DNA from: Methylococcus mesophilus
Lineage (GTDB): Bacteria > Pseudomonadota > Gammaproteobacteria > Methylococcales > Methylococcaceae
Assembly (NCBI RefSeq): GCF_026247885.1
Contig: NZ_CP110921.1
Location: 3,851,501-3,915,500 of the forward strand
Direction of reading: 5' to 3'
DNA length: 64,000 bases
This document shows, piece after piece, positions 1 to 64,000 of this stretch. Under the pieces are notes generated by a model, which ran no database searches, had not been told where the DNA came from, and worked only from the letters and a program-made list of their open reading frames with translations. Position 1 is the stretch's first letter; the number at the start of each line of letters is the position of its first letter. The translations under genes were made by a program, and so were the position numbers.

Positions 1-2
1 GC

Positions 3-134
3 AGTTTTCTGGGCAGCGTCGCCGTGGTCGATGCCGGAGAAACTTTTGTTTTCAAGGCGGAAGGCGATCCTTGCAACCAGCGGGGCAAGGGGGCCGCCAC
101 GCCAACCCCTTCTCCCCCGAATGGTGGGCACTGA
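3..134 (+). CDS. C-terminal end of an unidentified protein, cut by the window edge
   Basis: An open frame enters from the left edge and stops with TGA at 132-134, giving 43 residues that end in a Pro/Thr-rich tail. It lies 26 bases before the start of the next gene on the same strand, so it may be the preceding gene of the same operon. Too little is visible to assign a family. In related clusters the neighbour is often a retropepsin-like (RimB-type) protease, but this tail shows no motif that supports that. The reading frame itself is uncertain, because a second frame is also open across the edge. Confidence 0.3.
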   Translation, partial: SFLGSVAVVDAGETFVFKAEGDPCNQRGKGAATPTPSPPNGGH

Positions 135-160
135 GGGCAGATGACGGAGTTCCGTCCGGC

Positions 161-1693
161 ATGAGCAAACTCCACGTTCGCTTCCTTGCTGCCGTGTTGA
201 TCGCGGTGGGGTTGGCGTTGTGCTACTACAAGGTCGAAATTCTTGGGCTGCCGCTGCTGCCGACCGAACAGGCCGAGGTCTGGACGGTCGAGGCGCGCAT
301 CGAGTTCAAGGCCAGGCGGGATACCGCCATCAAGGTGCAGTTCGCCATTCCGCGGGCGCCGCAAGGCTATACCGTCCTCGACGAAAATTTCGTCGCCAGC
401 GACTATGGTTTGACTACCGACGACAATGGCCTGCGTCGTCAGGCGCGCTGGGCCATCCGCGAAACGCACGGGTGGCAGGTGCTTTATTACCGCATCCACC
501 TTGCCAAGGATCCAACTGCCGAGGCTGCGCCCCAGCCGGCGGGTGTGACCGTGCCGGTCGATCCGCAGAACCTGCCCGAACCCCTGCAGGCAGCCGCACG
601 CGGTCTTCTCAACGAGGTGCGGAGCAAGTCCGCGGACGACGTGACGTTCGCCCAATCCCTTCTGCAGCGCCTCAACGCTGCCGATCCCGACAGCAACGTA
701 AGCCTGTTGCGCCAGGACATATCCGGCCCGGACGATTGGGCTCGCCGGGTCGTGGCCATCCTGCGGGAGGCCGACGTTTCAGCTCGCCCGCTCTACCTGG
801 CGACCTTGAAGGACAATGCCAGCCGAGGTTCTCTGACACCCTGGGTCGAAGTGTTCGACGGCGAATCTTGGATCGACCTGAATCCCGCGACCGGTGAGAC
901 GGGCCTGCCCGGGGATGCCATCGTGTGGACGGTCGGCAGCGAGCCGTTGCTCGACATCACGGGGGGAAAGAACGGCCGGGTCGAATATTCGGTGCGCCGG
1001 CACTCGCAGGAAATGACTCAGATCGCCGAGCAGCGTGCGCGGAAGATGGGATCGCGGGTGATGGAGTTTTCCCTGTTCAGCCTGCCGGTCAAGACACAGA
1101 ACGTCTATCGGGTGCTGTTGCTGGTTCCGATCGGGGCGTTCCTCATCGTATTTCTGCGCAACGTCGTGGGATTGCAGACTTTCGGAACCTTCATGCCGAT
1201 CCTGATCGCGGCGGCCTTCCGGGAAACCCAGTTGCTATGGGGAGTCGCGATGTTCTGCCTCCTGGTCGCCCTGGGGCTGCTGCTGCGGTTCTATCTGGAG
1301 TCGTTGAAGCTTCTGCTGGTTCCACGGCTTGCGGCGGTCCTCATCATTGTGATCCTGCTCATGGCGACGGTGAGCGTAATGACTTACAAACTCGGTCTGG
1401 ATCGCGGAGTGTCCGTCGCTTTGTTCCCGATGGTGATCATGGCGATGACTATCGAGCGGATGTCCATGGTCTGGGAGGAGTTCGGGCCGGCGGAGGCCCT
1501 GAAACAAGGGTTCGGCAGCCTGGCCGTTGCCATCCTCGGATACCTGAGCATGAGCAGCGACTATCTCGGACACCTCGTGTTCGTGTTTCCGGAACTCCTG
1601 CTGGTCGTCCTGGCATTCACGCTGCTCCTCGGCCGTTACACGGGGTACCGTCTGCTGGAACTGTGGCGTTTTCGCGGAGCGCTCAAGGGATGA
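161..1693 (+). CDS. inactive transglutaminase fused to a 7TM domain (UUP1 family)
   Basis: A 510-residue inner-membrane protein. Residues about 8-27 form one N-terminal membrane anchor, followed by a roughly 280-residue periplasmic region resembling the inactive transglutaminase-like domain (for example WVEVFDGESWIDLNPATG). From about residue 315 to the end there are seven or so hydrophobic helices, beginning VYRVLLLVPIGAFLIVFLRN. The ATG at 161 is preferred to an upstream TTG at 71 because the anchor begins directly after it. The stop overlaps the ATG of the next gene (ATGA at 1690), so the two are translationally coupled. In the literature this family is linked to RimK-like ATP-grasp ligases and proposed to act in peptide or cell-surface modification; no substrate is known. 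Confidence 0.8.
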   Translation: MSKLHVRFLAAVLIAVGLALCYYKVEILGLPLLPTEQAEVWTVEARIEFKARRDTAIKVQFAIPRAPQGYTVLDENFVASDYGLTTDDNGLRRQARWAIRETHGWQVLYYRIHLAKDPTAEAAPQPAGVTVPVDPQNLPEPLQAAARGLLNEVRSKSADDVTFAQSLLQRLNAADPDSNVSLLRQDISGPDDWARRVVAILREADVSARPLYLATLKDNASRGSLTPWVEVFDGESWIDLNPATGETGLPGDAIVWTVGSEPLLDITGGKNGRVEYSVRRHSQEMTQIAEQRARKMGSRVMEFSLFSLPVKTQNVYRVLLLVPIGAFLIVFLRNVVGLQTFGTFMPILIAAAFRETQLLWGVAMFCLLVALGLLLRFYLESLKLLLVPRLAAVLIIVILLMATVSVMTYKLGLDRGVSVALFPMVIMAMTIERMSMVWEEFGPAEALKQGFGSLAVAILGYLSMSSDYLGHLVFVFPELLLVVLAFTLLLGRYTGYRLLELWRFRGALKG

Positions 1694-2658
1694 CGTCCGG
1701 TGGTTGGAAAGGCCGCATTTTCCCCTGGCGGCGCCTGCGCAAGCTCGGCATCCTGGGGATGAACGAGCGGAACGCCGACTTCGTGCTGCCTTACAATCCT
1801 CGTTCGCTCTACCAGCTCGTCGACGACAAGCGCAGGACCAAGGCGCTCGCGATTGAGTTCGGCATTCCGGTGCCGCGGCTTTATGCTGTGGTGGAAATCG
1901 AACACCAGATCGAAACTCTCCCCCAATTGCTCGCACCCTACGGCGAATTCGTCGTCAAGCCGGCGCACGGCAGTGGGGGGGAGGGCATCCTGGTGGTGGA
2001 GTCGCGCAGCGACGGCCGCTATCGCAGGACCAGCGGCCTGATCATGACCGAGGAGGACCTGGGGCACCACATTTCGAACATTCTCAGCGGCATGTATAGC
2101 CTGGGAGGAATTCCGGACTGCGCGCTCGTCGAATACCGGGTCAACTTCGATCCGCTCTTTGCCGAAGTGAGCTATCTAGGCGTTCCCGACATCAGGATCG
2201 TCGTGTTTCGCGGCGTTCCGGTGATGGCGATGATCCGCGCGCCCACCCGCCTTTCCGACGGAAAAGCCAATCTGCATCAAGGCGCCGTCGGAGTGGGCGT
2301 CGATATGATCACGGGCCGGACTTACAATGGCGTCTGGCGCGAATGCCGGGTCGAGGAGCATCCGGATACGGGTGGCGAGCTTGCCGGCATTTGCGTGCCC
2401 CACTGGGACGACATACTGACGATGGCGGCCCGTTGCACCGATATGGTCGGGATGGGGTATATCGGGGTGGACATCGTGCTGGATCGCGACCTTGGGCCTC
2501 TGATGCTGGAACTGAATGCGCGGCCCGGCCTCAGCATTCAGCTTGCGACCCGGACGGGGCTCTTACCGCGTCTGCGCTATCTGGAAGGGATGCGTCATAT
2601 TCCGCGCGACGTGCCCGAGCGCGTGGCGTTGGCGAAAGCCGTGGCGAACTGCTGCTAG
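1690..2658 (+). CDS. RimK-like / sugar-transfer-associated ATP-grasp ligase
   Basis: A 322-residue ATP-grasp enzyme, often annotated as alpha-L-glutamate ligase-like. The nucleotide-binding lysine and glycine-rich loop are seen as FVVKPAHGSGGEGI (K90 and following). The metal-binding signature LELNARPG is at about 273-280. There is no signal peptide, so it acts in the cytoplasm. The ATG overlaps the stop of the 7TM gene by four bases, which argues for a joint function. Enzymes of this type form an amide bond between an acyl-phosphate intermediate and an amine; which amino acid is added, and to what, cannot be read from the sequence. Confidence 0.82.
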   Translation: MTSGGWKGRIFPWRRLRKLGILGMNERNADFVLPYNPRSLYQLVDDKRRTKALAIEFGIPVPRLYAVVEIEHQIETLPQLLAPYGEFVVKPAHGSGGEGILVVESRSDGRYRRTSGLIMTEEDLGHHISNILSGMYSLGGIPDCALVEYRVNFDPLFAEVSYLGVPDIRIVVFRGVPVMAMIRAPTRLSDGKANLHQGAVGVGVDMITGRTYNGVWRECRVEEHPDTGGELAGICVPHWDDILTMAARCTDMVGMGYIGVDIVLDRDLGPLMLELNARPGLSIQLATRTGLLPRLRYLEGMRHIPRDVPERVALAKAVANCC

Positions 2659-2979
2659 ATCGGGAACGTCAGGGGCGTGGGGCAGGTCGAGGTTTCGGTG
2701 AAATACCCTTGTAATATGGTTCGGTTAAAAAGGTTGCCTGCTGAGTTTCTGCTTTTTTTCCGGGTATGGCATATCTTCTTGCGCCGGTATTTCCCCCGAA
2801 TTCGGCGGGTAGCGGAGTGGCGGCAGCGTCCTTTCCGCAGGGTAGGGATGGTGTCTGCCCCGGCTGGAGTTTTAATGCAAGCATGCCTGGATGTTCCGGT
2901 CCACGCTCCTATGACGTCCAATGCTCCGCTGCGTCCTTAAATTGCCAGCCGGTCCGATTTTTGTGGCCAGAAATTACCG
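2659..2979. other. intergenic region before pstC
   Basis: About 320 bases with short unconvincing frames only. It is expected to hold the promoter of the pst genes. I looked for two CTGTCAT-like direct repeats (Pho box) on the coding strand and found none, and there is no clear terminator for the upstream pair. Confidence 0.5.
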
Positions 2980-4359
2980 ATGACCAAATCAACGCTGTTT
3001 TTCGTCCTTGTGCTGTTGTGCCTCGTCGCCTATCGCTTCGGCCGCCATCGTTCCTTGCTGGCCGCCTCGGGCAGAATCGCCAACCTTCACTCCCTTCCAG
3101 GTTATTACGGGTTTTTCGTTGCCCTTTGGTGCGGTGTGCCAGCCCTGATGCTGCTGGTTTGCTGGCTGGCGTTCGAGGGATCCGTCATCAACCACTTCGT
3201 CATTTCGAGCCTGCCGGACGAACTCCGTAACCAGTCTCCCGAGCAACTGGGACTCATCATCAACGACATCCGGAACGTGGTAGGCGGAAAAGAGACGTCC
3301 GCCACCAATCCGGCTATACAGGCGGCCGCCGGGGAGTACATCCGTCTGCGTTCGTTGAGTGACGCGCTGCTGGCTGCGGTCGTGCTTTCCGTTGCCGTGA
3401 TCGGCGGGCTGGTTGCAGGCCAGCGCATCCGGCCGATGCTGCGAGCGCGGAATAAGGTGGAAGGGGCGTTGATGCTCTTTCTGATTGCCTGCTCCCTGGT
3501 GGCGATCTTTACCACCGTCGGCATCGTGCTTTCGGTTTTATTCGAGTCGATACGGTTTTTCCAGATGGTTCCGATCACCGAGTTTTTGTTCGGCACCGAC
3601 TGGAGTCCCCAGATGGCGATCCGCTCGGATCAGGTCGGCTCTTCCGGCGCATTCGGAGCGGTGCCTTTGTTCACCGGCACCTTGCTGATTTCGGCGATTG
3701 CCATGGTGGTCGCCGTTCCAATCGGCTTGTTGTCGGCCATCTATCTGGCGGAATACGCCACCCCTCGGGTTCGTGCGATCGGAAAGCCTTTGCTCGAAAT
3801 CCTGGCAGGCGTGCCTACCGTGGTCTATGGCTTTTTCGCCGCTCTGACGGTGGCTCCCTTCGTCCGGGATGCGGCACAGGCCCTGGGGCTGCAAGCCTCC
3901 TCCGAAAGTGCGCTGGCAGCGGGTCTGGTCATGGGGGTCATGATCATTCCATTCGTATCCTCGCTCTCGGACGATTTCATCAATGCGGTGCCCCAGTCGC
4001 TCCGAGACGGCGCCTATGCGCTCGGCGCCACGCGGTCGGAAACGATCCGCAACGTCGTCATTCCGGCCGCGCTGCCCGGTATCGTCGGCGGGATCCTGCT
4101 CGCGGTGTCCAGGGCGATCGGCGAAACCATGATCGTCGTCATGGCGGCAGGGCTCGCGGCGAATCTGACAGGAAACCCCCTGCAGGCGGTTACCACCGTC
4201 ACCACCCAGATCGTCACCTTGCTGGTGGGCGACCAGGAATTCGACAGCCCGAAGACGCTGGCGGCTTTCGCCCTCGGCTTGGTGCTGTTCCTGGCGACGC
4301 TCGCCCTCAACATCATTGCCATGCACATCGTCCGGAAGTATCGGGAACAATATGAATAG
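2980..4359 (+). CDS. pstC: phosphate ABC transporter permease PstC
   Basis: One of the two membrane subunits of the high-affinity phosphate importer. The protein has 459 residues, longer than E. coli PstC, because of an N-terminal extension with extra hydrophobic segments (about 4-20 and 42-65). The permease domain fills the C-terminal half and carries the EAA-type loop that contacts the ATPase, with DGAYALGATRSETIRNVVIP followed by GGILLAVSRAIGET. The 3' end overlaps pstA by 8 bases, and pstB and phoU follow. No periplasmic phosphate-binding protein gene (pstS) is present in the window. Confidence 0.93.
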   Translation: MTKSTLFFVLVLLCLVAYRFGRHRSLLAASGRIANLHSLPGYYGFFVALWCGVPALMLLVCWLAFEGSVINHFVISSLPDELRNQSPEQLGLIINDIRNVVGGKETSATNPAIQAAAGEYIRLRSLSDALLAAVVLSVAVIGGLVAGQRIRPMLRARNKVEGALMLFLIACSLVAIFTTVGIVLSVLFESIRFFQMVPITEFLFGTDWSPQMAIRSDQVGSSGAFGAVPLFTGTLLISAIAMVVAVPIGLLSAIYLAEYATPRVRAIGKPLLEILAGVPTVVYGFFAALTVAPFVRDAAQALGLQASSESALAAGLVMGVMIIPFVSSLSDDFINAVPQSLRDGAYALGATRSETIRNVVIPAALPGIVGGILLAVSRAIGETMIVVMAAGLAANLTGNPLQAVTTVTTQIVTLLVGDQEFDSPKTLAAFALGLVLFLATLALNIIAMHIVRKYREQYE

Positions 4360-5656
4360 CGAAGCCACGCAAGTTCTCTCGCGGCGCACTGCTGACATCG
4401 TCAACGCCTCGCTCGGGCGGCGACATGCCGCCGAAAGGCGTTTTCGCCTCTACGGCCTCATTTCCATCGGTGCGGGCATTCTGATGCTGGTCATCCTGCT
4501 GGTCAGCATTTTTGGCAAGGGCTACCGGGCGTTTTCGCAGACCTACGTCGGCCTTGATGTCAGCTTCGATCCGGCCGTGGTCGATCCCGACGGCCGCCGC
4601 TCGCAGGATGCTCTCGCCGCAGCGGACTATGGCGTGCTGTTGAAGCGCAGCCTGGGCGAGCTGTTTCCCGAAGTCACCGAGCGCCAGGACAAGCGCGCCT
4701 TGCATCGTTTGATCAGTGCAGGCGCTTCGTATGCGGTTCGCGACGAGTTGCTCGCCCACCCCGAACTCGTGGGCGGCTCGGCCCGGATCTGGGTGGCAGC
4801 GGGAGCGGACGTGGACATGCTGGAAAAGGGCTATGTCGACCGCAGCGCCGGCGAGGCAGAGCGGCGCATGAAGGATCGCGAGCTGGTATGGGTCGACAAG
4901 CTGAAGTCGGACGGGCGCCTGGAACGGCGATTCAACGTGAAATTCTTCACCGCCGGCGATTCGCGCGAACCGGAGCAGGCTGGGATATGGGGCGCGTTGA
5001 TGGGTTCCGTCTACACCGTCCTGGTGACTCTGGTGCTGTCCCTCCCCATCGGCGTCGCAGCCGCCATCTACCTCGAAGAGTTCGCCCCGCGCAATCACTG
5101 GGTCGATTTCATCGAGGTCAACATCAACAATCTCGCGGCAGTGCCGTCGATCGTTTTCGGCCTGCTCGGCCTTGCCGTGTTCATCAATTTTTTCGGCGTG
5201 CCGCGCTCCTCGCCGTTGGTCGGCGGGCTGGTGCTCACGCTCATGACCCTGCCCGTCATCATTATCGCGGCCCGGTCGGCTCTGAAGGCGGTGCCACCCT
5301 CGATACGTGAGGCGGCCATGGGGGTGGGGGCCTCGCCGATGCAGACGGTGTTCCACCACGTCGTGCCCCTGGCCATGCCTGGAATGCTGACCGGCGCCAT
5401 CATCGGGATGTCGCGCGCCCTCGGCGAGAGCGCGCCATTGTTGATGATCGGCATGGTCGCCTTCATCGTCGACATTCCCCACGGCATTTCCGATCCGGCG
5501 ACCGTCCTGCCTGTCCAGATCTATCTTTGGGCGGACAGTCCGGAACGGGGGTTCGTCGAGCGCACCTCCGCGGCCATCCTCGTCCTGCTCGCGTTCCTGA
5601 TCCTGATGAACGGCACCGCGGTGTACCTGCGCCGGCGCTTCGAGCGGCGCTGGTGA
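4352..5656 (+). CDS. pstA: phosphate ABC transporter permease PstA
   Basis: The second membrane subunit of the phosphate importer, 434 residues. The ATG at 4352, inside the end of pstC, is chosen because MNSEATQ begins a hydrophilic N-terminus before the first membrane helix (about 36-54). A long extracytoplasmic segment (about 55-210) of the DUF3333 type precedes the permease core. The EAA loop is visible as REAAMGVGASPMQTVFHHVV followed by MSRALGESAPLL. It forms the channel with PstC, driven by PstB. Confidence 0.92.
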   Translation: MNSEATQVLSRRTADIVNASLGRRHAAERRFRLYGLISIGAGILMLVILLVSIFGKGYRAFSQTYVGLDVSFDPAVVDPDGRRSQDALAAADYGVLLKRSLGELFPEVTERQDKRALHRLISAGASYAVRDELLAHPELVGGSARIWVAAGADVDMLEKGYVDRSAGEAERRMKDRELVWVDKLKSDGRLERRFNVKFFTAGDSREPEQAGIWGALMGSVYTVLVTLVLSLPIGVAAAIYLEEFAPRNHWVDFIEVNINNLAAVPSIVFGLLGLAVFINFFGVPRSSPLVGGLVLTLMTLPVIIIAARSALKAVPPSIREAAMGVGASPMQTVFHHVVPLAMPGMLTGAIIGMSRALGESAPLLMIGMVAFIVDIPHGISDPATVLPVQIYLWADSPERGFVERTSAAILVLLAFLILMNGTAVYLRRRFERRW

Positions 5657-5705
5657 TTCGTTCTCGGGACCTGCGGGTTAAACTACGAAAAGCTTGAGGG
5701 CGCGC

Positions 5706-6593
5706 ATGAATACAGTCGCAGAGAGTCAAACGGTTCAAAGCAGAGAGAATGTAAAAATGAAAAGCCCGGAAAAGGAGGCTTTGATCGCCGCCCATCAGAG
5801 GGAGTTCACCAGGACGATCGGCGAGATCAGTTCGCCGAATCCGCGGATCATGTGCCGGGATGTCAATGTCTATTACGGCGAAAAGCATGCGATCCAGAAC
5901 GTCAGCCTGGACGTCGGCCACAACGAGGTTATAGCCCTGATCGGTCCTTCCGGCTGCGGAAAATCGACGTTTCTGCGCTGTCTCAACCGCATGAACGACA
6001 CCATCGTGGGCTGCCGCGTGACCGGATCGATCCATCTCGATGGCCAGGACATTTACGATGGCGGGCTGGACGTGGTGCCGCTTCGGGCACAGGTCGGCAT
6101 GGTATTCCAGAAGCCCAACCCGTTTCCGAAGAGCATTTACGAAAACGTCGCCTATGGCCCGAAAATCCATGGCCTGGCAAACACCAAGGCCGAACTGGAG
6201 GAAATAGTCGAGTCGTCGCTCCGGCGTGCCGGCTTGTGGGACGAGGTTAAGGACGATCTGGCGAAACCGGGTACCAGTTTGTCGGGCGGACAGCAGCAGC
6301 GCCTGTGCATCGCCCGGACGATTGCGGTCAGTCCGGAGGTGATCCTGATGGATGAGCCCTGTTCGGCGCTCGATCCCATCGCCACGGCCAAGATCGAACA
6401 GCTCATCGACGATTTGCGCGAACTCTACACCATCGCCATCGTGACGCATTCCATGCAGCAGGCAGCCCGCGTCTCACAGCGTACGGCCTACTTCCATCTC
6501 GGCCGTCTGATAGAGGTTGGGGACACGGCGCAGGTTTTCACCAATCCGCGCCATCCCCTCACGGAAGACTACATCACCGGCCGATTCGGCTAA
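5706..6593 (+). CDS. pstB: phosphate ABC transporter ATP-binding protein PstB
   Basis: The ATPase subunit of the phosphate importer, 295 residues. Walker A is GPSGCGKST (80-88), the ABC signature is LSGGQQQR, and Walker B is VILMDEP, followed by the D-loop SALD. The ATG at 5706 is chosen over a TTG at 5694 because GAGGGCG lies at ribosome-binding distance from it. The first 40 or so residues are a hydrophilic extension not usual in E. coli PstB. It follows pstA after about 50 bases and precedes phoU by 18. Confidence 0.95.
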
Positions 6594-6611
6594 TCGGGGA
6601 GATCGCTAGCG

Positions 6612-7304
6612 ATGAATCAGATTACGGAAGGACACAGCATCCGCCGCTACGACGGCGAACTGCGGGAACTGCACTACAAGATCCTGGAAATGGGTACCCT
6701 GGTGTTGACCCAGTTCAGGGAGGCGGTACGGTCTTTGAGGACGGGAGACGTCGGCTTGGCTGGAAGAGTCATCGAAGGGGACGATCGGGTCGACGATCTC
6801 GAAGTCGAAGCCGACACGGAGGTCGTTACGCTGTTCGCCCGCCGTTGCCCAAAGGGCAGCGATCTTCGTCTGGTGATGGCTCTGTCGAAAGCCATTACCG
6901 ACCTCGAGCGCGTGGGTGATGAAGCGGTGAAGATCGCCTCGTGCGTGGAAAGGCTGTATGCCGAACCGGACGAATATCCCTCCGAGGTGTCGCGCAACCA
7001 AGTCCTCGTGCTTGCCGACATCGTCGTCCGGCGGCTCGAGAACGCATTGCGCATCGTCGATTCCTGGGAGGCCGAGGAGGCGCAGCAGTTCATTGCAAGC
7101 CAACGCGAAGTCGCCGACCGGTTTCACCAATCGCTCGGCGGTTTGATGGACGACGGCGGTTCCGAGGCCGGTGGTGCCAACCGTGCGGTGAATCTGGTAC
7201 TGGTCCTCAAAGCGCTGGAGCGCGTCGCCTGCCATGCGGAGAACCTGGCGGAGTATGTGATCTACCAGGCCATGGGCCTGGTGATCCGGCACCATGCGGT
7301 CTGA
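6612..7304 (+). CDS. phoU: phosphate signalling protein PhoU
   Basis: A 230-residue all-helical cytoplasmic protein with two PhoU repeats, containing acidic ExxxD-type motifs such as GDDRVDDLEVEAD and SKAITDLERVGDEAVK. PhoU couples the Pst transporter to the PhoR sensor kinase and limits phosphate uptake. It is the last gene of pstCAB-phoU, with a GGGGAG ribosome-binding site before the ATG. The sensor and regulator genes phoR and phoB are not in the window. No U-run terminator is seen after the stop. Confidence 0.93.
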   Translation: MNQITEGHSIRRYDGELRELHYKILEMGTLVLTQFREAVRSLRTGDVGLAGRVIEGDDRVDDLEVEADTEVVTLFARRCPKGSDLRLVMALSKAITDLERVGDEAVKIASCVERLYAEPDEYPSEVSRNQVLVLADIVVRRLENALRIVDSWEAEEAQQFIASQREVADRFHQSLGGLMDDGGSEAGGANRAVNLVLVLKALERVACHAENLAEYVIYQAMGLVIRHHAV

Positions 7305-7487
7305 ACGTTTCCCTCGAGCAGAACGTCCCGGCGCGAATGGATGCCCGCCGGATCCGTTCGCGCCGGCCGATGTGACTATCCCCGAACGCCGTGCCAAGCT
7401 AAAATAGCCAGCTTTCCCGGCGTCTGCGCTAAACGATGAGGCCCGGCCGCAGGGTCTTCGAATTGTCGATCAGAGAGATTTGCGGCC

Positions 7488-8579
7488 ATGCCCAGCGCGT
7501 TCAATACCGACGATCTTCGCATCTGCGAGATCAAGGAAGTCATTCCGCCCGTCCAGGTTCATCAAGAATTCCCGATCACGGATCGGGCCGCGCTTACGAC
7601 GCTGACCGCCCGCCGCGGTATTCACGGCATCCTCTCCAACGACGATGATCGCCTGCTGGTGGTGATTGGGCCCTGCTCGATCCACGATCCCAAGGCGGCG
7701 CTCGAATATGGCGAGCGGCTGCTGCCCTTCCGGCAGCAACTGGCAAAGAATCTGGAAATCGTAATGCGGGTCTATTTCGAGAAGCCGCGGACGACCGTCG
7801 GCTGGAAGGGCCTGATCAACGATCCTGATCTGAACGAGAGCTTCAACATCAACAAGGGCCTGCGTCTTGCGCGCAAGCTGCTGCTCGACCTGAACGAAAT
7901 GGGCGTGCCGGCAGCCACCGAGTATCTTGACGTCATTACGCCGCAGTACGTTTCCGACCTGATCGCCTGGGGTGCCATCGGCGCCCGTACCACGGAGAGC
8001 CAGTCGCACCGCGAGCTGGCCTCGGGGCTGTCGTGCCCGGTCGGATTCAAGAATGCTACCGACGGTACGATCAAGGTCGCCGTCGACGCCATAGGCGCGG
8101 CGCGGCGGCCGCATCATTTCCTGTCGCTGACCAAGGCCGGCCATTCGGCGATCTTCTCCACGACCGGCAACGCCGATTGCCACATCATCCTCCGCGGCGG
8201 TTCCAGGCCGAATTACGACGCGGCCAGCGTCGAAGCCGCGGCCAGGGCGCTGGAAGGCGCCGATCTGCCGCCTAATATCATGGTGGATTGCAGCCATGCC
8301 AACAGCATGAAGGATTACCTGAAGCAGCTCCGGGTGGCCGAGGACGTGGCCGAACAGGTCGGCGGCGGCGACCGCCGGATCATCGGCCTGATGGTCGAGA
8401 GCCACCTCAAGCCGGGAAACCAGAAGCTGCACGCAGGGACGGTGCCCGAATACGGCGTCAGCATCACGGATGCCTGCATCGGCTGGGACGACAGTGTGGC
8501 CGTGCTCGAGCGCCTCGCCGAAGCGGTCGAGTGCCGGCGCGGCCAGCCGGCCGGCTTTCGGAATGTTCGGGGAGCTTGA
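7488..8579 (+). CDS. 3-deoxy-7-phosphoheptulonate synthase (class I DAHP synthase)
   Basis: It catalyses the first step of the shikimate pathway, condensing phosphoenolpyruvate with erythrose 4-phosphate. At 363 residues it has the size of the E. coli AroF/G/H enzymes. Visible family motifs are [55 protein letters not shown] and the metal-site segment [13 protein letters not shown]. Which of the Phe-, Tyr- or Trp-sensitive types it belongs to cannot be settled by eye. The stop is 4 bases before the thiSG start, indicating co-transcription with thiamine thiazole synthesis. Confidence 0.93.
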
Positions 8580-8583
8580 GGGT

Positions 8584-9564
8584 ATGCGTATTTTCGTCAA
8601 CGGCGAAGAGCGTAGGGTACCGGCAGGCTCGACCCTCGAAGATCTGATCGCCGGTATGGACCTCGCGGGCAAGCGTGTGGCGGTCGAACTGAACCTCGAA
8701 ATCGTTCCACACGGCAGCTACGGTTCCCGGGTGCTGGCTCCGGAAGACCGGGTCGAAATCGTCCATGCCATAGGTGGCGGGCAGGCCGATCCGCTGGTGA
8801 TCGCCGGGAAGGCATACAGGTCTCGTCTGCTGGTCGGTACCGGCAAGTACAGGGACTTGGCGGAGACGGGGGCCGCGGTCGAAACGTCCGGTGCAGAAAT
8901 CGTCACGGTGGCGATCCGCCGCACCAACATCGGCCAGGACCCGGGCCAGCCCAATCTGCTGGACGTGATCCCGCCCCACCGCTACACCCTGCTACCCAAC
9001 ACCGCTGGCTGCTATACGGTCGATGACGCCGTGCGTACCTGCCGGCTGGCGCGCGAGCTGCTCGGCGGCCATCGGCTGGTCAAGCTCGAGGTGCTGGGCG
9101 ACCCGACGACCCTGTTCCCGGACGTGACCGCGACGCTGGAGGCGGCGGAGATCCTGGTGCGCGATGGATTCGATGTCATGGTGTACACCAACGACGATCC
9201 GATCATCGCCAAGCGTCTGGAAGAGATCGGCTGCGTCGCGGTGATGCCCTTGGCCGCCCCCATCGGATCGGGGCTCGGGATACGCAATCCTTACAACATC
9301 CTGACCATCGTGGAAAATGCGAACGTTCCGGTGCTGGTCGACGCGGGCGTGGGTACGGCCTCCGACGCCGCGGTGGCGATGGAACTCGGCTGCGACGGTG
9401 TGCTCATGAACACGGCCATTGCCGAAGCGAAGAATCCGGTGCTGATGGCATCGGCGATGAAGAAGGCGATCGAGGCGGGGCGCGAGGCCTTCCTCGCGGG
9501 CAGGATGCCGCGGCGCCGGTTCGCTTCGGCCTCGTCGCCGCTGGCGGGGTTGTTCTTCGATTGA
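8584..9564 (+). CDS. thiSG: fused sulfur carrier ThiS / thiazole synthase ThiG
   Basis: A 326-residue fusion of two thiamine-biosynthesis proteins. Residues 1-66 are a complete ThiS with its usual terminal glycines at 64-66 (VHAIGGGQ). From about residue 69 a complete ThiG follows, with [11 protein letters not shown], the Schiff-base lysine in LVKLEVLGD (K167) and [12 protein letters not shown]. ThiG forms the thiazole phosphate from deoxyxylulose phosphate, dehydroglycine and the sulfur of ThiS thiocarboxylate. The ATG at 8584 is chosen because MRIFVNGE is the normal ThiS N-terminus; it lies 4 bases after the DAHP synthase stop. In this fusion the Gly-Gly end is not a free carboxyl terminus. 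Confidence 0.93.
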
Positions 9565-9621
9565 CCTGGCGTGCGGGCCGGCATGGCGCCCGGCCCGCGT
9601 GGATGGCGCAGTGCCCTGGTT

Positions 9622-9969
9622 TCAGGGCGCGGCTTTCAGATGGGTGACGGCTTCCTCGGCCGATTTCTTGGCGATGTCGGCGTGACCCATTTTCCCATGC
9701 TCGATGGCGCTGTTCAGGCTCGTGATCGCAGCGTCGTAATGGGGATTTTTCTTTTCCGCATTTGCGGCGGCGGCATGGGTCTTTGCGGCTTCCGCATGTT
9801 CCGCCACGCCCGCTGCATTGCCCGCGGCGCCGGCCGAGACCGCCGCTTCGGCGTGCTTCATCGCCTCGGCCTTGTGATCTTCCGCCGCCTGCGCCGCGCT
9901 CAGGCCGAGTATCGTGGCGAATGCCGCGGTCAGCAGCCCCTTGATGATGCCTCTGTTCGGAACGTTCAT
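9622..9969 (-). CDS. SmbP-like small periplasmic metal-binding protein
   Basis: A 115-residue protein with a signal peptide (residues 1-29, ending AAQAAEDH). The mature part is Ala/His/Glu/Lys-rich with repeated HAEAA-type units (AMKHAEAAVSAG, GVAEHAEAAKTHAAAA), spacing histidines along helices. This resembles SmbP of Nitrosomonas europaea, a periplasmic four-helix protein that binds copper and other metals. GGGAGGGAAG precedes the ATG. The gene converges with thiSG; a GC-rich inverted repeat without a T-run (9573-9598) lies between them. Confidence 0.75.
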   Translation of the reverse strand: MNVPNRGIIKGLLTAAFATILGLSAAQAAEDHKAEAMKHAEAAVSAGAAGNAAGVAEHAEAAKTHAAAANAEKKNPHYDAAITSLNSAIEHGKMGHADIAKKSAEEAVTHLKAAP

Positions 9970-10108
9970 TGTGCTTCCCTCCTCTCACGGGTGGTAAGGC
10001 TTTATTGGCGTCGGACGCACTGCACTCATGTACGCCCGACAGGAGCACGGATACCACAGTCGCTTTTCGGCGTCCACAGGAAATTTCAGGCTGCCGTTCG
10101 GAGCCGGC

Positions 10109-10126
10109 CTGTCATCCGCCTTTAAC
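10109..10126 (+). promoter_or_regulatory. candidate Pho box upstream of a PhoX-like gene
   Basis: CTGTCAT (10109-10115) is a perfect half-site. After four bases comes CTTTAAC (10120-10126), matching the second CTGTCAT half-site at four of seven positions. It lies about 80 bases before the start of the PhoX-like gene. The second half is weak. Confidence 0.35.
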
Positions 10127-10208
10127 TTCGAGCAAATAAGATCGCTCGCTCATCCAGACGGTGCAGGTCGTCCGGTACAAAGATCGTCTTATTTCGAGGA
10201 GTTTGAAG

Positions 10209-12080
10209 ATGCTGAAAAAAAGATTTCTGGCCGCGGCGGTCGGCGTGGCGCTGGCGGGTGCGGGGGCATCCCCCGTCATCGCCGCCGTCAAAGGCACGAT
10301 TCCGGTGAAGTCGGTGGAATTCATCGGGATGACTGCGCCCGAAACCGCCGAGCAACGGGCTGCAGCCTACACCACCGCCAAAGTGAAGGTCATTTTCAAG
10401 AGCGGGGGGAGCCGGGTCTACGATCTCCATTACAACGCGCTTTTCCATAACACCGACACCATCGGCGGCGTGACGGCCGGTGCGGCATACGACGTAACCG
10501 GCACCCCTTTGCTGGACTCGAACGGCAACCCGACGCTTGCCGAAACACCGGACGCGAACAGTCTGATCCGCATCCCGGCCAGGGGCGGCGACAAGCTTTT
10601 TCTGGTCACTCACTTCGAATATGACTGGCTGGACACCGCCGGTGCCGATCAGTACGGCAAGCAGCCGATGACCATGAGCCTGGCGAACATCGAGCAGGAC
10701 GGCAAGAGCGGGGAACTCTCGGTCACGGCTCTCAGGAACATCGACATGTCGGCCATCGACGGCTTGTGGATACCTTGCGCGGGTTCTCTCTCCCCCTGGA
10801 ACACCCATCTCGGCAGCGAGGAGTACGAACCGGATGCTCGCTGCCAAGTGGAAGGTTCCTGTGCCAGCGGCGCCATCGGTCTCGCAGCGATGGAGCGTTA
10901 CCTTGCGGGGACCAAGACCGCCAACGTGTACAACTACGGCATCGTGCCTGAGGTGACGGTTGGCAAGAACGGAGAAACCCAGGTCGTCGGCCATCGAGCT
11001 CTGGGCCGTATTTCCCGCGAACTGGTTCAGGTGCTGCCCGATGAACGCACGGCGATCCAGGGCGACGACGGCACCTACAACGTGTTGACCATGTTCGTGG
11101 CCGACAGGAAGCGCGATCTGTCTACGGGAACGCTGTACGCCGCAAAATGGAATCAGACCAGCGCCGAGAATGGCGGCGAAGCCGATCTGGCCTGGGTCCG
11201 TCTCGGACATTCCAGCGATGCCGAGCTGGAAGCGCTGGTGGCGAGCGGCGTGACCTTTGCCGACATCTTTGAAACCGCCCCGGTGAACAAGCTGGCCGAC
11301 GGCTCGTATGAAGCGCCTCCGGCAGGCTTCAAGCAGATCATCGCCGGCCATAACAAGGGACTGGTGGAAAACCTGAAGTTGAAACCCGGAATGGAAACCG
11401 CGGCAGCGTTCCTGGAGACACGCCGCTACGCAGCGTATATGGGAGCCACCACGGAATTCGAAAAATTCGAAGGCGTGACGGTCAATGCCCAGGACCGGAA
11501 AGTTTATCTGGCCTTGACGCGCATGAGCAGTGGGATGGAGGACAGGCCGAAGGATCCCGCCAACCACATCCGTGTCCCCAAGCTGCTGGCAGGCGCGGTA
11601 TATCAGATGGATCTCGGCTCATGGAAACTGGACAGCGATGGGCACAGGATCGACAGCAGGTACGTCGGGACTCACATGAAGGCCCTGGTGCTGGGGCAGG
11701 ATATCGCCAAGGACGCCGCAGGAAATACCGCTGCGGTTGACCGGATCGCTAATCCCGACAATCTGAAATATTCGGAAAAGATGCGTACCCTGTTCATCGG
11801 GGAGGACAGCAGCACGCTCCACGTCAACAACTTCCTGTGGGCCTACAATGTGGACTCCGGCAAGCTTTCCCGCATCCTGTCCCTGCCGGCGGGAGCTGAG
11901 AGCACGGGGCTCCAGGCGATCGATTCGTTGGGCGGCTATTCCTACATCATGAGCAATTACCAGCATGCGGGCGATTTTTCCTCCAACATCGATCCGGCCT
12001 TGAAGGGCCAGCTTGAGCCGCTGATCGACAGGTCCAAGGCAGCGGTCGGCTATCTGGGAGGCCTGCCGGCATTCAAGTAG
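10209..12080 (+). CDS. PhoX-family (DUF839) secreted phosphatase-like protein
   Basis: A 623-residue protein with a Sec-type signal peptide (MLKKRFLAAAVGVALAGAGA, cleavage near ASPVIAA). The body matches the DUF839/PhoX fold, with the hallmark segment CAGSLSPWNTHLGSEEYEPD about 180 residues from the start, and NPDNLKYSEKMRTLFIGED and NNFLWAYNVDSG near the end. PhoX proteins are calcium/iron-dependent alkaline phosphatases releasing phosphate from organic esters. The ATG at 10209 has GAGGAG upstream. A candidate Pho box and the nearby pst operon fit phosphate-starvation control. Enzymatic activity is inferred; some DUF839 proteins have no proven activity. Confidence 0.75.
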   Translation: MLKKRFLAAAVGVALAGAGASPVIAAVKGTIPVKSVEFIGMTAPETAEQRAAAYTTAKVKVIFKSGGSRVYDLHYNALFHNTDTIGGVTAGAAYDVTGTPLLDSNGNPTLAETPDANSLIRIPARGGDKLFLVTHFEYDWLDTAGADQYGKQPMTMSLANIEQDGKSGELSVTALRNIDMSAIDGLWIPCAGSLSPWNTHLGSEEYEPDARCQVEGSCASGAIGLAAMERYLAGTKTANVYNYGIVPEVTVGKNGETQVVGHRALGRISRELVQVLPDERTAIQGDDGTYNVLTMFVADRKRDLSTGTLYAAKWNQTSAENGGEADLAWVRLGHSSDAELEALVASGVTFADIFETAPVNKLADGSYEAPPAGFKQIIAGHNKGLVENLKLKPGMETAAAFLETRRYAAYMGATTEFEKFEGVTVNAQDRKVYLALTRMSSGMEDRPKDPANHIRVPKLLAGAVYQMDLGSWKLDSDGHRIDSRYVGTHMKALVLGQDIAKDAAGNTAAVDRIANPDNLKYSEKMRTLFIGEDSSTLHVNNFLWAYNVDSGKLSRILSLPAGAESTGLQAIDSLGGYSYIMSNYQHAGDFSSNIDPALKGQLEPLIDRSKAAVGYLGGLPAFK

Positions 12081-12106
12081 CCGGTATCGGCCTCGATCTG
12101 TGTAAG

Positions 12107-12131
12107 AACGCCGGGGCAACCCGGCGTTTTT
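12107..12131 (+). terminator. intrinsic terminator after the PhoX-like gene
   Basis: A perfect 9-bp stem AACGCCGGG / CCCGGCGTT with a GCAA tetraloop is followed by TTTTT. It lies between the PhoX-like stop and the end of the convergent lipoprotein gene. Confidence 0.85.
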
Positions 12132-13354
12132 CATTTTGCAATGGTGATACTGGGCGTCCCGAAGGTCGGCAAATCGGTCACCGTCATCTGGTAGAGCTGA
12201 TACAGGAGGCGGAAGGCTTCCAGATTCCACTGATGGCCGGGCTCAGGGCGCAACGAGTAGTAGCGGTCGTCGAATTCCACGGCAAGCCCCGCGGCCGACG
12301 GGCGCGAATCCGTCTCCACGATGTCGACGGTTGACACCGGGTTCTCCTTCACCGGTGGTGTCCTGGGGTCTGGGGCGACGTCATACTCCGGTTCTTCCGC
12401 AATGGAACTGCCGATGAAGCCGAGAATGCTGTGAAAGCTGCGCAAGCGGAATGTGCCGTGGATCGGGAACTCGCCGCCCGGGTAGTCTTTGCGGATATCC
12501 ACGGCGATTTCATTCGGCGGGCCGGTTTCGGCTTCCCGGTTCAAACGGATGCGCTCCGCCTCGGGCAGGTTGTCCGGATCGTAATTGGTGATCACCAGGC
12601 GTCCGGATACCTTTCTCGACAAGGTGTAACTGTTCGTCTTTGGGTCGAACTGAATTCCATAGTCTTTCTCCAGCGTCGCGAATCCTTCCGGAGTCATGGC
12701 GGGAGCCGGGAGTGTCCAGGACTGATTGAAAAAAAGCGGTTCCACGTACAGCCGGTTACGGTCCTGGATGGAGGACAAGTGCAGCACCAGGCGCCGGAAG
12801 AATGCGTAGCCGGCCCGGTCCGAGGGCTTATTAGCGTGGGCGATTTCTTCGCCGTCGCGGAACGTCCTGAACTCCTGGGCCATGAGGCGTAGTGCCATGT
12901 CGACATCCATGCCCTGGCGTAACAGCAGGGTCAGCTTGTTTTCCTGCAGCGGTGCCAGCATGCGCTTGGTAAAGGCTTCGCCCTCGACCGGTACGATGCT
13001 TACCGTCGGATTTTCGGCGACCGAACCGCCGAACACCGGCATCATCAGTCCCCCCGAGTTGCCCGTCAGGGCCGGCGTGGCGCCTGCATTGAAAGTGAAG
13101 TTATAAGTCGCTGCGATACTGGACAGGGCGGTGAAATGAATGGGCTGGTGGCGGGCGGCACGGGCGATGTTCAGTAGAATCTGCTTGTCGACGATGTCGG
13201 TCGCGGCTTCGTTATAGGCCAGGACGGCATGGTCGAGCGCCAGCGGTGCCAGGCATCCGGGAAGACTGACGGCTGCCAGTCCCAGGATACCGGCGCACGG
13301 TAGGGAGGATGCACAGGGTTTCATTTCAGTTGATGGGCGTTTTTGCAAGTTCAT
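12131..13354 (-). CDS. putative outer-membrane lipoprotein of unknown function
   Basis: A 407-residue protein with a lipobox (VSLPGC, Cys at about residue 34 from the first Met), so it is probably lipid-anchored. An internal start at 13324 (MKPCASS) would give a more typical 24-residue signal; neither has an obvious ribosome-binding site. Next comes a conserved-looking segment TDIVDKQILLNIARAARHQPIHFTALSSI, then an alternating polar/hydrophobic body without a recognised catalytic motif. A Pro/Glu-rich stretch lies near residues 320-340. I do not recognise the family. It converges with the PhoX-like gene and is divergent from the ecsC-like gene. Confidence 0.7.
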   Translation of the reverse strand: MNLQKRPSTEMKPCASSLPCAGILGLAAVSLPGCLAPLALDHAVLAYNEAATDIVDKQILLNIARAARHQPIHFTALSSIAATYNFTFNAGATPALTGNSGGLMMPVFGGSVAENPTVSIVPVEGEAFTKRMLAPLQENKLTLLLRQGMDVDMALRLMAQEFRTFRDGEEIAHANKPSDRAGYAFFRRLVLHLSSIQDRNRLYVEPLFFNQSWTLPAPAMTPEGFATLEKDYGIQFDPKTNSYTLSRKVSGRLVITNYDPDNLPEAERIRLNREAETGPPNEIAVDIRKDYPGGEFPIHGTFRLRSFHSILGFIGSSIAEEPEYDVAPDPRTPPVKENPVSTVDIVETDSRPSAAGLAVEFDDRYYSLRPEPGHQWNLEAFRLLYQLYQMTVTDLPTFGTPSITIAK

Positions 13355-13575
13355 CGCATGGGGGACGATTGACCTTGCCAGGAAGAAAGCGGGCGAAAAG
13401 TATAGCCTAAGCCATATGACGAATTGTGCGGTTCCGCCAGTGCAGCGAGGGTATCGGGAAACCTTGTGGCGACGTCATGAAATCGTCACAGCAACCTGAT
13501 AACTTAGGAATGTTCGTAAACGTATTCATGCGGATATGCCATAGGTCCGCGTTTCCCATCTTCAAAATAGCCAAT

Positions 13576-14433
13576 ATGCGTTCAGGTAAATCAAAGCGCG
13601 TGATTCCTTTCGCGCTGGCCTCGGAGGACCGCCGCGCCTTGCGTCGCGCGTTCGATCACCTTGAATACCCCAGCTTCGCGGCGAGACTGTCCAGCATCGT
13701 CGGGACTCCCATCGAAATGGCGGTGAAGTTGTTGCCTCGTTCGTGGTATACGGCGCTGCACCGCGGGGTCGAAGCCGCCGTCGCCAAGGCTCTCGACGTG
13801 GCGATCAACAGCCTGAACGACTCGGTCCGGCCGCTGACCGACCGCCGTTACCGGATGATGGGCGCGGTGTCCGGTGCCGTTGGCGGCTTTTTCGGCGGAC
13901 CGGCGCTGCTGCTGGAAATGCCGTTGACGACGGTCATCATGCTTCGCTCCATCGCCGACATCGCCAAGCAGGAAGGAGAGGACATGGAGTCGCTCGAGGG
14001 CCAACTCGCCTGCCTCGAAGTTTTTGCGATGGGAGGGCGTTCCAGCGAGGACGACGCGGCCGATACCGGCTATTACGGCCTGCGCCTCGCCTTGGAGGCG
14101 CCGGTTTCCAGCGCCGCCCGGCATATCTCGCGGCGTGGCCTGGATCGCAGGAGCGCGCCGGCGCTGGTCAATCTGATCGGCCGTATTTCCGAACGTTTTG
14201 GCCTAGTGCTTTCTGAGCGGGCTGCCGCGAAACTTATTCCCGTTGTCGGCGCCCTGGGTGGCGCATTTATCAACAACGTGTTCATTCAACACTTTCAGGA
14301 GACCGCGCGCAGCCACTTTACTATTCGTCGATTAGAGCGAAAATACTCCAGATCGCTTATCGAAGCGGAATACAAGAAGTTAAAACGCCGGCCCGGAAAA
14401 GCTTCCGTCCGGTACACTGCGTTGGCTGCCTGA
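13576..14433 (+). CDS. EcsC-family protein
   Basis: A 285-residue protein using the ATG at 13576 (MRSGKSKR); the open frame extends upstream but that part is not protein-like. The EcsC family is recognised from the centre: MGAVSGAVGGFFGGPALLLEMP, VIMLRSIADIAKQEGED, LEVFAMGGRSS and ADTGYYGLRLAL. EcsC was first named from the Bacillus ecs operon, but its biochemical role is unknown; the glycine-rich hydrophobic stretches suggest membrane association. It is followed after 10 bases by the DUF5132-like gene and then the HMA2-like gene, apparently one operon. Confidence 0.8.
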   Translation: MRSGKSKRVIPFALASEDRRALRRAFDHLEYPSFAARLSSIVGTPIEMAVKLLPRSWYTALHRGVEAAVAKALDVAINSLNDSVRPLTDRRYRMMGAVSGAVGGFFGGPALLLEMPLTTVIMLRSIADIAKQEGEDMESLEGQLACLEVFAMGGRSSEDDAADTGYYGLRLALEAPVSSAARHISRRGLDRRSAPALVNLIGRISERFGLVLSERAAAKLIPVVGALGGAFINNVFIQHFQETARSHFTIRRLERKYSRSLIEAEYKKLKRRPGKASVRYTALAA

Positions 14434-14443
14434 GGAATTTGCC

Positions 14444-14779
14444 ATGCCCCCGATCAAAGAGTTTTTCAACCAATTGCCGCCGGTCAACGAGGTTCTGAAC
14501 AACGACATTGTCAAAGGCGTTGCGATCGGTGCAGGCGTTGTGGCCTTGGCCGGTCTGGCGCTCCCCGCCGCGGCGCGGGCGGCAAGGCCCATGGCGCGGT
14601 CGACCGTCAAAGCCGCCATTCTTTTCTCGGAAAAGGGTCGGGAAATCCTGGCCGAAGCCGCTGAGAATCTCGAAGACATCGTCGCGGAAGTCAAGGCGGA
14701 GCTCGCGGCCGGCGCCACTGCTGGCGCTGTGGCCGGCGAAGCCGCGGCGGAGGCGAAAGGAGATGAGGCTGCCGACTGA
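14444..14779 (+). CDS. DUF5132-like small membrane-associated protein
   Basis: A 111-residue protein. Residues 24-45 are hydrophobic and Gly/Ala-rich (GVAIGAGVVALAGLALPAAAR), followed by a charged amphipathic helix and an Ala/Glu-rich tail. This layout, short and in front of an HMA-like gene, matches the DUF5132 family, which has no assigned function. TGAGGAAT precedes the ATG. The stop overlaps the next ATG (TGATG at 14777-14781), so translation of the two is coupled. Confidence 0.65.
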   Translation: MPPIKEFFNQLPPVNEVLNNDIVKGVAIGAGVVALAGLALPAAARAARPMARSTVKAAILFSEKGREILAEAAENLEDIVAEVKAELAAGATAGAVAGEAAAEAKGDEAAD

Positions 14780-15249
14780 TGTTGAGGGCCGAGATTGTTC
14801 ACTGCCTTCCTGGCAGGCTGAGGCTGCGCGTTGCCGAAAAGCGCGGCGATGAAGCGGCGTTAAGGGAGTTGGCGAAAAGCTTGGCCACGCATCCCGATGT
14901 GGTATCGGTTGACGTTCGTTCCCCTACCGGCGGTCTGCTGGTGGTCCATAATCTGGGAAATGCGTGGCAGCCGATAGCCCGTTACGCTGCCGAACGCAAC
15001 GTGTTTGCCGTCACGGCGTTGGCGGCGTCGGAGTCACCTCCTTCCATCGCGGAAACTACGGCGGCTGGCTTTAAGGTCATCAATCGGCGGTTTCGTCGGG
15101 CGACCGGTGGCGCGATCGATTTCCAATCCGCGATGTTTCTGACGTTCGTCGGGTTTGCGGTTCATCAGGCCCGGCAAGGCCACATGCTGGGTCCGGTGTC
15201 GACCCTGTTGCTTAATGCCTACGGTTTTTTAAAGGAGAAGGGCCGCTGA
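14779..15249 (+). CDS. HMA2-like domain protein lacking the metal-binding cysteines
   Basis: A 156-residue protein. Residues 1-70 look like a heavy-metal-associated ferredoxin-like fold of the HMA2 type, with the signature EIVHCLPGRLRLRV and the later VVSVDVRSPTGGLLVVHN. The CxxC metal-binding pair of classical HMA domains is absent. The C-terminal half has a hydrophobic segment (IDFQSAMFLTFVGFAVHQA). It is translationally coupled to the DUF5132-like gene. Such domains occur next to or inside P-type ATPases in other genomes, but no P-type ATPase is present here. The role is unknown. Confidence 0.65.
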   Translation: MLRAEIVHCLPGRLRLRVAEKRGDEAALRELAKSLATHPDVVSVDVRSPTGGLLVVHNLGNAWQPIARYAAERNVFAVTALAASESPPSIAETTAAGFKVINRRFRRATGGAIDFQSAMFLTFVGFAVHQARQGHMLGPVSTLLLNAYGFLKEKGR

Positions 15250-15328
15250 TCCTGCGCGGCCGGAGCCGGCCCGTTGCCGACACAGGCGTCGGCAATATTC
15301 TGCGAGATAGGGATATGTCGTTCAATTC

Positions 15329-16414
15329 ATGAAGTTTCTTCTGGTCTTCATCCCGCTGGCTGTCATTTTCGAGCATTTGGCCTCGGTTCCGGCGGGTTTT
15401 CGGTTCGCGGCGGCCGCTCTGGCCATCATCCCGCTGGCCGCGGCGATGGTGGACGCCACGGAACGGGTATCCCATCGGACGGGCCCGACGGTTGGCGGTT
15501 TGCTCAATGCCACTTTCGGCAACGCTCCAGAGTTGATCATCTCGCTCATGGCCCTGCGTGCGGGGCTGATCGAAGTCGTCAAGGCATCGATCGTCGGAGT
15601 CATTCTCAGCAATCTCTTGTTCGTGCTCGGGCTGGCCTTCCTGCTGGGAGGATTGCGTTTCCATGTCCAGAAGTTCAATCGGCATGGCGCGCGGATTCAG
15701 CGGGCGGTATTGATGGTCGCTGCCATCAGCATCGTGGTGCCGAGCGTATTCGACAATTTCATACCGCCGGAAATGATCGATCGCGAAGACGGCCTCAATG
15801 TCTGCGTCGCGTTGGTGCTTTTGGCGACCTATGCGATGAGCCTGGTTTTCATGCTGAAGACTCACCCCGATTATTTCGTGTCGGAAGAAGCCGCTTCGGA
15901 TGCAGATGTCGAGCCGGGCCGCACGGACGCCAAGTTAGCCGTGGCGCATCTGGCGATCTCTTCGGCAATACTCGCGATGATGAGCGAGATACTGGTCGGT
16001 TCGATCGAGGAAACCGCGGCCAGCCTCGGTATGTCGAAGGCATTCATCGGCGTGATCATTCTTGCCTTGATCGGCGGCGCTCCGGAAAGTGTGGCGGCGG
16101 TGACTGTGGCCCGCAGGAACAAGCTGGATCTCACCATGGGCATCGCTGTCGGCAGCAGCGTGCAGATTGCGCTATTCGTCGCCCCGGTGCTTGTGTTGGC
16201 CAGTTATTTCATGGCGCCCCGGCCGTTGAACCTGATGGTGGGTAATGCCGGCATCATGATCATCATGCTCCCGGTTCTGTTGCTGTCGATGCTGGTTGGA
16301 GACGGCCGGTCGAACTGGTTCAAAGGGGTGCAGCTGTTGAGTGTGTACCTCCTCATCGCGCTATTTTGCTATTTCCTCCCCGATACTCCAGGGACGTCTT
16401 TCTCCAGCCCTTGA
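15329..16414 (+). CDS. calcium/cation:proton antiporter (CAX family)
   Basis: A 361-residue inner-membrane exchanger with about eleven helices. The two inverted alpha-repeats of the CaCA superfamily are clear: GGLLNATFGNAPELIISLMA in the first half and ALIGGAPESVAAVTVARRNK in the second. An acidic loop (DADVEPGRTDAK) joins the halves, as in CAX proteins. It probably exports Ca2+ or another divalent cation in exchange for protons. It starts 79 bases after the HMA2-like gene and may belong to the same transcript. A bidirectional terminator follows. Confidence 0.88.
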   Translation: MKFLLVFIPLAVIFEHLASVPAGFRFAAAALAIIPLAAAMVDATERVSHRTGPTVGGLLNATFGNAPELIISLMALRAGLIEVVKASIVGVILSNLLFVLGLAFLLGGLRFHVQKFNRHGARIQRAVLMVAAISIVVPSVFDNFIPPEMIDREDGLNVCVALVLLATYAMSLVFMLKTHPDYFVSEEAASDADVEPGRTDAKLAVAHLAISSAILAMMSEILVGSIEETAASLGMSKAFIGVIILALIGGAPESVAAVTVARRNKLDLTMGIAVGSSVQIALFVAPVLVLASYFMAPRPLNLMVGNAGIMIIMLPVLLLSMLVGDGRSNWFKGVQLLSVYLLIALFCYFLPDTPGTSFSSP

Positions 16415-16423
16415 CGCAGCGGA

Positions 16424-16454
16424 CAAAAAAAGCGGTCCGGAGACCGCTTCTTTT
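16424..16454 (+). terminator. bidirectional intrinsic terminator
   Basis: The stem AAGCGGTC / GACCGCTT with loop CGGA is flanked by A-run and T-run. It serves both the CAX gene and the convergent PhoX-like gene. Confidence 0.85.
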
Positions 16455-16475
16455 GTGCGATGAGGAGATTCCCCG

Positions 16476-17768
16476 TCAATGGCTATGCTGTCCGGTGATC
16501 GCCATGGTCTTGTCGTTGCCCGTGGCCGAATCGTGGACGTTGACGTACAAGGTGCCGGCATCGGCGCCGAAATAGATGCCCGTACCCGTCGCCTCGGCAT
16601 CCTTCAGCGAGGCGAAAAGCTTCACGCCGCTGCTCAGGCCGTCGGCTTCCGTATGGGTATCAGCCACCCAGATGTCGCTCGGCTGAGTGTCCTCCGTGAT
16701 CCAAAGTTTCCCGTCGGGTCCCTCAGCGAGAGTTTCCGGGCGGAAGAAACCGGTGATTCCGGTCGCCGCATTTTGGGCAGGAACGTTCTTACCGACCTCG
16801 ACGAAATAGCTGGCCTTGGGCTTGTTGCCCAGCGTGATGGACAGGATTACGCCGGAACCGTCGACGCCGTCGATCCGGGGTTCGCACTTCACCGCCACGT
16901 ACAATTTTTGGCCGATCAGTTCGATGTCCTCCGGATTGCAATAGGGCGTCGCATTGGCGGCGCGAGCCGCTTCGTGCGCATCGATCCGGGCCTGTTTCAT
17001 ATTGAGCGGGACCCATTTTGCGCTGCCGGTCTGGCCCCCGGTCTTGACGCGGAGCGCGTACAGTTTGCCTTTGCTCAGGTTGCCGCGCTTTTTCGGTACG
17101 AATTTGTAAATGAAACTGTCGCGGTTCGAGCTGGACAGGTAGACGTTGCCTTTGCGGTCGAACTCGACCGCTTCGTGCCGGACCGCCCCCAGTGATGGCA
17201 GGGCCGTTACCGACTGGGCCACCGTGGGGTCGTCCTTGTTCAGCTTCAACTCGTAAACGAGGCCCCGTCTGGCATCGGGATAATCCGGATCGGGATATTG
17301 CGGCTCGTCGGTTTCCTCGGCGAACAGCAAGGACCCCCAGGGCGTCCAGGTCAAGCCGTCCAGTACCTCCCAGTCGGCGCGGGTCGCCAGCAGCCGGGTA
17401 GCGCCGGTTTCCAGGTCAACTACCGAAAGCGCTCCACCGGCGGTCCCGTCCAGATGGGCGTCCTTACCCGGATAGGTTTCATGGGTGCGGTAGAGGTAGC
17501 GGCCTGCCTGCGGGCCGGTTTCGTTCGTGACGATAAAGGCCGGCCGGTCGTTGAGCTGGTAGATGTTCAGATCGGTTTCATCCGAGACGACGCGCTGGGA
17601 ATAGCCTTCCGGAATGAGCCAGGGTACGGCGTCGAGGACCGTCTTGTCGGTCGTGGATTCGGCGTAAGCCGACGCGGGAATCGGGTCAAAGTCCATTGCT
17701 TCGGCTTTGGCTGCGCCGACGTAGCCGCATATTGCGGAAGCCGCGACGGTGGTAAGGATGTTTCGCAT
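16476..17768 (-). CDS. second PhoX-like (DUF839) secreted protein
   Basis: A 430-residue protein with a signal peptide (MRNILTTVAASAICGYVGAAKAEA). The start at 17768 is preferred because GGAGAT precedes it. Family features are LDGLTWTPWGSLLFAEETDE, corresponding to the PWGT..CEE region of PhoX, then RHEAVEFDRKGNVYLSSSNRDSFIYKF, NPEDIELIGQKLYVAVK and FFRPETLAEGPDGKLWITED. It is shorter than the PhoX-like protein at 10209 and only distantly similar to it. It may be a calcium-dependent phosphatase or another beta-propeller hydrolase. No Pho box was found upstream. Confidence 0.7.
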   Translation of the reverse strand: MRNILTTVAASAICGYVGAAKAEAMDFDPIPASAYAESTTDKTVLDAVPWLIPEGYSQRVVSDETDLNIYQLNDRPAFIVTNETGPQAGRYLYRTHETYPGKDAHLDGTAGGALSVVDLETGATRLLATRADWEVLDGLTWTPWGSLLFAEETDEPQYPDPDYPDARRGLVYELKLNKDDPTVAQSVTALPSLGAVRHEAVEFDRKGNVYLSSSNRDSFIYKFVPKKRGNLSKGKLYALRVKTGGQTGSAKWVPLNMKQARIDAHEAARAANATPYCNPEDIELIGQKLYVAVKCEPRIDGVDGSGVILSITLGNKPKASYFVEVGKNVPAQNAATGITGFFRPETLAEGPDGKLWITEDTQPSDIWVADTHTEADGLSSGVKLFASLKDAEATGTGIYFGADAGTLYVNVHDSATGNDKTMAITGQHSH

Positions 17769-17970
17769 CAAATATCTCCGCTGTTGTCTTTCTTGGCAGC
17801 CTTCCATTGTTCCCAAAATGAAAAACGCGCTACGGTGAAAAGGGTTGGCTGATACGAAGGGATTAGATTGGGTATTCCGGGAAACGTTCCGCTGTTGTGT
17901 GGGCAGTTGGCGTGCGGCCCGGAAACGAAGAGGATGCGACGCCGAACCGACCGCTCGCTGTGAGTCGATG

Positions 17971-18044
17971 TGGAGCGGGTGATGGGAATCGAACCCACGC
18001 TATCTGCTTGGGAAGCAGAAGTTCTACCATTGAACTACACCCGC
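17971..18044 (-). tRNA. tRNA-Gly(CCC)
   Basis: A full cloverleaf reads on the minus strand: acceptor stem GCGGGTG paired with CACCCGC, D-arm with TTCAATGGTAGAA, anticodon stem TCTGC/GCAGA with loop TTCCCAA (anticodon CCC, plus-strand GGG at 18010-18012), T-arm GGTTCGATTCC, and an encoded 3' CCA. It is close to E. coli glyU. Confidence 0.96.
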
Positions 18045-18102
18045 CCTTTGCGGAGGCCAACAGTAGCATTGTAGGGCGTCCCTGGCAATCTTCTTGCACC
18101 GT

Positions 18103-19308
18103 TCAGGGAGCCGGCAGCGTGCGGCGCAGAACGTCCAGGGCCAGCGCTGCGCTCAGTGCTCGCCGGTATCCGGGGTTTCCGTCGAGGCGGTGCCGCACCC
18201 TCGCCGTTCCTACCGCGGAGGCGACCGCGATGACCAGTTCGGACGGATTTCGGGGCGATTCCATGCAGGCTAGCGCGTGGGTCGTGCCGTGCCGCCTGCG
18301 CAGGTGTGTGGCGATCGCTGCCACATCCGGCGGACCGTCGGACAGGCCGTTGCCGGGGGACAGTTCGAGGTGCTGGACGACGGGCCGGCCGTCGGGGACG
18401 ACCAGCCCGTAAGTCCACCAGGCGAAGGCACCGCAGAGTTGTGCCAGATGGCCGCGGCTTACGGTTTCCAGGGTCGCCAAGCTGGCGTCAGTTTGGCGCA
18501 TCAGCCGGTCGACGCATTCGATCAACGTGCCGCCCAGCCGCTCCGGCGTGTCGATGCTGAAGACTGCAGTCCCGATGGCGCGCCGTATTTCGTCGATCAG
18601 GAGATCGCGTTCCGGGACCGGGAAATCCGCCGGAAACAGCAGCTTGACGTGGTTTTCCGGCGGAACGGTGCGAAAGCCCAGCTTGATCCCAGGCGGCAAT
18701 GCGAAGGGATCGAGCCGCTGCTGGAGGGTGGATTCCCCGACACCGAGCACTCGCAGCGTCACGAGTTGCGCGGGGCGGGTGGGGAAGCTCGACTGGATAT
18801 CCGCTCTGACGGCGCGCTCGAACATAAACTCCATTTCATGGGGAACGCCGGGCAGAAAGAAAAACCGGCAGCCGCGATGATCCAGCGCGAAGCCGGGCGC
18901 GGTGCCTCGGAGGTTGTCCAGTCGCCGTGATCCGTCCGGCAGCAGCGCCTGCTTGCGGTTCGCTTCGGGCATCGGGTAAGTTCGACCGGCGAACCAGGCC
19001 TGGATCTGCCGGAGGGCTTCCGGGTCTTCCTTCAGGGGAAGGCCAAAGGCGCGGGCCGCCGCCCCGGCCGTCAAGTCGTCGACAGTCGGGCCCAGGCCGC
19101 CCGTGCCGATGCAAAGCGCCGCGCGTGCCGCGATTTCCTGGAGAGCCGCGGCCAGGGCGTCGAGGTCATCGCCCACAGCGGTATGGCGTGTGACCGAAAA
19201 ACCGAGCTCCGTCAGCCGCTCCGACAGCCAGGCGCCGTTGGTGTCGGCAATCTGGCCCGTCAGCAACTCGTCGCCCTGGGAAAGGATTTCGGCCCTGGGC
19301 GAAGTCAT
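18103..19308 (-). CDS. CinA-family protein with a degenerate C-terminal domain
   Basis: A 401-residue protein. The N-terminal MoCF-like domain is typical of CinA (EILSQGDELLTGQIADTNGAW, IGTGGLGPTVDDLT, FFLPGVPHEMEFMF). The C-terminal region, which in canonical CinA/PncC is a nicotinamide mononucleotide deamidase, lacks both ESCTGG and TGIAGPxG; their places hold LATLETVSRGHLAQLC and ALACMESPRNPSE. CinA proteins hydrolyse ADP-ribose-like pyrophosphates and NMN in pyridine-nucleotide recycling. Here only the N-terminal activity looks possible. The ATG at 19308 overlaps the stop of the upstream permease gene (ATGA). Confidence 0.85.
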   Translation of the reverse strand: MTSPRAEILSQGDELLTGQIADTNGAWLSERLTELGFSVTRHTAVGDDLDALAAALQEIAARAALCIGTGGLGPTVDDLTAGAAARAFGLPLKEDPEALRQIQAWFAGRTYPMPEANRKQALLPDGSRRLDNLRGTAPGFALDHRGCRFFFLPGVPHEMEFMFERAVRADIQSSFPTRPAQLVTLRVLGVGESTLQQRLDPFALPPGIKLGFRTVPPENHVKLLFPADFPVPERDLLIDEIRRAIGTAVFSIDTPERLGGTLIECVDRLMRQTDASLATLETVSRGHLAQLCGAFAWWTYGLVVPDGRPVVQHLELSPGNGLSDGPPDVAAIATHLRRRHGTTHALACMESPRNPSELVIAVASAVGTARVRHRLDGNPGYRRALSAALALDVLRRTLPAP

Positions 19309-20246
19309 GCCCGGTCCCCGCCGAGGGTTTCGAGCATCAGGTGCCAAAGCGGCAGAGAGGCGAGGGCGAGCACAGTGGTCGTTGCGGCGAGCATCGCGTA
19401 CAGCCCCGTATCCAGGCGGTAGCGGTCGCAGTAGACGATCCCCAGCAGCATGCTGGGCATGCCCGCTTCGAGCACCAGCGCGGCGCGCGTGTCACCGGAG
19501 ATTTCGAGACCATGGGTCAGGCTCAGGCCGAACAGGGGTAGAGCGATCAGTTTCAATCCTGATGCCAGGGCTACCAGCCGTGTGTTCTCTTTGCGCCAGG
19601 CGTTCCACCGCAGGCCGAGGCCCAGGGCCAGCAGCATGAGCGGTGCGACAGACGAGGCGGCGGTTTCGAGGGGAGGTTCGAGCGCCGCCGGCCGCGGAAT
19701 GCCGTATTCGCCGAGCATCAGTGCGGCGAATGCCGCCCAAAGCGGAGGGTTGAGCACCAATGCCTGAAGCGATGAGCAAAGTTTCCCCGGCGCTTCTCCG
19801 TAGCGGGAGGCGATGTACGCGCCCAATGTGAAGACCAGCGGGGCCGTCGAAAACAGGTCGATCTGGATGACGATGGGGCGTGCGAACTCCGGACCGTAGA
19901 GCCGTTCCAGCACCGGCAGTCCCAGAAAGGTGACGTTGGAGAAGGCGATGCCGAGCATGGCCGCGCCGAGTTGACGCCGCTTCAAGCGCAATATCCGGTC
20001 GAGGCAAAGCGCCGCGGCCACGCCGAACAGGACGGTCGCCGCCCCGAACAGGGATATCTTCCAACCCTGGGGATGCGCGCCGCCTCCCCAGAGCGCTGAC
20101 AATACGAGCGCGGGAAGCAGTGCATTGAACACCAGGGCGGTAACGGTCCGACGCACCCCATCGGGGTCGATGCCGCAGGGCCGAAGCCGGCGCAGGACTA
20201 CGCCACAGAGAATCAGGGCGCTCATTTGCGCCAGTACGTCCGCCAT
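19305..20246 (-). CDS. AEC-family permease (auxin efflux carrier-like)
   Basis: A 313-residue inner-membrane protein with about ten helices in two five-helix halves. Motifs such as ALVFNALLPALVLSAL, AMLGIAFSNVTFLGLPVLE, LNPPLWAAFAALMLGEYGIP and AGMPSMLLGIV match the AEC transporter family, whose bacterial members export small organic acids. The substrate cannot be predicted. The ATG at 20246 (MADVLAQMS) is chosen because it directly precedes the first helix. Its stop overlaps the cinA-like ATG, so the two are co-translated. Confidence 0.85.
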   Translation of the reverse strand: MADVLAQMSALILCGVVLRRLRPCGIDPDGVRRTVTALVFNALLPALVLSALWGGGAHPQGWKISLFGAATVLFGVAAALCLDRILRLKRRQLGAAMLGIAFSNVTFLGLPVLERLYGPEFARPIVIQIDLFSTAPLVFTLGAYIASRYGEAPGKLCSSLQALVLNPPLWAAFAALMLGEYGIPRPAALEPPLETAASSVAPLMLLALGLGLRWNAWRKENTRLVALASGLKLIALPLFGLSLTHGLEISGDTRAALVLEAGMPSMLLGIVYCDRYRLDTGLYAMLAATTTVLALASLPLWHLMLETLGGDRA

Positions 20247-20352
20247 GAGATGCCGTTCGGGAACCGAGGTACCCCATTTTATCGGCAATCGCCATCATGG
20301 GGCGCGCGAAGTCCTATGCAAAGCCGGCGGTTGGCTCCATAATTTCCAACGA

Positions 20353-20373
20353 CGGCGCACAGGCGCCGTTTTT
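20353..20373 (+). terminator. terminator-like hairpin in the pyrF leader
   Basis: The stem CGGCGC / GCGCCG with loop ACAG is followed by TTTTT. It lies 25 bases before the pyrF start, and no plus-strand gene upstream needs a terminator. A CATAAT -10-like box sits at about 20337-20342. It could be a transcription attenuator or a 5' stabilising hairpin. Confidence 0.5.
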
Positions 20374-20397
20374 CTTGACTTCCCGACTGAAGCAGAC

Positions 20398-21126
20398 ATG
20401 CCGAATTTCGTTTCGAACAAGCCGATTCCCGTGGCCGATCGCCTGATCATGGCGCTGGACCTTCCGGATATTTCCGAAGCCAAGGCATTGGTGGAAAGCC
20501 TCGGTGACGCCGTGAGCTTCTACAAGGTCGGGCTGGAGCTGTTCATGTCCGGCGATTGTTTCGGTCTGGTCGACTGGCTCAAGGCCCGGGACAAGAAGGT
20601 GTTCGTCGACCTCAAGTTCTTCGATGTGCCGGAAACCGTCGGGCGTGCGGTGAAGGCGCTGAGCCGGCGCGGGGTCGATTTCGCGACCGTGCACGGCAAT
20701 GACGCAATCATGGAAGCGGCGGCCCGCAACAAGGGGGAACTCGGCATTTTGGCGGTCACGGTCCTGACCAGCCTGGATCAGGGCGATCTGCGCGACCTCG
20801 GGTTCCAGTGCGACGTTCAGGCCCTGGTCCTGTCCCGCGCCCGGCGCGCCCTGGCGCTGGGTTGCGACGGCGTGGTTTCGTCCGGCCTCGAGGTTCCGCT
20901 GTTGCGTGGCGAGATCGACCACAAGCTGATGGTCGTGTCGCCCGGCATCCGGCCGGTCGAGAATCGGCCGGAGGATGACCAGAAGCGGGTCGTGACGGTC
21001 GATCAGGCATTCCGCAACGGTGCCGACTACATCGTGGTGGGGCGGCCGATCCGTGATGCGGCCGATCCCCGCGAGGCTGCGCTGCGGGCGCAGGCGCAGA
21101 TCCGCGAAGTGTTCGCGGTCGGCTGA
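20398..21126 (+). CDS. pyrF: orotidine 5'-phosphate decarboxylase
   Basis: It converts OMP to UMP in the last step of de novo pyrimidine synthesis. The protein has 242 residues, normal for the bacterial type. Active-site features are LIMALDLPD, FYKVGLELF, the catalytic K-DxKxxD array VFVDLKFFDVPETV, TVHGNDAIMEAA, and the phosphate-binding end VSPGIRP with GADYIVVGRPI. The ATG at 20398 is taken because MPNF leads straight into the first strand. There is no strong ribosome-binding site. A hairpin with a T-run directly precedes the gene. Confidence 0.95.
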   Translation: MPNFVSNKPIPVADRLIMALDLPDISEAKALVESLGDAVSFYKVGLELFMSGDCFGLVDWLKARDKKVFVDLKFFDVPETVGRAVKALSRRGVDFATVHGNDAIMEAAARNKGELGILAVTVLTSLDQGDLRDLGFQCDVQALVLSRARRALALGCDGVVSSGLEVPLLRGEIDHKLMVVSPGIRPVENRPEDDQKRVVTVDQAFRNGADYIVVGRPIRDAADPREAALRAQAQIREVFAVG

Positions 21127-21189
21127 GCCCCGTGGCCGGGATGTTCCCGCCTGTCGGCGTTCCGGCATTTCTGGTATCGTTTCTCTCCC

Positions 21190-21915
21190 ATGCACCATAT
21201 CGAACAAGCTTTTAGCACGTCCTATCTTGTCGCCCTGCTGATGGGGCTGTTCAGCGCGCTGCACTGCCTGAGCATGTGCGGTTCGATCATAGGATCGCTC
21301 ACGCTGAGCCTGCGACGGGAAATCCGTGACAACAAAGGCCTGTTGATGCCCTTCGTGTTGAGCTACAACATGGGGCGGATTACCAGTTACGCGATCGGCG
21401 GTTTGATCGCCGGCCTCTTGGAGCATGTCCTGTCCATCCCCTTGGGTGAAGGGCACGGGCACCGGGTGTTGCAGATTCTCTCAGCACTGGTGATGCTTGG
21501 GGCCGGACTGCATATCGGTGGCTGGTTTCCGCGTTTCGCTTATATCGAAAAGGGTGGCGCTCTGTTCTGGAAGCGGCTCGAACCGTATGGGCGTCGCCTG
21601 ATCCCGGTGGAAACCTTGCCGCAGGCTTTCTTCTTCGGCATGGTCTGGGGCTGGCTGCCGTGCGGCCTGGTCTACACCGCTTTGGCTCTGGCGGCTACAA
21701 CGGGGGATGTGGTGCGGAGCACGTTCACCATGTTGTCGTTCGGCATCGGGACTTTGCCGGCAGTGGTCGGCGTCGGTATAATGACCAGCCTGCTGGTGCG
21801 GTTATCCCGGATGCAGAAGTTCCGTCAGATCGCGGGGATCACGCTCATCGTACTGGCAGTGCTGGCCGCGTTCCCGGGCCTCAATCCGCTGGTAATGCAC
21901 CATCTCGAATATTAA
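21190..21915 (+). CDS. UreH/DsbD-like (TauE/SafE-type) six-helix membrane protein
   Basis: A 241-residue inner-membrane protein. The two signature segments are LMGLFSALHCLSMCGSIIGS near the N-terminus (His-Cys and Met-Cys-Gly) and GMVWGWLPCGLVYTALALA in the middle (Leu-Pro-Cys-Gly). Proteins of this type accompany cytochrome-oxidase copper or heme assembly genes and urease or nickel genes, and are thought to move a metal or reductant across the membrane. No such partner is adjacent here. A sigma-54 activator gene follows 17 bases later in the same direction. Confidence 0.75.
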   Translation: MHHIEQAFSTSYLVALLMGLFSALHCLSMCGSIIGSLTLSLRREIRDNKGLLMPFVLSYNMGRITSYAIGGLIAGLLEHVLSIPLGEGHGHRVLQILSALVMLGAGLHIGGWFPRFAYIEKGGALFWKRLEPYGRRLIPVETLPQAFFFGMVWGWLPCGLVYTALALAATTGDVVRSTFTMLSFGIGTLPAVVGVGIMTSLLVRLSRMQKFRQIAGITLIVLAVLAAFPGLNPLVMHHLEY

Positions 21916-21932
21916 GAAAGTTGGGTGAGGTT

Positions 21933-22874
21933 ATGTTTGATACGCTGATTGGACAATCACCGAGCTTCGAAGCGCTCACGAGAAGCGCGAAACTGGTCGC
22001 GGCGACCGATGTCACCGTCCTCATCGTCGGCGAGACCGGAACCGGAAAGGAGGTTCTGGCCAACGCCCTGCAAATGCACAGTCCCCGAGCGGACAAGCCG
22101 TTCGTTACGCTGAATTGTGCTGCTCTTCCCGAGGCGATCGCGGAGTCCGAACTGTTCGGCCACCGCCGCGGTTCCTTTACCGGCGCGGTCAGCAACCAGA
22201 CCGGCCGTCTGCCTGCCGCCGATGGCGGTACGCTGTTCCTGGATGAAGTGGATTCGCTGTCCCTGCCGCTGCAGGCGAAGCTGCTGCGCTTCCTGGAAAC
22301 AGGCGAGATCCAGCCGGTGGGCGAAACCCAGACGTACAACGTCGATGTGCGCATCGTCGCTGCTACCAACGCCAATCTTCACGCCAGGATCGAGCGCGGC
22401 GAGTTCCGCAAGGATCTCTATTACCGGCTGAACGTGGTTCCCCTGGAAATCCCGCCGTTGCGGGACCGGATGGGCGACATCGTCCTGCTGCTCCAGCACT
22501 ACATGGACCGGTTCGCCCGTGAGCACGGCTTGGCGCCGGCGACGTTCAGCAAGGCGGCGCTGAACCGCCTGTGCAATTACGGCTGGCCGGGCAACGTCCG
22601 AGAGCTGCGCAACGTCTGCGAGCGGCTGTCGATTCTGCTGGCGGGGCGGGTGATCGAAGAAAGCAATCTGCCTCTCGAAATCACCTACCGGGCGTCCACG
22701 ACCAAGGGTTTGTTCGCCTTGCCCGACATGGGCATCGAGCTGGAACAGGTGGAAATGGACCTGATCCGCCAGGCATTGAACCGGACCAACGGCAATCGCA
22801 GCCGTTCTGCCCGCCTGCTCGGCATTTCGCGCGATACGCTGCTCTACCGGATGCAGAAGTACGGCATCAATTGA
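21933..22874 (+). CDS. PspF-like sigma-54-dependent activator without a sensor domain
   Basis: A 313-residue protein starting almost directly with the AAA+ domain. Walker A is GETGTGKE (33-40), Walker B is TLFLDEVD (about 100-107), and the C-terminus carries a Fis-type helix-turn-helix (NRSRSARLLGISRDTLLYRM). The loop that contacts sigma-54 is GSFTGA (80-85), a variant of GAFTGA. With no receiver, GAF or PAS domain it is built like PspF, which is held in check by a partner protein. GTGAGG precedes the ATG. A strong terminator follows. Confidence 0.9.
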   Translation: MFDTLIGQSPSFEALTRSAKLVAATDVTVLIVGETGTGKEVLANALQMHSPRADKPFVTLNCAALPEAIAESELFGHRRGSFTGAVSNQTGRLPAADGGTLFLDEVDSLSLPLQAKLLRFLETGEIQPVGETQTYNVDVRIVAATNANLHARIERGEFRKDLYYRLNVVPLEIPPLRDRMGDIVLLLQHYMDRFAREHGLAPATFSKAALNRLCNYGWPGNVRELRNVCERLSILLAGRVIEESNLPLEITYRASTTKGLFALPDMGIELEQVEMDLIRQALNRTNGNRSRSARLLGISRDTLLYRMQKYGIN

Positions 22875-22891
22875 CGGTCGGCTTCATGACG

Positions 22892-22920
22892 AAAAAAGCC
22901 CGCTTCGAGCGGGCTTTTTT
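22892..22920 (+). terminator. bidirectional intrinsic terminator
   Basis: A stem built on GCCCGCT / AGCGGGC with a TCG loop is flanked by six A on one side and six T on the other. It serves the sigma-54 activator gene and the convergent feoB. Confidence 0.92.
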
Positions 22921-22931
22921 CGTCTTGGCGT

Positions 22932-24722
22932 TCATCCGAACCCGAACAGGCGCGCGCCCTGATAGAACGCGAAGCTCGCGAGCCAGGCCAGCAGCAGCGA
23001 CCAGAGGACGGAGCCGACCATGAACGCCCGGCTTTTCGACTCGGAGCGCAGCGTCGCCACGGTCGAAAGACAAGGCAGGTAAATAAGAGTGAACAGCATG
23101 AAGCTGTAGGCCTGCACCCAGTCGAGTTTCTGCGCCATCAAGCCCATCAGGGCGTCTCCTTCCAGCCCATAGATCGCAGCGAGCGAGCCGACCACGATTT
23201 CCTTGGCGACGAAGCCGAAGATCAGAGCGAGGCTCAGCTGGGCGTCGATGCCGATGGGGGACAGCACCGGCGCCAGCCAGGCGGCGATATGGCCCGCCAG
23301 GGTGTCCACGCCGCCGGCCGGGACGTCGGTGGGAATATGGGTAAGCAGCCAGACCGCGACCACGCCGGCCGTGATGAACTTGGACGCGCGCTTCAAGAAG
23401 TGCCGGACCTCATGCCAGCCGCGCAGAACGATCTGGCGCCAGGTCGGCAAGCGGTAGGGCGGCAGCTCGATGACGAAGGGCTCATTGCTCACGAAGCGGC
23501 TCTTGAACGCGACCGCCGTCAGCAGAGCAGTCGCAAAGCTGAGGAGATATAGGCTGAACAATACCGCGGGTGCCGTTTCGACGGTGAACAGCGCCGCCGT
23601 GATGAACAGGAATACCTGCAGCCGCGCGGAACACAGCGAAAACGGGATCACCAGCATGGTGAGCAGGCGCAGGTCGCGCGAGCGCATCACCCGGGTGCCC
23701 ATCAGCGCCGGCACGTTGCAGCCGAACCCCATGAGCAGCATGACGAAACTGCGTCCATCCAACCCCAGCCGGGCCATCAAGGCGTCCATCAGGAAGGCGA
23801 CGCGCGACAGATAGCCGCTGTCTTCGACCAGGGTCATGACCAGGAAAAACAGGATGATGATCGGCACGAACGCCGCCACGGTGCCGACGCCGCTGTAGAT
23901 GCCGTCGAGCAGAAGTCCACTGGCGAAGGCCGGTACGTCGGACATCAGCGGTTCCAGCGCGAGGGTCCGCAGTTCGGTCAATGCCCAGGCGACGCCGTCC
24001 TGCATCGGCTTGCCTAGGGTGAAGATGAGCTGGAACAGCAGGAACATGAACAGGAAGAACAGCGGGAGACCCAGCCAGGGATGAAGCAAGACGCGATCGA
24101 TGCGGGCCGTGGTGTTTTCCGGCAACTGTTTGGGGACGCGAACCGCGGCGCTCAGCACGTCCGCGGCGGTCGCCTCGATCTGATGCTCCTCGGAGAAGGT
24201 CTGCTCGACTTCCGCCGGTGCATGGGCGGGACTGGCATTGAGCGACCGCGTCAGGGTCTGGGTGACGTTCTGGAAGCCGCTGCCGTACTTGGCACTGAGA
24301 AGGATAACCGGCATGCGGAGGATTTCGGCCATCCTGCGGGCATCGATGTTGATCCCGAGGTGACGCGCTTCATCCGCCATGTTGAGCAGCAGGACCGTAG
24401 GCAGCCCGAGCCGGACGACCTGGAGCGCAAACGGGAGCTGGCGGTCGATCTGGGTGGCGTTGAGCACGATGGCGACCAGGTCGACCGGGTTGTTTTCGAG
24501 AAAGTCCCGGACCACCTTCTCGTCTTCGGAAAAGCCGTGGAAGCTGTAGATGCCCGGCAGGTCCACCACTTGCGCGACCGTGCTGCCGAGGATGATCTTG
24601 GCGCTCAGCAGGTCGACTGTGATGCCGGGCCAGTTGCCGACCCGGGCAGATGCCCCGGTCAAGCGATTGAAAAAAGTGGATTTGCCGGTATTCGGCATGC
24701 CGACCAGGGCGATTCTCTTCAT
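22932..24722 (-). CDS. feoB: ferrous iron transporter FeoB
   Basis: The Fe2+ uptake permease, 596 residues, shorter than the 773 of E. coli FeoB. The N-terminal G domain has G1 GMPNTGKST (8-16), G3 DLPGIYS and G4 NMAD. The second G1 asparagine (GNPNxGKS) is replaced by Met. The C-terminal half has the gate motifs GFGCNVPALMGTRV and SLCSARLQVFL, and about eight helices. Its ATG overlaps the feoA stop by one base. No feoC follows. A Fur-box-like site upstream of feoA implies iron repression of both genes. Confidence 0.93.
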   Translation of the reverse strand: MKRIALVGMPNTGKSTFFNRLTGASARVGNWPGITVDLLSAKIILGSTVAQVVDLPGIYSFHGFSEDEKVVRDFLENNPVDLVAIVLNATQIDRQLPFALQVVRLGLPTVLLLNMADEARHLGINIDARRMAEILRMPVILLSAKYGSGFQNVTQTLTRSLNASPAHAPAEVEQTFSEEHQIEATAADVLSAAVRVPKQLPENTTARIDRVLLHPWLGLPLFFLFMFLLFQLIFTLGKPMQDGVAWALTELRTLALEPLMSDVPAFASGLLLDGIYSGVGTVAAFVPIIILFFLVMTLVEDSGYLSRVAFLMDALMARLGLDGRSFVMLLMGFGCNVPALMGTRVMRSRDLRLLTMLVIPFSLCSARLQVFLFITAALFTVETAPAVLFSLYLLSFATALLTAVAFKSRFVSNEPFVIELPPYRLPTWRQIVLRGWHEVRHFLKRASKFITAGVVAVWLLTHIPTDVPAGGVDTLAGHIAAWLAPVLSPIGIDAQLSLALIFGFVAKEIVVGSLAAIYGLEGDALMGLMAQKLDWVQAYSFMLFTLIYLPCLSTVATLRSESKSRAFMVGSVLWSLLLAWLASFAFYQGARLFGFG

Positions 24723-24964
24723 CAGGCTGTCTTGGCGATGACTCGGATTCTTTCGGCGTCGCTGCGACGCATGATGATGTCCGTATTGCCGATGCGGACC
24801 TGCAAGGGGCCTTTGAAGCGGCCGTAGCGGACGACGGCGATGGCCTTGCCGACCCGGAAACCGAGGCCGACCAGACGATGGTAGAGCGCTCCTTCCGCAC
24901 TGATGGCGCGGATGATCGCCGATTCGCCCTCTTTGAGGCTGTTCAGGTTCAGGTTGGAATCCAT
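24722..24964 (-). CDS. feoA: ferrous iron transport protein FeoA
   Basis: An 80-residue SH3-like cytoplasmic protein that supports FeoB. Family features are SLKEGESAIIRAIS, YHRLVGLGFRVGKAIAVV and PLQVRIGNTDIIMRRSDAERI. The ATG at 24964 is chosen over the upstream open frame because FeoA proteins begin close to SLKxGE and the Fur-box-like site lies directly before it. The stop codon shares one base with the feoB start, so the pair is a coupled operon. Confidence 0.93.
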   Translation of the reverse strand: MDSNLNLNSLKEGESAIIRAISAEGALYHRLVGLGFRVGKAIAVVRYGRFKGPLQVRIGNTDIIMRRSDAERIRVIAKTA

Positions 24965-24975
24965 AGGCAAACCCC

Positions 24976-24994
24976 GCAAATGATAATTATTCTT
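24976..24994 (-). promoter_or_regulatory. Fur-box-like operator before feoAB
   Basis: Nineteen bases with the core AATGATAATTATT match the Fur consensus GATAATGATAATCATTATC at 14 of 19 positions by hand alignment. The site is 12 bases before the feoA start, inside an AT-rich promoter region (TATGATATATTC on the minus strand). Confidence 0.75.
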
Positions 24995-25096
24995 GAATAT
25001 ATCATATCCATGGGATTTGGCGAGGGCGGTATGTCGTCGCAGCCGCGATGCTGTGTTTCCCGGCGCGCTGAGCACGCCGGGAACAGCGTCTTATAG

Positions 25097-26323
<1,227 letters not shown>

Positions 26324-26362
26324 GATGGGGCGAACCGCAGGGTTACAGGACGAAAGCCGGGA

Positions 26363-26368
26363 ATTATA
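26363..26368 (-). promoter_or_regulatory. -10 box of the argG promoter
   Basis: TATAAT on the minus strand, about 40 bases before the argG start. No good TTGACA is seen 16-18 bases further upstream, so activity may depend on an activator or an extended -10. Confidence 0.4.
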
Positions 26369-26510
26369 GCGCGAACGGCGCCGTGGATCGTCCGGCACGT
26401 TCCGCGTTTCCCGGCGCGGTTTCGGGGTGAGGCAATCCACCTTCCGGCTTGAGTGAAATCACGCGGTCCCGCCGGGCGGGAAGGTTGCGGCCAGGTGGAA
26501 ACCCCCGATT

Positions 26511-26666
26511 CATGGGATATCCGGGGCGGCGTTTTCGGCTGGTCCGACTTACGACGGCTCCTTCCCCGGCCCCACCATCAAGGTGAAGAAAGGCGATATC
26601 CTGAAAGTCCATTTCTAGAATTCGCTGCCTGACGTGGGGATGATGGGTATCTGGAACATCCAATAG
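26511..26666 (+). pseudogene. remnant of a multicopper-oxidase-like gene
   Basis: One frame reads TYDGSFPGPTIKVKKGDILK then VHF, stops at TAG (26616-26618), and continues NSLPDVGMMGIWNIQ to a second TAG. The sequence FPGPTIxVxKGDxLxVxFxNxLP is the N-terminal cupredoxin signature of multicopper oxidases. The first stop sits where a Lys or Glu codon would be expected, so a single base change could explain it. No copper ligand region (HWHG) follows and no start is evident. I read it as a short decayed fragment in the intergenic space upstream of argG. The stretch is too short to be certain. Confidence 0.5.
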
Positions 26667-26702
26667 GGAAGCCGGCTGTCAGGGGAGGGGAGGCCCCTTC
26701 CT

Positions 26703-28025
26703 TCATACGCCCAATTTTTTCCGTTTGCGCCACAGAGTCGCCCGGCTAATGTTCAGCAGCCGGGCGGCCTGGTCGATGCGTCCGCCCGAGTGCCGCAGCG
26801 CGGCGCGGATCCGCTCGGCCTCGTCCGGCACCGGTTCCGCAGGCGCTTGCGGCTCGGCATGCTCCTCGCGGAACTCGGGCGGCAGATCGTCGAGTTCCAG
26901 CACCTCTCCCCGCCCTACGGCGAAGGCGTATTCCACCACGTTCTGCAATTCGCGCACGTTGCCCGGCCAGGGATGGTCGAGCAGGCGCCGCATGGCGTCC
27001 GGATCGATCCGGGCGATGCGGCGCAGGCCGCGGGCATTGTGCCGCCCGATGAAATGCCAGAGCAGCAGGCCGACGTCGCGGCGGCGCTCGCGCAAGGGCG
27101 GCAGGAAGATGGGAACCACGCGCAGTCGGTACATCAGATCCTCGCGGAAGCGGCCCTCACGCACGGCTTCGCGCAGCGAGCGGTGGGTCGCTGCCACGAT
27201 GCGTACATCCACGCTGAGCGTGCGGTCGCTGCCGACCGGGACGAAGCTGCGCTCCTGTAACACGCGCAGCAGTTTGGCCTGCAGTTCCAGCGGCAGTTCG
27301 GCGACTTCGTCGAGGAACAGGGTACCGCCGTCGGCGCGTTGGAACAGCCCGGCATGGTCCCGCACTGCCCCGGTGAAGGCACCGCGGACATGCCCGAACA
27401 GCTCGCTTTCCAAGAGGGAAGGCGACAGCGCGGCACAGTTGACCGCGAGAAACGGCCCCTTGGCGCGGTGGCTCTCGGCATGCACGGCGCGGGCGATCAG
27501 CTCCTTGCCTGCGCCAGACTCGCCTCGTACCAATACCGTGGCCTCGGTTTCCGCGACGTTGCGGACGATGCGGAACACCTGCTTCATCGCCGGCTCGCGG
27601 GTGATCAATCCATGCAGGATTTCGACGTCGGCTTCGGCCAAAGGGGTGCCGACGGTTTCGATCGCGGCGAGCACCTCCAGCCGGCCCAAGGGGGTTCCGT
27701 CCCGTGCCCGCAAGGAGTGGTGCCTGCGCCGCACCAGCAGTGCCGAGCCATCCGCCCGCTCGACCCGAATTTCGTCCTCGCCCATGCCGTGGCCATCGTC
27801 GGCGGCAGGATGGCTATAGCCGGCCAACAGCCGGGCGACGGGTTTGCCGGTTGCGAACCCGGCCGTGTGGCCCGTCAGGCGCTCGGCGCCCGAGCTCCAG
27901 TAGCTCACGCGTTCCTCCGCGTCCAGGAGATAGAGGGCACCGGCGCATTCGAGTCCGGCCAGGGCATCGAGCAGGCAGTGCGCGTCGAAATGGGTGCCCG
28001 GGAGGCTATCGCTTCGAGGTTTCAT
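26703..28025 (-). CDS. sigma-54-dependent activator with N-terminal PAS-like domain (FisR-like)
   Basis: A 440-residue protein with a PAS-like sensor (about 15-120), an AAA+ domain with Walker A GESGAGKE (168-175), the canonical GAFTGA loop (215-220), and a C-terminal Fis-type helix-turn-helix ([20 protein letters not shown]). It is divergent from a persulfide dioxygenase gene that has a -24/-12 promoter, with a palindrome between the two. This is the arrangement of FisR, which senses sulfane sulfur through cysteines in its N-terminal domain. Here the only cysteines in that domain are C17 and C27. The sulfur-sensing role is inferred from context. Confidence 0.85.
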
Positions 28026-28047
28026 GGGGTTTCACGGATCGTAGCAG

Positions 28048-28079
28048 GTGTTTCATGAATGGATCATAAGATGAAACAC
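28048..28079. promoter_or_regulatory. palindromic upstream activator site
   Basis: GTGTTTCAT (28048-28056) and ATGAAACAC (28071-28079) are perfect 9-base inverted arms separated by 14 bases. The site lies about 65-95 bases upstream of the -24/-12 promoter, at enhancer distance, and next to the start of the activator gene, so it could serve both activation and autoregulation. Confidence 0.7.
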
Positions 28080-28141
28080 TCCCAACTGCGCGATGCCGCT
28101 GGATTTACCTAGAGTAGCTGTAAATCATGTAATTAGCCTTG

Positions 28142-28156
28142 TGGCACAGACTTTGA
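28142..28156 (+). promoter_or_regulatory. sigma-54 (-24/-12) promoter of the persulfide dioxygenase operon
   Basis: TGGCAC (28142-28147), five bases, then TTGA (28153-28156). This is the sigma-54 consensus TGGCAC-N5-TTGC with correct spacing and one change in the -12 element (GC to GA). It is 42 bases before the start codon. Confidence 0.7.
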
Positions 28157-28198
28157 CATCGCTATTGAATGAGACAAGGCTTTTTGAAGGAGGGCCGG

Positions 28199-28906
28199 AT
28201 GATTTTCAGACAACTGTTCGAGACCGATACATCGACCTACACCTATCTGCTGGGCTGCGAACGCACCCGGCGTGCGGTGCTGATCGATCCGGTGGACACC
28301 GAGGTCGCACGCTACGAAGACCTGCTACGCGGGCTGGGGCTCAGGCTGGTCTACACTTTGGAAACCCATGTGCACGCCGATCACGTCACCGGAGCTTCGC
28401 TGCTGCGGGAGCGCCTGAACAGCAAAAGCGTGGTGCACAGAGATGCCGGGGCCGGATGCGCCGACCTCATGGTGACCGACGGTGTGCCGCTGCAGGTTGG
28501 CGCTCTGGAGTTCGAAGTGCGCCACACGCCGGGCCATACCGCCGGTTGCGTGAGCTATGTCATGAGCGACCGGGTTTTCACCGGCGACGCCCTGTTCATC
28601 GACGGCTGCGGCCGCACCGATTTCCAGCAGGGCGACGCCGGGCAGCTCTACGATAGCATCCAGCGCCGGCTTTTTTCCCTGCCTCCGGACACCTTGGTCT
28701 ACCCGGGGCACGACTATCACGGCAACACGGTGAGCACGGTCGGCCGCGAGATGGCCCGTAACCCTCGTCTGGGCGGCGGCAGGAGCCGGGAGGAATTCAT
28801 AGCGATCATGAGCGGCCTGGAGTTGGATTATCCGAAATACATCGGGCGGGCACTGCCCGCCAACCAGGCTTGCGGCCGGCTGCCCGCGGCGGAGCCTCAG
28901 GGGTGA
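28199..28906 (+). CDS. persulfide dioxygenase (ETHE1-like)
   Basis: A 235-residue metallo-beta-lactamase-fold enzyme. The metal-site motif THVHADH is at 57-61 and following, then HTPGHTAGC and the ETHE1-specific GDALFIDGCGRTDFQQGD and YPGHDY. Enzymes of this type oxidise glutathione persulfide to sulfite with one non-heme iron. AAGGAGG precedes the ATG at 28199. The next gene is a sulfite-exporter-like permease 7 bases downstream, which would remove the product. The -24/-12 promoter and divergent activator suggest induction by sulfane sulfur. Confidence 0.88.
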   Translation: MIFRQLFETDTSTYTYLLGCERTRRAVLIDPVDTEVARYEDLLRGLGLRLVYTLETHVHADHVTGASLLRERLNSKSVVHRDAGAGCADLMVTDGVPLQVGALEFEVRHTPGHTAGCVSYVMSDRVFTGDALFIDGCGRTDFQQGDAGQLYDSIQRRLFSLPPDTLVYPGHDYHGNTVSTVGREMARNPRLGGGRSREEFIAIMSGLELDYPKYIGRALPANQACGRLPAAEPQG

Positions 28907-28913
28907 TCTACCG

Positions 28914-29819
28914 ATGACCTTGGCGCTCGTATTGGCTCTGGGAATCGGCCTCCTTCTGGGGCTGCTGGGCGGCGGCGGTTCGGTGTTGATGGTGCCGATG
29001 CTGGTCTACGTCGCCGGATTTTCTCCCAAGGAGGCGATCACGACGTCGCTGGTCGTGGTCGGTTTCACCAGCCTGACGGCGCTGATCGGCCACGTCCGGG
29101 GCGGCCGGGTCTGCTGGAAGATGGGGGCGGTGTTCGGTCTGGCGGGAGCGGCCGGCGCCTATGGTGGCGGCCGGACCGCAGCGGTGCTGCCGGGCGGAAT
29201 CCTGTTGATCCTGTTCGGACTGGTGATGCTGGGGACCTCCGTGGCCATGCTGCGAGGGCGCCGCGGCGTCGATGGTCCTTCAGGCAGGGCAACGATGTGC
29301 CCTTTGAGGCTGCCGCTCTTTGCCGTGCTGTTCGATGGCGCCCTGGTGGGAGCCTTGACGGGACTGGTCGGTGCGGGCGGCGGCTTCATGGTCGTGCCGG
29401 CGCTGAACCTGCTCGGCCGCTTGCCGATGCACGCGGCCGTCGCGACCTCGCTCCTGGTGGTCGCTATGAATTCGCTGGCCGCCTTGCTGGGCTATGCCGG
29501 CCATGTCCAAATTCGCTACGACCTTGCCGCCCCGATTGCGGGAACGGCGGTAGCCGGGAGCCTGGTCGGCGGATTACTGGCCGCGCGCCTGGGCGGAAAG
29601 ATCTTGCGCCGGATGTTCGGCGGATTCGTTGCGCTGGTCGCGGTGTTTCTGCTGTATCGCGAGCTTACGCCGGACAGGCTGGACGAGATCGGCGACCTGG
29701 CGTCAGCCCACCCGGACTTTTTCCGCGGCGCCGCGGCTGTGCTGGTGGCGATGCTGCTGTCCAGGCTGCGCGGATGGCTCCATTCGCGCTACTTCGGTGC
29801 CGGCAGTGCGGTCCATTAG
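28914..29819 (+). CDS. TauE/SafE-family permease, probable sulfite exporter
   Basis: A 301-residue inner-membrane protein with eight or nine helices in two related halves, each with a glycine-rich motif: GIGLLLGLLGGGGSVLMVPM and ALTGLVGAGGGFMVVPAL. These are typical of TauE/SafE proteins, several of which export sulfite or organosulfonates. Its position 7 bases after persulfide dioxygenase supports sulfite as the substrate, by inference. Some annotations call similar proteins DUF81. Confidence 0.82.
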   Translation: MTLALVLALGIGLLLGLLGGGGSVLMVPMLVYVAGFSPKEAITTSLVVVGFTSLTALIGHVRGGRVCWKMGAVFGLAGAAGAYGGGRTAAVLPGGILLILFGLVMLGTSVAMLRGRRGVDGPSGRATMCPLRLPLFAVLFDGALVGALTGLVGAGGGFMVVPALNLLGRLPMHAAVATSLLVVAMNSLAALLGYAGHVQIRYDLAAPIAGTAVAGSLVGGLLAARLGGKILRRMFGGFVALVAVFLLYRELTPDRLDEIGDLASAHPDFFRGAAAVLVAMLLSRLRGWLHSRYFGAGSAVH

Positions 29820-29833
29820 CGAGGTGTCGGGCT

Positions 29834-29953
29834 ATGCCGAAAAAGCATGCGGTCCGTGTGGTGAAAATCCCGAAAGGGTGTACGATTGCCGCATTCGCGC
29901 CTGCCGGCCACGGTCAGCGGCCTGATTCCGACGGAATGCGAGGGATCTCATGA
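29834..29953 (+). CDS. possible 39-residue small protein between the exporter and cydP
   Basis: An ATG at 29834 with GAGGTG at good ribosome-binding distance opens a 39-residue frame, basic at the N-terminus (MPKKHAVRVVKIPKG). Its TGA overlaps the cydP ATG (ATGA at 29950). It starts 14 bases after the exporter stop. No membrane helix or known motif is present. It may be a real small protein, or a translational-coupling leader for cydP, or chance. Confidence 0.35.
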   Translation: MPKKHAVRVVKIPKGCTIAAFAPAGHGQRPDSDGMRGIS

Positions 29954-30216
29954 AGCCATACGATGGGTTTCGTTCTGTCTCGGCTGCAGCGCAGCAGGCC
30001 GGCGTGACCGCATTTCGGCGCCTGGCCTTAGCTGGCCGGCGTTCTCCGCTGGCGCGGGAAATCACCCTCGCCTTACTGTTCAAGATGATCGTGCTGTCGG
30101 GCCTGTGGGCGCTGTTCTTCCGCTCACATCCGGATGCACGGGAACCTCCGCGTCCGGCGATTCTGCTCGGTTCCAGTTCTCTTTCCTCTCCCAACCAGGA
30201 GGCGCTCAAGCCATGA
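29950..30216 (+). CDS. CydP-like small subunit or assembly protein of cytochrome bd
   Basis: An 88-residue protein with one membrane helix at about 40-58 (ITLALLFKMIVLSGLWALFF). That segment and its position directly before cydA fit the CydP family of putative small cytochrome-oxidase subunits. The first 35 residues are basic and Ala-rich and may not be part of the conserved domain. The stop overlaps the cydA ATG (ATGA), with AGGAGG 10 bases before that ATG inside this gene, so cydA translation is coupled. Confidence 0.7.
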   Translation: MKPYDGFRSVSAAAQQAGVTAFRRLALAGRRSPLAREITLALLFKMIVLSGLWALFFRSHPDAREPPRPAILLGSSSLSSPNQEALKP

Positions 30217-31790
30217 TCGGTGAAGACATCGTCAACCTTTCCAGGCTGCAATTCGGCCTGACCGCGCTCTACCATTTCTTGTTCGTGCCCTTGACCCTGG
30301 GGCTGGCTTTCCTGTTGGCCATCATGGAATCGGTCTACGTGATGACCGGCAAGGAAGTGTACAAGGACATGACCCGGTTCTGGGGCAAGTTGTTCGGCAT
30401 CAACTTCGCCATGGGGGTAACGACCGGCATCACCCTGGAATTCCAGTTCGGTACCAACTGGTCCTATTACTCGCATTACGTCGGCGATATCTTCGGCCCC
30501 ATTCTGGCCAGCGAAGGCCTGATGTCGTTCTTTCTGGAGTCGACTTTCGTCGGCCTGTTCTTCTTCGGTTGGGACCGCATGAGCCGGGTGCAGCATTTGT
30601 CCGTCACCTGGCTGCTGGCGCTGGGCACCAACACTTCGGCGTTGTGGATTCTGATTGCCAATGCCTGGATGCAGCATCCGGTGGGCACGGAATTCAACTA
30701 TGAGACCCTGCGCATGGAGCTGACCAGCTTCGCCGACGTGTTTTTCAATCCCGTGGCCCAGGTCAAGTTCGTGCACACGGTCGCGGCCGGTTATGTCACC
30801 GGAGCAATGTTCGTCCTCGGGATATCCTCTTGGTATCTGCTGAACGGGAGGGATACAGGCTTCGCACGCCGTTCCTTCTCGATCGCAGCGGCGTTCGGCT
30901 TGGCCTCGATCCTTTCGGTCATCGTGCTGGGCGATGAGAGCGGTTATACCGACGGCGAGGTGCAAAAGGTCAAGCTGGCCGCCATCGAGGGGGCTTGGGA
31001 AACCGAAAAGCCGCCGGCAGCGTTCACCGTCGTCGGATTTCCGGATCAGGACCGGCAGGAAACCCGCTATGCGCTACGGATACCGTACGTGCTCGGCCTG
31101 ATCGCGACGCGATCCATCGACGAAGAGGTCAAGGGGTTGAAGGAACTGCGGGAATCCAGTCTGGCCCATATCCGCAGCGGCCAGATCGCTTACGGGGCGC
31201 TTGAGCGAATTAGAGGGGGCGACGCCAGCCCGGCGGTGAAGGCCGATTTTGAACAACACAAGGCGGATCTGGGCTTCGCCCTGCTGCTTGCGAAGTACAC
31301 GGAAGGGGTCGCCGGGGCGGGCGAAGACCTGGTGCAGAAGGCTGCGGCCGATACCATACCTCGTGTCGCTCCGCTGTTCTGGACGTTCCGCATCATGGTG
31401 GCCTGCGGCTTCACCATGCTGTTCGTCTTCGTGATGGCCTTCTATTACTGCGCGACACGGGTGGCGGATCGCAAGCGCTGGCTGCTGAAACTGGCAGTCT
31501 GGTCCATTCCGCTGCCCTGGGTCGCAGCGGAAACCGGGTGGTTCGTCGCCGAATACGGCCGCCAGCCCTGGACCATTTCCGGCGTGCTTCCGACGCATTT
31601 GAGCACCTCGTCGATCAGCGCCGGAGAACTCTGGTTCAGCATCGCCGGCTTCGCGTTCTTCTATACGGCGCTCCTGGTGATTGAACTTTACCTCATGCTC
31701 AAATACGTGAAGCTCGGACCGAGCAGCCTGCACACCGGACGATACCACTTCGAGCGGCCGGCAGCGGCGCTCTCCAATTCAGCAGCTTGA
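30213..31790 (+). CDS. cydA: cytochrome bd ubiquinol oxidase subunit I
   Basis: The quinol-oxidising, heme-bearing subunit, 525 residues, close to the length of E. coli CydA. It begins with LSRLQFGLTALYHFLFVPLT, where His is an early heme ligand. Other landmarks are GTNWSYYSHYVGDIFG, FFLESTFVGLFFFGWDR, and VAAETGWFVAEYGRQPW with GVLPT. The insert between about 245 and 370 is a long Q-loop as in the E. coli enzyme. ATG 30213 is in ATGA overlap with cydP. It works with CydB and CydX in the cytoplasmic membrane; bd oxidases resist sulfide and nitric oxide. Confidence 0.96.
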   Translation: MIGEDIVNLSRLQFGLTALYHFLFVPLTLGLAFLLAIMESVYVMTGKEVYKDMTRFWGKLFGINFAMGVTTGITLEFQFGTNWSYYSHYVGDIFGPILASEGLMSFFLESTFVGLFFFGWDRMSRVQHLSVTWLLALGTNTSALWILIANAWMQHPVGTEFNYETLRMELTSFADVFFNPVAQVKFVHTVAAGYVTGAMFVLGISSWYLLNGRDTGFARRSFSIAAAFGLASILSVIVLGDESGYTDGEVQKVKLAAIEGAWETEKPPAAFTVVGFPDQDRQETRYALRIPYVLGLIATRSIDEEVKGLKELRESSLAHIRSGQIAYGALERIRGGDASPAVKADFEQHKADLGFALLLAKYTEGVAGAGEDLVQKAAADTIPRVAPLFWTFRIMVACGFTMLFVFVMAFYYCATRVADRKRWLLKLAVWSIPLPWVAAETGWFVAEYGRQPWTISGVLPTHLSTSSISAGELWFSIAGFAFFYTALLVIELYLMLKYVKLGPSSLHTGRYHFERPAAALSNSAA

Positions 31791-31809
31791 CAAGCGTCGG
31801 GAGGTCCAC

Positions 31810-32946
31810 ATGTTCGACTATGAAACCATGCGGGTGATCTGGTGGGTGATCACCGGAGCGGTGGCGACGGGATTCGTCCTCACCGTGGGATTCGATTTCG
31901 GCATCGGCGCCCTGCTGCCATTCGTAGGCCGTAACGATGTCGAACGGCGGGTGGTGATCAACACCATCGGCCCGACCTGGGACGGCAATCAGGTCTGGCT
32001 GATCCTGCTCGGCGGCGCCATTTTTGCGGTGTGGCCGGCGGTTTATGCGACGCTGTTCTCGGGGCTCTACATCGCTATGCTGCTGGTGCTTTATACCCTG
32101 TTTTTCCGGCCGGTCGGCTTCGACTACCGCAGCAAGCTGGAGTCTCCCCAGTGGCGCAACGCCTGGGACTGGGGGCTGTTCATCGGCGGTGCGGTGCCGC
32201 CGGTCCTCATGGGCGTCCTGGTCGGCAACCTGCTGGTCGGCTTGCCGTTCCACCTCGACGGGAGTCTCCGCACCTTCTATGACGGCAGCTTCTTCGGTCT
32301 GCTGATGCCGTTTCCCCTGCTCTGCGGCGTGATCGGCCTGCTGGCTTGCGTGTTTCACGGCGCGGTTTACCTGAGTTGCCGGACCGAAGGTGTGATCGAG
32401 CAGCGTGCCCGGCGCGTCGCCGCGATCGGCGGCGTGGTCCTGGTCGTGCTGATCGTGCTCGCCGCCGCATGGGTGATCCTCGGCATTCCGCGCCCGGAAA
32501 TCCTGACCATGGCCGGGCCCAGTGCGCCGTCCAACCCGATGGCGAAAACGGTCGATTTTTCCGGCAGCTGGCTGGCGAACTTCCAGGCGCATCCACGCAT
32601 GTTCGTCGCTCCCGCGCTGGCGGTGCTGGGGGTGCCCGCTGCGGCGGCGTTTGCCGCCACCGGCCGTTCCGCTGCGGCTTTCGCCGCCAGTGCGGTGGGC
32701 ATCGGCGGCCTGCTCTGGACGGTAGGATTCGGCCTGTTCCCTTTCATGCTGATCTCGACCACCGATCCCCGCAGCAGCCTGACGATCTGGGACGCCAGTG
32801 CGAGCCATCTGAACCTGCAATGGTCTCTGGCGATTACCCTGGTGTTTCTGCCCATCGTATTGCTCTATACCCAATGGGCCTATCGGGTGATCTGGGGCAA
32901 GGTCACGGCCGCGGACATCGCCAAGGGCGAACATACGCTTTATTGA
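31810..32946 (+). CDS. cydB: cytochrome bd ubiquinol oxidase subunit II
   Basis: A 378-residue partner of CydA with about eight helices. It begins MFDYETMRVIWW, and TVGFDFGIGALLPFVGRNDVERRVVINTIGPTWDGNQVWLI is characteristic (conserved GPxWDGNxVWLI). GGGAGGTC precedes the ATG. It follows cydA by 19 bases and is followed by cydX after 31. Confidence 0.96.
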   Translation: MFDYETMRVIWWVITGAVATGFVLTVGFDFGIGALLPFVGRNDVERRVVINTIGPTWDGNQVWLILLGGAIFAVWPAVYATLFSGLYIAMLLVLYTLFFRPVGFDYRSKLESPQWRNAWDWGLFIGGAVPPVLMGVLVGNLLVGLPFHLDGSLRTFYDGSFFGLLMPFPLLCGVIGLLACVFHGAVYLSCRTEGVIEQRARRVAAIGGVVLVVLIVLAAAWVILGIPRPEILTMAGPSAPSNPMAKTVDFSGSWLANFQAHPRMFVAPALAVLGVPAAAAFAATGRSAAAFAASAVGIGGLLWTVGFGLFPFMLISTTDPRSSLTIWDASASHLNLQWSLAITLVFLPIVLLYTQWAYRVIWGKVTAADIAKGEHTLY

Positions 32947-32977
32947 CGGTTTGATGAAACGATCGGGGAGGTGTGAG

Positions 32978-33100
32978 ATGTGGTATTTCGCATGGATACT
33001 CGGGGTGGGTTTCGCCTGCGCATTCGGTGTCATCAATGCCATGTGGCTGGAATCGGTCTGTGACATCGACGATCAGGGCTCGAGCGGCGCCGAAAATTGA
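32978..33100 (+). CDS. cydX: cytochrome bd small subunit CydX
   Basis: A 40-residue single-helix protein that starts MWYFAWILGVGFACAFGVIN, nearly the same as E. coli CydX in its first nine residues and with the same Glu after the helix (MWLESV). CydX stabilises the heme groups of cytochrome bd. GGGGAGGTGTGAG precedes the ATG. It closes the cydPABX set. Confidence 0.92.
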   Translation: MWYFAWILGVGFACAFGVINAMWLESVCDIDDQGSSGAEN

Positions 33101-33178
33101 CGGATACGGCGTGATCGTCCGGAGCCCTCCGGGCGGCCGGCCGGAGTCCAAATAGCGAATTTTTCCAGGAGTTGCATC

Positions 33179-33454
33179 ATGAAGCGGAGTATTTCAAGCG
33201 TCCTGGCCTTTGCCGGTGCGCTGGCGCTGTCGGCCGGCGTCACGGCCGGTGAAGACTTGGCCGAGTCGCAGCTGCCGAAAGCGGTGCTGAACACCTTCAA
33301 GGCGGTTTATCCGAATGCGACCGACGTCGAGTACGAGAAGAAAGTGAAACACGGCGAGACCGTCTACGAAATCGAGTTCAAGGACAAGGGCGTGGAGCGC
33401 GAGATCGTGTACAGCGCCGACGGAAAGGTGTTGAAGGCTGAATTCGACGATTAG
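33179..33454 (+). CDS. secreted PepSY-like protein
   Basis: A 91-residue protein with a signal peptide (residues 1-23, ending SAGVTAGED). The mature part has the PepSY-like pattern of one helix and a beta-sheet: LPKAVLNTFKAVYPNATDVEYEKKV, then YEIEFKDKGVEREIVYSADGKVLKAEFDD. Such proteins occur in the periplasm; some bind or inhibit other proteins, but the function here is unknown. CAGGAG precedes the ATG. It lies 78 bases after cydX and could be on the same transcript. Confidence 0.78.
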   Translation: MKRSISSVLAFAGALALSAGVTAGEDLAESQLPKAVLNTFKAVYPNATDVEYEKKVKHGETVYEIEFKDKGVEREIVYSADGKVLKAEFDD

Positions 33455-33547
33455 GGACGATCCGCTGCGGCAGCGAAATTGAACACGGCTGTGGCGATGC
33501 CACGGGTCCCGCTCGATGACGGTTGAGAAGGCACGCTGTTCCCCACC

Positions 33548-34129
33548 GTGCGGCTGATTACCGAAGACGGCGAGCTGGATTTGATCGAGGGATTCCTCAA
33601 GGGGGATGAGAGCGCGGCTTTCGGTTCACGCCTACTCGGCGAACTGGCTTGGCAGGGCGAGGAAATCCCACTGTTCGGACGGAGGGTGGCAGTGCCGCGC
33701 CTCCTGTGCTGGTATGGCGATCCGGGTGCGGTCTATCGCTATTCCGGCGTCTCCCACGAACCATTGCCCTGGCACGAGGTGCTTGCCGATTTGCGGACCC
33801 GCATCGAGGCGTTCAGCGGGCATGCTTTCAACGCCGTCCTTTGCAACCGCTACCGCACCGGCCGGGACTCGATGGGCTGGCACGCCGACGACGAGCCCGA
33901 GCTCGGCGAACGCCCGTTCATCGCGTCGTTGAGCCTGGGAGCGGAACGCCTGTTCCGGATTCGCCACCGCCGCACTGCCCGGACCCTGGACGTGCCGCTG
34001 CGGGATGGGGACCTGCTGCTGATGGGCGGGGATCTGCAGTCCCATTGGAGGCACTCTATTCCCAAGACCGCCAGGCCTTGCGGCGAACGCATCAACCTCA
34101 CGTTCCGCCGCATCGTGCCGCGTTCCTGA
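33548..34129 (+). CDS. alpha-ketoglutarate-dependent dioxygenase AlkB-type
   Basis: A 193-residue oxidative DNA/RNA demethylase. Iron ligands are H112 and D114 (WHADDE) and H169 (HWRHSIPK); the 2-oxoglutarate-binding arginines are R181 and R187 in RINLTFR. The nucleotide-recognition lid has PRLLCWYG. The pattern is nearer AlkBH2/3-like proteins than E. coli AlkB. The start is GTG at 33548; the nearest upstream ATG is in another frame. It is not next to an ada gene. It ends 11 bases before the convergent opgD. Confidence 0.9.
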   Translation: MRLITEDGELDLIEGFLKGDESAAFGSRLLGELAWQGEEIPLFGRRVAVPRLLCWYGDPGAVYRYSGVSHEPLPWHEVLADLRTRIEAFSGHAFNAVLCNRYRTGRDSMGWHADDEPELGERPFIASLSLGAERLFRIRHRRTARTLDVPLRDGDLLLMGGDLQSHWRHSIPKTARPCGERINLTFRRIVPRS

Positions 34130-34140
34130 AGGGCGCCGGC

Positions 34141-35721
34141 TCAGAACGGGTGGTACTGGTACAGCCAGGTTTCGGACATCACCTCATCCTTGTAGCGCAA
34201 ATAGCAGCGGATTTCGACCGGGTCCGGCCCCGTCACCGCCAGGTCGAAATGGGTACGCCAATGGCCCGGCACGTCATCCGGCACGGCTTCGATTTCGATT
34301 CGCGACAATTCGCCCCGGGTCGCGGTGATGACCGGCTCCGGCTTTTCGCCGAAGGGCAGTTTGGCCAGCGGCTTGCCCAGGAATTCGACCATGAATTTGC
34401 GTACGCCCTTGGGACGCGGCTTGCCGGGCTGGCCGCCGTTGCCGAGCCGGGTCGCCACACAGCGCGCCAGGGGACTCGGGAAAGGCTCGTCCGCCAGCCA
34501 ATGGATGCGGTAGCGCAGGTCGTAAGTATTACCAGCCGCGGCGGGCTCCTTCGGCACCCACATCGCCACGATGTTGTCGTGGATCTCGTCGTCGGTGGGG
34601 ATTTCGGTGAGTTGCACCGCGCCCTCGCCCCAGTCGCCGAGCGGTTCCACCCAGGCCGATGGGCGCAGGTGATAGCGCACGCCGTCCTGGTAGTGGTCGA
34701 GCACCCGGTCGCGCTGACCGAGGCCGAAGCCTTTGGGTGATTTGTCGGCAAAGCTGGATACCTGGATGCCGGCCGGATTGTTGAGCGGCCGCCAGATGTG
34801 TTCGCCGACGCCGGTCCACAGCGCCAAGCCGTCGGAGTCGTGCACTTCGGGGCGCCAGTCGACCGCGGTGGGCTTTGCGGATTCGGAGAACCAGTACATC
34901 GAAGTCAGCGGTGCGATCCCCAAACGCTCGATGTCTCTGCGCAGGAACAGAGCGGCTTCGATTTCCATGATCACGCCTTTGGTCCGCTTGAGCGAGAACT
35001 TGTAGGCGCCGGTCAGGCTGGGGCCATCCAGCAGGGCATACACGATCATGGGATCGTCGGCCTTGGTCCCGGCTTCGAACCAGAACGAGACGAAATCCGG
35101 GAACTCCTCCGGATTGGAGGTCCCGGGATTCAGCGCGATGCCGCGCGCCGACAGGCCGACCTGGCCCAATTCGCCGATGGCACGGAAATACGAGGCGCCG
35201 AGGAAAGTGACCCAGGGTTCGCGTTTCTTCCAGTCGGAACCCTTGCGGCTCTCGTGCACCCAGAAGCCCGCGAAGGCCGAGGGGCTGGCCGGAAGGTCCC
35301 TGGCTACATGGTCCGGTCCCGTGGTGAAGAGCTTGGGATCGTACAAGAGTTCCCGGGACGTGCCTTTCTCGACGACGTTCATCGTCACCGTCTTCGGGAA
35401 GAACATGCCGACGTGCTGGAACGAGATCGGGTAGCTACCGCCGGTTTCGGCCCACAGGGCTGCCTCCTTGCGATATTGCAGTTTGCCGTGGGCGTCGTAG
35501 TCGATCTGTTTGACGATCTCCGGATTGGGCTGGGGAGGTGGCGCATATTCGCGGCTGGCCCGTTCGCGCGCCAGCGCTTTCAGCGTCTCGAAGGAGAACG
35601 GGGCGGGCGCCCCGAATTTGAGTCCGGTTTCAGGTTCGGCATGAACCATGCCGGCTTTGAACAGCGAAAGCGCATTCACCGCGACGGCGAGTTGAAGGAA
35701 ATGGCGGCGGCTGAGACTCAT
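34141..35721 (-). CDS. periplasmic glucan biosynthesis protein (OpgD/MdoD-like)
   Basis: A 526-residue periplasmic protein needed for osmoregulated periplasmic glucans. The N-terminus MSLSRRHFLQLAVAVNAL is a twin-arginine signal with SRRHFLQL, typical of OpgD rather than the Sec-exported OpgG. The MdoG domain covers almost all of the mature protein (SYPISFQHVGMFFPKTV, GASYFRAIGELGQVGLSARG, GDWGEGAVQLTEIPTDDEIHDNIVAMWVP). No opgH glucosyltransferase gene is adjacent. Confidence 0.85.
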   Translation of the reverse strand: MSLSRRHFLQLAVAVNALSLFKAGMVHAEPETGLKFGAPAPFSFETLKALARERASREYAPPPQPNPEIVKQIDYDAHGKLQYRKEAALWAETGGSYPISFQHVGMFFPKTVTMNVVEKGTSRELLYDPKLFTTGPDHVARDLPASPSAFAGFWVHESRKGSDWKKREPWVTFLGASYFRAIGELGQVGLSARGIALNPGTSNPEEFPDFVSFWFEAGTKADDPMIVYALLDGPSLTGAYKFSLKRTKGVIMEIEAALFLRRDIERLGIAPLTSMYWFSESAKPTAVDWRPEVHDSDGLALWTGVGEHIWRPLNNPAGIQVSSFADKSPKGFGLGQRDRVLDHYQDGVRYHLRPSAWVEPLGDWGEGAVQLTEIPTDDEIHDNIVAMWVPKEPAAAGNTYDLRYRIHWLADEPFPSPLARCVATRLGNGGQPGKPRPKGVRKFMVEFLGKPLAKLPFGEKPEPVITATRGELSRIEIEAVPDDVPGHWRTHFDLAVTGPDPVEIRCYLRYKDEVMSETWLYQYHPF

Positions 35722-35835
35722 GGGATCGAATCGTCCTGCAGGATCGTTGTTGAGGAAGGCGGCGAGGCGTCGAGTTCCCCCGCCGGAGCGGCGCCTATTC
35801 TAAGGCCGCGCCGGCAGTACTCAAGAGGGGGCCGG

Positions 35836-36618
35836 TCAGAGTACGAACTTGCAGCCGATCAGCAGGAGGAGCGAGGCGAGCGCCGGCCGCAGCAGCCATT
35901 CCGGAATCCTGGCACTCAGGTGGCTGCCCAGGTAGATGCCGGGGAGCGAGCCCACCAGGAGGCTGCCGAGAAGGGTGAAATCGACGTTGCCCATGTGCAG
36001 ATGTCCCAGGCCGGCGACGGCGGTCAGCGGGATCGCGTGCGCCAGGTCGGTCCCCACGATGCGGACCGTCGCCAGGCGCGGGTACAGGAACAGTAGCGCC
36101 ACCGTACCCAAGGCGCCGGCGCCGACCGAGGAAAGGGTGACCAGTACGCCCAGAATGAGGCCGACCAACACCGTCAGCAGGCCCTGCCAGCGTCCGAAAC
36201 GCTCCGTATGGGTCATTCGTTGCGTGGCCGATTTGTGAGCGAGTCGTTTGCGCAGCAGCAGCGACAGGCCGGTGAAGATCAAGGCGACGCCCAGGGTCGT
36301 GGTGATGATGGCGGTTACCGATTCATCTTTCTCGAAGACGGTTTCCAGCAGGTAGATGACCGCCAGTGCGGCGGGAATGCTGCCCAGCGCCAGTTGCAAC
36401 ACGATTTTCCATTCGACCGACCGGTGGGAGCGGTGATGAACGAGGACGCCGCCGCCCTTGGTAATCGCGGCGAACAGGAGATCGGTCCCTACCGCTGTTT
36501 TGGGAGCGAACCCGAACATGAAGACCAGCAGGGGGGTCATCAGCGAGCCGCCGCCGACGCCGGTCAGACCGACCAGGAACCCCACCAGCAGTCCAGACAT
36601 TGCGTATGCAGTAGTCAT
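35836..36618 (-). CDS. TauE/SafE-family sulfite-exporter-like permease
   Basis: A 260-residue inner-membrane protein with eight helices, beginning MTTAYAMSGLLVGFLVGLTG. The paired glycine motifs are GLTGVGGGSLMTPLLVFMFG and VTLSSVGAGALGTVALL. AAAGG lies before the ATG at 36618. It is only distantly like the exporter at 28914 and is not next to sulfur-oxidation genes, so its substrate is open. Confidence 0.8.
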   Translation of the reverse strand: MTTAYAMSGLLVGFLVGLTGVGGGSLMTPLLVFMFGFAPKTAVGTDLLFAAITKGGGVLVHHRSHRSVEWKIVLQLALGSIPAALAVIYLLETVFEKDESVTAIITTTLGVALIFTGLSLLLRKRLAHKSATQRMTHTERFGRWQGLLTVLVGLILGVLVTLSSVGAGALGTVALLFLYPRLATVRIVGTDLAHAIPLTAVAGLGHLHMGNVDFTLLGSLLVGSLPGIYLGSHLSARIPEWLLRPALASLLLLIGCKFVL

Positions 36619-36655
36619 GACCTTTTCCGGCAAAAAGTCCGCAGTCTATCGGAGT

Positions 36656-36720
36656 GGCGATATATTAGGCAGGATTTTTCCGTTATAGACTTATATTTAT
36701 CTGGAATAAATCGGCTGGAA
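36656..36720. other. AT-rich intergenic promoter region
   Basis: The divergent space between the TauE-like gene and the TVP38 gene contains an AT-rich stretch (GATATATTAGGC, TTATAGACTTATATTTATC) unlike the surrounding GC-rich DNA. It probably holds the promoters of both genes. I cannot assign clear -35 and -10 pairs. Confidence 0.35.
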
Positions 36721-36844
36721 ACGTTCCGCAACTCCCTGCGGCAAGGCCGGAACTGTCGTGGAGTTGCTTGGTCCCTGGCAGCGAGACTATCTTTTCGGCC
36801 GGTTTTCCTGGAAACTAACCGTCAGTAAACAAGCACTTGGATAC

Positions 36845-37525
36845 ATGGACAAAGCAACACGCACATCCGTACGGCTTCGGATCGCCGGCATCACGCTGCT
36901 GATGCTGGCGGGAGCGGTCCCCCTGCTTCTTGCGGCACCGCTCGAAGTGTGGCTGGCATACCTCAGGGACGCGCGAGCCTGGTTCGACGATATCGGACTG
37001 CTGGCGCCGCTGGTATTCACTCTGGTTTCCGCGCTGCTGACGGCCCTAGGCTTTCCCCGCCTGGTCTTCTGCGTGCTCGGGGGGTTGCTATTCGGTGTCG
37101 TCTGGGGAACGCTCTGGAGCGAGTTGGGCACTGTGCTCGGCGCTTACGGCACGTTCCTGTTCGCGCGCTGGTCGGCCCGTGAACTCGTGCTGCGGCGCTA
37201 CCCGAAACTGCAAGCCCTTGCCGCCCGGGTTCAGGGCCGGAAAGGCTGGTGGTCGGTTGTTCTGATTCGGCAGATTCCGGTCGCAGGGTTGTACAACGAC
37301 ATCCTGTTGGGCATCAGTGCGATCGGCCATCGCGATTTCTGGATCGGCACCGGCCTGGGTTTCCTTCCCCAAGGCGTTGCGGCGACTCTGGTCGGCGCCG
37401 GGATGGTGCAGACGGATTTCGTCGAGGTCGGTCAATATTTTGCCGTCGCGGCAACCGCTCTTCTCGTTTTGACGCTGGCCTGGAACCGCCTCGTTGCCCA
37501 GGCCGGCAAGCAGCACGCCGCCTAA
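36845..37525 (+). CDS. TVP38/TMEM64 (VTT domain) membrane protein
   Basis: A 226-residue inner-membrane protein. The SNARE-associated/VTT domain shows [35 protein letters not shown] and the re-entrant segment [33 protein letters not shown]. Related DedA/VTT proteins act as lipid or ion transporters. The ATG at 36845 (MDKATRTS) directly precedes the first helix; the upstream frame is unlikely to be translated. Its stop overlaps the convergent hisC stop by four bases. Confidence 0.82.
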
Positions 37526-38595
37526 GCCGCCGCTTTTCCCGCCACGAGTTCGCTCAATGCCTCCAGGAGAATCTGGCACTCTTCTTCCGTGCCGACGGTA
37601 ATCCGGAGGAACTGGTCGATCCTCGGCAGCTTGAAATGGCGGACGATGATGTGTCTTTCGCGCAATGCCGCCGCGAGTTTGCCGCCGTCGTATCGAGGAT
37701 GACGGGCGAACACGAAATTGGCGGCCGAGGGCAGCACCTCGAAGCCCAGATCGGCAAGTGCCTGACTGACCCATTGCCGGGTCCACATGATGGATTGCCG
37801 AGACCACTCGAAGTGGTCTCGGTCGTCGAAGGCCGCGACTCCCCCCACGATCGCCAGGCGATCGAGCGGATAGGAATTGAAGCTGCCCTTGACTCGCTCC
37901 AGGGCCTCGATCAATCCCGGATCGCCGAACGCGAAGCCGACGCGGAGCCCGGCAAGGGACCTGGATTTCGACAATGTTTGTATCACCAGGAGATTGGGGA
38001 ACCGGTTGACCAGCCCCGTTGCCGATTCGCCGCCAAAGTCGATATAAGCCTCGTCCACGATCACGACTGAGTCGGCGTTCCGGGAAAGCAGCGTTTCGAT
38101 GTCAGCGAGGGCCAGCACGCGCCCCGTCGGCGCATTGGGGTTCGGAAAAACGATGCCGCCGTTGGGCCGCAAGTAGTCCTCGATCCGGATCTCGAAGCTT
38201 TCGGTCAGCGGTACGGTCTCGTACGCGATGTCGTACAGCCCGCAATAGACGGGGTAAAAGCTGTAGGTGATATCGGGGAACAGGATGGGCCGCGGGTGTT
38301 TCAGCAAGGCCTGAAACGCGTGCGCCAGAACTTCGTCCGAGCCGTTTCCCACGAAGACTTGGTTTGTGCCGATGCCCAGGTATCGCGCGGCTGCACGTTT
38401 GAGCAGTTCGGAATTCGGATCGGGATAGAGTCTGAGAGAGGCGCCGAGTTCGCCGCGTATGGCGTCCAACACTTTGGGCGAAGGCGGATACGGATTCTCG
38501 TTGGTGTTCAGCTTGACGAGATTGCTCAGCCTGGGCTGTTCGCCGGGTACGTAGGGCTTCAGGTCCCGGACCAGCGCACTCCAAAAGGGATTCAT
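37522..38595 (-). CDS. hisC: histidinol-phosphate aminotransferase
   Basis: A 357-residue PLP enzyme of histidine synthesis. Features are [34 protein letters not shown], the substrate/PLP segment [14 protein letters not shown], and the PLP lysine in [19 protein letters not shown]. The C-terminus has [17 protein letters not shown]. It stands alone, away from other his genes, so it may be a second copy; some paralogues act on other aromatic precursors. Confidence 0.92.
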
Positions 38596-38808
38596 AAACT
38601 TCTCGAAACGTAGCGGAAGCGCAAAAGATAGCCGACGGGCGTCTCGAGGTCCATGGCGGCGGGTCGGCGACTGCCGGGATGTTGCGGGTGTCCCTGCATG
38701 TCAAGATAAGATGAATTTATTCATTCGAAAAGAAACATTAATTCGACTAATGGAGCCGGAAGATTAGAATTTCAACAGGCCGATACGGAGTTTGAGAGGA
38801 TTCGCACC

Positions 38809-38940
38809 ATGTTGACACTGACTTCCGTCGAACTCGGTCTGGGGCTTTTACTCCTCGGCACCCTGATCGCATCCATTGCTTTTTGTGTCGCAAATTATTG
38901 TCAGTTGCCCGCCGGGCGAATACCGGATCGGAATGGGTGA
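38809..38940 (+). CDS. small single-helix membrane protein
   Basis: A 43-residue frame with ATG 38809, GAGAGGA upstream, and one hydrophobic helix (LGLGLLLLGTLIASIAFCVA) followed by a polar tail. A strong terminator follows 43 bases after the stop and an AT-rich promoter-like region lies upstream, so it looks like an independent transcription unit. I do not recognise the family. Confidence 0.55.
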   Translation: MLTLTSVELGLGLLLLGTLIASIAFCVANYCQLPAGRIPDRNG

Positions 38941-38982
38941 ATTCATCCGGGCGCAGCCTCCTGTTTACCTCGACATGACTTG

Positions 38983-39009
38983 AACCGGGCGAACAGCCCG
39001 GTTTTTTTT
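38983..39009 (+). terminator. intrinsic terminator after the small membrane protein gene
   Basis: The perfect 8-bp stem AACCGGGC / GCCCGGTT with loop GAACA is followed by a run of eight T. Confidence 0.92.
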
Positions 39010-39377
39010 GCTCCGGATCGACACCGAGGCAGACCGGCCGACCTGGCGTGGGCTCGGCATTCCCCTTGACAGCCCAAGTTTGGAGGCGGCCTGAGCGCCC
39101 GTTCCTGCCGTCCTCGCTTGCGATCGGGTCCGCGCCGGTCCCGGCGATCGGCATTCTTTGCGGCACGGAGCCCATCGAATCCAAGCGTGACGGCCGATGC
39201 GGCTTGACATCGGTCCGGTGGTCGTGAAAAGGTAAACACTCTAGGCTGAGATATGCGAACGTCCGTCAGGCGTGTGCAGCGGGCCATAGTCAAGAACCTC
39301 CTCGTGATCTGTAGCATAATCCCTCTCCGCGCCGGACCCCGGCCGCAAGCATTGACCACCCTTCACAATCCCCATCG
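39010..39377. other. intergenic region before gspE
   Basis: About 370 bases without a convincing gene. A TTGACA at about 39223-39228 could be a -35 box, but no good -10 follows at 16-18 bases. It is expected to contain the promoter for the type II secretion genes. Confidence 0.35.
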
Positions 39378-41135
39378 ATGACCGAGGCAGTATTGAGAAA
39401 GACGGAGGCGGAGCCGCTTATCCCCGCCGAGTTGTTGCAGGATCCGGATGGCTATGCCCGATTCGCCGACGCGCTGGTTCGCCGCGGCAAGGTTCGAGAA
39501 ATGGATCTGGCAAGGGCAAGGCGGCTCTCGGCGCAGGCGGACGACATGCGCCTCCCCGCCTTGCTGGTCAAACTCGGCGTGGTGTCGGAGCGCGACGTGG
39601 CCGAGACACTTGCCGAGGCCAGCGGTCTTCCCCTGGTCGGCCCCCCCGACTATCCCGACGTGTCGCCTCTGCCGGAAGGCGTCGCAGCCCGATTCCTCAA
39701 GGATCGCCATGCCGTCGGCGTCGCGACCAGGGAAGGCGGCTTCGTGGTGGCAGTGGAAGATCCCTTCGATGCGGAGCTGATCCATGCGCTCGGCCTGGCC
39801 TGCGGCCAGCCGGTCTACCCCGTCGTCGGCTTGGCTTCCGAGATCGACCGCGCGCTGGAGCAGCAGATCGGCTCGGGCCGTTCGGTGATGGGCCAGATCG
39901 TCGACAACCTGGGCGGCGATGAGGATGCCGACGAGGCCGATGTCGAGCACCTGAAAGACCTCGCCAGCGAAGCGCCGGTGATCCGCATGGTTAACCTGAT
40001 CATGCAACGGGCGGTGGAGTCGCGGGCCTCGGATATCCATGTCGAGCCTTTCGAGCAGCAACTCAAGGTGAGGTTCCGCATCGACGGCGTCTTGCGCGAC
40101 GTGGAGGCGCCACCGGTGCGTTCGACCGCCGCGGTGATCTCGCGCATCAAGATCATGGCCAAGCTCAACATCGCCGAGCGGCGCCTGCCGCAGGACGGCC
40201 GGATCAAGCTGCAGGTACAGGGTAAAGAGCTGGACCTTCGTGTTTCCACGGTGCCCACGATGTATGGCGAGAGCGTGGTGATCCGGCTTCTGCACAAGGA
40301 AAGCATCACCTTCGACTTCGGCACGCTGGGATTCGAAGGCGCGGTGCTCCGGCGTTTCCTCGAAATCCTCGAATTGCCCCACGGCATCATCCTGATCACA
40401 GGCCCCACCGGCAGCGGTAAGAGCACCACCCTGTATACCGCGCTACACAAGATCAACACGCCTTCGCGCAAGATAATTACCGTCGAAGACCCGGTGGAAT
40501 ACCAGCTGGAAGGCGTCAACCAGATCCAGGTCAAGCCCCAGATCGGCCTGAATTTCGCGAGTGCGCTGCGCTCCATCATGCGCCAGGACCCGGACGTGAT
40601 CATGATCGGCGAAATGCGCGATCTGGAGACGGCCCGCATCGCCGTGCAATCGGCGTTGACCGGACACATGGTGCTTTCCACCCTGCATACCAACGACGCC
40701 GCCGGCGGCGTGACCCGCTTGATGGACATGGGGCTGGAGGACTATCTCATCACCTCGACCGTGAACGGCATTCTCGGCCAGCGCCTGGTGCGGCGGCTGT
40801 GCCAGCATTGCCGCGAACCGCATCCGGCGCTGGAAGAGGTTGCCGAAGAAATGGGGCTGCGGCGGTTCCAGCGCGACGGGGAGGTGGTGTTGTACCGGCC
40901 GGTCGGCTGCGAACAGTGCGGCGGCACCGGGTTCCGGGGGCGACTCGCGATTCTGGAGTTCCTGGTCATGTCCGACGAGGTGCGGCGGCTGGTGATGAGC
41001 CATGCCCAGGCCCGGCAGATCGAGGAAGTCGCCCTGCGCGAGGGCATGCATACCATGTATGACGACGGTATCCGTAAGGCGTTGATGGGGCTTACCACGG
41101 TGGAAGAGGTCCTGCGCGTGACTTCGGACTCCTAA
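39378..41135 (+). CDS. gspE: type II secretion ATPase GspE
   Basis: The cytoplasmic hexameric motor of the type II secretion system, 585 residues, with a longer N-terminal domain than the basic GspE. The N-terminal MshEN-like region (to about 150) binds GspL; the AAA-type domain has Walker A ITGPTGSGKSTT, the Asp and His boxes (ITVEDPVEYQLEGVNQIQV, ALTGHMVLSTLHTNDA) and Walker B DVIMIGEMRD. A four-cysteine zinc site is seen in RRLCQHCREP and VGCEQCGGTGFRG. It is the first of eleven gsp genes in Xps-type order. Confidence 0.96.
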   Translation: MTEAVLRKTEAEPLIPAELLQDPDGYARFADALVRRGKVREMDLARARRLSAQADDMRLPALLVKLGVVSERDVAETLAEASGLPLVGPPDYPDVSPLPEGVAARFLKDRHAVGVATREGGFVVAVEDPFDAELIHALGLACGQPVYPVVGLASEIDRALEQQIGSGRSVMGQIVDNLGGDEDADEADVEHLKDLASEAPVIRMVNLIMQRAVESRASDIHVEPFEQQLKVRFRIDGVLRDVEAPPVRSTAAVISRIKIMAKLNIAERRLPQDGRIKLQVQGKELDLRVSTVPTMYGESVVIRLLHKESITFDFGTLGFEGAVLRRFLEILELPHGIILITGPTGSGKSTTLYTALHKINTPSRKIITVEDPVEYQLEGVNQIQVKPQIGLNFASALRSIMRQDPDVIMIGEMRDLETARIAVQSALTGHMVLSTLHTNDAAGGVTRLMDMGLEDYLITSTVNGILGQRLVRRLCQHCREPHPALEEVAEEMGLRRFQRDGEVVLYRPVGCEQCGGTGFRGRLAILEFLVMSDEVRRLVMSHAQARQIEEVALREGMHTMYDDGIRKALMGLTTVEEVLRVTSDS

Positions 41136-41194
41136 AACCTGCGATGATTTCCGAATCGCCCGCCGCTGCTTCGATGTGACCCCAAGGTAACTCC

Positions 41195-42412
41195 GTGCCG
41201 CTATATTTTTACAAGGCCGTGAACCGCGACGGCGAATCGGTGGAATCCGAGCGGGAAGCTTCCGATGAGATGAGTCTGGTGCTGGCGCTCCAGGGCGAAG
41301 GACTGATCCCGATCCGGGTGGCGCCGGCCGGCGCACGTCCGTTTGCCTGGCTCAGCCTGTCGCGGCGCCGGAACCGGATTTCGCAGAAACACATCGGCAT
41401 TTTCACCCGGGAGTTGCTGACGCTGCTGCAGGCCGGGCTGCCCTTGGACCGGGCGCTGTTCGTGCTGGAAGACCTGACCCGCGAAGACGTCGCGCTCAAC
41501 AGCATGATCGGGCGCGTCATCGAACTGGTGAAGGGCGGCTCGCAGCTCTCGGCGGCACTGGAGCGGCAGGAAGGCGTGTTCTCGCGTTTCTACCTGAACC
41601 TGATCCGCGCCGGCGAGGCGGGCGGGGCGCTGGAGGACGTGCTGGAGCGGCTGACGGATTATCTCGAGCGCACCAAGGAGCTGAGGGATACGGTTTCGAC
41701 CGCGATGATCTACCCCGCGATCCTGTTGACCATGTCCGTCGGCTCCTTGCTGCTGCTGCTCACCTTCGTGGTGCCCCAGTTCGAGGAGATGTTCGAAACC
41801 GCCGGCAAGGAGCTGCCGGTGCCGACCCAGATCGTGGTCGGCGTGGCCAACATCCTCAAGAGTTACTGGTGGGCGCTCCTGGGCGCGGTGCTGGTGCTGG
41901 TGGCGTGGGGGCGGTACGAACTCGCCGAGCCCTCGCGCCGGCTGGTGTGGGACCGGCGCTTTCTCGGCTGGCCCTTGTTCGGCGACTTGGTGCGCAAGGT
42001 CGAGGTGGCCAATTTCGCCCGGACGCTGGCAACCCTGCTCGGAAACGGCGTGCCCCTGCTCGGCGGTCTTTCCATCGTCAAGGAGACGCTCGGCAACAGG
42101 GCGGTGGCGCAACGGGTCGATACCGCCATGGACAATCTGAAGGAAGGCGGGGCCCTGTCCGGCCCTCTGACCGACGCCGGGGTTTTTCCCACGCTGGCGC
42201 TGCAGATGATCAAGCTCGGCGAGGAGTCCGGGCATCTGACCGAGATGCTGGAACGGGTCGCGGTCACTTATGACAAGGAGATCAAGATCACGGTCCAGCG
42301 CATTCTCGCACTGCTGGAGCCGGCGCTGATCGTGGGGCTCGGCATCATGATCGGCGGCATCATCGTTTCCATCCTGATGGCGATCGTCAGCGTAAACGAT
42401 CTGGCCTTCTAA
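41195..42412 (+). CDS. gspF: type II secretion inner-membrane platform protein GspF
   Basis: A 405-residue platform protein with three membrane helices and two T2SF repeats (FTRELLTLLQAGLPLDRAL and FARTLATLLGNGVPLLGGL). The start is GTG at 41195, giving MPLYFYKAVNRDGESVES, the usual N-terminus of the family. The final helix (ALIVGLGIMIGGIIVSILMAI) is typical. It lies 59 bases after gspE and 36 before gspG. Confidence 0.96.
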   Translation: MPLYFYKAVNRDGESVESEREASDEMSLVLALQGEGLIPIRVAPAGARPFAWLSLSRRRNRISQKHIGIFTRELLTLLQAGLPLDRALFVLEDLTREDVALNSMIGRVIELVKGGSQLSAALERQEGVFSRFYLNLIRAGEAGGALEDVLERLTDYLERTKELRDTVSTAMIYPAILLTMSVGSLLLLLTFVVPQFEEMFETAGKELPVPTQIVVGVANILKSYWWALLGAVLVLVAWGRYELAEPSRRLVWDRRFLGWPLFGDLVRKVEVANFARTLATLLGNGVPLLGGLSIVKETLGNRAVAQRVDTAMDNLKEGGALSGPLTDAGVFPTLALQMIKLGEESGHLTEMLERVAVTYDKEIKITVQRILALLEPALIVGLGIMIGGIIVSILMAIVSVNDLAF

Positions 42413-42448
42413 TCCCCCCAAACCCTTTTTCTTGCTTGAGGTTTTCGT

Positions 42449-42880
42449 ATGAAGCATAGGCGTTCCATCCGTAGTCGCAGTGGTTTCACCCTGATTGAAC
42501 TGCTGGTCGTATTGGCCATCATCGGTCTGCTCGCCGGGCTGGTCGGTCCCCAGGTCATGAAGCATCTGGGGGAGTCCAAGTCCAAGACCGCCCGTCTTCA
42601 GATCGAGGAGCTGGCCTCGTCGCTGGACATGTACAAACTGGATGTGGGCCGTTATCCCACCACCGACGAAGGGCTGAACGCCCTCATCGAGCAGCCCAGC
42701 ACGGCGCGGGTCTGGAATGGGCCGTATCTGCGGAAGAAGAAGGTCCCGCAGGACCCGTGGAACAACCCGTTCCATTACGTCGCGCCGGGACAGCACGGCA
42801 AGTTCGACGTGTGGTCGCTCGGCCAGGACAATGCCGAGGGCGGTGAAGGCGAGGATGCCGATATCCTCGGCTGGGAGTAA
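42449..42880 (+). CDS. gspG: type II secretion major pseudopilin GspG
   Basis: A 143-residue major pseudopilin. The prepilin peptidase site is RSG|FTLIELLV, with Gly12 before the cleavage and Glu at +5. The body has the GspG signature DVGRYPTTDEGLNALIEQP, WNGPYLRKKKVPQDPWNNPF and YVAPGQHGKFDVWSLG, whose loop binds calcium. The polar tail is acidic (GGEGEDADI). Confidence 0.96.
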   Translation: MKHRRSIRSRSGFTLIELLVVLAIIGLLAGLVGPQVMKHLGESKSKTARLQIEELASSLDMYKLDVGRYPTTDEGLNALIEQPSTARVWNGPYLRKKKVPQDPWNNPFHYVAPGQHGKFDVWSLGQDNAEGGEGEDADILGWE

Positions 42881-42881
42881 G

Positions 42882-43349
42882 GTGCATCCGGGGATGCGCG
42901 GTCGTGGCTTCACCCTGCTGGAAATGCTGCTGGTGCTGGGCATCGGCGCAATCCTCATGGCGGTCGCGGTCCCCAATGTCATGCCCGCCATCGAAGCCGC
43001 GCAGCTCAGCTCCGCCGCCCGCGACGTGGCGTCGGGGCTGAGGTTCGCCCGTGGCCAGGCCCTGAGCCGGCGCCAGGAAGTGCGGTTTACGCTCGACGTG
43101 CCGGGGCACCGCTACCGGGTCAGCACCCGCCCCAAGGTTTTCGGCCTGCCCTCCGGCGTTGGGCTGAAGCTGTTCACCGCCTCGGGAGAGGTCGAGGGCG
43201 AAGGGGTCGGCAGTATCCTTTTTTTTCCGGACGGTTCGTCGACCGGGGGACGGGTGACCCTGGAGGCCGCCGGCCGGAAGCGGCTGATCGACGTCAATTG
43301 GCTTACCGGCAGGATTTCGTCCAGTGCGGAAGAATCGGACAATTCCTGA
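42882..43349 (+). CDS. gspH: type II secretion minor pseudopilin GspH
   Basis: A minor pseudopilin of about 155 residues. The prepilin site is GRG|FTLLEMLLVLG, with Glu at +5. The C-terminal part has the GspH/FimT pattern (SSAARDVASGLRFARGQALSRRQEV, FFPDGSSTGG). The start may be GTG 42882, which has GGGAG at the right distance and is used here, or ATG 42894. The 3' end overlaps gspI by 26 bases. Confidence 0.88.
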   Translation: MHPGMRGRGFTLLEMLLVLGIGAILMAVAVPNVMPAIEAAQLSSAARDVASGLRFARGQALSRRQEVRFTLDVPGHRYRVSTRPKVFGLPSGVGLKLFTASGEVEGEGVGSILFFPDGSSTGGRVTLEAAGRKRLIDVNWLTGRISSSAEESDNS

Positions 43350-43824
43350 GTTTCGAACCCAAGCCGGCTTCTCGCTGCTGGAGATGCTGGCGGCGTTTTC
43401 CATCATGGCCATCGCTCTGGGTGTGCTGATGCGGGTTTTCGGCGGCGCGACCCGCTCGGCCCGGATCGCCGAGGAATATTCCCGTGCCGTCATCGCCGCG
43501 GAGTCGGTGCTCGACGACGTCGGCGTGGAGACTCCGCTGGTGCCGGGCGTGACCGAAGGCCGTTTCGGCGAGGAATTCCGCTGGATTCTGCGGATCGCCC
43601 CCGTGCCCATCCCTGCACTCGAGCAGCAGATGGGGCCCAACAATGCGCCTCCCACGGGATCGCCGCTGGCCGGTCTCAAACTGTTCGCCGTGGACGCCAG
43701 CGTTGTGTGGGGGGAGGGCGAGGAGCCGCGGGAAGTCACCTTGAGCACCCTGCGGCTGTTCAACGAAAATCCGACCGGCGGCCCCGGCCGCCTGCCGGGC
43801 GGTCCGTTCGGCCCCCGCATGTAG
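43324..43824 (+). CDS. gspI: type II secretion minor pseudopilin GspI
   Basis: A 166-residue minor pseudopilin with prepilin site QAG|FSLLEMLAAFSIMAIALG. The start is GTG at 43324 inside gspH. The C-terminal region has VDASVVWGEGEEPREVTLSTLRL, the conserved Trp-Gly strand of GspI. A Pro/Gly-rich tail follows. With GspJ and GspK it forms the tip of the pseudopilus. Confidence 0.9.
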   Translation: MRKNRTIPEFRTQAGFSLLEMLAAFSIMAIALGVLMRVFGGATRSARIAEEYSRAVIAAESVLDDVGVETPLVPGVTEGRFGEEFRWILRIAPVPIPALEQQMGPNNAPPTGSPLAGLKLFAVDASVVWGEGEEPREVTLSTLRLFNENPTGGPGRLPGGPFGPRM

Positions 43825-43826
43825 CC

Positions 43827-44429
43827 ATGGCGCCCCGCGGTTTTACCCTGATCGAGGTGCTGATCGCCACCAGCCTCCTGGCGGTGATGTCGCTGATTCT
43901 GACCGCGAGCCTGCGCATGGCGGCCGCCTCGTGGGAAAAGGGCGAGGTTTCGGTGGAGCGGGCCAGCCGCGCCCTGGTGGTGCAGGAGTTCCTTCGCGCC
44001 CGTCTGGCAACGGCGTTTCCGATCCGGGAAGCCGGCGAGATGAACCGCATGGTGCTGGCGTTTCGCGGCAGTCCGCAAACCCTGAGTTTCGTGTCCAGCC
44101 TGCCGGCTTACGTGCGGGGCGGTCTCCACCGGTTCAGGCTGTATCTGGCGCGGCGGGAGGAGGGCGTAGACCTGCGGGTCGCCGTCCTGCCATTGACCAA
44201 CAGTCCCCAGGACCCGGTCACACCCATCGACGACGTGCTCGTCCTGGAAGGGGTGGAGGAGTTCCATCTGTCCTACCTGGGACAGAACGAACGGACCGGC
44301 GATTTGGCCTGGGTCGAGGAATGGAACGAACCGATCATGCCGCGGATGGTCCGGCTCACGATCAAGCCGGAAGGCGAGGAGCCGTGGCCACCGCTGATGG
44401 TGGCGCCCCGCCTCGATATGGCGCGGTGA
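43827..44429 (+). CDS. gspJ: type II secretion minor pseudopilin GspJ
   Basis: A 200-residue minor pseudopilin with the prepilin site PRG|FTLIEVLIATSLLAVMSL. It starts 2 bases after the gspI stop. The middle (FLRARLATAFPIREAGEMNRMVLAFRGS) and end (VEEFHLSYLGQNERTGDLAWVEEW) fit GspJ. A 242-base gap containing a terminator separates it from gspK, the largest gap in the cluster. Confidence 0.88.
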   Translation: MAPRGFTLIEVLIATSLLAVMSLILTASLRMAAASWEKGEVSVERASRALVVQEFLRARLATAFPIREAGEMNRMVLAFRGSPQTLSFVSSLPAYVRGGLHRFRLYLARREEGVDLRVAVLPLTNSPQDPVTPIDDVLVLEGVEEFHLSYLGQNERTGDLAWVEEWNEPIMPRMVRLTIKPEGEEPWPPLMVAPRLDMAR

Positions 44430-44564
44430 ACGCGGCCGGGATACCAATCCGCTACCACGCGAACACACTCCTGATACAAAACCATGGTTAACTCTTGTCC
44501 GTGGCTGAAGGTTCCCAGCCATATGAAGGTAGCTTGTTCATGCGTCTTCATCTCTCTCCCTTGA

Positions 44565-44625
44565 CGGAGCGGCCGGCTTCCCCCCTCACGCACCCCCCTT
44601 GCTGCCGGCCGCTCCGCTTTTTTTT
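44565..44625 (+). terminator. intrinsic terminator inside the type II secretion cluster
   Basis: A perfect 13-base inverted repeat (CGGAGCGGCCGGC at 44565-44577, GCCGGCCGCTCCG at 44604-44616) with a 26-base loop is followed by C and eight T. It lies between gspJ and gspK on the coding strand. A 13-codon frame with ATG at 44523 ends immediately before the first arm. Confidence 0.8.
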
Positions 44626-44671
44626 GTCGGTTCCCGGAAAAGGGACCGGATTCTCGCCGGAGTGGGCGGTG

Positions 44672-45601
44672 ATGGCGCGGGCCTGTGGCCAGAAAGGCAT
44701 GGCACTCGTGCTGGTCCTGTGGATGCTGACGCTCATGACGATCATGGCCGGGAGTTTTTCCCTTACCTTGCACCGCGAATCGGAACTGGTAAGCGGAATC
44801 CGCGGTACGGCCCAGGCGCGCGCGCTGGCCGAAGGCGGCATCTACTACGCCATGCCCATGCTGGTCGAAAGAGACCCCGCCAAGCGCTGGAAGACCGACG
44901 GCACGCCTTATCCGGTCTCCCTGGGCACGGGCCGGCTGATGATTCGCGTCCTGGACGAAGAGGGTAAGCTGGACATGAATACGGCGTCGGACGCCGCGCT
45001 GCGGGAGTTGTTCCTGCAGGTCACGGGCGACGAGGGTCTGGCTCAGCGCCTGTCGGATGCCATCGTGGACTGGCGCGACCCCGATGACCTCAAGCGGCCC
45101 AGCGGTGCCGAGCGCAGCGAATATGAAGCGATGGGGAAAACGGGGCCGCGCAACCGCCCGTTCCAGGTTGCCGACGAACTGATGGAAGTGCTGGGATTCG
45201 CCCCGGCGGTTTATCAGCGCATCGAACCGCTGATCACGGTGTACACCGGGCGCGACGGCATCAATCCCGCCAAGGCCGGACCGGAGATGCTGCGCATCGT
45301 GTTCAAGGGCGACGAAGCAGCCGTTGCCGAATACATCGCGCAGCGTTCCGTTGCCATCGGGAACGCCCCGCCGCCGATCCCGGCCAACCGCGCCAACAGT
45401 CCGATCAAACTGACGACGGGGGGCGATACCGCTTACGGCATATCGGTCGAGGCGGTGCTTCCCGACGGCGACAGAGCGGCCGTGGAGGCGGTCTTGAAAC
45501 GTCAGCAGAACGCCCAGCATTTGCCGTTTTCCATATTAAATTGGAAAATTCCACGTTTACATGAACCTTCCGGCGGTTTTCCCCCCGTTGCCGGGTATTG
45601 A
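44672..45601 (+). CDS. gspK: type II secretion minor pseudopilin GspK
   Basis: A 309-residue pseudopilin of the tip. The prepilin site is QKG|MALVLVLWMLTLM; it lacks the Glu at +5, as is usual for GspK. The large globular part has RESELVSGIRGTAQARALAEGGIYYA, the helical SAM-like insert (LFLQVTGDEGLAQRLSDAIVDWRDPDD) and INPAKAGPEMLRI. The ATG at 44672 (MARACGQKG) is chosen to give a short leader; the upstream frame runs through the terminator and is not coding. Confidence 0.9.
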   Translation: MARACGQKGMALVLVLWMLTLMTIMAGSFSLTLHRESELVSGIRGTAQARALAEGGIYYAMPMLVERDPAKRWKTDGTPYPVSLGTGRLMIRVLDEEGKLDMNTASDAALRELFLQVTGDEGLAQRLSDAIVDWRDPDDLKRPSGAERSEYEAMGKTGPRNRPFQVADELMEVLGFAPAVYQRIEPLITVYTGRDGINPAKAGPEMLRIVFKGDEAAVAEYIAQRSVAIGNAPPPIPANRANSPIKLTTGGDTAYGISVEAVLPDGDRAAVEAVLKRQQNAQHLPFSILNWKIPRLHEPSGGFPPVAGY

Positions 45602-45645
45602 TGCGCGACCGAAGCGATGGGTAGGGATACTGAGTTTTTCAGCAC

Positions 45646-46764
45646 ATGGTGGATTTCAGCAAACCGATAGACCTGGATGTCCAGGCTTTCCTGCGATGGT
45701 GGGCGGGCGAACTGGCTTTTCTGGTTCCGGATCGTCTCCGGCGCCTGTTGGGAGGGCGGACGTCCTGGATATTTCTGACCTGGCGGGCGGAAACGCTCGA
45801 GGCGGTCCACCGGACCGCGAACGGCACGCGCCCGCTCGGCTCGTTCACGCTGGACGAGGCCGGCCGCGAGGCATGGCGCCGGTTGCTGGAGGCGGAGCCC
45901 GAACTGGCCGAAATCCGGACGGTTTTCCGGCTTCTGCCCGATCAGTGCATGACTCGGGTGGTCAAACTGCCTCTGGCGACGGAAGAGAACCTGCAGCAGG
46001 TCATCGCATTCGAACTCGACCGCTTCACGCCGTTCAAGCCCGACCAGGTCTATTTCGGCGCGCGGGTGATCGAACGGCTGAAGGCGGCGGGCCAGATCCG
46101 GGTGGATCTGGCCGTGGTTCCGAAAGACAGGCTCGACCTGATGCTGGAATCCATGATCGCGTCCGGCTGGCGGCCGGACTACGTGGACGTGAGCGAGGAT
46201 CCCTACAAGCGATCGCACCAGTTGTTGCCCGAACGGTTCCTCGTGAAAAGAAGTCGGTGGAACCGCTGGCTCAACTTCGGTTTGGCCGGTTTAGCCGTGG
46301 CGCTGTTTCTGGCGCTCCTGATCGTGCCTGTCTGGAAAAAAAGCGAATGGGTCGACCAAATCGAGGCCGAGGTGCGCAAAGCGGGCAAGGCGGCCAAGGA
46401 AGTGGAGGCGCTGCGGCAGGAGGCAGAGCAGATGGCGCACGAGATGGGGTATCTGGCGCAGAAAAAGCGCAAGGATCCGATCGTGCTGGACGTTCTCAAC
46501 GAGCTGAGCAAGGTCATGCCCGACGACACCTGGCTGAACGGCTTCCAGTACAAGGACGGGCATCTCGTGGTCCAGGGACAGTCGCCGTCGGCATCCAGCC
46601 TCATCGCCCGTATGGAGACTTCGGAGGAGTTCAAGAACACCAGTTTCGTCTCACCCGTCACCAAGGACGTGTCGAACGGCCTGGAGCGGTTCCAGATTGC
46701 GTCGGATGCAGTCAATGGGAGGTCTTCTGAAGCGCCTGCTCAACCTGAAAATCCAGGTCAGTAA
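45646..46764 (+). CDS. gspL: type II secretion protein GspL (PilN-like)
   Basis: A 372-residue bitopic membrane protein that links the GspE ATPase to the pseudopilus machinery. The cytoplasmic part (1-205) has an actin-like/PilM fold pattern (RLLPDQCMTRVVKLPLATEENLQQVIAFELDRFTPF). One helix follows (about 208-229, LNFGLAGLAVALFLALLIVP), then a coiled coil (VRKAGKAAKEVEALRQEAEQ) and a ferredoxin-like PilN domain (VLNELSKVMPDDTWLNGFQY). It overlaps gspM by about 50 bases. Confidence 0.9.
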   Translation: MVDFSKPIDLDVQAFLRWWAGELAFLVPDRLRRLLGGRTSWIFLTWRAETLEAVHRTANGTRPLGSFTLDEAGREAWRRLLEAEPELAEIRTVFRLLPDQCMTRVVKLPLATEENLQQVIAFELDRFTPFKPDQVYFGARVIERLKAAGQIRVDLAVVPKDRLDLMLESMIASGWRPDYVDVSEDPYKRSHQLLPERFLVKRSRWNRWLNFGLAGLAVALFLALLIVPVWKKSEWVDQIEAEVRKAGKAAKEVEALRQEAEQMAHEMGYLAQKKRKDPIVLDVLNELSKVMPDDTWLNGFQYKDGHLVVQGQSPSASSLIARMETSEEFKNTSFVSPVTKDVSNGLERFQIASDAVNGRSSEAPAQPENPGQ

Positions 46765-47326
46765 GTCCAGGGCCTCGGCCCTGGGTTTGCTGGCGCTGGT
46801 TATCCTGGCACTGTACGGGTTGATCATGGCGCCGCTATGGGCCTTGTCCTCCGGCTACGACGAGTCAATCGAAAGCCTGCTGTTCCGGCTGAAGCGCTTT
46901 CAGACGGTGGCGGCCGAAAGGTCGTACTGGGAGGGGCGCCTGGAGGAAATCCGCAACGAAGGCGAGCAGGCGAAGAACCTGTTTTCCCAGGCCACTCCCG
47001 CTCTGGCCGCGGCGGATCTGCAGTCGCGCATCAAGGATACCGTGACCTCCGCGGGAGGCGAACTGATCAGCACCCAGGTGATCCCCGAGCGCAAGGAGGA
47101 CCAGTTCACCCGCATTGCGGTGAAAGTGCGTTTGAACGGCAGTACCGAAGTGTTGCGGCAAGTGTTGTACGACATCGAATCGGAGCAGCCGGTGTTGTTC
47201 GTGGAAAACCTGAACCTCCGCCCGATTCGCGTTCCGCCCCGCCCTGGCCAGAAGCAAGCGGCGGCGCCGGACAAGCTGAGCATCGATTTCGATGCGGTCG
47301 GCTATATGTCGCAGAAAGCACCATGA
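46715..47326 (+). CDS. gspM: type II secretion protein GspM
   Basis: A 203-residue bitopic protein partner of GspL. One helix (about 24-43, ALGLLALVILALYGLIMAPL) is followed by a coiled coil and a ferredoxin-like domain (DLQSRIKDTVTSAGGELISTQVIPE, DIESEQPVLFVENLNLRP). Starts at 46697 (TTG), 46706 and 46715 are all in frame; the ATG at 46715 (MGGLLKRLL) is used because it leads directly into the basic segment before the helix. The stop overlaps the next ATG (ATGA). Confidence 0.85.
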   Translation: MGGLLKRLLNLKIQVSKSRASALGLLALVILALYGLIMAPLWALSSGYDESIESLLFRLKRFQTVAAERSYWEGRLEEIRNEGEQAKNLFSQATPALAAADLQSRIKDTVTSAGGELISTQVIPERKEDQFTRIAVKVRLNGSTEVLRQVLYDIESEQPVLFVENLNLRPIRVPPRPGQKQAAAPDKLSIDFDAVGYMSQKAP

Positions 47327-48018
47327 ACATGAAAGTGGACATGGGAAAACTGAGTTCCGAACTCAGGCTGTCGTTGCTGCTCGCCGCGGCCTGCGCGGGG
47401 CTGGGGCTGCTGGTGGTGGTCGAGTGGTACAGCGTGGACCGCATGCACCGCATTCCGCAGGTTCCAAAGGCTGCGGATAAAGCCGCGGAGGACCAACCGG
47501 ACCTTGCTCCTTTCGAATTTCCGGATCTCGGCGAGTTCGAGGAATTGGTCGAACGGCCGTTGTTCGTGGAAGGGCGCAGGCCACCGCCAGAGGTCGTTGA
47601 GGAGCCGCCGCCGCCGGTCAGCCGCACCCCGCTGGACCTCAAGCTGATGGGGATGATTTTTTCGCCGACCGGAAAAACCGCCTTGCTGGTCGATCCGAAG
47701 GGCAAGTACAAGCGCGTCAAGGAAGGCGGTGTCGTCGGCGGCTGGGTCCTCAAGGAGCTGAAAACGGATGGCGTGGTCATGCAGCAGGACGGGGAGACCA
47801 AGGAGCTCCCGCTTCTGAAGGCCAAGCCGAAAGTCGCGGCCGGAGGCGCGCCGCAGCCCCCCACGGAAGCCAAGCCCGGAAAGAAGCCCCCTGCCGGTCT
47901 CCAGCCGCCGGATGCCGATACGCTGGATGAAGAAGATGGCGAAGTGGCCGAACCCGACGAAGACGCCGATACCGAGAGCGACGGTGCCGAGGACATGGAG
48001 GATCAAAGCGATGAGTAA
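47323..48018 (+). CDS. type II secretion protein N/C-like (PilP/HR-domain protein)
   Basis: A 231-residue bitopic protein with one N-terminal helix (about 15-37, LRLSLLLAAACAGLGLLVVVEW), a Pro-rich linker (EVVEEPPPPVSR) and an HR-like domain (LDLKLMGMIFSPTGKTALLVDPKGKYKRVKEGGVVGGWVLKEL). This is the architecture of GspC and of XpsN, which connect the inner-membrane platform to the secretin; gene order (between M and D) favours the XpsN/GspN name. A highly acidic C-terminal tail of about 35 residues is unusual. Confidence 0.82.
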   Translation: MNMKVDMGKLSSELRLSLLLAAACAGLGLLVVVEWYSVDRMHRIPQVPKAADKAAEDQPDLAPFEFPDLGEFEELVERPLFVEGRRPPPEVVEEPPPPVSRTPLDLKLMGMIFSPTGKTALLVDPKGKYKRVKEGGVVGGWVLKELKTDGVVMQQDGETKELPLLKAKPKVAAGGAPQPPTEAKPGKKPPAGLQPPDADTLDEEDGEVAEPDEDADTESDGAEDMEDQSDE

Positions 48019-48047
48019 CCCATTCAACGAATTGCAATCGACAGTGC

Positions 48048-50486
48048 ATGCCTAAGTTCATTCAAAGAATCATCGCCGTCTCAGTATCGGCGACCCTCGG
48101 CCTGAGCGGTTGCGAATCACTGATGCCCGACTACTACAAAAAGCCCGCTTCGCCAGACAGCCTGAAGATCGAGAAGGTCTCGTCAGAGCCTCCGCCCGCG
48201 CCGCTGGCGGAGGCGCAGACCGACATGCTCAAGAAGCCGGAGTATTACCCGCGGAAGGGCTCGGTGGTCAATCCGCCGTCCTCGAGCGGTGGCGGCTACC
48301 CGGGTTCTGCCACATCCTCCGCCGGCGGCGGTGCAACCGGGAAAGGAGGCGGCCGGACCTCGCCCCGGAAGGAAGGCAAGTACACCCTCAATTTCGACGA
48401 TGCCGACCTGTCGGAGGTCACCAAGGTCATCCTCGGCGACACGCTGAAGGTGAATTACGTCCTGAGTCCCAAGGTCACCGGCAAGGTGAGTCTGCAGACC
48501 ACCCGGCCGTTGACCGAGGACGAGATGATCCCGACGCTGGAGACGCTGCTGCGCATGAACGGGGCGGCTCTGATCCGCGACGGCGGCATGTACAAGATCG
48601 AACCCGACGCCCAGGCCGCGATCAGCGCGTCCGGCCCCGGTGTCGGTCGGGGGATGATGGAGCCGGGCTATCAGTTGCGGGTCGTCCCTCTACGTTACAT
48701 CAGCGCCCAGGAAATGCAGAAGGTGCTTGAACCCATCATGCCCCCCAAGGCCGTGCTGCGGATGGACGAGACCCGCAACCTGGTCATGGTCGCCGGTACG
48801 GCGGAGGAACTGGGCGGCGTCATGGAAGCGGTGCAGATTTTCGACGTCGACTACATGCGGGGGATGTCGGTGGCGATATACCCGGTCAAGAACGCCGACG
48901 TGCCGACCATCGCCGAGGAACTGACCAAGGTCTTAGGCCTCGGCGGCAAGGGTGCCATGGGCAACGTGCTGCGCATCCTGCCGATCGAACGCCTCAACGC
49001 CATCCTCGCGGTTGCGCCGGAGATGCATCATCTGCAGGAGGTGCAGGACTGGATCGAGCGGCTCGACCGCTACAACACCACACGCACCGGCAATGTCCAC
49101 GTCTACCGCTGCCAGCATGTGGATGCGACCGAACTTGCCCGGACGCTGGGCGGGATCTTCGGAGGCGGCGCCGGAAAATCGGGCCCGTCGCTGGCGCCGG
49201 GACTGACGGGAATGGATGTCAGCAGCGGATCGTCGAGCGCCTTCGGATCCGCGTCTTCGGCCGGTTTCGGCGGAACCTCATCCGGTACCGGTTATGGCGG
49301 GTCGGGCAGTTCTTTCGGCGGCTCAGGGAGTTCGTTCGGGGGCACCGGAAGCAGCACCGGCAGCGGTTCCACCTTGGGAGGGTCGAGTGGCGGTATGGGA
49401 TCGTCGACCGGCGGCAGCAGCGGCGGACTTGGCCGGTCTGGTGGTGGTATGGGCGGGACCGGTGGTGGGCTCGGCACGAGCGGCGGCAGCTTCGGTGGCG
49501 GAAGGTCGGGGGCGGGCGGTCAGGGCACGTCCATGATGCAACTCGGCAACAATGCACGGGTCGTTGCCGACCCGTCGAATAATGCGCTGATCGTGATCGC
49601 TAAGCCTCAGGACTGGAAGGAAATCGAAGCCGTGATTCAAGCCTTGGATATCTTGCCGCTTCAGGTGCTCATCGATGCGACTATTGTCGAGATCTCGCTC
49701 GTAAATGACCTTAAATATGGTCTGAAATGGCTGATCAATAGCGGAAGCAGCCACTCGACCATGAATTCGAATATTCTTTCGACGTTCAAGGATTTCTTTG
49801 GAACCGCTGGCGGATTTAGTTATGCTTTCATAGCCAATGGCGGTAACGTCAAGGTATTGCTCAATATGTTGGCGTCAGAGAATTTGGTTAATGTCATTTC
49901 CTCGCCGTCCCTCATGGTGCTGAACAATCAGCAGGCCAAGATCAATGTGGGTGACCAGGTGCCTGTGCTGACCGGTACCGGATCGACGACGATCAATACC
50001 ACATCCCAGTTCAATCAGTATCAGCAGCAGCAGTCTGGTGTCACCTTGCAAATCCGGCCGCGGGTGAATTCCGGGGGGCTGGTTTCGCTGGACGTTTTTC
50101 AGTCGATTTCGACCCCTACCGAGATCACGCTTTCCGGTGGTGCAGATGGAACGAAATCGTTTAAGTTCGCTAACCGGGAAATCCAAAGCACCGTGGCGGT
50201 GCCGAATGGCGAGACGTTGGCTCTGGGCGGTTTGATTTCGGACAAGCGTACGGAAGATCAGAGTGGTATACCGTATATGAATAAACTTCCGATGATCGGC
50301 TGGATGTTCGGTTCCACTGAGATAAAACCGGAGCGCACGGAGTTGGTGGTGCTCATCACCCCTCGGGTTGTGGAAAAGAAAGGCGATATCAACGCGATCA
50401 GCAACGAATTCCGCCGTAGGCTGACCAACCTTTATAAAGGCGAGCCGGATGCCCAGCCGGCGCCGGTGGAGCATTCGACGCCGTAA
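48048..50486 (+). CDS. gspD: type II secretion outer-membrane secretin GspD
   Basis: An 812-residue secretin forming the outer-membrane pore. A lipobox (TLGLSGC, C22) suggests it is a lipoprotein, unlike E. coli GspD. N-domains show LNFDDADLSEVTKVILGDTL, LRVVPLRYISAQEM and YPVKNADVPTIAEEL. Residues about 368-494 are a Gly/Ser-rich low-complexity insert. The secretin core has VIEISLVNDLKYGLKW-type strands, LLNMLASENLVNVISSPSLMVLNNQQAKINVGDQVPV and VPNGETLALGGLI. The part after about residue 545 is visibly richer in A/T than the rest. Confidence 0.95.
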   Translation: MPKFIQRIIAVSVSATLGLSGCESLMPDYYKKPASPDSLKIEKVSSEPPPAPLAEAQTDMLKKPEYYPRKGSVVNPPSSSGGGYPGSATSSAGGGATGKGGGRTSPRKEGKYTLNFDDADLSEVTKVILGDTLKVNYVLSPKVTGKVSLQTTRPLTEDEMIPTLETLLRMNGAALIRDGGMYKIEPDAQAAISASGPGVGRGMMEPGYQLRVVPLRYISAQEMQKVLEPIMPPKAVLRMDETRNLVMVAGTAEELGGVMEAVQIFDVDYMRGMSVAIYPVKNADVPTIAEELTKVLGLGGKGAMGNVLRILPIERLNAILAVAPEMHHLQEVQDWIERLDRYNTTRTGNVHVYRCQHVDATELARTLGGIFGGGAGKSGPSLAPGLTGMDVSSGSSSAFGSASSAGFGGTSSGTGYGGSGSSFGGSGSSFGGTGSSTGSGSTLGGSSGGMGSSTGGSSGGLGRSGGGMGGTGGGLGTSGGSFGGGRSGAGGQGTSMMQLGNNARVVADPSNNALIVIAKPQDWKEIEAVIQALDILPLQVLIDATIVEISLVNDLKYGLKWLINSGSSHSTMNSNILSTFKDFFGTAGGFSYAFIANGGNVKVLLNMLASENLVNVISSPSLMVLNNQQAKINVGDQVPVLTGTGSTTINTTSQFNQYQQQQSGVTLQIRPRVNSGGLVSLDVFQSISTPTEITLSGGADGTKSFKFANREIQSTVAVPNGETLALGGLISDKRTEDQSGIPYMNKLPMIGWMFGSTEIKPERTELVVLITPRVVEKKGDINAISNEFRRRLTNLYKGEPDAQPAPVEHSTP

Positions 50487-50494
50487 TTGGCAAC

Positions 50495-50523
50495 CCGTGG
50501 CGCGGCTCAGGCCCGCGCCACGG
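50495..50523. terminator. GC-rich hairpin between gspD and comF
   Basis: An 11-base perfect inverted repeat (CCGTGGCGCGG / CCGCGCCACGG, loop of 7) overlaps the comF stop codon. It has no T-run, so terminator function on either strand is uncertain. Confidence 0.35.
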
Positions 50524-51214
50524 CCCAGACGTCGATTCGATCGACACCCGCCTGCCGCAGCGTTCGCGCCAGTTCGCTCACCGTTGCCCCCGTCGTTACC
50601 ACGTCGTCGAGAATGGCGACGTGGCGGACATTGACTTCCCGTTCCAGCCGGAAGGCGCCGCGGATGTTTTTCGCCCGTTCTTTGGCCGACAGTTCGGCTT
50701 GCGGCCGGGTGGTGCGGTTTCGTGTCAGGGCGCGAAACTCCAAAGGGACCTGCAGGTTCCGGCTCAGGTGCCGGGCGATTTCCAGCGACTGGTTGAAGCC
50801 GCGTGCGCGGTAGCGGGAAGCGTGCAGCGGAACCGGAACGATGAGTTCGGGCATTTCCGCATGTAGCAGGAAGTGGGTGGCGGCCAATTCCCCCAGCGTG
50901 CGGGCGCAGGCATGGCGGTGACCGAACTTGAGCCCGTGGATCAGATGTCGGATGGGCTCTTCGTAGCGGAACGCCGCGAGGCAGCTATCGAACGGCGGGG
51001 GGTGTTGCAGGCAGCGGCCGCAGGGGCTGGGTGCCCCGTCCGGCAGGGCTTCGCCGCAACGCAGGCACGCGGTGCCGGTCCTGGGAAGCTGGCGCTCGCA
51101 TGCCCCGCACAGATCCAGTCCCCTTTCCCCGTCGTCGCCGCACAACAGACAGGTGGGCGGATAGATCCAGTTCTGTATAATATTCAGCCAGCCGTTTACA
51201 GTTTTCATGTTCAT
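50507..51214 (-). CDS. ComF-family phosphoribosyltransferase-like protein
   Basis: A 235-residue protein with an N-terminal zinc-finger-like double-CxxC region (CLLCGDDGERGLDLCGACE, CLRCGEALPDGAPSPCGRC) and a C-terminal phosphoribosyltransferase domain with the PRPP loop HVAILDDVVTTGATVSELA. ComF is needed for DNA uptake in naturally competent bacteria. In biotin-pathway neighbourhoods the related GntX occurs next to bioH, and here the gene is just upstream of and divergent from bioB. The ATG at 51214 is one of two close starts. Confidence 0.85.
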   Translation of the reverse strand: MNMKTVNGWLNIIQNWIYPPTCLLCGDDGERGLDLCGACERQLPRTGTACLRCGEALPDGAPSPCGRCLQHPPPFDSCLAAFRYEEPIRHLIHGLKFGHRHACARTLGELAATHFLLHAEMPELIVPVPLHASRYRARGFNQSLEIARHLSRNLQVPLEFRALTRNRTTRPQAELSAKERAKNIRGAFRLEREVNVRHVAILDDVVTTGATVSELARTLRQAGVDRIDVWAVARA

Positions 51215-51314
51215 GCGTTGACAGGAGCTGTCGGTGTGTTCGTATTCTGATTTTCTACTCCGGCCGTGCGTGAAAGGTGAATACCTTTGCCTTCTCTTCG
51301 GAGACGGCGCCGTT

Positions 51315-51439
51315 AAGTTAAGAGACATCTCGTCGCTCCGGCATGGATTGCCGGAGCCCAGGGGCCATGGAGGGCTCATGCCCAGCACATCCCTGTGTCA
51401 TGGATGCCGGCATTCCCTGCCGGCATGACGGCTTAACTT
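51315..51439. repeat. composite inverted repeat (MITE/REP-like) upstream of bioB
   Basis: AAGTTAAG (51315-51322) and CTTAACTT (51432-51439) are perfect 8-base terminal inverted repeats. Inside are two hairpins of the same design in opposite orientation: CTCCGGC/GCCGGAG around ATGGATT (51336-51356) and ATGCCGGC/GCCGGCAT around ATTCCCT (51404-51426). No transposase is encoded. It reads as a dispersed non-autonomous element; further copies would lie outside this window. Confidence 0.65.
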
Positions 51440-51483
51440 CCTACACTGCCGGTTCGCGGGTCATCCACTGGAGATCGAGTGTA

Positions 51484-52485
51484 ATGCAAGCAGAAGTTGC
51501 GGTAACGACGAACCAGGAGCGGGTTGGAGAACCGGTGCTGCGCCATGACTGGACCCAGGGCGAGGTCGAGGCCCTGTTCGCGCGGCCATTCAGCGAGCTG
51601 CTGTACCAAGCCCAGACCGTGCACCGCCGCCATTTCGATCCGAGCGAAGTCCAGGTCAGCAGCCTGCTCAGCGTCAAGACCGGCGCCTGTTCGGAAGACT
51701 GCGCCTATTGTCCGCAGAGCGCGCATCACGAGACCGGCCTCAAGCGCGAGTCGCTGATGCCGCTGGAAGAGGTGCTGGACGCCGCCCGACGGGCGAAATC
51801 GGAAGGCGCCACGCGGTTCTGCATGGGCGCTGCCTGGCGCAGCCCGCGCGATGGCGACCTGGACGCCATCGCGGCGATGGTCGAGGGCGTCAAGGCGCTG
51901 GGGATGGAAACCTGCGTCACCGCGGGAATGCTGAGCGACCCACAGACCCGGCGGCTCAAGGAGGCGGGCCTGGATTACTACAACCATAACCTGGACACCT
52001 CGGAAAGCTATTACGGCGAGATCATCACCACCCGAACCTACCAGGACCGGCTGGATACGCTGCAACGGGTGCGCGATGCGGGCATGCACGTGTGCTGCGG
52101 CGGCATCGTCGGCATGGGCGAATCCGCCGCCGACCGCGCCGGTCTGCTGATCGGTCTGGCCAATCTGCCGCGCCACCCGGAGAGCGTGCCGATCAACCTG
52201 CTGGTGAAGGTGGAGGGCACGCCGCTGGCCGATGCGGCAGCGCTCGATCCGCTCGATTTCGTGCGCACCGTCGCCGTGGCGCGCATCATGATGCCGGCTT
52301 CCCGGGTACGGCTGTCGGCCGGACGCTCGGACATGAGCGACGAGATGCAGGTCCTGTGTTTCCTGGCCGGGGCCAATTCGATCTTCTACGGCGAGAAACT
52401 GTTGACCACGGAGAATCCGCAGGCCCAGCGCGACAAGCAGTTGTTCGCGCGTTTAGGGCTGCGCATGGCGGGCCTGGGCTGCTGA
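51484..52485 (+). CDS. bioB: biotin synthase
   Basis: A 333-residue radical-SAM enzyme that inserts sulfur into dethiobiotin. The [4Fe-4S] cluster cysteines are C69, C73 and C76 ([13 protein letters not shown]). Further motifs are [27 protein letters not shown] and the [2Fe-2S] Arg region [13 protein letters not shown]. The ATG at 51484 is chosen because MQAEVAV follows the repeat element; the longer frame reads through the repeat. It leads bioBFHCD. No BirA-type operator was seen. Confidence 0.96.
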
Positions 52486-52490
52486 GTGCC

Positions 52491-53654
52491 ATGGCGTTCG
52501 ACCCGGCCGCGGCCTTGGAGGCGATCAAGGCGCGCGCAGCCTACCGGCAGCGGCGGATCGTCGAAAGTCCGCAGGACGTACAGGTCGCCGTCGATGGCCG
52601 CCGCGTCGTTAACTTCTGCAGCAACGATTACCTGGGGCTGGCGAATCACCCCGCGGTGCGGGAGGCTTTCCGGCGCGGCGTCGACCGCTGGGGCGCGGGT
52701 TCCGGCGCCTCCCACCTCGTCTGCGGCCACTCGGCGGCGCACCATGCGCTGGAAGAAGAGCTGGCCGAATTCACCGGCCGTCCGCGGGCCCTGCTGTTCT
52801 CCACCGGCTACATGGCCAATCTCGGCGTCATTTCCGCCCTGGCCGGGCGGGGCGATGCGGTGTTCGAGGACCGGCTGAACCATGCTTCCTTGCTGGATGG
52901 CGGCCTCCTGTCCGGCGCCCGCTTCCAGCGCTATCCCCATGCCGATGCCCTTGCTCTCGAAGCCGCCCTGGCCGAGTCCCGCGCCGAAACCCGGCTGGTC
53001 GTCACCGACGGCGTGTTCAGCATGGACGGCGACCTGGCGCCCTTGCCGGAGCTGGTCCGCGTCGCCCGGAACGGCAACGCATGGCTGGTGGTCGACGATG
53101 CCCACGGGCTGGGCGTTCTGGGCGGCGAAGGGCGCGGAACCCTGGAGTATTTCGGCCTGGGCGACATCGAGGTTCCCGTTCTGGTCGGCACCCTGGGCAA
53201 AGCGCTGGGCACTTTCGGCGCCTTCGCGGCGGGTTCGGACGATCTGATCGAATATCTGATCCAGCGTGCCCGCACTTATGTCTACACCACGGCGCTGCCG
53301 CCGGCGGTCGCCGAGGCGACCCGCGCCAGTTTGCGCCTCGTGCGCGAGGAGCCGGAGCGGCGCGAACGGCTGCACCGCAACGTGCGGCGTTTCCGTGCCG
53401 GCGCGGAAAGCCTCGGGTTCGAACTCGGCGACCTGGCCGGCCCGATCCAGCCCCTCGTGATCGGCGCCAATGCCGAAGCGCTCGAAGCCAGCCGTCGCCT
53501 GGGCGAGCTGGGCTTTCTGGTGAGCGCCATCCGCCCGCCTACGGTGCCGGAAGGTACCGCCCGGCTGCGGATCACCCTGTCCGCGTCGCACACCGACGAG
53601 CAGGTCGACGGCCTGCTTGAAGCGCTGGCCGCGGCCGTTCCCCAGGAGGCTTGA
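52491..53654 (+). CDS. bioF: 8-amino-7-oxononanoate synthase
   Basis: A 387-residue PLP enzyme condensing alanine with pimeloyl-ACP. Typical segments are [67 protein letters not shown] and the PLP lysine in [13 protein letters not shown]. It starts 5 bases after the bioB stop and ends directly before bioH (adjacent codons), as in a tight operon. Confidence 0.96.
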
Positions 53655-54419
53655 ATGGGGCTGTTCGCCGAGACATCGGGTTGCGGACCCGATGTCGTCC
53701 TGATCCACGGCTGGGGCATGCACGGCGGCATCTGGTCCGGTTTCGTGCCGCAGCTGACCGACCGTTACCGGGTCACGCGCATCGACCTGCCGGGACACGG
53801 CCACAGCCCGATGCTGGCGGACTGGTCGCTCGAAACCGCAGCGGCGGCCGTTCTGGAGTCTGTGCCCCAGCCGGCGCACTGGGTCGGCTGGTCGCTCGGC
53901 GCGATGGTGGCGCTGGAGGCCGCCCGCACGGCGCCGGAGGCCGTGGCCTCGCTCACTCTGCTGTGCGGCACACCCCGCTTCGTCGCCGAACCCGGCTGGC
54001 CGGGAATGGAGGCGGCCACGCTGGCGCGTTTCGCCGACGGTTTTCTGGCCGACTACCAGGATGCCTGCCGGCGCTTTTTGGCCTTGCAGGTCTGGGGCAT
54101 GCCGGGCGAGCGGGAACTGCTGCGCGAGGTCCGCAGCCAGCTGGCGGGGCGGCCGCAGCCGGAGCGGACGGCGCTCCTGGCAGGGCTGGACGTGCTGCGC
54201 CATGCCGATCTGCGCCCGGTATTGCGTGAGCTTCGGCAGCCGGTGCAGGCCCTGCTCGGCCGGCGCGACAAGCTGGTGCCGGCCGGTCTCGGGGCCGTGC
54301 TCGCCGAACTGAAACCGGGCTTGACCAGTCACCGCATCGACAACGCGCCCCATGTTCCTTTCCTGACCCACGGCGACCAGACGGCCCGCCTGATCGATGA
54401 ATTCATTTCCTTGCCGTAA
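53655..54419 (+). CDS. bioH: pimeloyl-ACP methyl ester carboxylesterase
   Basis: A 254-residue alpha/beta-hydrolase that frees pimeloyl-ACP from its methyl ester. The nucleophile is Ser80 in GWSLGA, with oxyanion motif HGWGMHGG near residue 18, Asp in GRRDKLVP and His in NAPHVPF as the rest of the triad. It begins in the codon after the bioF stop and overlaps bioC by 23 bases. Confidence 0.92.
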   Translation: MGLFAETSGCGPDVVLIHGWGMHGGIWSGFVPQLTDRYRVTRIDLPGHGHSPMLADWSLETAAAAVLESVPQPAHWVGWSLGAMVALEAARTAPEAVASLTLLCGTPRFVAEPGWPGMEAATLARFADGFLADYQDACRRFLALQVWGMPGERELLREVRSQLAGRPQPERTALLAGLDVLRHADLRPVLRELRQPVQALLGRRDKLVPAGLGAVLAELKPGLTSHRIDNAPHVPFLTHGDQTARLIDEFISLP

Positions 54420-55233
54420 CGCCGAGCCGTTTGCGCCGGCCGCGGATACACCCGAGAAGCGCTGGGTCGGTGCCTCGTTCGGTTCTGCGGCCGCCGGGTA
54501 CGATGGCGTCGCGGCATTGCAGCGGGAGGTCGGCGACTCGCTGCTGGCGCGGATTCGCCCTCTCGGGCTGCGGCCTGCGCGGGTGCTGGACCTCGGGGCA
54601 GGCACCGGGCATTTGACCGGACCGTTGGTTTCGGCCTTCCCGGAGGCCTGCTGCCTGGCGGTGGACATTGCCGAAGGCATGCTCCGGTTCCTGCGCGCGC
54701 ATCGGCCCGCCGCCGACAGCATCGGCCTCGTCGTGGGCGACGCGGAGGCGCTGCCGCTGGCAGACGCATCCGTCGACCTGATCTTCTCCAACATGGCGTT
54801 CCAATGGTGCGAACGCCTGGACGTCGCCTTTGCGGAATGCCGCCGCGTGCTCCGTCCGGGCGGCAGGCTGGTGTTCAGTACCTTCGGCGAGGACACACTG
54901 GGCGAACTGCGGACGGCATGGAGCGCGCTCGACGGCTACAGCCACGTCAATGCGTTCTCGACTCGCCGCTCGGTGGAGCAGAGCTTGCGGGCCCAGGGAT
55001 TCTCGAAGGTCCGGGTGGAGGCCGCAATCGTAGGACGCGGCTATCCTTCCGTCATGGCGCTGATGAAAGAGTTGAAGGCGCTGGGAGCGCGCAACCTGAC
55101 CCGGAACCGGCCCCGCCATCTGCTCGGCCGGCATACGCTGGAACGGGTGGCCGAGGCCTACGGCCGCCTGCCGGGCATGGCGTCAGGCGTGACCGCCAGC
55201 TTTGAAGTGTTGACCGCGCTGGTCGAAAAATGA
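54397..55233 (+). CDS. bioC: malonyl-ACP O-methyltransferase
   Basis: A 278-residue SAM-dependent methyltransferase that starts pimeloyl synthesis by methylating malonyl-ACP. The SAM loop is VLDLGAGTGHLTG, then AVDIAEGMLRFLRA and LPLADASVDLIFSNMAFQWC, the BioC signature with a Trp-Cys. The C-terminal part is extended relative to E. coli BioC. The ATG is inside the end of bioH. Confidence 0.92.
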   Translation: MNSFPCRNAEPFAPAADTPEKRWVGASFGSAAAGYDGVAALQREVGDSLLARIRPLGLRPARVLDLGAGTGHLTGPLVSAFPEACCLAVDIAEGMLRFLRAHRPAADSIGLVVGDAEALPLADASVDLIFSNMAFQWCERLDVAFAECRRVLRPGGRLVFSTFGEDTLGELRTAWSALDGYSHVNAFSTRRSVEQSLRAQGFSKVRVEAAIVGRGYPSVMALMKELKALGARNLTRNRPRHLLGRHTLERVAEAYGRLPGMASGVTASFEVLTALVEK

Positions 55234-55242
55234 GGATGAGTC

Positions 55243-55929
55243 GTGGCACAAGGCTTTTTCATTACGGGTACGGGCACGGGGATCGGCAAAACCCGTGTTT
55301 CCCTGGCGCTGATACGCGAACTGCGCCGAAGGGGATTCCGGGTCGCCGCCATGAAGCCGGTGGCAACCGGCGCGGTGTGGAGGAATGGCAGTCTGCGTCA
55401 TGAGGACGCCGAACTCCTGCTGGCGGCGGCGAACGTCGAAGCGGCCTACGACGAGGTAAACGCTTTCGCCTACCAAACGCCGACTTCGCCCCATATCGCC
55501 GCCAGTCTGGAGAGCCGGCCCGTCGACATCGATGCGATCGTCGCTCACAACGAAGCACTGGCGAGCCGGGCCGATTGGGTGATCGTGGAAGGCGTCGGCG
55601 GATGGGAAGTGCCGTTGAACGATCACGAGAAGGTATCCGATCTCGCCGAGGCGCTGCGCTGGCCTGTGGTGCTGGTCGTGGACCTGCGTCTGGGCTGCCT
55701 GAATCATGCGCTGCTCAGCGCCGCGGCGATCGGCCGCTCCTGCGTGCGCCCGGCCGGGTGGATCGGCAATGTGATCGAGCCCGAGTTCCCCTATCTGGAC
55801 GAATACCTCCGCACCCTGGACGAATCGCTGCCGGAGCCGCGTCTGGCCCTGCTTCCATGGTGCCCGGATGGCCATCCGGAATCTTCCGGGCTGGTCCTGT
55901 CGGCGGCGTTCGAACAGTGGGCGGGATGA
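55243..55929 (+). CDS. bioD: dethiobiotin synthetase
   Basis: A 228-residue ATP-dependent carboxylase forming the ureido ring. The P-loop is GTGTGIGKT (9-17). Further motifs are MKPVATGAVW and VIVEGVGGWEVPL. The start is GTG at 55243, 9 bases after the bioC stop. It closes bioBFHCD. No bioA gene for the preceding transaminase step is present in the window. Confidence 0.94.
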   Translation: MAQGFFITGTGTGIGKTRVSLALIRELRRRGFRVAAMKPVATGAVWRNGSLRHEDAELLLAAANVEAAYDEVNAFAYQTPTSPHIAASLESRPVDIDAIVAHNEALASRADWVIVEGVGGWEVPLNDHEKVSDLAEALRWPVVLVVDLRLGCLNHALLSAAAIGRSCVRPAGWIGNVIEPEFPYLDEYLRTLDESLPEPRLALLPWCPDGHPESSGLVLSAAFEQWAG

Positions 55930-56031
55930 GTCGCTGCGCTCCCCATCGGGGCTGGTCAGCCGACCGGTTCGGTGATACCGTCCGCCGTGCTGGAATTCCC
56001 CAGCGCACCAGACAATGTAAGGAGTCGCAAG

Positions 56032-56415
56032 ATGCGTAAGCCGATTGAAAAACTGATCCTGGTTGGGGTCGCGGTTATAGGCCTCGCCGGCCCGGTCTGC
56101 GCGGAGGAGCCGGCTGCAAGCCAAAAGCCCCAGGCTTCCGGCGGAATGGGCGGCATGATGGGGGGCGGCGGCATGATGAGCGAGGAGCAGATGGATCAGC
56201 GCGTCAAGATGATGCAGGATCACATGCTGCAGATGCACGAGATCATGGACAAGATCCAGGCGACGACCGACCCTGCGGAAAAGGAGAAGCTCAAACAGCA
56301 GCAGCGCGACATGATCAAGCAGCACATGAAAGCGCATCATCAGATGATGATGCAGATGCAGCATCAGGGCGGAATGAGTCACGGCGGAAGCGCGGGAGCT
56401 GCGGCCAAGCCCTGA
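56032..56415 (+). CDS. secreted Met/His/Gln-rich protein
   Basis: A 127-residue protein with a signal peptide (residues 1-25, ending GPVCAEEP). The mature part has GGMGGMMGGGGMM, then a helical region dense in Met, His, Gln and Lys (MDQRVKMMQDHMLQMHEIMD, MKAHHQMMMQMQHQGG). This composition suits binding of copper or another soft metal in the periplasm, as in Met-rich copper proteins. The ATG at 56032 has AAGGAG upstream. It is 6 bases before the beta-CASP gene. No specific family is recognised. Confidence 0.7.
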   Translation: MRKPIEKLILVGVAVIGLAGPVCAEEPAASQKPQASGGMGGMMGGGGMMSEEQMDQRVKMMQDHMLQMHEIMDKIQATTDPAEKEKLKQQQRDMIKQHMKAHHQMMMQMQHQGGMSHGGSAGAAAKP

Positions 56416-56421
56416 TTCCCG

Positions 56422-57780
56422 ATGGAACTGGGCTTCTTCGGCGCCACCGGGACGGTCACCGGTTCCAAATATCTGGTGACCGAGGGGCAGAGCCGCATTC
56501 TCGTGGACTGCGGGCTGTTCCAGGGATTCAAGCAGCTCCGGCTGCGCAACCGCGAGCCTTTCCCGGTGGCGCCGGACAGTCTCGAGGCACTGGTTTTGAC
56601 CCACGCGCATATCGACCACAGCGGTTATATCCCTCTGCTGGTGCGCAACGGTTTCGCCGGACGCATCCATTGCACCCCGGCGACCCTCGATCTCTGCCGG
56701 ATCCTGCTGCCCGACAGCGGCCACCTGCAGGAAGAGGAAGCCGAGTACGCCAACCGGCGCGGTTTCTCACGCCATCATCCGGCCTTGCCGCTATACACGC
56801 GGGAAGATGCCGAGCGTTGCCTCGATTTGTTCGAGCCGGTCGATTGCGGCCGCGAGGTGCGGTTGGGCGGCGAATTCCGGTTCCGCTTCCAGCCGGCGGG
56901 ACATATCCTCGGGGCGGCTTCGGTGGTGCTCCGGGGCCGGCGTTCCTCCCTCGCGTTCTCGGGCGACCTGGGGCGGCCGCAAGATCCGACCATGCGCAGC
57001 CCGGCGCCTTGCCCGGCGGCCGATTTCCTCGTGGTCGAATCCACCTATGGCAACCGCCGCCACGGCGCGGAAGACCCGGTGGAAGCGTTCGGGGACTACA
57101 TCGGACGGACCTTTCGCCGCGGCGGTGTCGTGCTGATCCCAGCGTTTGCCGTCGGCCGTGCCCAGACCGTGTTGTACTGCATCCACCGTTTGAAGGCTGC
57201 CGGGAAAATGCCGGATGTTCCCGTCTACCTCGACAGTCCGATGGCCGTCGACGCCACCGAGTTGTTCGGCCGTTATCGCTCGGAGCACCGGCTTTCCTCC
57301 GCGGAGGCCGAGGCGGTGTGCCGGACCGCACGCTACGTCAATACCGCAGAGGAGTCCAAGGGGCTGAGTGCCAGCCGGATGCCGATGATCCTGATCTCGG
57401 CGAGCGGCATGGCGACCGGCGGACGCGTGCTGCACCATCTCAAGGCCTTCGCTCCGGACCACCGCAATACCGTGCTGTTCACGGGCTTCCAGGCGCCGGG
57501 GACGCGTGGCGCGGCAATTCTGGGCGGCGCCGAAGCGGTCAAGATCCATGGCGAATACGTTCCGATCCGGGCCGAGGTGGGGCTGGTCGAAAACTTGTCG
57601 GCCCATGCCGATTGGGGTGAAATTCTCGACTGGCTGCGTCAATCGCCCAAACCGCCGCTCCAGACGTTCATCACCCACGGCGAGCCCGAAGCGGCAGATG
57701 CACTCCGTTTCCGGATCGAGCATGAACTTGGCTGGGACTGCCGGGTGCCCGAATACCGCGAAACGGTCGGTTTGGGATGA
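56422..57780 (+). CDS. beta-CASP metallo-beta-lactamase (RNA-processing-type) nuclease
   Basis: A 452-residue protein with MBL motif THAHIDHSG (H61, H63, D65, H66), the HILGAASV and FSGDLGRPQ segments, a beta-CASP insert (about 190-365) with DSPMAVDAT, and the C-terminal RMMBL domain (EIHGEYV-like KIHGEYVPIRAEV, SAHADWGEI). This is the architecture of CPSF73-like RNA nucleases found in many bacteria. The substrate is unknown. It follows the Met-rich gene by 6 bases, possibly by chance rather than function. Confidence 0.9.
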   Translation: MELGFFGATGTVTGSKYLVTEGQSRILVDCGLFQGFKQLRLRNREPFPVAPDSLEALVLTHAHIDHSGYIPLLVRNGFAGRIHCTPATLDLCRILLPDSGHLQEEEAEYANRRGFSRHHPALPLYTREDAERCLDLFEPVDCGREVRLGGEFRFRFQPAGHILGAASVVLRGRRSSLAFSGDLGRPQDPTMRSPAPCPAADFLVVESTYGNRRHGAEDPVEAFGDYIGRTFRRGGVVLIPAFAVGRAQTVLYCIHRLKAAGKMPDVPVYLDSPMAVDATELFGRYRSEHRLSSAEAEAVCRTARYVNTAEESKGLSASRMPMILISASGMATGGRVLHHLKAFAPDHRNTVLFTGFQAPGTRGAAILGGAEAVKIHGEYVPIRAEVGLVENLSAHADWGEILDWLRQSPKPPLQTFITHGEPEAADALRFRIEHELGWDCRVPEYRETVGLG

Positions 57781-57801
57781 GCCGTGAGGATTACGGAGAA
57801 T

Positions 57802-57830
57802 TTGACATTTTTTGGGCATCAACTGAATAT
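57802..57830 (+). promoter_or_regulatory. candidate sigma-70 promoter
   Basis: A perfect TTGACA (57802-57807) is followed 17 bases later by GAATAT (57825-57830), a weak -10. It would drive the secreted-protein gene starting at 57974. Confidence 0.35.
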
Positions 57831-57973
57831 CTTGTGCGCCGTCTCCGCCTGATCGCTTGCGAGAAGCGGGGCAGCATGAAATTAAGGAACAGAGGCGAGC
57901 GAATTCCTGGTGTGTACAACGCGTACATGCGGCGTTCCTCGACGTATCTCAACATTAAGGAAATGGTGATACT

Positions 57974-58657
57974 GTGAAAAAATCTTTTGTCAGTCTGGCA
58001 ATGGCCGGGGTAACGGCGCTGAGTGGAACCGCTTTGCCGATGGCTGCAGCCCATGCGGAAGCAGCCTGCTATGTTTCGGAGACTTTCCCGAATGAGCGCA
58101 TCGTGATCGACGTGGAAAAGCAGGGTGTGATCGTCAGCAACTGGTACGATCTGGTCGCCCTTCTGTTCGGCGGTAAGCAGACCGCTTACAGCGCTCATGG
58201 CAAACACGTCTATGCTACGGAAGACGCTCCGGCAGAGGTAGCCGCCCAGGCCGCCACGAACTGGGTCTATTGGATGGCCGCGACGACCGGCACCGTGGAC
58301 ACCGGCGTGGCTTACTGGGGCAACAGGCCGGGCTTGCAGCCAACCGACACGGGCGCGCACATGGGCCTGGTTTCGGAGTGGGTCAGAGGTGACCGGGAGA
58401 TGGGCGGCGAAACCTGGGCCCTGCCGGTGACCCTCGACTGCGGTTCCACAGAAACCAGTCCGACGCCGTATGCCTGGGAATGCCAGGTCTACAACGAGTT
58501 CGGCGCCTATTGGGGAGCCGTCCACTACACCAAGGTGGCCAAGGCGGCGGACGACGAGCGCTGTAATCTGTTCCAGGCGGTGCCAGGAGTCGCCGTTCCC
58601 GTTTTTGCGGAGCCCGCAAGTTTCGGTCCGCAGAGTTATAACGGCGAGTCCAAATGA
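57974..58657 (+). CDS. secreted protein of unknown function
   Basis: A 227-residue protein with a signal peptide (MKKSFVSLAMAGVTALSGTA, cleavage near AAHAEAA). The start is GTG at 57974, with AAGGAA about 11 bases before. The mature protein has four cysteines (ACYVSET, LDCGST, WECQVY, ERCNLF) that could form two disulfides, many aromatic residues (NWVYWMAATTG, FGAYWGAVHY) and no recognised catalytic motif. It appears to be transcribed alone, between a promoter-like site and a strong terminator. I do not recognise the family. Confidence 0.7.
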   Translation: MKKSFVSLAMAGVTALSGTALPMAAAHAEAACYVSETFPNERIVIDVEKQGVIVSNWYDLVALLFGGKQTAYSAHGKHVYATEDAPAEVAAQAATNWVYWMAATTGTVDTGVAYWGNRPGLQPTDTGAHMGLVSEWVRGDREMGGETWALPVTLDCGSTETSPTPYAWECQVYNEFGAYWGAVHYTKVAKAADDERCNLFQAVPGVAVPVFAEPASFGPQSYNGESK

Positions 58658-58756
58658 TTTTTCCGGTCGGCGGAATCTCCGGGGGACTTTGACAACTCCC
58701 GAAGAGGAAGCCGGGCGTGTGTTCATCGCGGCTCGAGCACACGTTTCCCCCGCCGG

Positions 58757-58801
58757 GCCCGAAGGCGGACGGTTCTTGCGCCGTCCGCCTTCGGGCATTT
58801 T
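58757..58801 (+). terminator. intrinsic terminator between convergent genes
   Basis: A perfect 16-base stem (GCCCGAAGGCGGACGG and its complement) with an 8-base loop is followed by ATTTT. It lies between the secreted-protein gene and the Nif3 gene. Confidence 0.82.
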
Positions 58802-58807
58802 GGTTCC

Positions 58808-59575
58808 TTATGCCGGGTTTACACTCGGGATGAATCGGCACGCTACGTCCAGATCGCGTCGGATCCGTTCCATCAGGGCCTGAATGCCGAACCGCTCGGT
58901 GGCGTTGTGTCCGCCGGCATACATATGTATCCCCGCCTCCTGCGCCTCGTGCCAGTCGTGTTCGCTCATTTCCCCGCTGATGTAGGCGTCCAGGCCCGCC
59001 TTTGCCGCCTCGGCCCAGCCGCCGTTGGCTCCACCGGTGATGATCCCGACCGTGCGGACCGGCGCCGTCGCATCCGGCGTGGCCAGCAGCACCGGATGTT
59101 CGAGGATTTCCGCCAGCCGCTCGCGTAGCGCCGAAGCCGGCAGCGTCACCTGCAGCTTGCCCCGAACACCGGTCGGGCAGCCCTGATGGTCGCCGAACGG
59201 CGCCTGTTCGCCCAGGCCGATCCTGTGTCCCAGCACCGCCGCATTGCCGATTTCGGGATGGGCGTCGAGCGGCAAGTGGTAGGCGAATAGATTAATGGCA
59301 TTGCGCACCAGCGGAAACACCCGCCCCGCGAACGGTCCGACCAGCGGCCGTGCACCGTGGAATGTCCAGAACAGGCCGTGATGCACGATCAGAGCGTCGG
59401 CCTGCCATTCGGCGGCCGCAGCGACGGAATGGGCCGTCGCGGACACCGCGAAGGCGATCCGCCGGATTTCCTCGCGTCCCTCGATCTGCAGGCCATTCGG
59501 GCCATAATCGGCGAACGCGCCGGGATTCAGCAGCACAGCGAGGAATTGTTCGAGAGCGGAGCGGGTGGTTGCCAT
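58808..59575 (-). CDS. Nif3-like dinuclear metal-centre protein
   Basis: A 255-residue protein of the Nif3/YbgI family, forming toroidal hexamers with two metals per subunit. Metal ligands are in DALIVHHGLFW and FAYHLPLDAHPEIGNAA, and at the end in MSEHDWHEAQEAG and GGHNATERFG. The substrate is uncertain; in other organisms it is annotated as GTP cyclohydrolase-like. It is divergent from the adenylate-forming enzyme gene. Confidence 0.9.
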   Translation of the reverse strand: MATTRSALEQFLAVLLNPGAFADYGPNGLQIEGREEIRRIAFAVSATAHSVAAAAEWQADALIVHHGLFWTFHGARPLVGPFAGRVFPLVRNAINLFAYHLPLDAHPEIGNAAVLGHRIGLGEQAPFGDHQGCPTGVRGKLQVTLPASALRERLAEILEHPVLLATPDATAPVRTVGIITGGANGGWAEAAKAGLDAYISGEMSEHDWHEAQEAGIHMYAGGHNATERFGIQALMERIRRDLDVACRFIPSVNPA

Positions 59576-59667
59576 GGAGCGCGTTGCAAGCCGTGTTGGA
59601 ACCTTCGATTATCCCTCAAGTCACAGTGGTTCTATCATCCTCAATCTTCCGACCTCGAGACAAGCCC

Positions 59668-61164
59668 ATGACCGTCCCCCTTCTCGCCGATCAGCCGATG
59701 CGGTTTCTGGATAGCTCCCTGGAGGATTTGATGGCCGAGCGATTCGCCTGCGACCCCGGTGCTGCCGCTCTCTCGCTATTCCAGCGTGCGGCGGCGGAAG
59801 TGCCGGCCTACCAGTCCTTTCTGGCGACCCATGGCATTCGTCCGGACGCCGTGCGGACCCTCGCCGACTTCGCCCGCCTGCCTCTGACCGACAAGCCCAC
59901 CTACATGCAGGCCTATCCTTTGCCCGAACGCTGCTGGGGTGGGCGTCTGGCGGCTTGCGACAGAATCGCGGTGTCTTCCGGTTCGACCGGCAAACCGACT
60001 TTCTGGCCGAGAGCCTTGCACCACGAACTCGACATTGCCTTGCGGTTCGAGCAGGTGTTCCGGGATGCCTTCCAGGCCCACGCCCGCAGCACCCTGGCGG
60101 TAGTGTGTTTCGCCCTGGGGAACTGGGTCGGCGGCATCTACACCACCTCGTGTCTATGGCATCTCGCCCGCAAGGGGTATCCGGTCACGGTGGCGACGCC
60201 CGGCAACCGCTCCGACGAAATTTTCCGGGTGATCGGCGAGCTGGCGCCGCACTTCGAGCAGACGGTGCTGCTAGGTTATCCGCCGTTCGTCAAAGACGTG
60301 ATCGATAGCGGTGCGGCCGCGGGGATTCCCTGGGAGCACCATGCGGTGAAGCTGGTGTTCGCCGGCGAAGTGTTCAGCGAGGAATGGCGCTCCCTCATCT
60401 GCGCCCGGATCGGGTCCGACTCCCCCTGCTATGACACCGCATCGCTTTACGGCACGGCCGATGGGGGCGTCCTGGGCAACGAAACGCCTTTGAGTATCGC
60501 CATACGCCGCTTTTTCGCTGCTCATCCCGAGGCGGCCCGCGAACTGTTCGGCGAGTCCAGGCTGCCGACGCTGGTGCAGTACGATCCCTTGAGCCGCTAT
60601 TTCGAATTGCACGACGGTACGCTGGTGGTGACCGGCGACAACGGTGTGCCCCTGATCCGCTACCACATCGCCGACCGGGGCGGGCTGGTCGGCTACGCCG
60701 AGATGCTGGACTTCCTGCGCGACTGGGACGCGCGCGATCTCGCCGAATACGGATTCGATCCGGCCTGGGGCGAACGGCCGTTGCCTTTCGTCTACCTGTT
60801 CGGGCGGGCAGATTTCACCGTCTCCTATTACGGGGCCAACATCTATCCGGAGAATGTGACGGTCGGGCTGGAACAGGCCGGCATCGTCGATTGGGTCAGC
60901 GGCAAGTTCGTCCTCGAGGCGCCAGAAGACTCGGCGGGCGACCGCGAGCTTCTGGTGACGGTGGAACTGTTGCCGGGCGTGGAGGCAGACGACGCCAAGG
61001 CAGCGAGAATCGCCGAGTCGGTGCGGACGGAACTGCTGCGCCTCAACAGCGAATTCGCCCATTACACGCCGGACGCGCGGCAGACCCCCCACGTCGTTCT
61101 GCGGCCCTTCGCAGATCCGGAGTACTTTCCCGCCGGGGTGAAACACCGCTATACGAGGCGTTAG
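59668..61164 (+). CDS. PaaK-like adenylate-forming enzyme
   Basis: A 498-residue enzyme of the phenylacetate-CoA ligase / coenzyme F390 synthetase type. The phosphate loop is VSSGSTGKPTFW, followed by LYGTADGG, RYHIADRGGLVGY and LFGRADFTVSYYGANIYPENV near the end. The usual acyl-adenylate chemistry is expected, but the acid and acceptor are unknown. The ATG at 59668 (MTVPLLADQPMRF) is chosen; the upstream frame overlaps the divergent Nif3 gene. It converges with the DJ-1/PfpI gene, overlapping it by 4 bases. Confidence 0.8.
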   Translation: MTVPLLADQPMRFLDSSLEDLMAERFACDPGAAALSLFQRAAAEVPAYQSFLATHGIRPDAVRTLADFARLPLTDKPTYMQAYPLPERCWGGRLAACDRIAVSSGSTGKPTFWPRALHHELDIALRFEQVFRDAFQAHARSTLAVVCFALGNWVGGIYTTSCLWHLARKGYPVTVATPGNRSDEIFRVIGELAPHFEQTVLLGYPPFVKDVIDSGAAAGIPWEHHAVKLVFAGEVFSEEWRSLICARIGSDSPCYDTASLYGTADGGVLGNETPLSIAIRRFFAAHPEAARELFGESRLPTLVQYDPLSRYFELHDGTLVVTGDNGVPLIRYHIADRGGLVGYAEMLDFLRDWDARDLAEYGFDPAWGERPLPFVYLFGRADFTVSYYGANIYPENVTVGLEQAGIVDWVSGKFVLEAPEDSAGDRELLVTVELLPGVEADDAKAARIAESVRTELLRLNSEFAHYTPDARQTPHVVLRPFADPEYFPAGVKHRYTRR

Positions 61165-61817
61165 GCCGCATACTCGATGTCTTTCGAATAGAGGTCGTAG
61201 GCCGCGCCGTATTCCATCACCCGCGCCACCTCGCGGATGAAATCTTCGCCGTAGCCGGCCCTGCGCAGCAGATGGAATCCGATTTCCATGCCGGAGCTGA
61301 TTCCGCCGCCGGTGACGATGCGGCCGGCGTCGACGACGCGCGCCCGGCTGATGCGGCAGTTTGGGGCGAGTTCCGCCAGGCGGTCGATCGGTGTCTTGCC
61401 ATGGCCCGATTGCTCCACCCGGTCGGGTTCCTTGCGGTTGGTGGCGGCTTTGCCGTCGAGCAGGCCCATCCGGCCGTAGATCCAGGAGCCGGTGCAGACA
61501 GAGACCAGCAGGGTGGATTCCGGCAGGGCGCGGATGAAGTCGTGCAGCCTGCCGTTGTTGATCTCCTGGCGGGTGCCGAATCCCCCGGGGATCAGAAAGG
61601 CGTCCATCGCCGGACGGTCGTTGAATGCGTGGTTCGGCAGCACCGTGAAGCCTGCCTGGGCTTGAACCGGCCGCAGCGATTCGGCTACGAAGAAGGCGTC
61701 CAACTCGGGGTCGAAACGGCGAGCGACCGAGAACACGCCGTAGGGCGCGGCGAAGTCGACGATCTCGAGATCCTTGCAAAGGTAGATTCCCAGGCGGAAT
61801 CCGGGTTTGACGGGCAT
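61161..61817 (-). CDS. DJ-1/PfpI-family protein
   Basis: A 218-residue class I glutamine-amidotransferase-like protein, nearest by eye to the isonitrile hydratase / AraC-sensor subgroup. The nucleophile elbow is VSVCTGSWIYGRMGLL. Where related hydrolases have TTHW after the elbow, this protein has ATNRKE, so a catalytic His is missing at that place. GGAG lies before the ATG at 61817. It is divergent from a TetR regulator, with palindromes between them, and is probably its target. Confidence 0.82.
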   Translation of the reverse strand: MPVKPGFRLGIYLCKDLEIVDFAAPYGVFSVARRFDPELDAFFVAESLRPVQAQAGFTVLPNHAFNDRPAMDAFLIPGGFGTRQEINNGRLHDFIRALPESTLLVSVCTGSWIYGRMGLLDGKAATNRKEPDRVEQSGHGKTPIDRLAELAPNCRISRARVVDAGRIVTGGGISSGMEIGFHLLRRAGYGEDFIREVARVMEYGAAYDLYSKDIEYAA

Positions 61818-61845
61818 GGCGGTTCTCCGGAGGATGGGCGGTGAC

Positions 61846-61873
61846 TTGAATGATACAGACCTGTCTCTATCAT
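61846..61873 (+). promoter_or_regulatory. tetR promoter with overlapping palindromic operator
   Basis: TTGAAT (61846-61851) and TATCAT (61868-61873) with a 16-base spacer form a promoter for the TetR gene. It is covered by a palindrome with arms ATGATACAGAC (61850-61860) and GTCTCTATCAT (61863-61873), one mismatch. The arrangement implies autorepression. Confidence 0.6.
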
Positions 61874-61879
61874 TGACGA

Positions 61880-61895
61880 GACAGACCCCTCTGTC
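61880..61895. promoter_or_regulatory. second operator-like palindrome
   Basis: GACAGA and TCTGTC, separated by CCCC, lie just before the TetR start and share the CAGAC/GTCTG theme of the operator upstream. Confidence 0.5.
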
Positions 61896-61898
61896 AAG

Positions 61899-62489
61899 AT
61901 GGATGCCATGAGAACCGAAAACCCTGGCACGGCGCGCGAACGCATTCTGGAAACCGCCCTGCGGCTGTTTTATCGGCAAGGCATACGCGCCACCGGCGTG
62001 GACAAGATCATTGCCGAATCGGGCGTGGCCAAGATGTCGTTCTACCGGAATTTTCCGTCGAAGAAGGATCTCGTGCTTGCGTTCCTGGACCGGCGCCATG
62101 CGTTCTGGATGGACTGGTTCAAGGCGCGTATCGAAGCGCAGAGCGAGCGGGAAGGGCGGTTCCGGCTGGGCTTTATCGCCGGGTTCCTGAGGGAATGGTT
62201 CGAGTCGCCCGATTTCCGCGGCTGCGCCTTCATCAATACTGCCACGGAGACCGTGGACCTTTCGGCGGAGGAACGCCGACGGGTGTTGGACCACAAGCAG
62301 GAACTGATCGACTACCTCGCCGGTCGGCTCGATGCGGCCGGTCGGGGCGAGTCCGGGCGCGTGGCCGCGCTGGCGTTACTGATCGTCGACGGTGCCATCG
62401 TGCGTGCCCAAATGACGGGAGACCCGGGGATCGCCGACGATGCGCAGAGCCTCCTCGACATGCTGGACCGGGAGGTCGCGTCCGGGTGA
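61899..62489 (+). CDS. TetR-family regulator
   Basis: A 196-residue repressor. The N-terminal helix-turn-helix is clear (RERILETALRLFYRQGIRATGVDKIIAESGVAKMSFYRNFPSKKDLV). The ligand-binding domain has FRGCAFINTATE, a motif common in TetR proteins of the AcnR/YxaF type. The start is ATG 61899 or 61908. It is divergent from the DJ-1/PfpI gene and overlaps two palindromes at its promoter, which fits control of both genes. Confidence 0.88.
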   Translation: MDAMRTENPGTARERILETALRLFYRQGIRATGVDKIIAESGVAKMSFYRNFPSKKDLVLAFLDRRHAFWMDWFKARIEAQSEREGRFRLGFIAGFLREWFESPDFRGCAFINTATETVDLSAEERRRVLDHKQELIDYLAGRLDAAGRGESGRVAALALLIVDGAIVRAQMTGDPGIADDAQSLLDMLDREVASG

Positions 62490-62515
62490 AGACCTGCAGC
62501 GTCCGGCGGCGCAAG

Positions 62516-63733
62516 TCAATAATGCCGGAGCCGCTGTTCGCGGTAGCCGTCGATGCCCTCCGACGTGGGGTTGACCTCGATTGGCAACTCGGCCGCCTTC
62601 GGCAGGCAGTGCCGGACCGACAGGGCATTGAGACTCTCGGGTGCCGGCACAGGCCGAGCGGCAGGATCGGCTTGGTCCAGGCGGCAGCCGTAAGTCGTCA
62701 GCCGGTAATGTGCCGCGAAAATCCCGATAAATCCGATTGTCAGCCAGAAGTCGGGCACTCCCAGATGGTGGCCTGTCACGCCGATTCCGCCGAGAATTCC
62801 ATTGATGCCGACCAGGAGCCAAGAGGTTTGTCCAGGGGTCAGGTTCTTCCGCAGAAGGATGTGGTGGAGATGCTCGCGGTCGGCCACGAAGGGGTTGCCG
62901 CCCCGCAGTCCCCGCTGAAGCATCAGCCTGACCGTGTCGATGACCGGCAACGCCAGCACCCAAGCCACAGCAATGGGGGAGAGGATGCGGTTCGGGCCGC
63001 CTTCCACCATTTGGATGGCGATCCAGGCAAGGGCGAAGCCGAGCAGCATGCTGCCGGAATCGCCGAGGAATACCGAAGCTTTTTTGCGCAAGGGATGGCG
63101 CATGTTGTAGGCGGCGAAGCCGAGGATGGCCGCCAGTAGTATCCATTCCTTGAGCGGAATCGCTTGGTCGGCGAGCCAAGTCGCGAAGATGAACCACGAC
63201 ATGGCGGTTAGGGCACAGCCCGAGGCCAGCCCATCGATTCCGTCCGACATGTTGAAGGCGTTGATGAATCCGACGGTGCACAGCACCGTGAAGGGGATCG
63301 CGAACAGACCCAGCCGCAGCGACCCCGTGCCGACGATGTCGCCGAGGTCGTGAATCATCTTTTCCCCCCAGATCACCATGATCAGGGCGGCCCCGATTTC
63401 GGTCGCAAGGCGGAAGCGCGCGGACAGGCCGTAAAGGTCGTCGACCAGGCCGACCGCCAGGACGAAGCCCATCCCCAGCAGCAATATCGGAGAGACGATT
63501 TCGGCGCCGCAGCCTGAGGCGACGACGAAGCCGCCGTAGATGGCCAGCCCGCCCGTGAGCGGAATCAGCCCCTCGTGTGTCTTGCGCCCTCCGGGCCGGT
63601 CCACCAGGCCGAAGCGCTCGGCGGGTTTACTCAACAGATGGACGAGCAGCGCGGTGAATGCGAGCCCCCCTCCCGAGACCAGGACCGGAGTCGCGTTGCT
63701 CAAGTAGCCAAGGATATCCTCGATCATTGCCAT
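62516..63733 (-). CDS. WecA/MraY-family undecaprenyl-phosphate sugar-phosphate transferase
   Basis: A 405-residue polytopic membrane enzyme that transfers a GlcNAc-1-phosphate-type sugar to undecaprenyl phosphate to start O-antigen or enterobacterial-type polysaccharides. The catalytic motifs are LAVGLVDDLYGLS, NAFNMSDGIDGLAS and SVFLGDSGSMLLGF, and the cytoplasmic His loop is REHLHHILLRK. About eleven helices are seen. A hydrophilic C-terminal tail of about 50 residues extends beyond the usual WecA. No other polysaccharide gene is visible to the right edge. Confidence 0.85.
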   Translation of the reverse strand: MAMIEDILGYLSNATPVLVSGGGLAFTALLVHLLSKPAERFGLVDRPGGRKTHEGLIPLTGGLAIYGGFVVASGCGAEIVSPILLLGMGFVLAVGLVDDLYGLSARFRLATEIGAALIMVIWGEKMIHDLGDIVGTGSLRLGLFAIPFTVLCTVGFINAFNMSDGIDGLASGCALTAMSWFIFATWLADQAIPLKEWILLAAILGFAAYNMRHPLRKKASVFLGDSGSMLLGFALAWIAIQMVEGGPNRILSPIAVAWVLALPVIDTVRLMLQRGLRGGNPFVADREHLHHILLRKNLTPGQTSWLLVGINGILGGIGVTGHHLGVPDFWLTIGFIGIFAAHYRLTTYGCRLDQADPAARPVPAPESLNALSVRHCLPKAAELPIEVNPTSEGIDGYREQRLRHY

Positions 63734-64000
63734 GGCGTTGACCTGCCCGATAAATCAAAAAATTGCGGGGGATCCGATCTGTCTTCCGCAGGACGAATGT
63801 GCGAAAGCATTTACTGCTCCAAATGTAGTCAACAATCTCGAAAAAGCCAGTTATCCGGTTAGTCGGCCATGGCGCAATGCCGGGCTATAGCTTGTGTCCC
63901 CTGGATTCGGTCCGTCCCTTCGTTTTTCCTGAGGCATAGGGGGCGTGCGATTTCTCGGGCGGCGAATTACGTCCGTGTCGGTCGGGTTGGGAACAGTGCG
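63734..64000. other. intergenic region at the right edge
   Basis: No convincing gene or RNA is seen in these 267 bases. It likely contains the promoter of the WecA-like gene. Confidence 0.4.

Follow-up and report, generated by a model that had tools for sequence, protein, structure and literature searches.

Introduction

The closest described systems are FisR-controlled sulfur operons. According to excerpts of PMC7315123, FisR of A. baumannii drives a PDO1-SQR-TauE operon and sulfide induces cydAB in the same organism; a statement that FisR controls cydAB was not found in these excerpts. FisR senses through cross-links among three conserved cysteines, as given in the portion of PMC9774590 used here, and is further described in PMC8148161 (cited in part).

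For methanotrophs, the part of PMC10205796 at hand calls the effect of H2S virtually unknown and reports that SQR (sulfide:quinone oxidoreductase) and a ba3 oxidase rise in Methylacidiphilum fumariolicum SolV under sulfide. Methanotrophs carrying cydAB and sqr are mentioned in excerpts of PMC12810054 and PMC11830464. The term sulfide was not found in the excerpted M. capsulatus copper transcriptome (PMC4831470), and the open-licence literature returned no paper on persulfide dioxygenase together with cytochrome bd and methanotroph, and none on persulfide dioxygenase together with Methylococc-.

We analyzed a window of 64,000 nucleotides from Methylococcus mesophilus, the whole stretch of DNA considered, with positions counted from its first letter. 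The genome holding the window (4.34 Mb, one contig) is denoted G000; the genomes and loci used for comparison carry G and L numbers. Novel here are the recurrence in relatives of the promoter elements of the persulfide dioxygenase (PDO) gene and the finding that a model trained on PDO promoters detects the same promoter before unlinked cyd genes.

Organization of the locus

The arrangement proposed in the earlier note, a sigma-54 activator divergent from a PDO gene that is followed on one strand by a permease gene and cydP-A-B-X, holds together with its coordinates, open reading frames and Pfam and NCBIfam matches being in agreement. The activator gene (26703-28025) lies on the minus strand and all further features are on the plus strand. 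The encoded protein combines an AAA+ domain and an HTH_8 DNA-binding domain with a PAS-like N-terminal region that contains C17 and C27; the matches to PF00158 (Sigma54_activat) and PF02954 (HTH_8) identify a sigma-54 AAA+ domain combined with a Fis-type helix-turn-helix.

The PDO gene (28199-28906) was assigned its start at ATG 28199 because this codon is preceded by GGAGGG; the mechanical open reading frame begins at 28169. Its product matches Pfam Lactamase_B, passes no NCBIfam equivalog cut-off, and aligns over its full length with the structures 4ysb (E 1.4e-77) and human ETHE1 4chl (E 8.9e-68). It has the ETHE1-like metallo-beta-lactamase fold of ETHE1-type persulfide dioxygenases, and the corresponding activity is predicted. 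The permease (tauE, 28914-29819) is placed in the TauE/SafE family by its family match only (Pfam TauE, PF01925, E 9.9e-47) and, going by nothing but the family name, may be a sulfite exporter, with the outward direction presumed.

CydP (29950-30216), a putative small subunit of cytochrome bd, has no Pfam match and reaches 32.8 bits against NCBIfam NF045611 (cut-off 29.6); its gene overlaps cydA by 4 nt. CydA (30213-31790; Pfam Cyt_bd_oxida_I) is subunit I of the E. coli bd-I type: its alignment with CydA of E. coli bd-I has an E value of 3.6e-231, and it retains the heme ligands H19, E99, H186 and M393, positions that were counted by hand on the alignment with the numbering taken from the excerpted PMC4831470. 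CydB (31810-32946; subunit II, Pfam Cyt_bd_oxida_II) and the small subunit CydX (32978-33100; Pfam YbgT_YccB) both pass their NCBIfam cut-offs. CydA, CydB and CydX together are the gene set of a cytochrome bd-I quinol oxidase. Sulfide-resistant activity is known for the E. coli bd oxidases (PMC10205796, in excerpt) and is predicted here. G000 contains one CydA match and two matches to heme-copper oxidase subunit I.

The gene run had further been described as free of terminators. In keeping with this, the terminator scan gave no plus-strand site between PDO and tauE, tauE and cydP, cydA and cydB, or cydB and cydX; over the whole region it gave 8 matches against a mean of 5.8 (sd 2.7) in shuffled sequences, i.e. 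no excess.

The PDO promoter in Methylococcus

Putative upstream activator sites occupy 28019-28079, with GTTTCA at 28019, 28029 and 28050 and TGAAAC at 28072. A perfect 9-bp dyad (28048-28079) encloses the GTTTCA at 28050 and the TGAAAC; taken with 7-nt arms, it occurs only once in G000. The exact dyad is present in five of the six Methylococcus genomes and in G019, and G001 deviates in one arm. The looser pattern GTTTCA-N2-30-TGAAAC is found at four places in G000, the PDO dyad among them.

A -24/-12 sigma-54 promoter, TGGCACAGACTTTGA, is predicted at 28142-28156 from the pattern match, the alignment and its recurrence in relatives; it has A in place of the usual -12 C. The pattern matches once in the window with 0.34 matches expected, and the site lines up in all six Methylococcus. 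TGGCAY-N5-TTGW occurs at 28 places in G000, and among these two or more upstream half-sites are found at the PDO promoter alone. Half-sites and the -24/-12 site recur in the activator-PDO gaps of relatives. The sigma-54 promoter thereby sits between the activator and the divergent PDO gene, which is the FisR-type arrangement.

The same promoter before cyd in relatives

If the activator controls cyd, genomes in which cyd does not follow PDO should carry the promoter at cyd itself. The matrix used for scoring was trained only on PDO promoters, with sites picked by eye in 20 of 22 activator-PDO gaps; G008 offered no clear enough site and G028 is a near copy of G023. In a leave-one-out control the chosen site ranked best in 19 of the 20 gaps, the exception being G031. 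For each of 31 cyd loci we scored the 600 nt preceding cydA (374 nt in G013) and required at least two upstream half-sites. Activator orthologues were defined by E <= 1e-130, and best matches at this level occur in 32 genomes besides G000 (the activator of G036 is split at contig ends).

Among loci with an activator orthologue and unlinked cyd, eight out of 11 (G008, G011, G012, G021, G025, G029, G031 and G032) have the promoter before cyd, with 13.3-21.4 bits and 2-5 half-sites; G016, G049 and G059 have none in the 600 nt scored. Where the orthologue is present and cyd directly follows PDO or PDO-tauE, an own promoter is found in 0/9 cases (G000-G005, G006, G017, G020). Genomes without the orthologue show it at 0/7 cyd loci (G010 twice, G030, G039, G041, G051, G057) and, at 12 bits, in 0/8 PDO upstream regions (G010, G014, G022, G027, G030, G033, G043, G053). 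Four loci stand outside these groups. G013, cut by a contig that begins 374 nt before cydA, has a 15.6-bit site and no half-sites in the available upstream part. G023 and G036, linked with a gap of 1.7-2.1 kb, score 8.8 and 9.5 bits before cyd with two half-sites each, and G056, linked with a gap of 3.2 kb, has no promoter before cyd.

Mononucleotide-shuffled cyd upstream regions pass 6 bits and two half-sites in 2/6200 cases, compared to 10/31 real ones. Real 600-nt windows pass in 81/5682 cases, a count which includes the promoters themselves (the windows overlap) and off-target sites scoring no more than 11.0 bits. Scanning both strands of 201 of the 232 loci (2.22 Mb; the short L001-L031 were omitted) yielded 55 matches at 12 bits with two half-sites. 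Assigned by hand, 43 of these lie before PDO (four being places already counted), 8 before cyd, 2 before SQR and 2 elsewhere (L096, L106); because the loci had been selected by gene content, this is a rate for the loci and not for whole genomes. FNR-like patterns were not found in the 31 cyd upstream regions.

Cyd in relatives therefore looks like a regulon member of the PDO activator, and judging from the promoter comparison PDO and cytochrome bd are likely to be under common control in the family. These promoter data from relatives back a co-induction more strongly than the window alone does. In linked genomes outside Methylococcus the PDO promoters deviate: those of G006 and G020 are weak (10.3 and 8.1 bits), with a strong site before SQR and the activator divergent from SQR, and that of G017 has 17.5 bits and a single half-site. 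An activator-driven linked cyd is for this reason less secure outside Methylococcus. G009, G013 and G015 have the activator orthologue and no PDO site of 12 bits.

As a separate observation, some relatives possess a hairpin in the cyd leader that has no Rfam match; at gathering scores Rfam gave only tRNAs in the window and in L153, L160, L128 and L113.

The gap between tauE and cydP

The separate cyd promoter for which the earlier note had left room gains a candidate in a conserved block at 29849-29898, which contains TACGAT as a possible -10 element. In the alignment of six Methylococcus species 35 of its 50 columns are identical, and 26 of 30 in the best 30-nt stretch. Identity amounts to 36% at PDO third codon positions and 34% at tauE third codon positions, and the initial part of cydA reaches 52%; this comparison omits the dyad row, which is out of register at the alignment edge. 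A second copy of the block was not found in G000 at up to two mismatches. A 39-codon open reading frame (29834-29953) was considered as a coding cause; the frame is intact in G000, G002 and G005, but this explanation was rejected because of early stops in G003 and G004 and because changes often fall off third positions, as judged by eye on the alignment.

One might argue from this conservation, and from the gap of about 130 nt kept throughout Methylococcus, that cyd is expressed from an own promoter in the block which answers oxygen or redox, and that the adjacency to tauE is the relic of an ancestral sulfide cluster contributing little expression. We regard this as unlikely, as a sigma-70 scan gave no sigma-70-like site at the block, the exact block pattern occurs in 0/25 cyd loci outside Methylococcus, relatives place the activator promoter before cyd, and the gene order is intact in 6/6 Methylococcus genomes compared. 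The exporter-cydP junction, for which a check of conservation had been suggested, is unbroken in all six. An own promoter and read-through are compatible and do not exclude each other. A combination, read-through from the PDO promoter plus a weaker separate promoter, is most likely for Methylococcus cyd.

The activator and its potential signal

The N-terminal region of the activator scores just below the curated PAS cut-off, and two relatives show a clear PAS match. In an alignment of 39 activator rows, clustered cysteines stand at three columns in 25, 23 and 18 rows, and in 0/6 Methylococcus rows. These columns are taken as the cysteines of C. pinatubonensis FisR by assumption, the alignment containing no FisR reference sequence. 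All six Methylococcus activators have C17 and C27 in common (15 and 25 in the numbering of G001), and the first of the pair also occurs in G013. The three conserved cysteines of FisR-type activators (PMC9774590, in part) are thus not found in the window activator, which judged by its sequence lacks a defining FisR feature and yet is FisR-like in place and promoter. Of the FisR-type sensing of sulfane sulfur claimed previously, the divergent position from PDO and the sigma-54 promoter stand, whereas the cysteine-based part does not carry over to the six Methylococcus. Because the clustered cysteines are missing, we infer the signal of this activator.

The activator could consequently answer another signal, for example sulfite, the redox state or another ligand of the PAS-like region, and the unit would then serve that signal. 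The absence of the clustered cysteines in all six Methylococcus would fit this idea, but the activator stands divergent from PDO, its promoter type is shared with relatives that keep the cysteines, and C17 and C27 are common to all six. We therefore judge a different signal to be improbable, somewhat more so than an oxygen- or redox-responsive cyd promoter, and favor sulfide or sulfane sulfur.

Genomic neighborhood and CydA tree

The nearest named locus returned is that of Methylococcus capsulatus str. Texas (L032), which has a PDO identity of 93% and an identical gene order. In 13 of 24 genomes, from six of 13 genera (G000-G005, G006, G010, G017, G020, G023, G036 and G056), PDO and cydA share a strand and are separated by 0.4-3.2 kb. 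The count is restricted to genomes with PDO identities of at least 60% and CydA identities of at least 65%, limits that G049, G057 and G059, among others, do not reach. Their adjacency therefore exceeds chance. Three methanotroph records of another kind, L068, L073 and L075, have PDO, an SQR-like gene (21% identical to the G000 SQR), a SulP-like transporter (identity read from the translation) and cydABX in one direction. A chance neighborhood of no regulatory meaning, which the 11 unlinked genomes out of 24 might recall, is disfavored already by these linkage counts and, given the one-directional run in the three records and the shared promoter type where cyd is unlinked, can hardly be upheld.

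Of the 26 genomes that encode a full-length CydA and a G000-type SQR, 14 have SQR after cyd in the same orientation. The remaining 12 are the six Methylococcus, G006, G020, G030, G056, G049 (divergent) and G013 (different contigs). With both kinds of neighborhood, PDO-cyd and cyd-SQR, the oxidase sits among sulfide-oxidation genes well beyond the window.

In a maximum-likelihood tree built from 31 CydA rows, a gene tree with midpoint root, the PDO-linked label changes three times and the own-promoter label four times, and well-supported branches require at least three changes for each. G017, which is linked and has no own promoter, clusters with G012 and G021, which have one. It seems that one wiring takes the place of the other, which would be expected if selection keeps the co-regulation.

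The SQR of G000 (C1:4217578-4218849, about 340 kb from the window genes) is matched at E 5.5e-162 by 3sz0, a sulfide-quinone reductase of solved structure. Examined as a possible regulon member, SQR showed no GTTTCA/TGAAAC half-sites in the 350 nt upstream in 6/6 Methylococcus; not every sulfide gene is therefore part of the activator regulon. A TTAG-N-CTAA palindrome (TTAGCATTTGCTAA-like) precedes SQR in 6/6 Methylococcus, L236 being off by one base, so that another regulator is likely to act there. This palindrome may resemble BigR operators. It also stands before PDO in 10/39 upstream regions, including those of G006 and G020.

Proposed mechanism and implications

The data suggest that the genes clearing sulfur and cytochrome bd are switched on together when sulfide appears. 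A rise in sulfide or sulfane sulfur would cause the divergently encoded activator to bind the sites at 28019-28079 and to drive sigma-54 RNA polymerase from 28142-28156. PDO would convert persulfide to sulfite, which TauE could export. Read-through across the 130-nt gap would raise cydPABX, probably also fed by the weaker promoter in 29849-29898, and the bd oxidase could then oxidize quinol, including quinol made by SQR, while other oxidases are inhibited. The earlier proposal of a joint induction of detoxification, export and oxidase is thus strengthened by the PDO-type promoter before unlinked cyd, and its parts on read-through and signal in Methylococcus are retained as proposals.

We consider it quite probable that PDO-tauE-cydPABX is a sulfide-defense transcription unit including an oxidase known elsewhere to withstand sulfide. 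More tentatively, and with somewhat more doubt than confidence, we propose that cytochrome bd regularly belongs to a FisR-like sulfide regulon in Methylococcaceae and methanotrophs close to them. The oxidase genes would alternate between two wirings, in one placed immediately after PDO and in the other preceded by their own copy of the activator-sigma-54 promoter, and the Methylococcus activator would have exchanged the cysteine cluster for the pair C17 and C27, so that an old regulon acquired a new type of sensor.

That two wirings bring a respiratory oxidase under one promoter type points to selection for co-expression, an argument that draws on more than one genome. The arrangement offers a genetic explanation, open to testing, of how respiration and methane consumption could continue in proteobacterial methanotrophs exposed to a joint rise of sulfide and methane.

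Comparison with known systems

The FisR-PDO-SQR-TauE system itself is already known, and the arrangement with cydPABX behind tauE is a variant of it. With A. baumannii FisR-PDO1-SQR-TauE (PMC7315123, in excerpt) and FisR of C. pinatubonensis JMP134 (parts of PMC9774590 and PMC8469610) the locus shares the divergent sigma-54 activator, the predicted sigma-54 promoter, PDO and TauE. The sulfide induction of cydAB stated in the excerpted PMC7315123 is a further likeness to the induction presumed here. Unlike these systems, cydPABX follows tauE, SQR is located elsewhere, and the activator has no clustered cysteines.

BigR and SqrR, persulfide-sensing repressors of the ArsR type, represent an alternative sulfur control with which the TTAG-N-CTAA palindromes before SQR and some PDO genes may be compared; in contrast, the palindrome was not found before PDO of Methylococcus. 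Strain SolV, going by the excerpts of PMC10205796, is likewise a methanotroph in which a terminal oxidase insensitive to sulfide rises along with SQR. Its oxidase is of the ba3 type and its host a verrucomicrobium, whereas here an oxidase of the bd type is physically joined to PDO.

Upstream elements

The palindrome TTAG-N-CTAA was found in the 250 nt upstream of 10 of the 39 persulfide dioxygenase (PDO) genes compared with 32 of 2890 background windows, the pattern having been picked post hoc from sequences already inspected. The PDO genes concerned belong to the genomes G006, G010, G014, G017, G020, G022 and G027 and to three more. The same palindrome precedes the sulfide:quinone oxidoreductase (SQR) gene in all six Methylococcus (loci L233-L238), and it could possibly represent an operator for an ArsR-type sulfur sensor.

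A different element lies in the leader before cydP, where a pattern search retrieved it in 6/31 cyd loci (L153, L154, L156, L162, L128 and L129), approximately 280-345 nt upstream of cydA. It resembles CCCC-N-AGCC-AGGGAC-GGCTTTT and takes the form of a short hairpin followed by T. No match to Rfam was obtained for this element in L153 or L128. Its loop is similar to a CsrA site.

Genes flanking and interrupting the locus

Beside the sigma-54 activator, the region 26547-26663 is the remnant of a multicopper oxidase gene, consisting of a near-start piece and then a piece of the gene's end. At this position, between argG and the activator, the Methylococcus genomes G002-G005 carry open reading frames of 505-518 amino acids, and G001 has none. 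On the other side, a PepSY-like protein slightly below the Pfam cut-off is encoded 3′ of cydX on the same strand (33179-33454), with a match at the equivalent position in the five other Methylococcus. Further downstream, a second permease assigned by family membership to TauE/SafE (35836-36633, minus strand) is present in G002-G005 too.

In some relatives additional genes separate cydA from cydB (L113 10131-11769, L118 1618-2214, L159 3847-4344). Judged from its sequence, one of those in L113 reads like a heavy-metal-associated domain fused to a membrane protein.

Other arrangements of the same partners

G010 possesses two cydA copies, one lying 3′ of PDO-tauE with SQR coming after it, and the other (L164) immediately downstream of a second SQR gene. 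In G057, a genome of another family, TauE-like, SQR-like, cydP-A-B-X and PDO-like genes all occupy one strand (L166, 5481-11518); the SQR-like gene shows 26% identity and the PDO-like protein is of a different subfamily. This cluster is perhaps an independent assembly of the TauE, SQR, cyd and PDO partners.
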